This document shows, in pieces, positions 1 to 36,929 of a stretch of DNA of 36,929 nt. This DNA comes from Candidatus Omnitrophota bacterium (lineage in GTDB: Bacteria > Omnitrophota > Gorgyraeia > Zapsychrales > Zapsychraceae). Where the stretch lies: positions 253 to 37,181 of the forward strand of contig JAKLDK010000006.1 in assembly GCA_022703565.1 (NCBI GenBank), given 5' to 3'. The position numbers were made by a program, and so were the translations under genes. Every line of letters starts with the position of its first letter. Position 1 is the stretch's first letter. The notes under the pieces are model-generated. The model saw only the letters and a program-made list of their open reading frames with translations, was not told where the DNA came from and searched no databases.

Positions 1-1
1 C

Positions 2-433
2 GAGAAAGCAAAAGAATTAACTCTTAAGAAAGCTAATGAAACCCTAGCGGCCGTCAAAAAAGATTTGCCTAAAGATAAAGATTCATTCACCAAAGCCTTC
101 GCGGCTCTAGGATTAAACGCGCAAGAAAGTTTATCGCTGCCAGCAAAACTCGTTGCCTCAACTTTAGGAATCAGCCAGGAAGATGAAAATGGATTATTCA
201 TCTTAAATCAAACAAACAAAATGAGCGATGTGATTCCGGCGGTAAACGGCGCGTATATCGCCTTCTTGGAAGAATTTGCTCCCTACGACCCGCTGAAATT
301 TGAAGAAGAAAAGAATGAATTTTCCAAACAACTCATTTCAGAGAAGAAAGAAAACGCGTTTAAAGATTTTATGGAAGATTTGAAAGTTAAATCGGGACTC
401 AAAACTTATACTTTTAAGGAGTTTAGGCAATAA
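2..433 (+). CDS. C-terminal part of a SurA/PpiD-like peptidyl-prolyl isomerase (partial, left edge)
   Basis: The frame is open to the left edge, so only the last 143 residues are present; a TTG at 65 is internal, not the start. The visible part has a helical, lysine-rich stretch, then a segment (GLFILNQTN, ending near FLEEFAPYDP) that resembles the end of a parvulin (PpiC) domain. It closes with a charged helix (EKKENAFKDFMEDLKVKSG) typical of the C-terminal helix of SurA/PpiD-type periplasmic folding factors. In that family the protein is anchored in or exported across the inner membrane and isomerises proline bonds of envelope proteins. The catalytic core and any signal peptide lie outside the window, so the family call rests on the tail alone. 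It is the only plus-strand gene here and converges on the CBS gene. Confidence 0.55.
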   Translation, partial: EKAKELTLKKANETLAAVKKDLPKDKDSFTKAFAALGLNAQESLSLPAKLVASTLGISQEDENGLFILNQTNKMSDVIPAVNGAYIAFLEEFAPYDPLKFEEEKNEFSKQLISEKKENAFKDFMEDLKVKSGLKTYTFKEFRQ

Positions 434-488
434 AAATAGGAACAGGTACTATTACAAAGAAAAACAAATGGTATCTGTCCCTATTTTT
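432..488. terminator. Shared bidirectional terminator hairpin between convergent genes
   Basis: Two 18-base arms (432-449 and 471-488) pair with one mismatch and one G-U pair around a 21-base loop. The outer A/T runs give a T tract in both directions. The left arm starts inside the TAA of the isomerase gene and the right arm runs into the stop codon of the CBS gene, so it can end transcripts from both sides. The GGGACAGATAC core resembles REP-type repeats (see findings). Confidence 0.7.
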
Positions 489-886
489 TATATCTGATCC
501 AGCTCGTATTTTTCTTTCCAAATGAGTTTTATAATATCCCGGCGGGAGACGATACCGACCAGTTTACCGTCTCTTGTGATTGGAACGCGCCTAAAATTGT
601 TTTCCAGAAGGATTTTACATATATCAACAACATTATCATCCGGCGAATAAGATTGCACATTCTTAGTCATATAATCGGCAACCTTTTTATCTTTCAAATT
701 CTCTTTTTCCATTAAAATCCGCATCAAGTCTTTTTCCGAGACAATGCCGACGATATGTTTATCTTCATCAACAACAGGCAAGCCTGTAACACGCTCAATA
801 ACCAGTAATTTTATCGCAATTGAAATTGGTGTATCCGGCCTTACGGTTAAAACATCTTTGGTCATTACCTCGGAAACTTTAGTCAT
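488..886 (-). CDS. Stand-alone CBS-pair protein
   Basis: The 132-residue protein consists of two CBS repeats and nothing else. The first (about residues 4-60) carries VSEVMTKDVLTV and GIVSEKDL; the second (about 70-125) carries VADYMTKNV and GIVSRRDI. CBS pairs usually bind adenine nucleotides (AMP, ATP, S-adenosylmethionine) in the cleft between the repeats and act as energy or ligand sensors in the cytoplasm. No effector domain is attached, so its partner is unknown. An AGGAG ribosome site lies 6 bases before the ATG. It is the last gene of the minus-strand run and ends in the shared terminator. A second protein of the same build is encoded at 6857-7243. Confidence 0.92.
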   Translation of the reverse strand: MTKVSEVMTKDVLTVRPDTPISIAIKLLVIERVTGLPVVDEDKHIVGIVSEKDLMRILMEKENLKDKKVADYMTKNVQSYSPDDNVVDICKILLENNFRRVPITRDGKLVGIVSRRDIIKLIWKEKYELDQI

Positions 887-936
887 ATTTTTGCTCCTTT
901 GGCGGAAGAACCGCTTTTTGTAATCATCGCTGATTT

Positions 937-1263
937 TTATCTACGGCAATCGCGCGCGGCAATCAATTGCGACAATTTCTTCTCATAGCGCTCAAAACAT
1001 TGTAAAATTACCTTATCAATCGACGCTTTATTCTCCAGAATCATCTCAAAACACAAAATCAAAAGGTCCCCGGTTTCAATTATAAAATGTTTGTCCTTAT
1101 TCTCCCAAAGTTCCTTAATTTCAGCAACATGTTTGTGCATCAACGCCAGAAGTTTCTTTTCGTGCGCTTTCTTTTGTTTGCCGTTATATTTTCTCGACAA
1201 ACAGTGTATCGCTTTGATTCTTTTTAAGGCATTTGCCTTAATAACCCGGATATTCTTATTCAA
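937..1263 (-). CDS. Small helical protein with a MazG/HisE-like motif pair
   Basis: There is no ATG start. I chose the TTG at 1263, which gives 108 residues and an 8-base overlap with the upstream gene; the longest option is a TTG at 1302 (121 residues, 47-base overlap). The protein looks all-helical. It carries E48-I-K-E51, then after 11 residues E63-T-G-D66, followed by LLILCFEMI and a charged helix ending FERYEKKL. This order resembles the ExxE...ExxD metal site of all-alpha NTP pyrophosphohydrolases (MazG, HisE, dUTPase-like), which hydrolyse nucleoside triphosphates to monophosphates. The spacing is a little shorter than usual and the N-terminal half is very basic, so it could be an unrelated coiled protein. 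It sits after the ABC genes with no obvious functional link. Confidence 0.6.
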   Translation of the reverse strand: MNKNIRVIKANALKRIKAIHCLSRKYNGKQKKAHEKKLLALMHKHVAEIKELWENKDKHFIIETGDLLILCFEMILENKASIDKVILQCFERYEKKLSQLIAARDCRR

Positions 1264-2857
1264 TTTTTCGCCCAATCCACATTGATATTCCAAGTAACAC
1301 AATTAATACCGGCATTAAAACCAGGACAATGACAACAAGTTTCTTCTGCTGGCTGGTCAAATCTAAGCGCGCAACCTCAATATTTTTCTTATCAATAAAT
1401 ACCTGGTAATCCAGTTCCGAAAGCCAATTAACACAATTAACACCCATTTCCGCATTACTATAAAATTTCAAGTAAGAATTGCTTAAGAAATCAGCGTCAG
1501 TAAAGACAACCATTCTGGTATCGGATAAATCACTCCCAGCTTTCGGCTCCCAAATGACAAAGGCCAGCGGCACCGGACCCGGAGCATCAATCCCGACGTC
1601 ATATTTAACGTTTAAATACCGGTCAGTCTCCCCCCAGCTTTTTTCCGCTGATTCGGTCACAACCAAGGGCGCTAATTTAATTGTTTCGCGCCTATTTTTT
1701 GTCATTCCAATTGAACGCGGCCGGACATAAAACGTATAATCCAAATCCTTTACAATCGCGCGGTGAGAAAGATAATTCTTGGTCGCCGGACTACCCACAT
1801 CTTCTCCGGCATGATTAATTAAATCAACAACAACATCAGTTGCGACCTCTATTCCCCAATCCCCGAATATTTCATTCAAGGAAGGATTCTTCGTAAACTC
1901 ATCTTTAGTTAAAGGCTTATCCGGCGTGCTCACCCTTACATCTTCAATCAAAAATAAAGCGTCCCCGCCTTTAAGCAGATATTCTTTTATTATTCGAACC
2001 TCATCCGGCGTCAAGTTATCTTTGGGGCCGGCAACAATCAAGACATCACAATTGTCCGGAATAACACTTTTCTCGCCTAAAAGTATCGTATGAACAATCA
2101 TATTATTCGAAGACAGCATTTTAACAAATTCAGAAATCCCGGTTTTAGCTTCATCATTAATATCTAATTCGCCATTACCGATCAAGAAATAGACATTAAC
2201 TTCTTTTCTCGTCACCCGGATAATCTCATTGGTTAGCTGCTCTTCAGTAAGTATGCTGTCGCTAAAATCAATTTCTTTTTTTAACCTGGCTGGTCCCAAA
2301 GATTGGATGATAACTTTACTTTCTTTGGCATTAATTATATGCCCGAATTGCGCGGCATATCCAATTTGGATAACAGGATCGATTATTTCAGCCTTTATCA
2401 TTCCATTAGAAGACTTTTCATATTCTTTAAGCATATCCTCCAAATATCTCGGCGCTATTCCGGTATAAAATGCGGTTATTTTTATTTCCTGGCTCAAATT
2501 TCTAATAAAATTCTTTGTGCTTTCGGATAAAGAATGCTGTTTGGCTTTAGTTAAATCAAAGCGAAAATCTTTCTTCAATGACAGGACATTAACCAAAATC
2601 AAGGCAGCAACAAGCAAACCGAAATAAAGCACTGATTTTATTACAATTAATACTTTTCTGCCCGAACCAGCAATAAAATTCTTGTTTAGGTTTAAGCAAA
2701 CTACCAAAAAACACATTGTTCCGGTCAAAATAACAACTTTCGTCGAGAAAAAAGAAAGAAAATCATTAAATACAAATCCGATTCCAAAGGCATATATAAA
2801 CGAAAACACGCCCAGCCAAAACAAAAACAATATTTTATTCGCCTTATTCCCTGTCAT
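1256..2857 (-). CDS. GldG-like auxiliary protein of an ABC transporter
   Basis: The 533-residue protein has three membrane helices near the N-terminus (about 8-32, 40-56 and 70-93). The hallmark segment FDLTKAKQHSLS (about 100-111) opens the large extracytoplasmic ABC_transp_aux (GldG) domain, and a C-terminal helix (about 509-528) ends in a short basic tail. GldG-type proteins work with an ABC-2 permease and ATPase. In Bacteroidetes GldA/F/G are needed for gliding; in other phyla the substrate is unknown. Its ATG overlaps the permease stop as ATGA, so the two are translationally coupled. Function beyond membership of this transporter cannot be read from the sequence. Confidence 0.88.
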   Translation of the reverse strand: MTGNKANKILFLFWLGVFSFIYAFGIGFVFNDFLSFFSTKVVILTGTMCFLVVCLNLNKNFIAGSGRKVLIVIKSVLYFGLLVAALILVNVLSLKKDFRFDLTKAKQHSLSESTKNFIRNLSQEIKITAFYTGIAPRYLEDMLKEYEKSSNGMIKAEIIDPVIQIGYAAQFGHIINAKESKVIIQSLGPARLKKEIDFSDSILTEEQLTNEIIRVTRKEVNVYFLIGNGELDINDEAKTGISEFVKMLSSNNMIVHTILLGEKSVIPDNCDVLIVAGPKDNLTPDEVRIIKEYLLKGGDALFLIEDVRVSTPDKPLTKDEFTKNPSLNEIFGDWGIEVATDVVVDLINHAGEDVGSPATKNYLSHRAIVKDLDYTFYVRPRSIGMTKNRRETIKLAPLVVTESAEKSWGETDRYLNVKYDVGIDAPGPVPLAFVIWEPKAGSDLSDTRMVVFTDADFLSNSYLKFYSNAEMGVNCVNWLSELDYQVFIDKKNIEVARLDLTSQQKKLVVIVLVLMPVLIVLLGISMWIGRKIE

Positions 2858-3558
2858 ATCTTCTTTTCAATAATTATTCTGGTTACAAGCAGACAAAATA
2901 AAGCCATGCTCAAATAATAAACTAAATCGGATAAAACAACCACGCCGGATATCATAGCTTCAATACGGTTTATGGCTGAGATAGCCGATACTGCATCTTT
3001 CATCCATCCGCCGACATATTTAATAAAAGCTTGGGAGAAATATAAAACAAATAATACCAAATATGTTATTATCGCCGCAACAACCTGGTTTTTTGTCCAG
3101 GATGAAATCATTGTCCCGATTGCAATAAACATCGTCCCCTGTAAAAAGATTGCAAAATAACCCAATAAAATCTGCGCCGCGTCAGGAGAGCTAAATATTT
3201 TCAGAATAAGATAATAAATTGAAGTCAATAAAACCATTATGGTATAAAAGGCTGTATTTCCCAAAAACTTGCCTAAAACAATTTCCCACTCCCGAATAGG
3301 GCAGGTCAACATAAATTCCATCGTGCCTGTTTGTTTCTCCTCGGCAAATGTACGCATGGTCAAGACCGGAATAAAAGTTATCAGCATAAATTGCATAACC
3401 AGAAAAACATCCCTAAGGGTCGCTTCGCGGTTTTCTTCAATTATGAGAAAGAAAAAGAAATTGAATACCGAGAGGGCGATAAACAAAATGATATACGCCA
3501 TCGGAGTTTTAAATAAATTACCCAGCTCTTTTTTAGCAATATAAAAAGCTTTTATCAT
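2854..3558 (-). CDS. ABC-2 type permease (GldF-like)
   Basis: The 234-residue protein has six hydrophobic segments, as in ABC-2 permeases. The conserved cytoplasmic loop after the second helix reads TFAEEKQTGTMEFMLTCPI followed by LGKFLG, a signature of this family (EEK..GT.E...P). It would form the membrane channel for the ATPase encoded 2 bases upstream, and it overlaps the GldG-like gene by four bases downstream. A GAGGAAG ribosome site lies inside the end of the ATPase gene. Substrate unknown. Confidence 0.9.
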   Translation of the reverse strand: MIKAFYIAKKELGNLFKTPMAYIILFIALSVFNFFFFLIIEENREATLRDVFLVMQFMLITFIPVLTMRTFAEEKQTGTMEFMLTCPIREWEIVLGKFLGNTAFYTIMVLLTSIYYLILKIFSSPDAAQILLGYFAIFLQGTMFIAIGTMISSWTKNQVVAAIITYLVLFVLYFSQAFIKYVGGWMKDAVSAISAINRIEAMISGVVVLSDLVYYLSMALFCLLVTRIIIEKKI

Positions 3559-3560
3559 CT

Positions 3561-4277
3561 CTAGGCTGCTTCCTCTTCATGTAAATCCAAAAATAACTTT
3601 TCTAAACTATTGCCGTTTTGACGTACAACGTCAATCGGATTATCAAACACAATTGCACCTTTCTTAATTATCACAACACGATTAGCGATCTGCTCGATTT
3701 CGGATAAAATATGCGTGCTTAAAATAATTGTCATCTGATGTTTTAGCTTCTGTATTAGTTCCCGAATATGTAGAACCTGCAAAGGATCAAGTCCGCTCGT
3801 CGGTTCATCCAAAACAATCAATTTAGGGCTATTTAGCAAGGCCTGTGCAATTCCAACTCTTTGCTTAAAACCTTTAGAAAGAGTAGCTATGGTTTTCCCC
3901 TTAACATCCCGAATATCACATTCCCAAATAACCTTATCCACTTCAATCTTCCGTCTATTTAACGGTACGCCTTTCATTTGCGCGGCAAATTTTAAATAAT
4001 CAAAAACCGTCATATTTGCGTATAAAGGAGGGGTTTCCGGCAGATAGCCAATACTTTTCTTAACATTCAAAGGCTCTTTAACCGTATCAAATCCATTAAC
4101 AATCGCCCGGCCGGAACTAGGATAAAGATACGTAGTTATAATCCGCATCAAAGTAGTCTTTCCGGCGGCATTACGGCCTAAGAATCCGACAATTTCGCCT
4201 GAATTAATTTTAAGTGAAACATCGGATAAGATTTTATCAGGGCCAAAATACTTATTTATTTTAATTGTTTCAATCAT
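3561..4277 (-). CDS. ABC transporter ATP-binding protein (GldA-like)
   Basis: The 238-residue nucleotide-binding subunit energises the GldF/GldG-like membrane proteins downstream. The Walker A loop is G34-R-N-A-A-G-K-T41, where the usual third glycine is alanine. A signature LSKGFKQRVGIAQ is near 133-145, Walker B LIVLDEPTSGLDP near 153-165 and the switch histidine is H189 (STHILSEIE). A C-terminal extension of about 30 residues follows. It belongs to the multidrug/Nod/GldA branch of ABC ATPases. It is the first gene of the three-gene unit; the repeat at 4296-4380 separates it from the dehydrogenase gene, and I see no convincing promoter in the gap. Confidence 0.93.
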   Translation of the reverse strand: MIETIKINKYFGPDKILSDVSLKINSGEIVGFLGRNAAGKTTLMRIITTYLYPSSGRAIVNGFDTVKEPLNVKKSIGYLPETPPLYANMTVFDYLKFAAQMKGVPLNRRKIEVDKVIWECDIRDVKGKTIATLSKGFKQRVGIAQALLNSPKLIVLDEPTSGLDPLQVLHIRELIQKLKHQMTIILSTHILSEIEQIANRVVIIKKGAIVFDNPIDVVRQNGNSLEKLFLDLHEEEAA

Positions 4278-4295
4278 GATAAATTAGTTAGTTCT

Positions 4296-4380
4296 TTGTC
4301 ATTGCGAGGAGCGCTTTTGCGACGCGGCAATCTCATAAAAGATTGCTTCGGCGAGGCTTCGCCTCTTCTCGCAATGACAA
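4296..4380. repeat. Imperfect palindromic intergenic repeat (TTGTCATTGCGAG family)
   Basis: A 13-base terminal inverted repeat (4296-4308 and 4368-4380) encloses two smaller hairpins: GCAATCT/AGATTGC (4327-4333 and 4340-4346) and GAGGC/GCCTC (4353-4357 and 4361-4365). The sequence is much richer in G+C than its surroundings. Elements starting GTCATTGCGAGG and containing GGCAATCTC are familiar from intergenic regions of many unrelated bacteria, probably as non-autonomous REP/MITE-like units; that is from memory. It fills most of the 109-base gap between two genes and contains no reading frame of its own. Confidence 0.85.
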
Positions 4381-4386
4381 TTCCTC

Positions 4387-5244
4387 TTATAAATTATTAA
4401 TCGCGTTAAAGATTACCGAATAATCTTTTTCTCCCCAGCCGTTTTTTATTGCCTTAATTATTTCCTTTTCAATTCCCACGGTCACATTAGTTGAAATATT
4501 ATTCTTCAATGATTCATTCTTAATAAGCCTGATATCCTTGAGCAAATGCCGGCAGACAAAATTAGCGCTACCATAATTGCGCTTTTTCCAATTATTAAGC
4601 TTTTTGTCAAACATTCCGGCATACAGAGAGCTTTCGCGTAAAATATCCATAAATGTATTCAAATCAATCTTGTTCTTCTCGACGATACCCATGCTGATAG
4701 AAAATCCAGCAGCATGCGATGCAATTAGATTATTTAAGGCAAGCTTTAGAGAAGCTGCTTTGCCAACAGGGCCGATATAACGCGGATTAGGACAAAAACT
4801 TTTTATTAATGCTCTAGCTTTGTTAAAATCACTTTTATTCCCGGCAACCATAGCCAATAAATTCCCGCTTAAGGCTTCTTTCTTGCTGCCCAGAATGGGA
4901 CATTCGAGATATTTTCCTTTTAACGCTTCAACTTTTTTGAAGTTAATCCTGCTTTCATCAGGCGATATCGTCGACATTTGCACTACCATCTTCCCTTGTA
5001 AATCTTTAACGCTTCGATTAAACAAAACATCCCGGATTGCTTTCTCATCAGTTAAAAGGACAAGGACAAAATCAGCTTTAGATATTGCGGCATTTACACT
5101 TTCGGATAAAAAAGCCCCTTGTTTGACCAGCGGCAATATCTTATTTTTAGTACGGTTATAAATAAACACCTTATGCCGGCGAGATAGCAGCCTTTTGGCG
5201 AGATTAAAACCCATTGACCCACAACCTAAAATAGCGACTTTCAT
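4387..5244 (-). CDS. 3-hydroxyisobutyrate dehydrogenase-family NAD(P)-dependent reductase
   Basis: The 285-residue protein fits the beta-hydroxyacid dehydrogenase family. An N-terminal Rossmann fold carries GCGSMG (residues 7-12). The substrate-site region has STISPD (91-96) and a variant of the usual GG segment, CPILGSKKEALSGNL (115-129). The catalytic lysine region G161-K-A-A-S-L-K167-L-A-L-N171 matches the GxxxxxKxxxN pattern, and an all-helical C-terminal domain follows. Relatives reduce glyoxylate, succinic semialdehyde or tartronate semialdehyde, or oxidise 3-hydroxyisobutyrate; which applies here cannot be told. It starts 7 bases after the response regulator gene and appears to be the last gene of the signalling operon. 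Confidence 0.88.
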   Translation of the reverse strand: MKVAILGCGSMGFNLAKRLLSRRHKVFIYNRTKNKILPLVKQGAFLSESVNAAISKADFVLVLLTDEKAIRDVLFNRSVKDLQGKMVVQMSTISPDESRINFKKVEALKGKYLECPILGSKKEALSGNLLAMVAGNKSDFNKARALIKSFCPNPRYIGPVGKAASLKLALNNLIASHAAGFSISMGIVEKNKIDLNTFMDILRESSLYAGMFDKKLNNWKKRNYGSANFVCRHLLKDIRLIKNESLKNNISTNVTVGIEKEIIKAIKNGWGEKDYSVIFNAINNL

Positions 5245-5251
5245 TTCTTGA

Positions 5252-5629
5252 TCATTTCGCAGATGCGGTTGCTAATAATAAATCAATTTCTTTTAGAAAT
5301 TCATCTTTTTCAAAAGGCTTATGCAGGTATTTAATATTTGCCCTTTTTTCTGTTTCAGCATCCAATTCTTTTTCAGTTTCGCTTAGAATTAATATCGGAA
5401 TCTTTTTAAAATCCCTATTAAACCTCAACTCACAACAAACATCATAACCGTTGATTTCCGGCATTAAAATATCAAGAACTACTAAATCCGGATCATCTTT
5501 TTTTATTCGGGCGAGGGCTTCCAGGCCGTCACGGGAAATAATAACCTCATATCCTTTATTCTTTAAAAGAGCTTCGACCATACGGACAACTACCGGATCA
5601 TCATCTACAACCAGTATTTTCTTAACCAT
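5252..5629 (-). CDS. Single-domain response regulator (CheY-like)
   Basis: The 125-residue protein is a receiver domain with no output domain. The acidic pair D9-D10-D11, phospho-acceptor D53 (VVLDILMP), S83 and K104 (HKPF) are all present, so it should be phosphorylated. An AAAGG ribosome site precedes the ATG by 7 bases. Stand-alone receivers act by protein contact or as phosphate relays. It is the fourth such gene downstream of the histidine kinase and probably on the same transcript, but a direct kinase link is not shown by the sequence. Confidence 0.93.
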   Translation of the reverse strand: MVKKILVVDDDPVVVRMVEALLKNKGYEVIISRDGLEALARIKKDDPDLVVLDILMPEINGYDVCCELRFNRDFKKIPILILSETEKELDAETEKRANIKYLHKPFEKDEFLKEIDLLLATASAK

Positions 5630-5650
5630 TTTGTTGCCTTTGTAAATATT

Positions 5651-5932
5651 TTATTCTTTTTCTATTTCTAAACCACCGACCCATTTCGTGGCTAAATTAA
5701 AGAAGAACCCCGAGAAATACCCACTAAGAAATCCAATAATCCCGTAAATTATCGGCAACACCACAATAGCCGCCGCGCCAAAAGGATTTGGGTTTTGAGA
5801 GGCATTCGGCAATTGGATATTTAAAATAGCAGCTAAGCTCATAAACAATCCGACGAGAAGTCCAAAACAACTATAAATCACCCCTAATATTTTAGCTAAT
5901 GACAGCATATTAACCCGTTTAATCTTTTCCAT
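5651..5932 (-). CDS. Small two-helix membrane protein
   Basis: This 93-residue protein has two long hydrophobic segments (about 14-37 and 51-80) joined by an asparagine/proline-rich loop (NASQNPNP). It ends in NLATKWVGGLEIE. Small proteins with this LAKILGVIY...LPIIYGIIGF...GGLEIE pattern occur widely in bacteria and archaea and have no assigned function as far as I know. A strong GAGGAGG ribosome site overlaps the end of the RNA methyltransferase gene, which implies good expression. Its place among signalling genes is the only context clue. Confidence 0.85.
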   Translation of the reverse strand: MEKIKRVNMLSLAKILGVIYSCFGLLVGLFMSLAAILNIQLPNASQNPNPFGAAAIVVLPIIYGIIGFLSGYFSGFFFNLATKWVGGLEIEKE

Positions 5933-5941
5933 ACTCCCTCC

Positions 5942-6484
5942 TCAAATCTTTATTTTTATTATGTCCTTAAAAAAACAATTTCTAATATGATAAACAGCAA
6001 TACCGAACGCAACCGAAACATTCAAGGAATTCTTGATACCGCTCATCTCGATCTCAATTATTTTATCGCAAAATGACACAATTCCTTCATTTACACCGGA
6101 TATTTCATTTCCTATTACAAAACAAACCGGGAAACTTGGCTTAAAATCCTGGTATAAAATACTTTCCTTAGCCTGTTCCAAAAGAACTATTTCATAACCA
6201 TCTTTTTTTAAAGATTCAATCAACTCAATAGGATTTTTTCGGTACTCCCAAGATATAACTTTTTCTGCACCTAACGATGTCTTTTGAATCTGCGCATTCG
6301 GCGGATATCCGGTTATTCCGCATAAATATATCTTTTCTACCCCAGCTCCGTCGGCAGTCCTGAAAATTGCCCCGACATTGTGCAAGCTTCTGATATCATT
6401 TAGGATTACTGCTATCGGAAGCCTTTTCTCTTTAACCTTTTCTTTTTGCCGCTCTAATATCTCGCTATGATTCAATTTACGCAT
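5942..6484 (-). CDS. TrmH/SpoU-family RNA 2'-O-methyltransferase
   Basis: The 180-residue protein has all three SPOUT motifs. Motif 1 is N36-VGAIFRTADGAG, motif 2 is CFVIGNEISGVNEGI (121-135), and motif 3 is IEMSGIKNSLNVSVAFGIA (145-163). These build the trefoil knot that binds S-adenosylmethionine; R42 of motif 1 is the likely catalytic arginine. The substrate is a tRNA or rRNA ribose. There is no N-terminal RNA-binding extension, so it is close in size to small TrmL-like or TrmH-like members; which RNA it acts on is open. It lies between two signalling genes with gaps of 6 and 9 bases, so it is co-transcribed with them. Confidence 0.92.
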   Translation of the reverse strand: MRKLNHSEILERQKEKVKEKRLPIAVILNDIRSLHNVGAIFRTADGAGVEKIYLCGITGYPPNAQIQKTSLGAEKVISWEYRKNPIELIESLKKDGYEIVLLEQAKESILYQDFKPSFPVCFVIGNEISGVNEGIVSFCDKIIEIEMSGIKNSLNVSVAFGIAVYHIRNCFFKDIIKIKI

Positions 6485-6490
6485 TAAAGC

Positions 6491-6853
6491 TCAATTTATT
6501 TTCAAATGCTCTTTAATTTTTTTAAGCAACACTACCTCATCATATGGCTTAACGATATATTCAACTACAATTTTCTTATCCAAAAGCTTGTGAATCCCCT
6601 CGCGCACAGTTAAAACTATGACCGGAACAGGGCTAACATCTTTAATATTCTTCATTTCTTCAACAAAAGTATACCCGTCCATTTGCGGCATCATAATATC
6701 CAAGATTACCAAATCCGGCCGGTCCATACGCAAACGGTAAAGCCCGCTAACTCCGTCTTCGGCAGTAACAACCTGAAAATTGTTTTCTTCCAAACGAGCC
6801 TTGAGCAGCCTGATAAGCCCGCGATCGTCATCAATTATTAAAATTTTTTTCAT
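6491..6853 (-). CDS. Single-domain response regulator
   Basis: The 120-residue protein is one receiver domain. The acidic triad is D8-D9-D10, the phospho-acceptor D52 (VILDIMMP), the switch threonine T82 and the lysine-proline K102-P103. A stretch of deletion near 85-97 makes the alpha4-beta5 region slightly shorter than in CheY. An AGAGG ribosome site lies within the last codons of the CBS gene, 3 bases upstream. No output domain. Confidence 0.93.
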   Translation of the reverse strand: MKKILIIDDDRGLIRLLKARLEENNFQVVTAEDGVSGLYRLRMDRPDLVILDIMMPQMDGYTFVEEMKNIKDVSPVPVIVLTVREGIHKLLDKKIVVEYIVKPYDEVVLLKKIKEHLKIN

Positions 6854-6856
6854 TTC

Positions 6857-7243
6857 TTATTCCTCTTTAGCTGCTTCCTTTAAAATATATTTTAATACAT
6901 CCCGACGGCTGATTACGCCAAGAACATTGCCGTCACTTATTACCGGCACTCGCTTGATATTATGCTGTAAAAATAAGTCATAGATTTCTTTTATTGATGT
7001 GTCTTCCGTAACACTAATAACATCACGATTAACAAAATCATTAATCGGCCCGTGAATATTTCCCAGCATGTCATAGGCCACAATTAAATCTTTTTCAGTC
7101 ACGATCCCAATTACTTTGATATTGTCATCAACAACTACCAATCCGCTGATTTCAATCCGGACCAGATAATTAATGGCATCTTTTATGCTAATATCAGACT
7201 TAACCGTAATAACTTGCGTCGTCATAATATCTTTGGCCGTCAT
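6857..7243 (-). CDS. Stand-alone CBS-pair protein
   Basis: The 128-residue protein holds two CBS repeats (about 3-58 and 68-122), with MTAKDIMTTQVITV and GIVTEKDL in the first and NRDVISV and GVISRRDV in the second. It is a paralogue in layout of the protein at 488-886, including the shared (V/I)SRRD(I/V) end. As in that protein, an adenine nucleotide ligand is likely and no effector domain is present. A strong GGAGGAG ribosome site precedes the ATG. Its position between two response regulator genes suggests it adds energy or nucleotide sensing to this signalling block. Confidence 0.93.
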   Translation of the reverse strand: MTAKDIMTTQVITVKSDISIKDAINYLVRIEISGLVVVDDNIKVIGIVTEKDLIVAYDMLGNIHGPINDFVNRDVISVTEDTSIKEIYDLFLQHNIKRVPVISDGNVLGVISRRDVLKYILKEAAKEE

Positions 7244-7278
7244 TAATGACTCCTCCTCTATTCGTTAAGCATTTATTT

Positions 7279-7641
7279 TCAGGTTAATTTACTTATGGCT
7301 TCTAACAAATGTTTGCAATCCCGGGTCTTGGCACAATAATTATCCGATCCGGCTTCGCGAGCTTTTTTCGCGTCAACTGTTTCAATTAGCCCGGTCATAA
7401 TAATAATCTTGGCTGCTAGGCCTTCAATGGCTTTGATCCTTTTACAGGTTTCAAACCCATCAATGCCGGGAAGCTTGGTATCAATTAAAACGAGATCAGG
7501 ATGTTTTTCTTCTGCTAAGAAAACACCATCTACTCCGGTCTCCGCCGTATGAATATCAACAAACCCTTCTTTTTGTAACAATTTAACCAAAAGCTTCTGG
7601 TCCTGCAGGTTATCTTCAACAATCAAAATACTTTTACCCAT
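7279..7641 (-). CDS. Single-domain response regulator lacking the conserved cis-proline
   Basis: The 120-residue receiver domain has E9-D10, phospho-acceptor D54 (VLIDTKLPG), T83 and K105. The residue after the conserved lysine is threonine (CAKTRD) where almost all receivers have proline, and D108 and cysteines C103 and C109 lie near it. The active-site acids are intact, so phosphorylation is plausible, but the beta5-alpha5 loop should differ. A GGGAG ribosome site precedes the ATG. It lies 27 bases after the Rcp1-like regulator. Confidence 0.92.
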   Translation of the reverse strand: MGKSILIVEDNLQDQKLLVKLLQKEGFVDIHTAETGVDGVFLAEEKHPDLVLIDTKLPGIDGFETCKRIKAIEGLAAKIIIMTGLIETVDAKKAREAGSDNYCAKTRDCKHLLEAISKLT

Positions 7642-7668
7642 CTAAAATCTCCCGTCTATTTAGACATA

Positions 7669-8103
7669 TTATGGCAAATTAATTATTAGATTCCAATAGC
7701 TATTAAAGATATCAACTACCTTTATAAAATCACTGTAATTAACCGGCTTATGAATATATCCACTGGCCCCTAGCCGATAACTTTCTTTAATATCCTGTTC
7801 ATTCCTCGAGGATGAAAGTATCACAACCGGTATTAATTTAAGATTCGTATCACCTTTTAGCTTCTTTATAATTTCCAAACCATTCATCCTGGGCAAATTA
7901 AGGTCCAAGAGAATAATATTCACCAAAGGATAGGCCTTTTCATCCCGATACTTGCCAACTCTTAACAAATAATTAAACGCTTCTTCGCCCTCTGTGACAA
8001 TCGATAAATTATTTATAATACTAGCCTTTTCAAATGCCCGGACAGCAATCTTAACATCCGCTTCGGAATCTTCGACTAAAAGTATATTCAGCTTTCTTAT
8101 CAT
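7669..8103 (-). CDS. Rcp1-type response regulator
   Basis: The 144-residue receiver is of the Rcp1 subclass, recognised by LLVEDSEADV (8-17), the longer loop with YLLRVGKYRDEKAYPLV (45-61), phospho-acceptor D67 (ILLDLNLPRMNG), SSS (97-99) and K119-P120. Rcp1-type regulators are the usual partners of phytochrome-like histidine kinases. The start lies 4 bases after the stop of the kinase gene at 8108-10009, and that kinase has a phytochrome-type HDLKAPLR histidine box. The two are therefore a likely cognate pair. Confidence 0.94.
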   Translation of the reverse strand: MIRKLNILLVEDSEADVKIAVRAFEKASIINNLSIVTEGEEAFNYLLRVGKYRDEKAYPLVNIILLDLNLPRMNGLEIIKKLKGDTNLKLIPVVILSSSRNEQDIKESYRLGASGYIHKPVNYSDFIKVVDIFNSYWNLIINLP

Positions 8104-8107
8104 TGGT

Positions 8108-10009
8108 CTACTGTGTTTTTAAATTATCCGGTATTGTGAAATAAAACTCCGCGCCACGTCCCAAATCCGATTTAACCCATATCTTCCCGCCGTGATCTTC
8201 AATAATCTGCTTGACGATACTTAACCCGGCGCCCGTTCCGGCATATTCGCTTTCTTTGTGCAATTTCTTAAAAAGCCCGAATATTTTTTCATGGTATTCT
8301 TTTTCAATTCCAATACCATTATCTTTCACAAAAAAACAATGGCTCTGTCCTTCTTTGTAATAACCTATTTCGATTCTCGGATTGGTTTCACCCTGCCTGG
8401 ACGAAAACTTTATAGCATTATTAATTAAATTGAGAAAAACTTCAGCCATTTTTATTTTATCGCAAATAATCACGGGGATATTATCAGCAACAATTAAATC
8501 AACTTTCTTCTCTTTAATATCGAAAGAAATCCTTTCCGCCACTTCTTCGATTAAAGCACGAATAGGCACATTCTCGTATGGATTCTTGATTCGCGAAATC
8601 CTTGAAAGGGTTAATAAATCATCAATTAAATTATTTAACCTATTTGCCCCTTTTTTTATTTCATTCAAGTAATCCTGCCCCTGGCTATCAAGATTCTTAG
8701 AATAATCTTCTTCTAAGAATGCCGCGAAGGAAGATATCCCTCGCAACGGCGCTTTTAAATCATGGCTCGCGGTATAAACAAAACTGTCCAATTCTTTATT
8801 AGCTTTTTCTAATTCAAGGGTGCGTTGACGTACTTTTTCCTCCAAATTATCGTAAAGTTCTTTAAGCCGGGAGCTCATATTGTCAAAGGCGGACGACAAG
8901 TCGCCAATCTCATCATTATTTTCTATACCGACCCGGTAATTTAAATTTCCGCCCATAATTACTTCGGTACTTTTTTTCAGCTTAATTATCGGCCGGCTTA
9001 TTTTCTTGCCCAGCCAATTCGACATAAAATAAATCAGCAAAAAAACAATCATCCCGACTCCGATGAAAATAGACAAGAGATTATTCAAACTAGCTAAAGA
9101 TTCTTTTTCGGAAATTTCCGCAACCAAAGCCCAGCCCATTGCAGGAATATAAATACTTGTCCCTAAAACCTGTTCTCCCCGGTAATTAACATACGTGCTT
9201 ACCTCATCGACAATGTTCTTGCGGCCTTTAAAACACTCTGCAATATTCCGGGTACTTACTTTTTGTTTTAAAATAGTGCTTTCTTTCGAAAACCTGGAAT
9301 CAGAACGCATCAGAAAATCCTGCCCAATCAAATAAGTGTCTCCGGTTTGGCCTAATCCGGTTGTATCTTTCATCATCGCATTAATATCTTTAACACTGAT
9401 TTGCAAAACTACAACCGCAAATACCGCGCCATTTTTATCCAACGCCGGAGCTCCAATAAACATCGCCGGTTGTTTGCTCGGTTTATAGTAATTAAAGTCC
9501 TCAAAAGTAACATCTCGTTTATCGATAACGTTCTTCCATAAATTAGCCAAGGCGCTTTCTTTATAAGGGCCGGAGCTTAAATTGGTACCTAAAGGAGTTT
9601 CTCTTTTCGCCGTATACATAACATGCCCATAAGGCGCGGCAATCAATAAAATATCGTGATAGTTATAAATATCCAAATAGCTTCTAAAAAAAGGGTCAGT
9701 TTCTTTGTAAATAGCTTTAAACCGGCTTTTATCCAAATCGTAAAAACGCTCTTGCGAATAATAAACCATAATTTTATTAAACGCATCTTTAGCATCATTG
9801 GTATTAGCTAAAATACGCATATTCTTTTCCCGCTCGGCTAAATATGCATCAATCCAATTAGCTTTGTTTTGCGCGGCAGTCTTAAGATTATTTGCGACTT
9901 CTTTTTTCAGGTTATAGGCAGAAAAATGATAAAGAATAACACCGCCTAAGAGGGTAAATACTGCGCCGCTTACCAGGGAAGTTAAGAAAATCTTGTATCT
10001 TATGCTCAT
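8108..10009 (-). CDS. Membrane histidine kinase with dCache sensor and HAMP
   Basis: The 633-residue sensor kinase has an N-terminal helix (about 9-29) and a periplasmic region (about 31-305) that looks like a double Cache domain, with MGWALVAEISEKESL at its end. A second helix (about 310-331), a HAMP domain (about 332-385) and a coiled coil (386-408) follow. The dimerisation helix carries H416 (ASHDLKAPLRG). The ATPase domain shows the N box (LNLINNAIKFS, about 526-536), the G1 box (DNGIGI, 563-568) and GTGAGLSIVKQIIEDHGG (591-608). dCache domains bind small molecules such as amino acids or organic acids outside the cytoplasm. The gene starts 21 bases after the secretin stop without its own clear promoter. 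Confidence 0.95.
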   Translation of the reverse strand: MSIRYKIFLTSLVSGAVFTLLGGVILYHFSAYNLKKEVANNLKTAAQNKANWIDAYLAEREKNMRILANTNDAKDAFNKIMVYYSQERFYDLDKSRFKAIYKETDPFFRSYLDIYNYHDILLIAAPYGHVMYTAKRETPLGTNLSSGPYKESALANLWKNVIDKRDVTFEDFNYYKPSKQPAMFIGAPALDKNGAVFAVVVLQISVKDINAMMKDTTGLGQTGDTYLIGQDFLMRSDSRFSKESTILKQKVSTRNIAECFKGRKNIVDEVSTYVNYRGEQVLGTSIYIPAMGWALVAEISEKESLASLNNLLSIFIGVGMIVFLLIYFMSNWLGKKISRPIIKLKKSTEVIMGGNLNYRVGIENNDEIGDLSSAFDNMSSRLKELYDNLEEKVRQRTLELEKANKELDSFVYTASHDLKAPLRGISSFAAFLEEDYSKNLDSQGQDYLNEIKKGANRLNNLIDDLLTLSRISRIKNPYENVPIRALIEEVAERISFDIKEKKVDLIVADNIPVIICDKIKMAEVFLNLINNAIKFSSRQGETNPRIEIGYYKEGQSHCFFVKDNGIGIEKEYHEKIFGLFKKLHKESEYAGTGAGLSIVKQIIEDHGGKIWVKSDLGRGAEFYFTIPDNLKTQ

Positions 10010-10030
10010 AAAGATTCTGATTATTTTAAA

Positions 10031-11551
10031 TTATTCTATATCCACTTTAGTATCGCCAGTAATAATATGCGGCGTTAGGAATATTACCAACTCTGTCTTT
10101 TTCACTGAGTCACTTACATTCTTAAACGCTAACCCAACTAAAGGAATATCGCCAAATAAAGGGACTTTCTTAGTCGTCTTTATTTTTTCTTCCTTAATAA
10201 GGCCGCCGATTATAATTGTCACCCCGTCTTTTACCATAACCGTTGTTTCAGCCTCTGAGGTTTCAACAACAGGTATAGTGTTATTATTGCTGGTCGAAAT
10301 CGTATCCGTTACCGAACTTACTTCGGGCTTTATTTTCATCGTGATGAAATCATCCTCATGAATCATCGGAGTAACATAAAGCTTAACCCCCACTTCAATA
10401 AAATTAACGCTCTCCGCAGTTGTCGTCGGGCCGGAAGAAGGAGTGGTTGTAGTTGATGTAACATACGGCTCAGTGGAACCAACCAGTATTTTAGCTTCCT
10501 TGTTATTTAAAGCGGTAATATGTGGGCTAGACAAAATATCCGTTACTCCGACAGTATCAAGCGCCTCAATCAAAACCTCATAATCATCGCTCGCTAGCGT
10601 ACCAATACTTAATTGCCCTTGTTTTTCGCCATCACTCAATATACTAAAAGCATTGCTTAATTTTAAAGAATGATAATCTTGAACAATTGCCTCCCAATCA
10701 ATTCCCATTTTGTATTCATCGCTCAGAACAATTTGTAGGATCTTGGCTTCAATTAATACCTCTTTTTCTTTATGGTCAAAGGCTTTGATTATTTCGGCTA
10801 AATCTTTTAGTTTATATTCAGTATCTGTTATAGCGATCTTATTTGACCTGGCATCAAACTTTATTTTCCCGACATCCGGAGTTAAAACTTCAGTAATCTT
10901 TCCGGCTATTTCCTCAGCGCTGGCATAACTTATCTTGAATATCTCTGTTTTAATCGGGACATCGATTCTTTTTATAATCATCATCATTTCTTCAATCTTC
11001 TTCGGCGTATCTATAATAATCACTGACTGCGATTTCCCGTCAGGAACAATCTTTCCTCCGGTACTTTTTATTTGATTCAAGACAGCCTCGACATCCTTCG
11101 GGTTAACATTTATCAGCTGCACGACTTTGGTTTGCGTTTCTAACCCAAACTTAACGCCGTATTTTGTTTCATATTCAGCCGAAGACATTACCTTAATAAT
11201 ATCTTTATCTTGCTCAAAAGCCCAGCCGTTTGATTCAACAATTATTCTTAACGCCTCCAAAACATCAATATTCCTTAAATAAGTCGTGACCTTGCCCTGG
11301 ACATTCTTGCCCGCCACAATGTTAATACCGCTTTTCTGAGAAATGAGTTTCAAGACATCGTTAATATCCATATTTTTAAGGTCAAGAACATCTAATGTCC
11401 TTTGGTTCTGCCCCGAAGGGACAATATTCACTTGCGCTTTAGCGCTTGTTTCCTCCTCGGCAAAAACAAGGCTCACCGGCAAAACCAAAAGAAGAAATGC
11501 AAAAAGAGTCTTTATTAATAAACATCTTGAAATATTATTTGTTAATCGCAT
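10031..11551 (-). CDS. gspD: Secretin (GspD/PilQ-like outer-membrane channel)
   Basis: The 506-residue secretin begins with a signal peptide (hydrophobic 11-30, cut near FA/EE, 30-32). An N0/STN domain follows (about 52-122, LKNMDINDVLKLIS). Two KH-like N domains (about 143-197 and 203-258) lead to the secretin core (about 265-500), with VLIEAKILQIVLSDEYKMGIDW and the terminal PLFGDIPLVGLAF...TELVIFLTPHII. It forms the multimeric gated ring through which pseudopili, pili or substrates pass. It is shorter than GspD (about 650) and has neither PilQ AMIN domains nor a clear S-domain tail. It sits last in the exeA-gspC-gspD unit, with an AAAGGAT ribosome site. GspD versus PilQ cannot be settled from sequence alone. 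Confidence 0.94.
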   Translation of the reverse strand: MRLTNNISRCLLIKTLFAFLLLVLPVSLVFAEEETSAKAQVNIVPSGQNQRTLDVLDLKNMDINDVLKLISQKSGINIVAGKNVQGKVTTYLRNIDVLEALRIIVESNGWAFEQDKDIIKVMSSAEYETKYGVKFGLETQTKVVQLINVNPKDVEAVLNQIKSTGGKIVPDGKSQSVIIIDTPKKIEEMMMIIKRIDVPIKTEIFKISYASAEEIAGKITEVLTPDVGKIKFDARSNKIAITDTEYKLKDLAEIIKAFDHKEKEVLIEAKILQIVLSDEYKMGIDWEAIVQDYHSLKLSNAFSILSDGEKQGQLSIGTLASDDYEVLIEALDTVGVTDILSSPHITALNNKEAKILVGSTEPYVTSTTTTPSSGPTTTAESVNFIEVGVKLYVTPMIHEDDFITMKIKPEVSSVTDTISTSNNNTIPVVETSEAETTVMVKDGVTIIIGGLIKEEKIKTTKKVPLFGDIPLVGLAFKNVSDSVKKTELVIFLTPHIITGDTKVDIE

Positions 11552-11565
11552 AAAAATCCTTTTTG

Positions 11566-12183
11566 TTAAGGAGTTAATATTATCTTCTCGCCGTTATAAT
11601 TAAATATTACTTGCCCTTCTTTTACCTCTTCCAAAACAGCATCATTTATCTTTTCCCCTTTTGATATAAACAGGGTTTGTTTAGTCGCTTGATCCTCAAT
11701 TATGGCTTTGGGATTATCATCCAAAACTATACCTACAACCCGTAATTGCTTGGAAAGTTCGTTAGCTGAGGTGGCCTTGGAAACATTCGTGTCAAGCGGA
11801 GTTTCCCACGGAAGAAGAAAAATATCACGATTATTAATCTTTTGTTTATAAAACTCAAACGGCTTCGCCTCTTTTATGATCGTTTTATTAAGCAACTTCT
11901 CTCCGGCCTTGAGTTTTTCTTTGGAAACAACCTCTTCTTTTACAACTTCTTTCTTATCTTTTAAGAACAAGGCTTTTGAAATCGTAATAAAGGCAAAGAT
12001 TATGATAACGAGTATTAAGAGATAATTTCCCCATTTTAGAAAGTCAAAATCTTTTTTATCAGGAAATCTTCCTTCGCTCGAAGTACTTTTATTTGCCGCC
12101 ACTTGCGCAAGGCCGGCATTATCCGCCTTATCTTTTTTCCGGATTAATTTTAACAATTTCTCCTCGGAGGTAATCTCACGCAT
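11566..12183 (-). CDS. GspC/PilP-like inner-membrane linker
   Basis: The 205-residue bitopic protein has a cytoplasmic N-terminus of about 50 charged residues and one membrane helix (about 51-73). A lysine/glutamate-rich periplasmic linker follows, then a C-terminal beta domain (about 145-205, LRVVGIVLDDNPKAIIED...TLFISKGEKI...EGQVIFNYNGEKIIL) that resembles the homology region of GspC and the PilP fold. In those systems this domain touches the N0 domain of the secretin and joins it to the inner-membrane assembly. It lies between the ExeA-like ATPase and the secretin, as expected. No PDZ domain is present, unlike typical GspC. Confidence 0.82.
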   Translation of the reverse strand: MREITSEEKLLKLIRKKDKADNAGLAQVAANKSTSSEGRFPDKKDFDFLKWGNYLLILVIIIFAFITISKALFLKDKKEVVKEEVVSKEKLKAGEKLLNKTIIKEAKPFEFYKQKINNRDIFLLPWETPLDTNVSKATSANELSKQLRVVGIVLDDNPKAIIEDQATKQTLFISKGEKINDAVLEEVKEGQVIFNYNGEKIILTP

Positions 12184-12189
12184 ACACTC

Positions 12190-13011
12190 TTATCTCCATA
12201 CCTTTTCTTTTTCGATAATCTTATCAATTATCTCGCCCGTTATCTGTTCATAATCTTCCGCGATTAATATCTCGGTCGCATTATGACAAATCAATGATAC
12301 TTGCCGAGGATAACCTTGCGTATACTGATAAATTTTCTGCACAGCCTCTTTGCTAAATAAGCTCTTTTCACCTTTGTAACCAGCTTGCCTTAACCTGAAA
12401 TCTATCATCTTTCCCGTCTCATATTCATCTAAATTATTCAGGATATATTTAGAGCTTACGCGGTCCATAAAGTTCTTAATCCGTTTTATCCGGGGAAGAA
12501 GCTCCATCTGCGCCAAAATAACAAGCTGCAACATTTTGTATTCATTCGTCTCATAATTTAGTAGCGTCCTTAAGACTTCCAACTGCGGTTGGCTCAATTT
12601 CTGCCCCTCGTCTATAATAAGGACAACGGTTTTCTTTTCTTCAACACATTTTTGATAAAGATACTTTTCAATAGCTTCGCGATGGTCTATCGTTGAACGG
12701 AAAAAAGGGCTGATGCCAAAAATTTTGGTTAAATGCGCTAATAATTGGTATTCAGACTTAAAATACGGGTCTAATATCAGATGAAAGCAATAATCATCTT
12801 CCTGATAAAAAGATTGCAATAAGGCCCGAGACAAAGTGGTTTTGCCCGTTCCGACATCGCCTAAAATCAAGCTTAACCCTTTTCTTAAACGAATAGCAAT
12901 TTCCATTTGATTTAACGCAGCATAATGAGCATTCGAACGGTAAAAAAACTTGGGATCCGGACTGGTTGAGAATGGTTCTCTTTCGAGTTGAATTGTGGCA
13001 AGATAACTCAT
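12190..13011 (-). CDS. ExeA/GspA-type AAA ATPase
   Basis: The 273-residue protein has the ExeA N-terminal signature (REPFSTSPDPKFFYRSNAHY, 11-30), Walker A G51-D-V-G-T-G-K-T58, Walker B VVLIIDEGQKL (129-139) and an AAA lid region toward the C-terminus. In Aeromonas, ExeA with ExeB uses ATP to remodel peptidoglycan so that the secretin can be placed. The Aeromonas protein is about twice as long, with a membrane helix and peptidoglycan-binding domain; both are absent here, so this is a cytoplasmic ATPase-only form. It is the first gene after the promoter at 13093-13121 and has a very G-rich ribosome site (GGGGGGAG). Confidence 0.92.
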   Translation of the reverse strand: MSYLATIQLEREPFSTSPDPKFFYRSNAHYAALNQMEIAIRLRKGLSLILGDVGTGKTTLSRALLQSFYQEDDYCFHLILDPYFKSEYQLLAHLTKIFGISPFFRSTIDHREAIEKYLYQKCVEEKKTVVLIIDEGQKLSQPQLEVLRTLLNYETNEYKMLQLVILAQMELLPRIKRIKNFMDRVSSKYILNNLDEYETGKMIDFRLRQAGYKGEKSLFSKEAVQKIYQYTQGYPRQVSLICHNATEILIAEDYEQITGEIIDKIIEKEKVWR

Positions 13012-13065
13012 TAATTCTCCCCCCTCAAGGATTATATAAATGAATGTAATTTAACAAGTTAAAGT

Positions 13066-13087
13066 TAACTATCGGCTTAGATAGTTA
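13066..13087 (-). promoter_or_regulatory. Perfect hairpin at the 5' end of the exeA-gspC-gspD leader
   Basis: TAACTATC and GATAGTTA form a perfect 8-base stem with a 6-base loop, beginning almost at the predicted transcript start. Nearby are two further dyads, TTAACAAGTTAA (13051-13062) and GTTAAC (13064-13069). It could stabilise the leader RNA or be an operator; the sequence does not distinguish these. Confidence 0.5.
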
Positions 13088-13092
13088 TTCAT

Positions 13093-13121
13093 ATTCTCGT
13101 ATAATAAATATTTGAAGTCAA
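13093..13121 (-). promoter_or_regulatory. Predicted sigma70-type promoter for exeA-gspC-gspD
   Basis: On the minus strand TTGACT (13116-13121) is followed after 17 bases by GAGAAT (13093-13098), matching five and four of six consensus bases. It lies in the 160-base gap between pilO and the ExeA-like gene, the largest untranslated gap in the secretion locus apart from the gspG-gspH spacer. It would give a leader of about 75 bases before the ATG at 13011. The rest of the gap (13122-13171) holds nothing I recognise. Confidence 0.55.
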
Positions 13122-13171
13122 CGATTATTCAAGCTTTTTACATCGCAACTTTAGGTTTGGGGCTTTTAGCC

Positions 13172-13708
13172 TTAGGAAGGAATTAAGATCTTAGATAAAA
13201 CAACGTTACTCTTCATATTGCCTTTGCTGCGGGCGCCTTGGTCAAAGCGAATTTCATCTACATTAAAGTTATAAGGCTCATTTTGCAATGTATATAAGAA
13301 ATAAATTATATCTTCAAAATGGCTATCAATTGTTAAACTAACTGAAAATTGGTTATAATAATCATTTTTCTGAACTCTTTTGGGCTTTAAATCAGATATT
13401 CTTAAGCCGAGCTTATTAGCCGAACCTTCTATTTCGCTAAGAATCGAGGACATGACTTGTTCATTCGGCTTTGATTGGGCAAAATTACCTAAATAAGCCT
13501 TATATTCATCTTCCAGGCCTTGGGCTTCTTTTATTATCTTTAAATTCTTTTTTAATTTTGTTTCTTGGCTAATAATCTGAGCGTTAATTTGCGCGACTTT
13601 TGAGTTAAGCGGACGATAAACACCGATATAAACCATATAGACAATAATAAAAATAAAGCAAACAACCGCTATTGCTTGCTCTCTTTTGGTCAATTTCCTG
13701 GTCATCAT
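13172..13708 (-). CDS. pilO: PilO/GspM-like assembly protein
   Basis: The 178-residue bitopic protein has a short basic cytoplasmic tail, one membrane helix (about 12-30), a periplasmic coiled coil (about 32-70) and a ferredoxin-like C-terminal domain (about 78-178, SILSEIEGSANKLGL...FSVSLTIDSHFEDIIYFLYTLQN). This is the PilO layout; GspM has the same fold. PilO pairs with PilN and links the inner-membrane PilM to the PilP-secretin complex. Two ATG codons are adjacent at the start; the AGG of the ribosome site suits the second slightly better. It is the last gene of the gspE-led unit. Confidence 0.9.
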   Translation of the reverse strand: MMTRKLTKREQAIAVVCFIFIIVYMVYIGVYRPLNSKVAQINAQIISQETKLKKNLKIIKEAQGLEDEYKAYLGNFAQSKPNEQVMSSILSEIEGSANKLGLRISDLKPKRVQKNDYYNQFSVSLTIDSHFEDIIYFLYTLQNEPYNFNVDEIRFDQGARSKGNMKSNVVLSKILIPS

Positions 13709-13710
13709 AC

Positions 13711-15147
13711 CTATTCTTTCTTAGCTATTTGGGCTACAATTTTAAAATCAGATACTTCAATATTGTATGTCATGCGTTTGGTAGCAAATTGCAAATTAAC
13801 TTCTTTAAAAATAGGCGATTTTAACATCTTTGATTGCAAATCATTAACACTCGAGCTTTTCTTCGCGTATCCCTGCAAAGTAAAAACACCTTTGTCATCT
13901 AAATATAACGAACGATAAGATACATCTTCCGGGGTAATATCAATTAATTCGGCAATTATATCCGCAATTAATATTTTATTCTTAAAGGTATCATTAAAGA
14001 AGTTTACAAACTGAATTCTTTGTTTCGCCATTTTTAGTTTAGGCGCCAGGTCATCAATCCGGGTTTCAATACTTTTCAGATAATTATTCTTCTGGTATAT
14101 CTCTAATATTTGCGAAGATACTAAAACAAACAAAGATAACAAAAATAAACCGGTAATTTGAACGATTTTCTTAGTTTGCTTTTTATTCTTTTCGCTATCA
14201 AATATCTCTCTCGGAATTAAATTAACAGTTGCTTTCGTAATCAATAGCGCCTGCCCGATACCGACGGCAAAAGAAAGGCTGGGATTACTCTTCAAAAAAG
14301 AAGTATTAACGCCTTTTTGTAAATAAATATTATCCACAGAGTGAATAATATCGCAAGGAAGCTTTAATTCCTGTTCAATTTTTACCCTTAAATCAGCCGC
14401 TTCAGCCATCCCGGAAACAATCAGAACTCTTTTTATCGCCGGCCCCATATTTTCTTTATTATATGCTTCCAGGCTCATCTCAATCTGGCCTAGCAAATCA
14501 ATACCGTTATCTTCCTTAAGATCTTGTGTTCCCCAGTCAACATTGCGCGAAAACAATAACTGCCGGTTATTAATAAAACAAACTTCCGAGTGGGCCAAGT
14601 CGATATCCAACACGATCAAGGGACAATTTATATTCGATTTATGTACTTCGGACTGATAAGTAACCCAACCGAGTATTCCTAAAGAACTAATAGTGAGCTT
14701 ATGCGGTTTTAACCCGACTTTATCTAAAATGTTTAAATAGCGGTCTGATATTTCTTTATGGATTACATAAACAACCGCCCGGGCATAACCGGAGGCATCT
14801 TTCTCAACAATCTGATAATCGTAAATAACATCTTCAACCGAATATGGCAGTTGGCTTACTAGCTGCAAGCCAATCATCTTTTTTATTTCCAAATCATTGT
14901 GCGAAGGTAATTTCATTTGCTTGAGAATCGCAAATTTGCGAGGAATAACAAAAGTAATATCATCCGTACCGATATTGCGAGAAACTATAAAAGCATTTAA
15001 ATTACGGATAATTTCATCATCCGTAAAATTATTTAAGGCGCGAACATCGCAGGCAATGACCGCTCTTTTGCCGCGGATTGATTTTGCCTGCAATAGTTTT
15101 ACATGCGATTCTGTTATTTCAATAATTGTCGATATTGTTTTGCTCAT
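13711..15147 (-). CDS. PilM-PilN fusion (GspL-like)
   Basis: The 478-residue protein joins two normally separate pilus proteins. Residues 1-315 form an actin-like ATPase fold of the PilM type (start TISTIIEITESHVKLLQ; LIVLDIDLAHSEVCFI, 177-192; VLIVSGMAE, 241-249). A membrane helix (about 329-347) leads into a PilN-like periplasmic part with a coiled coil (350-385) and a ferredoxin-like domain (about 400-478, DITPEDVSYRSLYLDDKGVFTLQGYA). GspL of type II secretion has the same order and binds GspE. A ribosome site (AAGG) overlaps the gspK stop. Gaps of 6 and 2 bases to its neighbours show a shared operon. Confidence 0.92.
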   Translation of the reverse strand: MSKTISTIIEITESHVKLLQAKSIRGKRAVIACDVRALNNFTDDEIIRNLNAFIVSRNIGTDDITFVIPRKFAILKQMKLPSHNDLEIKKMIGLQLVSQLPYSVEDVIYDYQIVEKDASGYARAVVYVIHKEISDRYLNILDKVGLKPHKLTISSLGILGWVTYQSEVHKSNINCPLIVLDIDLAHSEVCFINNRQLLFSRNVDWGTQDLKEDNGIDLLGQIEMSLEAYNKENMGPAIKRVLIVSGMAEAADLRVKIEQELKLPCDIIHSVDNIYLQKGVNTSFLKSNPSLSFAVGIGQALLITKATVNLIPREIFDSEKNKKQTKKIVQITGLFLLSLFVLVSSQILEIYQKNNYLKSIETRIDDLAPKLKMAKQRIQFVNFFNDTFKNKILIADIIAELIDITPEDVSYRSLYLDDKGVFTLQGYAKKSSSVNDLQSKMLKSPIFKEVNLQFATKRMTYNIEVSDFKIVAQIAKKE

Positions 15148-15153
15148 AATGCC

Positions 15154-16245
15154 TTAATTTATGTTCCAATAAACAATGCTATAATCTTCCCGATTTATTA
15201 CTGCCGTTAAATTAGTTTTAATCTGACGGCCCGGGTCAACGCCCTGTACTTGAATTCTAAAATAATTTGACTGTTTCGTACGATAACGGTTAATCTGTAA
15301 GAAAATATTTCTTTCAACAGCCGTCAACGGTATTTGCTCCACTTCAATTAACCGGTCATCAACCGTAAATTCTTCTCCATCCTCGCCATTGCGATAAACA
15401 ATTAGCTTGTCGGCTAAAGATTTGGCATCGGCAATATCAGCATTCATCGTCCGGTTAACCGCCTCAACCGCCAAGGCTAATAACACATTATAAGAGGCCG
15501 TATCTAAATTAACTTTAAGCCCGCCTATAGCCGGATAAACCGACAAATATTCCTTAACAAGGCCGTATATTTCTTTTGTCATCCCTTTTACTAACAATAA
15601 TTCCGGCAAAGAATTAAAAGGCGCGTTCTTACAATTATAAGATTCATTAAGAGACAAATAATAATCCTTTTCCGCCCCGTTATTATTTGTCACATTATCG
15701 TCATTATCCTGCCAATCAACAATCGCGGCAGCTAAATTATTGCTTGTCTCCTCATCAATGTTTAAAACCATAAACAATGAACTTAAAACCGAAGCATTTT
15801 GCGAACTAACCGTATTAATATTTATAAAACGCTCTTCATCAACCAACCCATAATAAATTCTTTTATTATCCGCCATTAAATCCCTTGAAGCGCGGTATGA
15901 AATATTGAAATACCCGTCTCCTAATTTATGCTCCTTAAAAATATTTTCCGGCTCGAAACCTTCTGTCTTTGGAATCCCACAATAATAAAGCGTATCCTGC
16001 CCGGCTGAATCACTATTCTGCGCGTCGAGCTTTAATTGCTTTACGGCAAAAATCAATCCGGCCCAAGCCAAATACTTCGAACGAGCCTTGCTAATAGAAT
16101 ATTTAGTCGCAACCAAGTCAATGTTTGTATTTCGGCCCAAACTTATCGCCAGTAAAACCAAAATAACCAAAACCCAACTGACTATTATTAATATTATACC
16201 AGAGCGCTCTTTATTTAACTTTTTTATGAAAATATTTTTATTCAT
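15154..16245 (-). CDS. gspK: GspK-like minor pseudopilin
   Basis: The 363-residue protein starts with a basic leader and a hydrophobic segment (SGIILIIVSWVLVILVLLAISLG, about 15-37) with glycine just before it. GspK normally lacks the fifth-position glutamate and so does this one. The body is the T2SSK type: FININTVSSQNASVLSSLF near 136, IVDWQDNDDN near 172, and a later helix-hairpin-helix-like region (LPELLLVKGMTKEIY near 214). GspK caps the pseudopilus tip together with GspI and GspJ. The order H-I-J-K is the classical one. Start ATG chosen because it gives a normal short leader. Confidence 0.92.
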   Translation of the reverse strand: MNKNIFIKKLNKERSGIILIIVSWVLVILVLLAISLGRNTNIDLVATKYSISKARSKYLAWAGLIFAVKQLKLDAQNSDSAGQDTLYYCGIPKTEGFEPENIFKEHKLGDGYFNISYRASRDLMADNKRIYYGLVDEERFININTVSSQNASVLSSLFMVLNIDEETSNNLAAAIVDWQDNDDNVTNNNGAEKDYYLSLNESYNCKNAPFNSLPELLLVKGMTKEIYGLVKEYLSVYPAIGGLKVNLDTASYNVLLALAVEAVNRTMNADIADAKSLADKLIVYRNGEDGEEFTVDDRLIEVEQIPLTAVERNIFLQINRYRTKQSNYFRIQVQGVDPGRQIKTNLTAVINREDYSIVYWNIN

Positions 16246-16261
16246 TGCTTAATCAATTATT

Positions 16262-16978
16262 TTAAGGCGTTTCCTCAGCTCCCAAGTATCCTGTTGAAAC
16301 CAGGATCTCTTTAGATAGCCTTAATACCTTCGAATTATCCGCACTATTTAAGAAATCAATCTCAACTCTCAAGTTTGAAGGATTATAATTATTCTTCCAT
16401 TCGTTTTTCCAGGAGATTTCCTCCGTTTCCTTGTTTAGCAAATAGCCATAATAAAACTTTAACCCTCTTTCTTTGATATTCGATGAGATTATTTCCAGGC
16501 CATTTTCTTCGAGTTCAGCGTCCTTAACAAAATCAACAAAATTCGATTCTTGCCGCACCAAAAAATTCATCAGAGAATATTCTTCGTCTTTAATCTTAAT
16601 GTTAATATTCTTTTTATATGCCTCGTTTATTATAACCGTATGAATATCTCCTTCGTTGGCCGATATCAGAAAATAGCTAACAGCTTTTAATTCTCCGTCT
16701 TTTTCAATAAGGAATGTTATCTTATCGCTGCTGCCGACAAACGACTCCTTGTCTGGATATGAATTGGTAAAATCATAAAAAAGAGCGTTCTCTAATTCTT
16801 TTTCAATTAAATTAAAAGCCATCCTCGCTTCCCGATAAACATTGTTCTGAATTTGCGAACGATGGCTCAACTTAATACCACTATAAAAAATACTATAAAT
16901 ACTAAACAACACCATAGAAACAATGCTTAGCGTTAATAAGAGCTCAATTATAGAAAATGAATATTTATTGTTCTTCAT
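16262..16978 (-). CDS. gspJ: GspJ-like minor pseudopilin
   Basis: The 238-residue prepilin-like protein has the leader MKNNKYS followed by FSIIELLLTLSIVSMVLF, with the glutamate at mature position 5. The residue before the cleavage point is serine (S7) where prepilin peptidases normally need glycine. A membrane helix (8-30) is followed by ARMAFNLIEKELENALFY, a segment typical of GspJ, and a beta-rich domain. It would form the pseudopilus tip with GspI and GspK. Its ATG overlaps the gspI stop as ATGA. Confidence 0.88.
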   Translation of the reverse strand: MKNNKYSFSIIELLLTLSIVSMVLFSIYSIFYSGIKLSHRSQIQNNVYREARMAFNLIEKELENALFYDFTNSYPDKESFVGSSDKITFLIEKDGELKAVSYFLISANEGDIHTVIINEAYKKNINIKIKDEEYSLMNFLVRQESNFVDFVKDAELEENGLEIISSNIKERGLKFYYGYLLNKETEEISWKNEWKNNYNPSNLRVEIDFLNSADNSKVLRLSKEILVSTGYLGAEETP

Positions 16979-17403
16979 TTGGCCACATTAAACAGGTACG
17001 TATAAAATTGAATTGTATTATTTCTTTTACCGGAATTCCACGATACCGCCAGATTAACTAAATTTATTTTGTTCTCCGCTTCTTCCGACGACAATCCTGG
17101 CGAGTTATCCGCTGAAGCGGCGGTTATTGAATATTTATATTTTTCAAAAGGCTCGGGAAAAGCATCTTCCTCTTTAAAACCATCTTCAATAAAACCCTGC
17201 TCCATCAATTCAAACATCTTGTTCTCAGCCAAAAACAAGGCTTCGGTATAATCAGCCGTGTATGTAACGCTTCGCGCGGATGCGGTTATTGACTGGAGGA
17301 CTAAGGTAATGCTTACCGAAAGAATAACAACCGACAATAAGGCCTCAAGTAAAAATGAGCCTCGGGATTTTAATTTACTTTTAAGATTATTGATTACGTT
17401 CAT
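16975..17403 (-). CDS. gspI: GspI-like minor pseudopilin
   Basis: The 142-residue protein has a basic leader ending KSRG15, then SFLLEALLSVVILSVSITLVLQ with glutamate at mature position 5. The next part, YTEALFLAENKMFELMEQG, matches the LAENKMEEL pattern that is the hallmark of GspI. It would nucleate the pseudopilus tip. Position between gspH and gspJ supports the call. The ribosome site (AGGAA) is close to the ATG and weak. Confidence 0.9.
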   Translation of the reverse strand: MNVINNLKSKLKSRGSFLLEALLSVVILSVSITLVLQSITASARSVTYTADYTEALFLAENKMFELMEQGFIEDGFKEEDAFPEPFEKYKYSITAASADNSPGLSSEEAENKINLVNLAVSWNSGKRNNTIQFYTYLFNVAK

Positions 17404-17413
17404 TTCCTAACTC

Positions 17414-17884
17414 TTATAAAATCTTACCGCTTAACACGTTAATTTGCCCACGTATTTCTTTCGAAGACACCGTATAGCAATTATCTTCACGGCAAACAAT
17501 TATCCTCATCTTGTCAATGCTGCCATCGGAATTAAAAATTACATCCGATTTTTCCGATTCAATATTAATATCCCCCGGCATTTTCACAACTCGCCCTAAA
17601 TTACCATTAACTTTTTTATACGAACCTTCGTCGGCTTGCCCATCAGTATTTTCTTCTTCCAGCCAGTAAGAATTCTTTCCAACATCCAATACCAAACGGA
17701 TTTTAACATTTTTATTCATCGCCCTAGATTGCGCGTAACGCATCAGATAAGCCAAATCCTGAGTTGTTTGTTTTACGAGAATGTTAGAATAAGTGCGGCT
17801 GAAATTTGGCAAGGTAAGCCCAGCGATAATCGCAAACAGCATAATAACTAAAATCACTTCGACTAAAGTGAAGCCAAAAACCAT
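17414..17884 (-). CDS. gspH: GspH-like minor pseudopilin
   Basis: I start this gene at the ATG at 17884, giving 156 residues, because it places a normal four-residue leader MVFG directly before FTLVEVILVIMLFAIIAGLTLP. The frame is open upstream to an ATG at 18085, but that would give a 71-residue leader and overlap gspG. After the helix comes LAYLMRYAQSRAMNKN, typical of GspH, then a beta-rich domain (LVLDVGKNSYWLEE, VIFNSDGS, IIVCREDNCYTV). Two cysteines sit in CREDNC. GspH joins the pseudopilus shaft to its tip. The ribosome site is weak (AAGAAG directly before ATG). Confidence 0.88.
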   Translation of the reverse strand: MVFGFTLVEVILVIMLFAIIAGLTLPNFSRTYSNILVKQTTQDLAYLMRYAQSRAMNKNVKIRLVLDVGKNSYWLEEENTDGQADEGSYKKVNGNLGRVVKMPGDINIESEKSDVIFNSDGSIDKMRIIVCREDNCYTVSSKEIRGQINVLSGKIL

Positions 17885-18054
17885 CTTCTTTTTATTTTCC
17901 ACACTTAGCGATGTTTGGGCTATTTCCTGCCCAGATCGGCACACATTATAACTAAAAATATTGCCATCTTTAGGCGGGATGAAACCCTGGAGATTATAGA
18001 TCAGGGAATATTTTCTTTTTAAACACATAGTGTTGTAATAATTAACTCTTCCTA
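17885..18054 (-). other. Structured 170-base spacer between gspG and gspH
   Basis: The spacer is far longer than any other gap in the gspE-to-pilO unit. As RNA on the minus strand it can form CCCTG/CAGGG (about 17984-18006) and a longer hairpin at 17908-17938, with a CGAT/ATCG outer stem and a TGGGC/GCCCA inner stem capped by the 8-base loop AGGAAATA. Two TATAAT hexamers are also present on the minus strand, without good -35 partners. The frame of gspH stays open through it. It matches no riboswitch class I can recognise. Confidence 0.5.
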
Positions 18055-18501
18055 TTATTCTTCGGTATCTTCCAAATCTCCCCAATTTACAATATCATCC
18101 GCACTTTCCGCGCCGTCCTGCCCAAGAGATGAAAGGTCATAAGAATCTTCGTTGTGTACCCCGGGTGAAATATAAACATATTCACGGCCCCAAGGGTCAA
18201 CCGGCATTTTCTTCTTTTTTAAATAGGGGCCATTCCAATTTACCGGCTCCGGAGAAGAAGTCGGTTTAACGATAAGGGCTTTTATCCCCTGTTCGGTCGT
18301 AGGAAACTTGCCATTATCCATCTCATACAAATCTAAAGCCGAAGAAATATTAGCCTCAATATCAGCCTTAACCGCTAATTTCCGAGCTTGCTCGCCGCGG
18401 CCAGTAATATTGGTGCTTACCATCGCAACCAAAATTCCTATAATAATAACCACGAGCATTATTTCTATCATTGTAAATCCACGTTCTTTATTTTTAAGCA
18501 T
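18055..18501 (-). CDS. gspG: GspG, major pseudopilin
   Basis: The 148-residue protein has the leader MLKNKERG8 and the mature start FTMIEIMLVVIIIGILVAMV with glutamate at position 5. The body matches GspG closely: ADIEANISSALDLYEMDNGKFPTTEQG (42-68), NGPYLKKKKMPVDPWGREY, and the C-terminal SSLGQDGAESADDIVNW that forms the calcium-binding loop in GspG. It is the main subunit of the pseudopilus that pushes substrates through the secretin. The ribosome site AGGAGGG at 18508-18514, spaced 6 bases from the ATG, is the strongest in the operon and fits the need for many copies. Confidence 0.96.
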   Translation of the reverse strand: MLKNKERGFTMIEIMLVVIIIGILVAMVSTNITGRGEQARKLAVKADIEANISSALDLYEMDNGKFPTTEQGIKALIVKPTSSPEPVNWNGPYLKKKKMPVDPWGREYVYISPGVHNEDSYDLSSLGQDGAESADDIVNWGDLEDTEE

Positions 18502-18526
18502 AGAATTCCCTCCTATAATTAATATT

Positions 18527-19756
18527 TTACTGAATTAGCAAATTCATTTTAAAAATCGGTAAAAGCATGGCAATAACAACAGCGCCAACGATTGATACAA
18601 CCAGGACTAAAACAATCGGGCCTAACAACGAAATCATCGTTTTCGTTATTTCTTCCGACTGCCTTTCATAAGTTTCGGCAATTTTATATAATCCCTGCTC
18701 AAGCTTTCCAGTTTCTTCCCCGATAGAAAGCATATTAATCGCCATATCCGGAAAGAATGCCGATTGATTTAAAGAATCCCTAAAACTTCCGCCCTTGGTA
18801 ACTTCTTCCGCAATTCTTTTAATTTCTGATTTCAAAACAACATTATCCAAAGCCGGCCAAACCGAATTAAGAGCGGTTGTAATCGGCACTCCGCTATCAA
18901 CCATTGTCGCCATTGCCCGGGCAAATCGCCCAACTTGATTTATCTTTTCAAAATTACCCAAAAGCGGCAACCTTAATTTTAACGTGTCAAACCAAAGCCT
19001 TCCCTTTTCGGAATGAATAAATTGTTTTGCATAAAATACTGCCGCCAAAACAATAAGAATAAAAAGCCACCAGAAATTAGCAAACACATTGCCGATGTTA
19101 ACCAGTATTACCGTCGGAAGTGGCAAGGCCTGGTCTAAATCGTCAAACATGACCGTAATCCTAGGAATTACAAAACTAAGCAAAATAAATATCGTAGCCG
19201 CTCCAACAATCAGGATTAAAAAAGGATAAGCTAAACTGCTTTTTACTTTATTATTTGTATCCATTTCTTTTTCCAAATGATCAGCCAGACGGCTTAATAC
19301 AAAATCAAGCTTTCCGCTTAATTCCCCGGTCCGGACCATATTGATATATACCGGCGGGAAGACATCGTCCTCTTGGCTAAGAGCATCGGAAAAAGCACTG
19401 CCGTCTTCAACCGCTTTAAGCATATTTCTGACAACTTCTTTAAAATAAACATTGCTGGTTTGGTTCATAACCAATTGCAGGGATTTAAGGATCGGTACCG
19501 CAGCACCAATTAAATCGCTCATTTGCCGGGCAAATAAAACCAAATCTTTACGGCTAATATGTTTTGCTAACCGAGTGGCATCCTTCCCAATAGGCTTTGA
19601 GCTTAATTTATCAGCGCGGATATTTAAAGACACGTCTATCGGAGTTAATCCTAAATTAATAACCTTACCTATCGCCAAATCAACATTAGCGGCATCAACA
19701 ACCCCCTCGACAATTCTGCTTGGGCCTTCTTTTGCTTTATATTTAAATTCGGGCAT
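18527..19756 (-). CDS. gspF: GspF, inner-membrane platform protein
   Basis: The 409-residue protein has two T2SSF helical domains (about 70-190 and 275-395), each with the typical start (LVLFARQMSDLIGAAVPIL; NQVGRFARAMATMVDSGVPI) and a GE.(T/S)G motif (VRTGELSGKL; LSIGEETGKL). Three membrane helices are at about 170-196, 218-243 and 375-402. GspF is the platform that the GspE ATPase rotates or pulls to assemble pseudopilins. The fit to GspF/PilC is strong throughout. It lies 12 bases after gspE. Confidence 0.95.
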   Translation of the reverse strand: MPEFKYKAKEGPSRIVEGVVDAANVDLAIGKVINLGLTPIDVSLNIRADKLSSKPIGKDATRLAKHISRKDLVLFARQMSDLIGAAVPILKSLQLVMNQTSNVYFKEVVRNMLKAVEDGSAFSDALSQEDDVFPPVYINMVRTGELSGKLDFVLSRLADHLEKEMDTNNKVKSSLAYPFLILIVGAATIFILLSFVIPRITVMFDDLDQALPLPTVILVNIGNVFANFWWLFILIVLAAVFYAKQFIHSEKGRLWFDTLKLRLPLLGNFEKINQVGRFARAMATMVDSGVPITTALNSVWPALDNVVLKSEIKRIAEEVTKGGSFRDSLNQSAFFPDMAINMLSIGEETGKLEQGLYKIAETYERQSEEITKTMISLLGPIVLVLVVSIVGAVVIAMLLPIFKMNLLIQ

Positions 19757-19768
19757 CGCTTAATTAAA

Positions 19769-21451
19769 TTAACTTTCCTCTTTAGTAACCCTAAATATTT
19801 CATCGACCGTAGTAACACCTTTTTTGACCTTTTCCCATCCCGATTGTATTAAAGTTTTCATTCCGTTCTTTACGGCCGCTTCCTTGACCTGCCCGGCAGT
19901 CGCTCTTGCCATAATCAAATTACGAATTTGCTCATTGAAAACAAGAATTTCATAAATTGATTCTCGCCCTTTATACCCAGTAAAATGGCATTTCTCGCAA
20001 CCAACGCCTTTATATCCGATTATTTGTTTTACCTCTTTCCCGTCAAATTCCCGCACCACATCTTCGGTTAAAGTATAATTTTGTTTACAACTCGGGCAAA
20101 TAACTCTAATCAATCTTTGCGCAATCAAACATTCAACGGTACTGGTTATAAGATACGGCTCAACGCCCATGTCTAAAAGCCGCGCGATTCCGCTCGCGGC
20201 ATCGTTAGTATGCAACGTCGATAAAACCAAATGCCCGGTTAACGCAACCTGAATCGCAATTTCCGCAGTCTCAATATCCCGGACTTCACCGACCATCATA
20301 ATATCCGGGTCATGACGAAGCATTGAACGCAAACCTTGCGCAAAAGTTAATCCGACTTTAGGATTAATCTGAATTTGAGTAATTCCCTTTAACTGATATT
20401 CAACCGGATCCTCGATAGTTATAATTTTCTTATCTTCGGTATTAACCTTAGATAAAAACGAATAAAGTGTAGTTGTCTTTCCGCTTCCCGTCGGACCAGT
20501 CAAAAATATTATGCCATGCGGCCTTTTTATCACTTGATCAACGATTTTTATTTCCTCTTTGCTAAAACCTAATTCTCCCAAGTCGAATAATCGGGCTGAA
20601 TTCAAAACACGCAAAACCACACTCTCCCCGTATTGCGTCGGTAAGAATGAAACACGCAAATCAATATCCGCCTCATTAACCCTTACCTTAAACCGGCCGT
20701 CTTGCGGAACTCTTTTCTCGGCAATATTTAGGTTCGACAATATTTTAATCCTTGAATTTATAGCGTCTTTAAATACCTTTATATTCGCCGGAACTTTAGC
20801 GTCATATAAAATACCGTCAACTCGATACCTTATTTTTAGCTCATCTTCATATGGTTCAATATGAATATCCGTCGACCGGTCTTGATAAGCCTCAAAAATA
20901 ATCTGGTTTAAGAATTTGCTTATAGACGCTTCGGTTTCATCTTCGATTACTGCCGACTGATCCCGAGAAACAATATTTTGTTGTACCGAGCCCATCATCT
21001 GCTCAATTGTCTCGGCCCCAACACCGTAATATTGACGAATAGCCTCGAGAATCTCCTTTTCACTCGCTAAAACGGTCTTGATCCTGGCATTAACAACCGA
21101 ACTAATCTCATCGATTAAATGGACATCCAGCGGATGTGTTGTAGCAATAGTTAAAACATTATCTTTAAAATCGCATGGCATGATTTTATAATGGCTGGCA
21201 AATTTGGCCGGAAGTTTTTTTATGGCCATTGAGGGAATTTGCATATCCTTAAAACTAATGAAATCAACTCCCAATTGGCCGGCTAAAAGAGGCAAGAAAA
21301 CAGTTTCTTCGTCGATATACCCTAAATCTAAAAGAACCGAACCTAATAATTCCCCGGTATCTTTTTGCTTTTTTAAAGCTTTATCCAACTGCTCCGGGGT
21401 AATTATCCTTTTTTCAATAAGTAATTGGCCTAAAGGGAATCTATTTTTCAT
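19769..21451 (-). CDS. gspE: GspE/PilB-type assembly ATPase
   Basis: The 560-residue protein is a complete type II/IV secretion ATPase. An N-terminal MshEN domain (about 5-140, LGQLLIEKRIITPEQLDKAL) could bind c-di-GMP in some relatives. Then come an N2 domain (about 165-290), Walker A G319-P-T-G-S-G-K-T326, the Asp box ITIEDPVEY (344-352), Walker B PDIMMVGEVRD (382-392) and the His box LTGHLVLSTLHTNDA (404-418). A zinc site is formed by C452-P-S-C455 and C485-E-K-C488. It powers pseudopilus assembly. It heads the operon behind the extended -10 promoter at 21474-21482. PilB and GspE are hard to tell apart; the neighbours favour GspE. Confidence 0.95.
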   Translation of the reverse strand: MKNRFPLGQLLIEKRIITPEQLDKALKKQKDTGELLGSVLLDLGYIDEETVFLPLLAGQLGVDFISFKDMQIPSMAIKKLPAKFASHYKIMPCDFKDNVLTIATTHPLDVHLIDEISSVVNARIKTVLASEKEILEAIRQYYGVGAETIEQMMGSVQQNIVSRDQSAVIEDETEASISKFLNQIIFEAYQDRSTDIHIEPYEDELKIRYRVDGILYDAKVPANIKVFKDAINSRIKILSNLNIAEKRVPQDGRFKVRVNEADIDLRVSFLPTQYGESVVLRVLNSARLFDLGELGFSKEEIKIVDQVIKRPHGIIFLTGPTGSGKTTTLYSFLSKVNTEDKKIITIEDPVEYQLKGITQIQINPKVGLTFAQGLRSMLRHDPDIMMVGEVRDIETAEIAIQVALTGHLVLSTLHTNDAASGIARLLDMGVEPYLITSTVECLIAQRLIRVICPSCKQNYTLTEDVVREFDGKEVKQIIGYKGVGCEKCHFTGYKGRESIYEILVFNEQIRNLIMARATAGQVKEAAVKNGMKTLIQSGWEKVKKGVTTVDEIFRVTKEES

Positions 21452-21473
21452 AATAATATTAATATTCTTATTA

Positions 21474-21482
21474 ATTATATCA
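21474..21482 (-). promoter_or_regulatory. Extended -10 promoter of the gspE operon
   Basis: The minus strand reads TGATATAAT, a perfect TGnTATAAT extended -10, with no good -35 at normal spacing. The predicted start gives a leader of only about 15 bases with no clear ribosome site. The same nine bases occur before the prepilin gene at 22315-22323. Confidence 0.65.
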
Positions 21483-21514
21483 TTAGTTTAATTAATTCGG
21501 CTATCAATTTCTGA

Positions 21515-21548
21515 TATAAAAAAGGGCTCGCCAATTAGGCTGAGCCCT
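21515..21548 (-). terminator. Rho-independent terminator of the prepilin operon
   Basis: On the minus strand AGGGCTC and GAGCCCT (21542-21548 and 21523-21529) pair, with a bulged A and an inner GCC/GGC stem around TAATT, followed by TTTTTTAT. It closes the prepilin and 77-residue gene unit just before the gspE promoter. Confidence 0.88.
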
Positions 21549-21575
21549 AAAAATAAAAATTCAACATCTTCTCAA

Positions 21576-21809
21576 CTAAACAATTCTTCGGCCAAAAACC
21601 TTTCGAATCTTTTCAGTAATAGTTTCAATCTTACCCAGAGAAACATGTTCTTTCATCCAATTTAACGCATATTTTCTATGCCAATCTTCGAAGGCATACT
21701 CGAACCCCACATCCATCTTCTTTTTTTCGCTTTCATACCAGCGATGCTTGTTAACCTCTTCCACAACTCTAGAATCATTCAACAACTCTTTCATTTCAGG
21801 GGTTATCAT
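21576..21809 (-). CDS. Small conserved-looking protein of unknown function
   Basis: I do not recognise this 77-residue protein. It is highly charged and probably helical, with no membrane segment or signal peptide. Notable residues are many aromatics (HRWYESEKKKMDVGFEYAFEDWHRKYA, split here as 22-48) and a basic end (KIRKVFGRRIV). It is clearly a gene: a strong AGGAGGAAAT ribosome site precedes the ATG, it lies 24 bases after the prepilin gene, and a good terminator follows. Co-transcription with a prepilin suggests a role in pilin production or assembly, but that is inference only. Confidence 0.8.
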   Translation of the reverse strand: MITPEMKELLNDSRVVEEVNKHRWYESEKKKMDVGFEYAFEDWHRKYALNWMKEHVSLGKIETITEKIRKVFGRRIV

Positions 21810-21833
21810 ATTTCCTCCTATTTAAAAAATAAT

Positions 21834-22292
21834 TTAATAGGCTAAACGGCCTAATTTAGTACAAGGAAACCCGTTGCATCCCGCGTTACTGCATTCAATG
21901 TTAGAATCTTGATCAACACATAAAGAATAAAAACATTGGGCTGGAACAACTTTTCTATTAACCCTGCGAATGCAGGCTAAAGAATCTGTTGTAGGCGGAT
22001 TATAATCTGAATATCTGCCTTCCCAATTATAAAATTCCATTCTATAGGCAGGGCTTGCTTGATAAGTTTCAATATCCATCGGCAATAATCGTAAAGTTGC
22101 GGTATCCGCGTAATCATTATGCTCTAAAAAATAAAGCTTTTGCGACTCCAACAATTTGCTTAAGACATCAATTCCCTCAGCCGCTCTTACTCTCTCGATA
22201 GTCGCGATATAACGCGGAATAGCCATACTAGCAATTATTCCAATAACCACAACCACAATCATTATTTCCATTAGAGTAAAAGCTTTTTTCAT
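21834..22292 (-). CDS. Cysteine-rich type IV prepilin-like protein
   Basis: The 152-residue protein starts MKKA4 then FTLMEIMIVVVVIGIIASMAIP, a very short leader with alanine before the cleavage point and glutamate at mature position 5. The helix (5-50) is followed by a globular part with LLESQKLYFLEHNDYADT (47-64), a pattern shared by PilA/PilE-like and GspG-like pilins. The C-terminal third has six cysteines (107, 120, 125, 134, 139, 144), enough for up to three disulfides. It has its own promoter and terminator, separate from the gsp operon, so it may be a pilus subunit using the same motor. It ends in ...LGRLAY. Confidence 0.9.
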   Translation of the reverse strand: MKKAFTLMEIMIVVVVIGIIASMAIPRYIATIERVRAAEGIDVLSKLLESQKLYFLEHNDYADTATLRLLPMDIETYQASPAYRMEFYNWEGRYSDYNPPTTDSLACIRRVNRKVVPAQCFYSLCVDQDSNIECSNAGCNGFPCTKLGRLAY

Positions 22293-22314
22293 TTAACCTC
22301 TGTTTCTCGCAACA

Positions 22315-22323
22315 ATTATATCA
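22315..22323 (-). promoter_or_regulatory. Extended -10 promoter of the prepilin operon
   Basis: TGATATAAT on the minus strand, identical to the element before gspE, with no good -35. The leader would be about 15 bases and contains AGAGGT as ribosome site before the ATG at 22292. Confidence 0.65.
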
Positions 22324-22340
22324 AGAACTTCCAATCAAAT

Positions 22341-22375
22341 AAAAGGGAATTGCTATTATTAAGCAATTCCCTTTT
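22341..22375. terminator. Terminator downstream of gapA
   Basis: A perfect 14-base stem (22341-22354 with 22362-22375) and a 7-base loop, with A/T runs on both flanks. It begins 15 bases after the gapA stop and would terminate gapA transcripts on the minus strand before the prepilin promoter. Confidence 0.9.
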
Positions 22376-22389
22376 TTATTAAGCACAAG

Positions 22390-23457
<1,068 letters not shown>

Positions 23458-23516
23458 TTAACTTTGATTAGAATTACTCTAAATTTATTAAATTATTATT
23501 AACAAAGACAATATAA

Positions 23517-23543
23517 ATTATATCTTCCCGGTGGCCTTGTCAA
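23517..23543 (-). promoter_or_regulatory. Promoter of gapA
   Basis: On the minus strand a perfect TTGACA (23538-23543) and a perfect TATAAT (23517-23522) are 15 bases apart, two short of the optimum; TAATTT at 17 bases is an alternative -10. The position, 70 to 100 bases before the ATG, is suitable. Confidence 0.7.
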
Positions 23544-23550
23544 GAATTTT

Positions 23551-23564
23551 TGTTAAACTTAACA
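23551..23564. promoter_or_regulatory. Dyad just upstream of the gapA -35
   Basis: TGTTAA-AC-TTAACA is a perfect inverted repeat lying between the fmt stop and the gapA -35, at 7 bases from it. It has the size of a small repressor or activator site. No T tract follows in the proper place for a terminator. Confidence 0.35.
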
Positions 23565-23570
23565 TAATTT

Positions 23571-24503
23571 CTATCCAAAAATATACCCGGATTTTAAATC
23601 ATGCCCTAATGTAAAATCAAAAGCTGACATTTGTTTGCTGTCCTGCGGATGAACTTCTTTTATTAATAAAGCGCTATTTTTAGCCGCAACTACAAAACCA
23701 TTCTTATCTAAGGAAATTACTTCCCCAGCTTTATGTTCTTTACTCACCAATTGAAATACTTGCGCAGATAAAACTTTTAACATTTTGCCTTGAAAGGATG
23801 TATAAGCTGAAGGCCAAGGCAATAAACCTCGTATTTTATTATTAATAAGATTCGCATCTTCTTTCCAATCAATTTTGCCCAAATCTTTGTTTAATTTCGG
23901 AGCCAAGGTAACTTTCTTCTCATCCTGCAATATTAAATTGTAAATACCTTTCTCGATACCTTTAATTGTTGCGGTAAGAAGCCGAGGGCCTTCTTGCATC
24001 ATTTTCGCTCTTAAGGTTATGGCAGTATCAGAATCCAAAATAGCAATCGAAGCGGAACTAACAATTTCGCCGGCATCCATTTTGGCATTCATTTTTATTA
24101 TCGTTATGCCGCTTTCTTTATCACCATTAATTATAGCCCAATTAATTGGAGCAGCTCCGCGGTATTGCGGCAAAAGCGATGCATGGACATTAATCGAGAA
24201 TATTTTCGGAATATCTAAAACAGCTTGCGGTAAAATCTTGCCATAAGCAATAACAACAAACAAATCAGCCTGAAAACTTTTTAATTTATCCATAAATGCC
24301 GGATAAGTTAAATCCAAGGGCTGAAAGACTTCAATATTATTCTTTAGCGCTACTTCCTTGACCGGAGAGTAGGATACTTTCATACCCCGCCCTTTTGATT
24401 TATCCGGCGGGCAAACACACGCGCAAACTTTTACTTTAGAATTAATCAACGCTTCTAAATGAGTTGCCGCAAAATCATCACTACCAAAGAATATTATTTT
24501 CAT
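23571..24503 (-). CDS. fmt: Methionyl-tRNA formyltransferase
   Basis: The 310-residue enzyme formylates the initiator Met-tRNA with 10-formyltetrahydrofolate. The formyltransferase domain has N105, H107 and D143 at the catalytic positions, the motif SLLPQYRGAAP (109-119), and the KMDAGEIV segment (141-148). The C-terminal OB-like domain (about 205-310) is present and carries LLPWPSAYT. Length is normal. It starts 7 bases after priA without a clear ribosome site, so it probably depends on the priA transcript. A fmt-priA pairing is common in bacteria. Confidence 0.96.
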   Translation of the reverse strand: MKIIFFGSDDFAATHLEALINSKVKVCACVCPPDKSKGRGMKVSYSPVKEVALKNNIEVFQPLDLTYPAFMDKLKSFQADLFVVIAYGKILPQAVLDIPKIFSINVHASLLPQYRGAAPINWAIINGDKESGITIIKMNAKMDAGEIVSSASIAILDSDTAITLRAKMMQEGPRLLTATIKGIEKGIYNLILQDEKKVTLAPKLNKDLGKIDWKEDANLINNKIRGLLPWPSAYTSFQGKMLKVLSAQVFQLVSKEHKAGEVISLDKNGFVVAAKNSALLIKEVHPQDSKQMSAFDFTLGHDLKSGYIFG

Positions 24504-24510
24504 AGCACTT

Positions 24511-26358
24511 TTATGGATTAGTATCTAACGTAATTATCGCCCGGGATTTCTTTTTAAACTTCTTTAAACTACTCTTTATAAAACTTAACAACGTCTCCTG
24601 GTTTTTGCTTCTTAAGACAACATTATAACGGTATTGATCGCGTAATTTACTAACTTCATCAGCTTTAGAATCTAAAACTTCAACACCTTTTTTAATATTT
24701 TGCTCTAAATAATCGTGTAATTCCTGGCTTAAGCCCGCGATCTTTTCTTCGTCTGTACCGCGGATATTTATTGCAACCATAACATTATATGGCGGAAGCT
24801 GCAATTCTTTTCTTAGCTTAAGTTCTGTTTTATAAAAAGCTTTGAAATCTAACTTTTTTAAATATTTGATGCAATAATTATCCATCAAACGTGTTTGGAC
24901 AATCAACTTTTCTTTCGCCATCAAATTTAAATCAACTAATAAAGAAAACGCCTTTTGCCCACTACGAAAATCCGTTTTATTTACCTCCGCATCAAAATTT
25001 AATACAGCCACAATATCAGCTTTCATTCCATCTTTGATCTCGAGAATCGCCTGTGTCGCAATAATTACATTGGCCTCCTCCGGCAGGGCTTTGTTTTCTT
25101 TATCATAACAAAATATCTTGGCCTGCGGATAAAGCCGGGTAACTTCGCTCTCAAGTTTTTCTATTCCGGCAATGCTTGATTTCAAATAAGCCCCCTCGCA
25201 TTTGGGGCAAATTTTCGGCAAATCGCACGAAAAACCACAACGGCGGCAAAACATTTTCTTCTTTGAATAAATAAAAGTCAAATTTACGCTGCAACGCTCA
25301 CACTTTATCTTGAAACCGCATTTATCGCATTGGGTTAAAGAAGAAAATCCCCGCCGGTTGAAAAACAAAATAATTTTCTTATGTTCATCTAAAACTTTTT
25401 TTATTTGCGACTGCAAAGGATACGATAAATACGACATCTTCCCCGGGTTATAATTAGATAAATCGACCAATTGAACTTGGGCTTGGTTTTCAGCCGGAAA
25501 ATATTTATATTCCCAATCATATTTTTCTTTTTTATACCATGTTTCGGCGCTAGGCGAACTGGAAACAAAAGTTACATTGCATTTTTCATTTTCTTGACGA
25601 AGAAGCGCCACTTCCCGGGGATTATAATTCGGCGTTTGGTCTTGAAAATAAGCGGGATTGCCCTCATCTTCTACCACAATTAATCCTAAATTTCTTAACG
25701 GAGCAAATATCGAAGAACGCGAGCCAATTATTATCGGATATTTTCCGCTTTTTATTTCTAGCCATATATCTAAATCTTTTTTTGATGTAAAAGGGCTTCC
25801 CCAGCAATAAACGGGAGCATCAAATACCTTAGAAATCTCTTTAGAATAACTCTTGATTAATATTTTCTCCGGCAGCAACACTAACACGTTTTGTTTATTT
25901 TCTAAAACAGCCTTAATTTGTTCGGACAAAAAGTTAAAACATTCTTTTCTGTTTAACGAATGAGCTAAAGTAACTTTTCCTTCGGCGGCAGCAATATTGG
26001 GCAGATTCTCGGGAAAAACAAAATCAACCCTGTTTTTCTTTCGCAACACCGCCGGCAAAATTGTTTCGAGAGCTTCGCCTAAGCTGCAACCGTAAAAAGA
26101 ACTAAAACTACGAGCAAAGACTAAGTCAGCTTGAGATAAAACAGGGCTTTTATCCAAAACATCAATAACCGGATTAAGCCGGGCGAAAGGGCTTTTATCT
26201 CTAAAATCAACCACATAACCAACCGCATTACGACGGTTGAAAGAGACAAATACACGCGAACCGATAGCAATACTTTCCTGGAAATTACTATCGACAGAGT
26301 AATCGAATGGGCCTTCGATTGGAAGGCCGAAAACAACTTGGGCTATTTTTTTGCTCAT
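24511..26358 (-). CDS. priA: PriA-like primosomal protein with degenerate helicase motifs
   Basis: The 615-residue protein aligns with PriA along its length but is about 115 residues shorter than the E. coli protein. The 3'-DNA-binding domain (1-105) is normal. The Walker A GxGKT is gone (LAHSLNRKECFNF near 131-143), DEEH is V-E-D-E-G-N (229-233), GSATP is SSSPS (266-270), and the motif VI QVAGRAGR is replaced by VDLNLMAKEK (475-484). All eight zinc cysteines remain (344, 347, 353, 356, 371, 374, 384, 387), as does FNRRG (333-337). It should therefore bind forks and partners but probably does not hydrolyse ATP. Actinobacterial PriA proteins are known to lack these motifs as well. Its ATG overlaps the upstream stop. 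Confidence 0.93.
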   Translation of the reverse strand: MSKKIAQVVFGLPIEGPFDYSVDSNFQESIAIGSRVFVSFNRRNAVGYVVDFRDKSPFARLNPVIDVLDKSPVLSQADLVFARSFSSFYGCSLGEALETILPAVLRKKNRVDFVFPENLPNIAAAEGKVTLAHSLNRKECFNFLSEQIKAVLENKQNVLVLLPEKILIKSYSKEISKVFDAPVYCWGSPFTSKKDLDIWLEIKSGKYPIIIGSRSSIFAPLRNLGLIVVEDEGNPAYFQDQTPNYNPREVALLRQENEKCNVTFVSSSPSAETWYKKEKYDWEYKYFPAENQAQVQLVDLSNYNPGKMSYLSYPLQSQIKKVLDEHKKIILFFNRRGFSSLTQCDKCGFKIKCERCSVNLTFIYSKKKMFCRRCGFSCDLPKICPKCEGAYLKSSIAGIEKLESEVTRLYPQAKIFCYDKENKALPEEANVIIATQAILEIKDGMKADIVAVLNFDAEVNKTDFRSGQKAFSLLVDLNLMAKEKLIVQTRLMDNYCIKYLKKLDFKAFYKTELKLRKELQLPPYNVMVAINIRGTDEEKIAGLSQELHDYLEQNIKKGVEVLDSKADEVSKLRDQYRYNVVLRSKNQETLLSFIKSSLKKFKKKSRAIITLDTNP

Positions 26359-27437
26359 ACAATTAACGAAACTATATCTTTGACTGCGGAAGGAGAAGAA
26401 AGATTCTTGGTTCGTTTTAATACTGTCATGAATCTATCCCGAGAAGAACGCAGCGATTTTAATTCCGCGACGATATCATCGATATTGGAACTGGCAAAAC
26501 CAATACCATATCTTTTTAAAACCTGAATATTATTAGTTTCTTGCCCAGGTATTGGGGCAAAGAAAATCATCGGCAATTCACGGACCAAAGCTTCAGCAAT
26601 AGACAATCCGCCTGGTTTTGTGACCATAATGTCAGACACGGCCATAAGTTCATGCATATTGTTTACCAAGCCACAAACAATAACATTGTCATATTTCTTT
26701 TCGTTTAAAGTCTGGAATAATGTTTTGTTATGCCCGCAAACAACAATAACCTGAAAATCACCTTTCAAGGCTTTAATGATTTCCTCGATCGGGCCGAAAC
26801 CAAAAGAGCCCGTCGCTATCAAAACAGTGAAGATGTCCGGCTTTACATTTAATTTCTTTTTCAACTCAACAATATCAAAAACTTGGGAGAATCTTTCATT
26901 AGTAGGAATACCAGTTACATTTATTTTGTTTTCATCAACGCCAATCTTTTTTAACTTGTCTCTAGTCCATTCCGAAGCTACGGTATATCTGTCAACATTT
27001 TTCGCTATCCAAATTTTATGAACATCAAAATCAGTAACACATGAGACAATTTTTGTTTTAATTAGCCTTCTCGCCTTTAAACTTGAAGCTACTTCATTAG
27101 GCATAAAATGTGTTGAAAACATATAATCAAATTGCTCAGTCTTTAAGAACTTTTCAAGTTTTTGGCCGATTATAGTGTTATAAACCCGGCGGACGCCATG
27201 CACTAAAGGCTGTACCCATGGAATATCAATTAACGAAAAAGAAAAAGCCCATAGCCAAGGTACCTTTGAAACCATTTGGATATAACTCTGGCGATAAAGC
27301 TCTTTGGCTGACGTATAATCAAGGACATCAACAATTTTCGCATCATGTTTAGTGTATTTCTTTATACCGTCGTAAATAGCTTCAGCGGCCTTTTGATGGC
27401 CCGCCCCTGCGGAGGCATAAATAACTAATATTTTCAT
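26355..27437 (-). CDS. MGDG synthase/UgtP-like glycolipid glycosyltransferase
   Basis: The 360-residue GT28-family enzyme has the N-terminal signature SAGAGHQKAAEAI (9-21) of monogalactosyl- and glucosyl-diacylglycerol synthases. It also has a membrane-contact region (VPWLWAFSFSLIDIPWV, about 59-75) and a C-terminal GT-B domain with ATGSFGFGPIEEI and TKPGGLSIAEALVRELP. These enzymes transfer glucose or galactose from a UDP-sugar to diacylglycerol at the inner membrane. The sugar and acceptor cannot be read from sequence. It overlaps gmhB upstream and priA downstream, both as ATGA. Confidence 0.9.
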   Translation of the reverse strand: MKILVIYASAGAGHQKAAEAIYDGIKKYTKHDAKIVDVLDYTSAKELYRQSYIQMVSKVPWLWAFSFSLIDIPWVQPLVHGVRRVYNTIIGQKLEKFLKTEQFDYMFSTHFMPNEVASSLKARRLIKTKIVSCVTDFDVHKIWIAKNVDRYTVASEWTRDKLKKIGVDENKINVTGIPTNERFSQVFDIVELKKKLNVKPDIFTVLIATGSFGFGPIEEIIKALKGDFQVIVVCGHNKTLFQTLNEKKYDNVIVCGLVNNMHELMAVSDIMVTKPGGLSIAEALVRELPMIFFAPIPGQETNNIQVLKRYGIGFASSNIDDIVAELKSLRSSRDRFMTVLKRTKNLSSPSAVKDIVSLIV

Positions 27438-28033
27438 GATCTTTTCCTTATCTTTTTATTTGATTTCTTATTTTCCATAACATCATTATTGATAATAATC
27501 TTCACTGCCTCCTGAAGATTACGAACGATATAATCCGGACGGACACCCCACTCGCCCACATCCCTTCTTTTTGCCCTTCCAGTTAATACAAGTATGGTTT
27601 TACAGCCCGCACGATAACCGGTTAAAATATCAGATTTGGCATCCCCTACAAAAAAACGGTTATTTGATGAATACATTTTCTGTTTAACCAAATTAAGCGC
27701 CCTAATAACATTCCCTATTTCTGGCTTACGGCAGGAACATCCTTCGTCGGAACGATGAGTACAATACAGGGCTTTTCTTATTTTTCCGCCGGATTCTTTT
27801 ATTCCATTAAGCATTTTTCTATTTATAAGCTTAAGCTTATCCATAGAATAAACACCCTTGGCAACACCGGCCTGATTAGAAATTATAAATATAGCATAGC
27901 CTTTTTCGGTTAAATTACGAATGGAATCAAGCGATCCCGGAATAAAACGAAAATTCTTTAGTTTAGTAACATATTTTCCGTTACCGGGGAATTCGTTCAC
28001 TACACCATCTCTGTCGAGAAAAATAACTTTCAT
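27434..28033 (-). CDS. gmhB: D-glycero-D-manno-heptose 1,7-bisphosphate 7-phosphatase
   Basis: The 199-residue HAD phosphatase has the nucleophile motif D7-R-D9-G, SNQAG (52-56), a zinc site C91-T-H93 and C99-S-C101, K103-P, and GDAKSDI (129-135). This set is specific for GmhB and the related histidinol phosphatase domain of HisB. GmhB removes the 7-phosphate in GDP- or ADP-heptose synthesis. The presence of HddA and HddC in the same operon supports the heptose role. The C-terminal tail (180-199) is lysine- and asparagine-rich and not part of the fold. The start codon overlaps the stop of the upstream gene as TAATG. Confidence 0.92.
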   Translation of the reverse strand: MKVIFLDRDGVVNEFPGNGKYVTKLKNFRFIPGSLDSIRNLTEKGYAIFIISNQAGVAKGVYSMDKLKLINRKMLNGIKESGGKIRKALYCTHRSDEGCSCRKPEIGNVIRALNLVKQKMYSSNNRFFVGDAKSDILTGYRAGCKTILVLTGRAKRRDVGEWGVRPDYIVRNLQEAVKIIINNDVMENKKSNKKIRKRS

Positions 28034-28800
28034 TATTTTTTATTAAGGGATTCTCTTTTCATTTGCCAATATTTGGCATAACTCATAATCTGATAAAGTG
28101 AAGCAAAAAAAGCAATCATAAAACCAATGAATCCGTCCTTATATCCTTTTTTACCAATAAATGAACGCGGAAAACGGTCAATCGTTCGCCAAATTGCCCG
28201 GCCAAGCGACATATGCCGCCCGGTATTAATCCATTTTCTGGCTTCTAAAGTTGTTTGGCGGTTTAGGCTGCCTAAGAAATGTTCGAAGTCAGGATATCCT
28301 TTATGTACAATATCGCCGGTGAGAAAGCCTGTTTTACCGTCTAGAAATACTCGCGGATGAACCTCAACTTCTTCGTATTTAAATTTGCTTTTCATAAAAA
28401 GCCTGGTTTTACCCGCCGGATACCAGCCGGAATATTTCACAAAATAACTGCCGATAAAATTTTTTAAAGGAATTGTATAGGCTTGAAATTCATTGCTCAT
28501 AACAGCCTTTGAAATTGATTGCTTTAATTCATCCGATACATATTCATCGGCATCCAAGCTTAATACCCATTCATTTTTGGCTTGGGCATACGACCAATTA
28601 CGGTGGATCCCCTCATTGTCCATTTTACGAAAATATATACGGTCGGTATATTTTCTTGCAAGTTCAACAGTCTTGTCCTTTGATTCATCGTCTACAATAA
28701 CGATTTCATCCGCCCAACCGTAAACACTGCCTAAACACATATCAACATTAGCTTCTTCATTTTTGGTGATTACAACAACACTGAGAGGGATTTTTGCCAT
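28033..28800 (-). CDS. Family 2 glycosyltransferase (WaaE/KdtX-like)
   Basis: The 255-residue GT2 enzyme has SVVVITKNEEANVDMCLGSV (8-27), a DDES nucleotide site (37-40) and the DXD-like LSLDADEYV. It has the WaaE-type centre with WYPAGKTRLFMKSKFKY and VHPRV, and a hydrophobic C-terminal segment (FIGFMIAFFASLYQIMSYA) that may touch the membrane. WaaE-type enzymes add glucose to heptose in the lipopolysaccharide core of enterobacteria. A related step on a heptose acceptor would fit this operon, but the donor is not known. Confidence 0.92.
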   Translation of the reverse strand: MAKIPLSVVVITKNEEANVDMCLGSVYGWADEIVIVDDESKDKTVELARKYTDRIYFRKMDNEGIHRNWSYAQAKNEWVLSLDADEYVSDELKQSISKAVMSNEFQAYTIPLKNFIGSYFVKYSGWYPAGKTRLFMKSKFKYEEVEVHPRVFLDGKTGFLTGDIVHKGYPDFEHFLGSLNRQTTLEARKWINTGRHMSLGRAIWRTIDRFPRSFIGKKGYKDGFIGFMIAFFASLYQIMSYAKYWQMKRESLNKK

Positions 28801-28802
28801 AG

Positions 28803-29909
28803 TTATTTTTTTACCAGTTCTTTTAGGTTGTCACAAACGAATTCGATTTGTTCTTTTTTAATATGTGGAAACATCGGCAGGGATAAAACATCGGCACATA
28901 AGCTTTCGCTAACTCCGAAGTCTCCTTTTTTATGCTTTAACTCACTATACGCTTCCTGTAAATGAACCGGAATAGGATAATGGATTAAAACATCAACGCC
29001 TCTTTTTTGCATCTCTGCGCATACAAAATCACGATTTTTTACCCTTATCGCATATGTTTGATAAACATGTTGACGATCTTTTTTGGCGATCGGAGTTAAA
29101 ATTTCTTTAACGCCTTTTAGGCATTGCGCATAATACTCAGCATTGTCCGCACGCATTTTATTCCAGGTATCCAAATGCTTTAACTTCAAAGATAAAATTG
29201 CAGCTTGAATTGTATCGAGCCTGGAGTTGTAACCTTTAACTTTATGTTCATATCTTCCTTCCCGTCCGTAATCTCTTAACATCTTTACTTTCTCATAAAT
29301 ATCCTTATTATTCGTTACAACCATTCCTCCGTCGCCATAAGCACCGAGGCCTTTGGTCGGATAAAAACTAAAGCAAGCCACTTGTCCCAAAGAACCGATT
29401 TTTTTACCCTTATAAGTTGCCCCATGTGCTTGCGCCGCATCTTCAATAACCGGGATACCATATTCTTTAGCTATTTCATTTATCTCATCCATGTTTGCCG
29501 ATTGGCCGTACAAATGAACCGGTAAAATTGCTTTTGTATTTTTTGTAATCGCTTTTTTAAGTTTTTTGGGATCCAAATTATATGTTTCATCCTCAATATC
29601 CACAAAAACCGGAGTCGCACCAGCATAAGAAATACATAAAGCTGTTGCAATAAATGTGAACGGCGGGATTATAACCTCATCCCCAACATTAATGTCCAAA
29701 GCAGAAACTGCCAAATATAAAGCATCAGTGCCAGAATTAACACCTACCCCGTATTTCACATCACAATATTTGGCAAACTCATCTTCAAATTCACGGGCAG
29801 CTTTCCCTAAAACAAAATCGCCTCTTTTATAAATTTCTTCTAGGTTAACAGCTATATTGGATTTAATAGTATTGTGTTGCTCGGTAAAATCAATAAATGG
29901 CACTTTCAT
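28803..29909 (-). CDS. DegT/DnrJ/EryC1/StrS sugar aminotransferase
   Basis: The 368-residue PLP enzyme has all family landmarks: NSGTDALYLA (58-67) for the phosphate, VIEDAAQAHGA (154-164) with D157 for the pyridine nitrogen, and the lysine K186 in FSFYPTKGLGAYGDGG. Members move an amino group, usually from glutamate, to a keto sugar nucleotide. The keto sugar here is unknown. It overlaps the GT9 gene upstream by one base (TAATG) and the GT2 gene follows after 2 bases. A second DegT enzyme in the operon (32964-34142) lacks the lysine, so the two may work in sequence. Confidence 0.95.
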   Translation of the reverse strand: MKVPFIDFTEQHNTIKSNIAVNLEEIYKRGDFVLGKAAREFEDEFAKYCDVKYGVGVNSGTDALYLAVSALDINVGDEVIIPPFTFIATALCISYAGATPVFVDIEDETYNLDPKKLKKAITKNTKAILPVHLYGQSANMDEINEIAKEYGIPVIEDAAQAHGATYKGKKIGSLGQVACFSFYPTKGLGAYGDGGMVVTNNKDIYEKVKMLRDYGREGRYEHKVKGYNSRLDTIQAAILSLKLKHLDTWNKMRADNAEYYAQCLKGVKEILTPIAKKDRQHVYQTYAIRVKNRDFVCAEMQKRGVDVLIHYPIPVHLQEAYSELKHKKGDFGVSESLCADVLSLPMFPHIKKEQIEFVCDNLKELVKK

Positions 29910-30997
29910 TAAGATTTTTTGATCCTTTCTAACACCTCATCGACAGTAAGACTATTTAAACAACTCACATGATCACAATTTGCCCGTTTAAACCGATGAT
30001 AACAAGGCCGGCAGGCAATATTCTTGGTAACAACAAGATGCCCTTTTGGCGGATAAGGGCCATACACTTTCTCATCAACCGGGCCAAAAATAGAAACGGT
30101 TTTTGCTCCGGCAGCAACCGCAATATGCAACGGGCCACCGTCATTTAAAACGCAGAAATAACACCTTTGAGCCAAAGCCGCAAATTGGCTGATTGTTGTT
30201 TGGCCACAAGCCACATTGGGCTTATATTTCATCAAATCCGCAATTTTGCTGCATAAATCTATTTCATTTTTGTCTCCCATCAGTATAATCTCTGCGGAAA
30301 AGTTTTCAATTAATTTATCGGCTAATTTAGCATATTTTTCTATCGGCCAACGTTTATATTTGGCATCATTCCCCCAGCTGGCTCCTCCTCCCGGGACAAT
30401 GCCGATAACAGTTTTCTTAACATTAAGCAAATTATCCTTCCAAAAATTATTTACCCAAGCAATATCTTCTTCATCAAGAGTAATATCTATCTCTTTTGAG
30501 CTGATTGTCAACCCCAAGCCACGCAGTAAATCAAGATAATATTCAATAACATGCTTATCTTCATAACCTTTAATATTAATCTTTGTATTTAAAGGAAAAC
30601 TGCGGTTCTTATAGTTAATAACAATTCTCTCCCGCGCGCCACAAAACCATGCCAAAAACGAAGTAAAACTGTTCATTGAAACATCAATTACCAGATCATA
30701 TCTTTCTCGCTTAATTTCAAATATAAACTTACAAATCGAATTTAAATATTTTATAAACGATTTCTTTGAAACAGCCTTAAACTCATCCCTTTCATAAACA
30801 TGAACAATGCTTATTTTTTTATTTTTACGCAGTACGCTTTCAGTCCGGCGATTGCACAGATAACCAATTTCCGCTTTAGGAAAAGAAAATTTGATATTAT
30901 TGATTATAGGAGTTGTAAACAATACATCCCCTATACCAAAAATATTGATAATGAGGACCTTTTTCGGCGGCTTTATTATTTTCGTAAATTCTTGCAT
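29909..30997 (-). CDS. Family 9 glycosyltransferase (heptosyltransferase-like)
   Basis: The 362-residue GT-B protein has the GT9 start KVLIINIFGIGDVLFTTPII, a central IGIVPGGGASWGNDAKYKRWP with the donor-binding tryptophan, and the C-terminal NDGGPLHIAVAAGAKTVSIFGPVDEKVYGPY. Near the end a cysteine pattern CRPC...CDH..C (about 331-346) is common in WaaF/RfaF-type enzymes. GT9 members transfer L,D- or D,D-heptose, usually from ADP-heptose, to lipopolysaccharide. The GDP-heptose enzymes in this operon suggest heptose as the sugar, though GT9 normally uses ADP-heptose. Confidence 0.92.
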   Translation of the reverse strand: MQEFTKIIKPPKKVLIINIFGIGDVLFTTPIINNIKFSFPKAEIGYLCNRRTESVLRKNKKISIVHVYERDEFKAVSKKSFIKYLNSICKFIFEIKRERYDLVIDVSMNSFTSFLAWFCGARERIVINYKNRSFPLNTKINIKGYEDKHVIEYYLDLLRGLGLTISSKEIDITLDEEDIAWVNNFWKDNLLNVKKTVIGIVPGGGASWGNDAKYKRWPIEKYAKLADKLIENFSAEIILMGDKNEIDLCSKIADLMKYKPNVACGQTTISQFAALAQRCYFCVLNDGGPLHIAVAAGAKTVSIFGPVDEKVYGPYPPKGHLVVTKNIACRPCYHRFKRANCDHVSCLNSLTVDEVLERIKKS

Positions 30998-31003
30998 TTT
31001 AAA

Positions 31004-31846
31004 CTATTCAATTTTCTTTCGTACTCTATTAAAAGTCTTATACCTTACATGAAAAATCTTCATCGGATGCCACCAAAATTCTTGATTAATCAAGGATAAG
31101 TCATTTTGGCTCATTTGATGCGATTTTACTTTCTCCGTCATTACTTTGGGATGATTACCGAAATACGGCGGAAACCTGTTTAAATCGCCATAATTATATT
31201 TATCGTTCTTTTTATCTGTATCCAGAGAAACAAACCCGATTTTCTCAGCATTAACCCTTCTTTGCGTCATAATATCTTGCGGCTGAACCCAACCATAATG
31301 ATAAATAAAACATTGGGTATTAACTCTTCTTAACTCACTTTCATCTTTCCGCCTAAAACCATAAGCATCGCCATAAGATTCTATTTCGCCGCTATTTCTA
31401 ATTATCCGGTCTTGCTTCTGATACCACCCGCCGTCAATACGGTAACGGTAATAACTACCGTAGAAGTGAAACCAATAGAAACGAAAAGCATCGACTTCTT
31501 CGTTATCAATATTCCTATCAATTACCTTTTTTATTCTTTGCAAATCATCTTCATGAACAACTTCATCCGATTGTAAATAAAAGGCCAATTTACCCCGGCA
31601 AGCCTTTAACGCCAGATTAGTTTGCGTTGACAAAACTTCGCTTCCCTTTGACATATCCCATTTATTCTCGATAATCCTAATCTTTTCGTCTTTTATTGAC
31701 CGGATAATAGCCAAAGTATCGTCTTCGCTGTCACCCACATTAACTACAAATTCATCACAAATAGGCAAAATGGAATTAATAGATTCCAGGATAGGATAAT
31801 TATATTTGACTACATTACGGGCAATTGTAAATCCGCTTAATCTCAT
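31004..31846 (-). CDS. Family 2-like glycosyltransferase
   Basis: The 280-residue protein starts SGFTIARNVVKYNYPILESI, with VNVGDSEDDTLAIIRS as nucleotide site and YLQSDEVVHEDDL as the metal site. It is of the GT2 type but diverged, with a tryptophan- and tyrosine-rich middle (FYWFHFYGSYYRYR; IYHYGWVQP). Such proteins are common in capsule and O-antigen clusters. Its sugar is unknown. It overlaps the GT4 gene upstream by ATGA. Confidence 0.88.
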   Translation of the reverse strand: MRLSGFTIARNVVKYNYPILESINSILPICDEFVVNVGDSEDDTLAIIRSIKDEKIRIIENKWDMSKGSEVLSTQTNLALKACRGKLAFYLQSDEVVHEDDLQRIKKVIDRNIDNEEVDAFRFYWFHFYGSYYRYRIDGGWYQKQDRIIRNSGEIESYGDAYGFRRKDESELRRVNTQCFIYHYGWVQPQDIMTQRRVNAEKIGFVSLDTDKKNDKYNYGDLNRFPPYFGNHPKVMTEKVKSHQMSQNDLSLINQEFWWHPMKIFHVRYKTFNRVRKKIE

Positions 31847-32961
31847 CTTGAGTTGTATACTTCCCGGTAAATGGCCAGAGTTTTCTCCGCAGTCTTACGA
31901 AAACTGAAATCACTTCCGCGTTTAAATCCTTTTTCAACTAGTATCTTTTTAAAATTATGGTCATTCACAACTTGCGCGACCGCTTGAGCAATATCGTCGG
32001 GATCTCTGGGATTAACAAAAAGCGCGGCATCTTGGGCTACTTCCGGACAAGAAGAAACATTAGAAGTTACAACCGGCGTGCCGCAACAAAATGCTTCAAC
32101 CAAAGGAAAACCAAAACCTTCATAAAAGGACGGAAAAACAAAAGCCTCAGCTTTATTATAAAAATACCTTAATTCGTTATCGGTCAAATAACCTAAAAAA
32201 ATAACATGGTCTTTTAATTCGAGCTTTTTTATTAAACCTTCAACGCCTTCGCTAAGCCACCCCTTCATTCCGATAACTGCTAATTTTCCTAAAAAATGCT
32301 TCCTCGTCCTTAACTTATCATATGAATATAAAATATTTTCCAAATTCTTCCTGGGTTCAATTGTCCCGACAGACAAAATATAAGGCTCCCTTATCCCGTG
32401 CTTTCTTATAACCCGTTCGGCAATTATATTTTCCTCTTCATTAATCGGATAAAATACATTTTTATCCACTCCTTGATGAATAACCGTGACTTTGTTATCC
32501 GGGATATGGAAATATTTCCTTAAATCATTTAAGGTATTGTTTGAGCAGCAAATAATTTTTGTCGCCCTTTCCCCGATATTGCACATCATTTTCTCTGTCT
32601 CATCAATAGCTTTTTGCGTATGCCCCTCGGGGAATGTCTTAAAAATCAAATCATGAACAGTGACAATTATTTTAGCGCCATCATTAACGCTTAAAGCATC
32701 CGGGCTGGGTGAATGATAAATATCAACTTTTCCGATAATCTTGGAAAATCCGCTTTTAAAGCGGTCAACTTTTACAATAAAATTTTTTGCCTCAAATTTA
32801 GGGATTCTTTTGTTTAAATTAATAATTCCTTTTTTAGCATATAAAAGGTAGGTGTTTTCATTGTCTATTTCGCTCAGGCTTTTTAACAAACTGTGCGCAT
32901 ACCGGCCGATTCCGGTATATTGCTTGTTTAAAAACGAACGACAATTGATTCCAATTTTCAT
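31843..32961 (-). CDS. Family 4 glycosyltransferase
   Basis: The 372-residue GT-B enzyme opens with GINCRSFLNKQYTGIGRYAHSL. The C-terminal donor domain carries VGTIEPRKNLENIL (200-213) and FPSFYEGFGFPLVEAFCCGTPVV with the EX7E motif. Members close to this often use GDP-mannose or a similar GDP-sugar, which would suit a GDP-heptose donor, but that link is inference. Gap of 2 bases to the upstream DegT gene, ATGA overlap with the gene downstream. Confidence 0.93.
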   Translation of the reverse strand: MKIGINCRSFLNKQYTGIGRYAHSLLKSLSEIDNENTYLLYAKKGIINLNKRIPKFEAKNFIVKVDRFKSGFSKIIGKVDIYHSPSPDALSVNDGAKIIVTVHDLIFKTFPEGHTQKAIDETEKMMCNIGERATKIICCSNNTLNDLRKYFHIPDNKVTVIHQGVDKNVFYPINEEENIIAERVIRKHGIREPYILSVGTIEPRKNLENILYSYDKLRTRKHFLGKLAVIGMKGWLSEGVEGLIKKLELKDHVIFLGYLTDNELRYFYNKAEAFVFPSFYEGFGFPLVEAFCCGTPVVTSNVSSCPEVAQDAALFVNPRDPDDIAQAVAQVVNDHNFKKILVEKGFKRGSDFSFRKTAEKTLAIYREVYNSR

Positions 32962-32963
32962 AT

Positions 32964-34142
32964 TTATTTTTTAATCCCTTTTGATCTTAAGAAGCTGGCG
33001 ACAACCTGGTCGACGTAATCCAATTGGCTTAATTCAATGTCTTGATGGATTCCAATGTGCGTTCCGTTATCCGAGCAGAATTCAGCTTCTGGGAAATCCC
33101 CTAACTTATGCCCTAAGAATGAATAACTCGGGCATTGCGTCGGAATTGAATAGAACAAATTGCGGGAATCAACGCCATTTTTATCAAAATATTCTACAAA
33201 TTCATCTTTCGTAAAACCGGCATCTTCTTTAACAATAATTGAAAAAGCATGCGGACCAATTTTCTCATGGCTTTCTTCTTTAATAAAAATAAAAAACTCT
33301 TCGTATTTTCTAAATTTATTTATAAGGTATAAAAGGTTGCGCCGCCTTTTTCCTAATATTTTACTAAATATCTTAATATTTCCCAGCCCTATTGCCGCTT
33401 CAATCTCATTCATCTTCGCCGAGAAACCAATACGCCTGGCCTCAAACTTACCGACAATTCCATGATTTCTTAAAGATCTTAAAATCTCTGCCTTTTTCTT
33501 ATCATTAGTAATGACAATTCCACCTTCAATTGTAGTTACTATATGCGCGGCATACAAAGAAAATGCCGCCATATCTCCGATACTTCCAACTTTCTTACCC
33601 TTATATTCCGCTCCATGAGCTTCAGCCGCATCTTCAATGACACACAAGTTATATTTCTTGGCAATTCTTAAAATCTTCTCCATATCCGCCGGCTTGCCCA
33701 TTAAATGTACCGGCATAATCGCTCTTGTTTTCTTAGTAATAGCTCGTTCAATCTTGTCTGGGTCAATATTAAGAGTTTCTCGTTTCACGTCAACAAAAAC
33801 CGGTTTAAATCCCGCTTGAAATACGGCATTTCCGGTTGCAATAAACGTTAACGCCGGGACAATTACCTCATCATTTCTTTTAGCTCCGTAATCATAAAGA
33901 GTAGCACAGGCCAAACAATCCGCATCGGTGCCGCTACTAACACTAACCGCGTATTTTACGCCAAATAGTTTGGCATATTTTTCCTCAAAGGCTTGCACAT
34001 ACTTGCCCCTGGTCAGCCATTTGGTTCTGATAACTTCATCAACTATTTTCTTAGCGTCGGGAGTAATCGAGATTGTCCCGAAAGGAACTTTATATTTTGT
34101 TTTATTAATAAGTGTTTTACTTTTTTCTGTATTGATCCGCAC
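32964..34142 (-). CDS. DegT-family enzyme with histidine in place of the PLP lysine (ColD/RfbH-like dehydratase?)
   Basis: The 392-residue protein has the usual DegT layout: VSSGTDADCLA (68-78), VIEDAAEAHGAEY (168-180) and FSLYAAH200IVTTIEGG. Aligned with the typical FSFHPVKHITTGEGG, the lysine that forms the internal aldimine is H200. The same exchange defines ColD and the E1/RfbH group, PLP/PMP-dependent 3-dehydratases that remove the 3-hydroxyl from a 4-keto sugar nucleotide. I infer a 3-deoxy-sugar dehydratase or related non-aminotransferase role. It starts with GTG, preceded by AGAGG at 6 bases, and has an N-terminal extension of about 18 residues. Confidence 0.92.
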   Translation of the reverse strand: MRINTEKSKTLINKTKYKVPFGTISITPDAKKIVDEVIRTKWLTRGKYVQAFEEKYAKLFGVKYAVSVSSGTDADCLACATLYDYGAKRNDEVIVPALTFIATGNAVFQAGFKPVFVDVKRETLNIDPDKIERAITKKTRAIMPVHLMGKPADMEKILRIAKKYNLCVIEDAAEAHGAEYKGKKVGSIGDMAAFSLYAAHIVTTIEGGIVITNDKKKAEILRSLRNHGIVGKFEARRIGFSAKMNEIEAAIGLGNIKIFSKILGKRRRNLLYLINKFRKYEEFFIFIKEESHEKIGPHAFSIIVKEDAGFTKDEFVEYFDKNGVDSRNLFYSIPTQCPSYSFLGHKLGDFPEAEFCSDNGTHIGIHQDIELSQLDYVDQVVASFLRSKGIKK

Positions 34143-34144
34143 TT

Positions 34145-34858
34145 TTACCTCTTTCTAAACATTTCTTGCGCTTTTTTAAATCTTTCGGGTGTTCCGATAT
34201 CGATAAAATCTTTATCAACTTTATATCCATAGAAATCTTTACCAATCAAATTTATAAATACGTCATTTTCAATTGAAAAAGCCTTTTTCTCCGGCATAAA
34301 ATTAAATATTTTCTTATTAAAACAATAAATTCCGGCATTAATGTAATTAATCTTGCCCGACGCATCTTTTTCTAAGAAGTTCGTTATCTTGCAATTACTA
34401 TCTATAACCATACTGCCGAAATCTTTGCTGTCAGGGACTTTCGCCATTACGATACTGGCCAAGGCATTGCGTCCAACATGAAAATTATAGAATCTTTCAT
34501 ATTCAATCGGACAGAAGCAATCTCCATTAAGCCCAAAAAAGACTTCGCTTTTAATGCAATTCTTTGCGTTCTTAAATGCTCCGCCGGTACCTAAGGGCTC
34601 TTCTTCCTTGGAACATATAATTTCTAAGCCAAGTTTATTGTCTTTATAATATTCTTCAACAGCTTCGGCGTGAAATCCCACGCATAAAATAATCCGTTTA
34701 AATCCCTGTGTTTTTAGATACTCCAGGACAATATCTAAAAAGGGGCGCCCTTCAACGTCGGCCATTGTCTTTTGTTTCTCACCGATTTGCGAGCGTAATC
34801 TTTTTCCTAAACCCCCGCAAAGGATTACTACATCAATTTTGTCTAGTTTACTTGCCAT
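34145..34858 (-). CDS. hddC: D-glycero-alpha-D-manno-heptose 1-phosphate guanylyltransferase
   Basis: The 237-residue nucleotidyltransferase has VVILCGGLGKRLRSQIGEKQK (9-29, split here) as the nucleotide site, PLGTGGAFKNA, and FGLNGDCF with the metal aspartate. The pattern DVEGRPFLDIVLEYL is close to HddC of GDP-heptose synthesis, which joins heptose 1-phosphate and GTP. It overlaps the heptose kinase gene by 11 bases, which supports this substrate over mannose or glucose. The base is presumed GTP from the family. Confidence 0.9.
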   Translation of the reverse strand: MASKLDKIDVVILCGGLGKRLRSQIGEKQKTMADVEGRPFLDIVLEYLKTQGFKRIILCVGFHAEAVEEYYKDNKLGLEIICSKEEEPLGTGGAFKNAKNCIKSEVFFGLNGDCFCPIEYERFYNFHVGRNALASIVMAKVPDSKDFGSMVIDSNCKITNFLEKDASGKINYINAGIYCFNKKIFNFMPEKKAFSIENDVFINLIGKDFYGYKVDKDFIDIGTPERFKKAQEMFRKR

Positions 34859-35864
34859 AAATCTTTGGTTTTACTTCCCCTTCATTTGGATGATAAAAAA
34901 TAATCTGGCTACCGGAATTCTCAAAGCTAAAAGGAACCAGCAATAACTTCTTCAGTCTTTTTTTAACAATTGCTTGTTTTTCACGCGGAACATATAAAAG
35001 AATAAAACCGCCCCCGCCGGCACCAAGCAATTTCCCTCCCAAGGCGCCAGATTTCTTTGCTTCCTTATAAATATCGTCAATAAATCCAGTCGTAATTTTA
35101 TCAGACAATGTTTTTTTGATCTTCCAACTTTCATCCAATAACCTGCCGAAAGGAAGCACTTTTCCGGAGTTTAAAAGCTTTACGGCCTCTTTGGCCATTT
35201 GATACATCTGGAATAATTCTTTTTTCCTTTTAGGTATATTTCTAATTTGATGTTTGGCGATATCGGAAGCATTTCTGGAAAATCCGGTAAAATAAAGCAT
35301 TAAATTACCCTGCAATTCCTCATTTACCTTTTGGGGAATTGTAATACGGTTTATTTTCAAGTGGTCTTCTCCGCCAAATTCAATGTAATTTAATCCACCG
35401 TGCGCAACCAGCATCTGGTCTTGACATCCTACATTCTCCTTACACATATTTTGTTCAATATAAATAGCCTCTTTGGCCATTTGTTCCTTGGAAGCCATTT
35501 TGCCCAAAAGCGCGTATAAACTATTTAAGAGTCCGACGGTAAATGACGAACTCGAGCCCAATCCTGTCCGGGCCGGCAAATCGCCATCATGATGAATTTC
35601 AACTCCGGTATTAATTTTCAAATAACGTAAGACTTCCCTAACGGCCGGATGGTCAATTTCATTAATATTGGTAACATGTTCCATCTTAGAATAAATAATG
35701 CGCGATTTATGCTCAAAAAACGGCGGCAAATACCGGCAGGTTATATAACAATATTTATTTATTGTCGTCGCAACAACAGCCCCCTTATTATTATTAAACC
35801 AATCCGGATAATCTGTCCCTCCGCCAAAAAATGAAACTCGAAACGGTGTTCGGCTTATAATCAT
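34848..35864 (-). CDS. hddA: D-glycero-alpha-D-manno-heptose 7-phosphate kinase
   Basis: The 338-residue GHMP kinase begins MIISRTPFRVSFFGGGTDYP, a signature of HddA-like sugar kinases. The ATP loop is LPARTGLGSSSSFTVGLLN (95-113), and the C-terminal motif GGKLLGAGGGGF is intact. HddA phosphorylates C1 of heptose 7-phosphate to give the bisphosphate that GmhB then cleaves. Related kinases use fucose or other sugars, but hddC directly behind it and gmhB in the operon favour heptose. The isomerase GmhA that makes its substrate is not in the window. Confidence 0.92.
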   Translation of the reverse strand: MIISRTPFRVSFFGGGTDYPDWFNNNKGAVVATTINKYCYITCRYLPPFFEHKSRIIYSKMEHVTNINEIDHPAVREVLRYLKINTGVEIHHDGDLPARTGLGSSSSFTVGLLNSLYALLGKMASKEQMAKEAIYIEQNMCKENVGCQDQMLVAHGGLNYIEFGGEDHLKINRITIPQKVNEELQGNLMLYFTGFSRNASDIAKHQIRNIPKRKKELFQMYQMAKEAVKLLNSGKVLPFGRLLDESWKIKKTLSDKITTGFIDDIYKEAKKSGALGGKLLGAGGGGFILLYVPREKQAIVKKRLKKLLLVPFSFENSGSQIIFYHPNEGEVKPKIYGK

Positions 35865-35866
35865 TT

Positions 35867-36929
35867 TTAATTAACCTCCACAGTATTCTTAAAATAGGCC
35901 TTGTTTTTATAATCATAGCTCTTACGTTTTAACTTTACCAAACACATCGTCTTAATATTTTCAACAGCTTTCTTCCCGAACTTTTTATTAATCATCGCCA
36001 AATATTTCTCATCATTAAAATAATTGTCAAATGCCTCATCACGGAATTTCAAAACCTCGCCGCTGGATAAATGTTTCGTCGGTAAAGGCAGGCAATCATA
36101 ACTAAACTGTGAATACCCCGCCCAATTCTCCGGTAAATCAATTTTCTCTTTTATTGCCTCACGATAAAGTTCCGAGCCCGGATAAGCCATCGCAGAGTAG
36201 AGATTTGCATATTCACAATTCAACTTCTTTGCTAAATCTAAAGTTTCTTTCATCGTTGACAAATCATCATCCGGCAGGCCGAAGATAAAGTTGGCAACAA
36301 TATGTATTCCAGCCTCATGCGTTTTTTTAGTAATTTCGATTATTTGCTCCTCGGTAAAGCGGCCTTTTGAAACCCCGTCTCTAACCTTCTTGCTTCCGGC
36401 TTCAAAACCATAAGCGATCCAATTAATTCCGGCCTTTTTCATCTTGGTTAACATGTGCTCCTTAACAGTATCCACCCGGCCGTAAACCCAAAAGTTTAAA
36501 TCATGCCCCAGCTTAATAAGCCCGTCACAAATCTCCTCGACGTGTTTCCAATTCAAGGCAAATAACTCATCTAAAACCTTAATATTCTTAACTTTATATT
36601 TTTTAACCAAATAATCAACTTCGCGTACAACATCATTAGGCGGCCGATATCGAATTCCAGGCCCGCCAAAAATACTATTAATACAACAAAAACTGCAATT
36701 ATAAGGACAGCCTAAGCTGGTATAAATAACTGCATACGGAGATCTTTCTTCAATGTGCGAAAAACAATGCCAATTATGCGCACGGTATTTATCCATCTTT
36801 AATAAATCCCAGTCCGGCATATGAAGTTCGCCTAAATCCCTTATTTTCTCCTCTCTAGGATTTGATATTGTTTTACCATTTTGTTTATACCATAATCCTT
36901 TGATTTTAAGATTGTCACTTGTGGTTTTA
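35867..36929 (-). CDS. B12-binding-type radical SAM protein (partial, right edge)
   Basis: The frame stays open to the right edge, so the N-terminus is missing; the ATG at 36820 is internal. The visible 354 residues begin with the linker typical of cobalamin-binding radical SAM proteins (NPREEKIRDLGELHMPDWDLL). The iron-sulfur motif C-P-Y-N-C-S-F-C (36700 region) follows, then GFEAGSKKVRD and FIFGLPDDD. A B12 domain probably lies upstream. Members do radical methylation, ring contraction or other difficult chemistry on lipids, sugars or cofactors. It lies 2 bases before hddA, so it is likely part of the glycan operon. Confidence 0.92.
   Translation of the reverse strand, partial: KTTSDNLKIKGLWYKQNGKTISNPREEKIRDLGELHMPDWDLLKMDKYRAHNWHCFSHIEERSPYAVIYTSLGCPYNCSFCCINSIFGGPGIRYRPPNDVVREVDYLVKKYKVKNIKVLDELFALNWKHVEEICDGLIKLGHDLNFWVYGRVDTVKEHMLTKMKKAGINWIAYGFEAGSKKVRDGVSKGRFTEEQIIEITKKTHEAGIHIVANFIFGLPDDDLSTMKETLDLAKKLNCEYANLYSAMAYPGSELYREAIKEKIDLPENWAGYSQFSYDCLPLPTKHLSSGEVLKFRDEAFDNYFNDEKYLAMINKKFGKKAVENIKTMCLVKLKRKSYDYKNKAYFKNTVEVN

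Follow-up and report, generated by a model that had tools for sequence, protein, structure and literature searches.

A PriA orthologue that has lost its helicase motor is encoded in the stretch of Candidatus Omnitrophota DNA analysed here (36,929 nucleotides, hereafter the window). Across the clade to which it belongs, the ATP-binding and coupling motifs of the protein are gone, and the 3'-end-binding, zinc, aromatic-loop and C-terminal parts are conserved. Judging from these sequences and by analogy with PriA proteins that have been studied at the bench, we consider it probable (about 0.8) that an inherited priA was turned ancestrally into a pseudohelicase, which would act as an ATP-independent fork-recognition scaffold for the reloading of DnaB.

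The plus strand of the region is closed by many stops, and the reading frame lies on the minus strand. The 615-aa protein matched the PriA model TIGR00595 over its whole length, above the curated cut-off of 230.35 bits, and NF004066 with a score short of that model's own cut-off of 813; in a phmmer search it matched 4nl4 (E = 2.7e-50). The gene, its neighbour and the parts of the protein, located by Pfam models or by alignment, are the following.

23571-24503, minus strand: fmt, methionyl-tRNA formyltransferase, immediate downstream neighbour of priA
24511-26358, minus strand: priA orthologue (pseudohelicase), 615 aa; TIGR00595 335 bits, NF004066 385.7 bits
24514-24792, minus strand: PriA C-terminal domain (PriA_C), retained, residues 523-615; PF18074 51.8 bits, above cut-off
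24907-24933, minus strand: motif VI site, residues 476-484, with a five-residue deletion and the arginine finger gone; alignment
25024-25059, minus strand: degenerate motif V (ATQAILEIKDGM), residues 434-445; alignment
25198-25329, minus strand: cysteine-rich region with eight zinc cysteines, retained, residues 344-387; alignment
25552-25569, minus strand: degenerate motif III (FVSSSP), residues 264-269; alignment
25609-25671, minus strand: degenerate motif II (EDEG, residues 230-233), then the retained aromatic-loop region NPAYFQDQTPNYNPREV; alignment
25927-25959, minus strand: motif I / Walker A site, erased, residues 134-144; alignment
26053-26340, minus strand: 3'-end-binding domain, retained, residues 7-102; PF17764 76 bits, above cut-off

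In 100 of 115 loci, fmt lies near priA on the same strand, whether the motor is intact or not. Because this linkage is conserved, the window gene is a true priA orthologue, and priA was therefore remodelled in place, being neither a paralogue nor an import. Model scores likewise argue against a paralogue or a transfer from Actinobacteria, whose PriA is also described as poor in helicase motifs: the actinobacterial-type PRK14873 models gave at most 147 bits, versus 386 and 335 with the canonical NF004066 and TIGR00595, a comparison of model scores only. At lower coordinates than fmt, a GspE/PilB-type ATPase and a prepilin-like protein (19769-22292, minus strand) stand beside a GAPDH gene (22390-23445); the first two look like ordinary type IV pilus or pseudopilus genes.

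The sequence-only reading of this DNA had named two possible objections to itself, an intact second priA and a GKT motif misplaced by an assembly error, and both fail. No second priA was found in the window genome (1.87 Mb in 185 contigs, 92% complete), in which the sole other match, a weak one, is part of Mfd. An assembly error or frameshift is rejected since the same architecture recurs in 70 aligned proteins; all relatives of the same order with a full match have this type of protein, of about 560-650 aa and mostly about 605-650. By sequence, the window protein is a PriA pseudohelicase of the Deinococcus radiodurans type: its ATPase motifs are non-functional, and the genome has no intact PriA to accompany it.

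Read by alignment to E. coli PriA, motifs I, II, III, V and VI are all destroyed. GVTGSGKTEVY of motif I has become SLNRKECFNFL, with Cys140 as the equivalent of Lys230. DEEH of motif II is now EDEG, LGSATP of motif III is FVSSSP, and GTQMLAKGHHFP of motif V is ATQAILEIKDGM; at motif VI, QVAGRAGRAGKQGEV (QVAGRAGR) is replaced by DLNLMAKE, with the five-residue deletion. All the features of an active PriA helicase (Walker A GxGKT, Walker B DEEH, motifs III, V and VI) are thus absent, as the sequence-only reading had maintained for the homologue it saw. None of the Pfam models DEAD, ResIII and Helicase_C scored above cut-off in the window protein, and all three were clear in the same search of an intact Omnitrophota PriA (L035) and of E. 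coli PriA. An AlphaFold model from a two-row alignment reached a pLDDT of 44, too poor for judging whether the lobes of the helicase fold at all.

The N-terminal DNA-binding domain, said earlier to be intact, is recovered by PF17764 at the score given above. The zinc site had also been described as kept, and this holds by cysteine count, all eight being aligned (344, 347, 353, 356, 371, 374, 384 and 387), but the Pfam zinc-ribbon model gives only 16.8 bits (cut-off 26). We took the columns in which intact proteins are at least 90% conserved and scored how far the main motorless clade retains them. The 3'-binding domain keeps 12 of 12 such columns (mean retention 0.93), and 100% of the clade has Asp at the position of E. 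coli residue 17; the two helicase lobes keep only about half. Each zinc Cys is found in 95-98% of the clade. Also kept are the Tyr and Pro residues in the loop that follows motif II and, ahead of the C-terminal domain, the residues E..R and PP. At the ATP site, retention falls to 9% for Lys230, 0% for Thr231, 2% for His323 and 0% for the Q-motif Gln, and to 3, 0 and 3% for the Gln, Arg and Arg of motif VI. Judged from the alignment, the loss in the main clade is focused on the ATP site.

The positions of the old P-loop have been re-conserved in the main clade: Asp stands in place of G224 in 61% of it, Arg in place of K230 in 58% and Trp in place of T231 in 67%. This clade-specific 'D.....RW' suggests that the site is under new constraint. 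It could be argued from this that a nucleotide site was re-invented and that ATP-dependent activity was kept. We find this scarcely credible, given that the Q-motif Gln, the Gly, Ser, Lys and Thr of the P-loop and both motif VI arginines are lost, and that the window protein, with ECFNF at that site, does not carry the RW signature. No helicase-type NTPase is known to us that functions when the Q-motif Gln, the P-loop residues and the motif VI arginines are all missing.

The motorless protein is widespread in this uncultured phylum. A search of 285 genomes gave two classes of PriA score, and 117 representative proteins were aligned, 70 of them motorless and 47 with a perfect motor (46 from Omnitrophota and that of E. 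coli). Four more intact Omnitrophota PriAs and two extremely degenerate ones (family f13) were read apart from the alignment, so that 70 aligned motorless proteins stand against 50 Omnitrophota proteins with a perfect motor; among the aligned and separately read proteins there was no intermediate. The motorless PriAs span 25 family groups, plus f13. The PriA pseudohelicase in Omnitrophota is real and clade-wide, and it is probably recurrent. The intact Omnitrophota PriAs have a short linker instead of a winged-helix domain, and for this reason the loss of the winged helix probably preceded that of the motor.

Some members depart from the general pattern. The two f13 frames (L208 and L209, 586-588 aa) are extremely divergent, with cysteines still present, and only a motorless-PriA profile recognises them well. 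Shorter motorless proteins of 531-573 aa occur in f51 (L117 and L121, genomes G058 and G062), f7 (L081, G042) and f1 (L087, G007), and most or all of their zinc cysteines are gone as well; the picture of a pore scaffold therefore fails for some members. The reverse decay is seen in L212 (G089, f55), which has perfect helicase motifs and has lost about half of its zinc cysteines.

Studies in E. coli indicate what the retained parts may do. The 3'-end-binding domain grips the 3' end of the nascent leading strand, and a loop from helicase domain 1 acts as a wedge in the fork. In the structure, the pore that takes the lagging-strand ssDNA and leads on to the loading of DnaB is built from the cysteine-rich region, helicase domain 2 and the C-terminal domain (PMC10175261). 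The DnaB loading assays were done with K230A PriA (PMC10175261), and the ATPase-dead K230R protein (priA300) still supports primosome assembly and restart (PMC7326373). Both ATPase and helicase activity are lacking in the PriA of Deinococcus radiodurans, which nevertheless binds forks and DnaB and has been proposed to be an ATP-independent replisome reloader (PMC4504706).

With the recognition parts kept and the motor absent, an ATP-free scaffold that brings DnaB is the best-supported reading, and the restart scaffold proposed in the sequence-only reading fits the pattern of loss and retention. A vertically inherited priA would have been converted in the ancestor of the lineage into a pseudohelicase. 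This protein would hold the fork and the lagging-strand ssDNA without hydrolysing ATP, and would recruit the replicative helicase DnaB, either directly or through the loader DciA. Forks with a double-stranded lagging arm would be opened by other means or restarted less well.

It may be asked whether the motorless PriA is instead a decaying remnant, with restart taking another route (PriC-like, RecG or DnaA-dependent). Divergence is indeed fast, many end branches being longer than in intact genes; it is extreme in f13, and the zinc site has been further lost in f51, G042 and G007. We nevertheless regard decay as very unlikely, since full-length open frames persist in dozens of families across deep divergence, the 3'-binding residues and zinc cysteines are near-invariant and the position in the fmt operon is conserved, none of which a drifting pseudogene would retain. 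Full-length frames at divergences down to about 35% identity imply a selected function.

The closest known case is the PriA of Deinococcus radiodurans (Lopper et al. 2015, PMC4504706), an orthologue in which the ATPase motifs are likewise dead and the DNA-binding regions kept. By description, the changes in the PriAs of Deinococcus-Thermus lie mainly in Walker A, where Lys has become Arg, and in Walker B. In the window protein nothing of the P-loop can be recognised, motif VI is shortened by a deletion, and motifs III and V have been lost as well; it comes from a different phylum, and the loss is independent. The PriAs of E. coli and Klebsiella (4NL4, 6DGD, 8FAK) have the same order of parts, a 3'-binding domain, helicase lobes with an inserted zinc region and a C-terminal domain, but the window protein lacks two things that E. 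coli PriA has, the intact motor and the winged-helix domain (118-residue linker). Intact Omnitrophota PriAs (for example L035, f40) are orthologues in the same fmt neighbourhood, have no winged helix and a linker of 48-62 residues; unlike the window protein they have perfect helicase motifs, and TIGR00595 gives 677 bits versus 335. Our literature search found no report of a motorless PriA outside Deinococcus-Thermus. The kind is already known from Deinococcus; new, as far as the searched literature shows, are the phylum, how complete the loss of motifs is and its likely recurrence.

Nearly all bacteria conserve the motor of PriA, yet E. coli can live without it, and the Omnitrophota finding bears on the question of why bacteria keep it. 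Families of this phylum that are closely comparable differ in whether they have the motor, and the gene has stayed in its operon. This amounts to a natural experiment, and a comparison of forks, SSB, loaders and repair genes between them could show what makes unwinding by PriA dispensable.

The sequence-only reading had added that the lineage needs another helicase to open the fork, and here we could not follow it. RecG is present in 52 of 52 genomes, with motorless and intact PriA alike (in the window genome it is split over two contigs), and UvrD-family helicases are present in 51 of 52; the exception is the window genome (92% complete), in which no UvrD-family gene was found. The near-universal presence of both kinds of gene would suit a scaffold working with a dedicated fork-opening partner, whether RecG, a UvrD-family enzyme or one as yet unknown. 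However, both are equally present beside intact PriA, UvrD-family genes were not found in the window genome itself, and among the helicase genes tested in the 52 genomes (RecG and UvrD-family) no substitute or gene gain tracks the loss of the motor. Moreover, restart in E. coli does not require unwinding by PriA (priA300/K230R; PMC7326373). A partner helicase thus appears doubtful; it would supplement the scaffold reading and does not compete with it.

DnaB was found in the window genome and in all 22 genomes tested. The gene for the loader DciA was not found in the window genome (G000), but its contig C153 ends right after dnaN, and the absence is uninformative. Loss of the loader was considered and set aside, given that gyrB, and mostly dnaN too, are missing in the same MAGs. 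The origin-proximal dnaN-dciA-gyrB block is wholly or partly missing in G000, G001, G006, G013, G033, G040 and G046, even at 91-95% completeness, and the cluster is intact in G007 (L233). The block is probably missing through a gap in binning or assembly, which can mislead claims of gene loss. In the window's order, dciA is highly divergent (L217-L226), and PF05258 scores at or below cut-off in several genomes.

How often the motor was lost was addressed with a species tree of RpoB and RpoC from 71 genomes. On this tree the majority of motorless genomes fall into a single clade with strong support, and motor loss is ancestral to that large clade. Families f18 and f43 and the sister pair f31/f44 are motorless and placed among intact families, and the motorless f51 belongs by kinship to a different class; the supported branches force at least four changes. 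Repeated loss in several other families appears likely on this basis. The differences between the main clade (linkers of 21-42 residues, a motif VI deletion of five residues) and the outlier families (linkers of 27-53 residues, mostly different in length, and deletions of 0-2) would suit independent decay. Where the sequence-only reading had left the choice between an independent and an ancestral origin, both apply: the loss is ancestral within the large clade, independent of Deinococcus and probably of Actinobacteria, because the intact priA of sister families adjoins fmt and canonical PriA models match better.

One ancient motorless priA might instead have spread horizontally into f18, f31, f43, f44 and f51. 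In the PriA tree, f18, f43 and f44 do fall close to the main motorless clade at moderate support values (83-86), and a single origin on the RpoB-RpoC tree, imposed as a one-clade constraint on a 26-genome subset, was rejected only marginally (p-AU 0.0395). The PriA gene tree is long-branched, however, and could not settle the number of losses; its long branches are prone to attraction, and the RpoB of the outliers is full-length, their linkers mostly differ and their motif VI deletions are not those of the main clade. We hold such spread to be rather unlikely. That the motor was discarded several separate times in the phylum, and that in the large clade the old ATP site was re-conserved as a 'D.....RW' surface, is a tentative proposal to which we would give somewhat less than even odds. 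If true, ATP-independent restart would be a stable alternative that has been favoured repeatedly, rather than a peculiarity of radiation-resistant bacteria.

The same tree genes gave two further observations. A gap of about 78 positions in RpoB (TIGR02013 220-297) is common to the sampled members of the main motorless clade (for example L194, L181 and L182) and, set against other Omnitrophota, is a clean clade marker. In genome G224 (f42), rpoB and rpoC are fused in one open frame of 2590 aa (L166).
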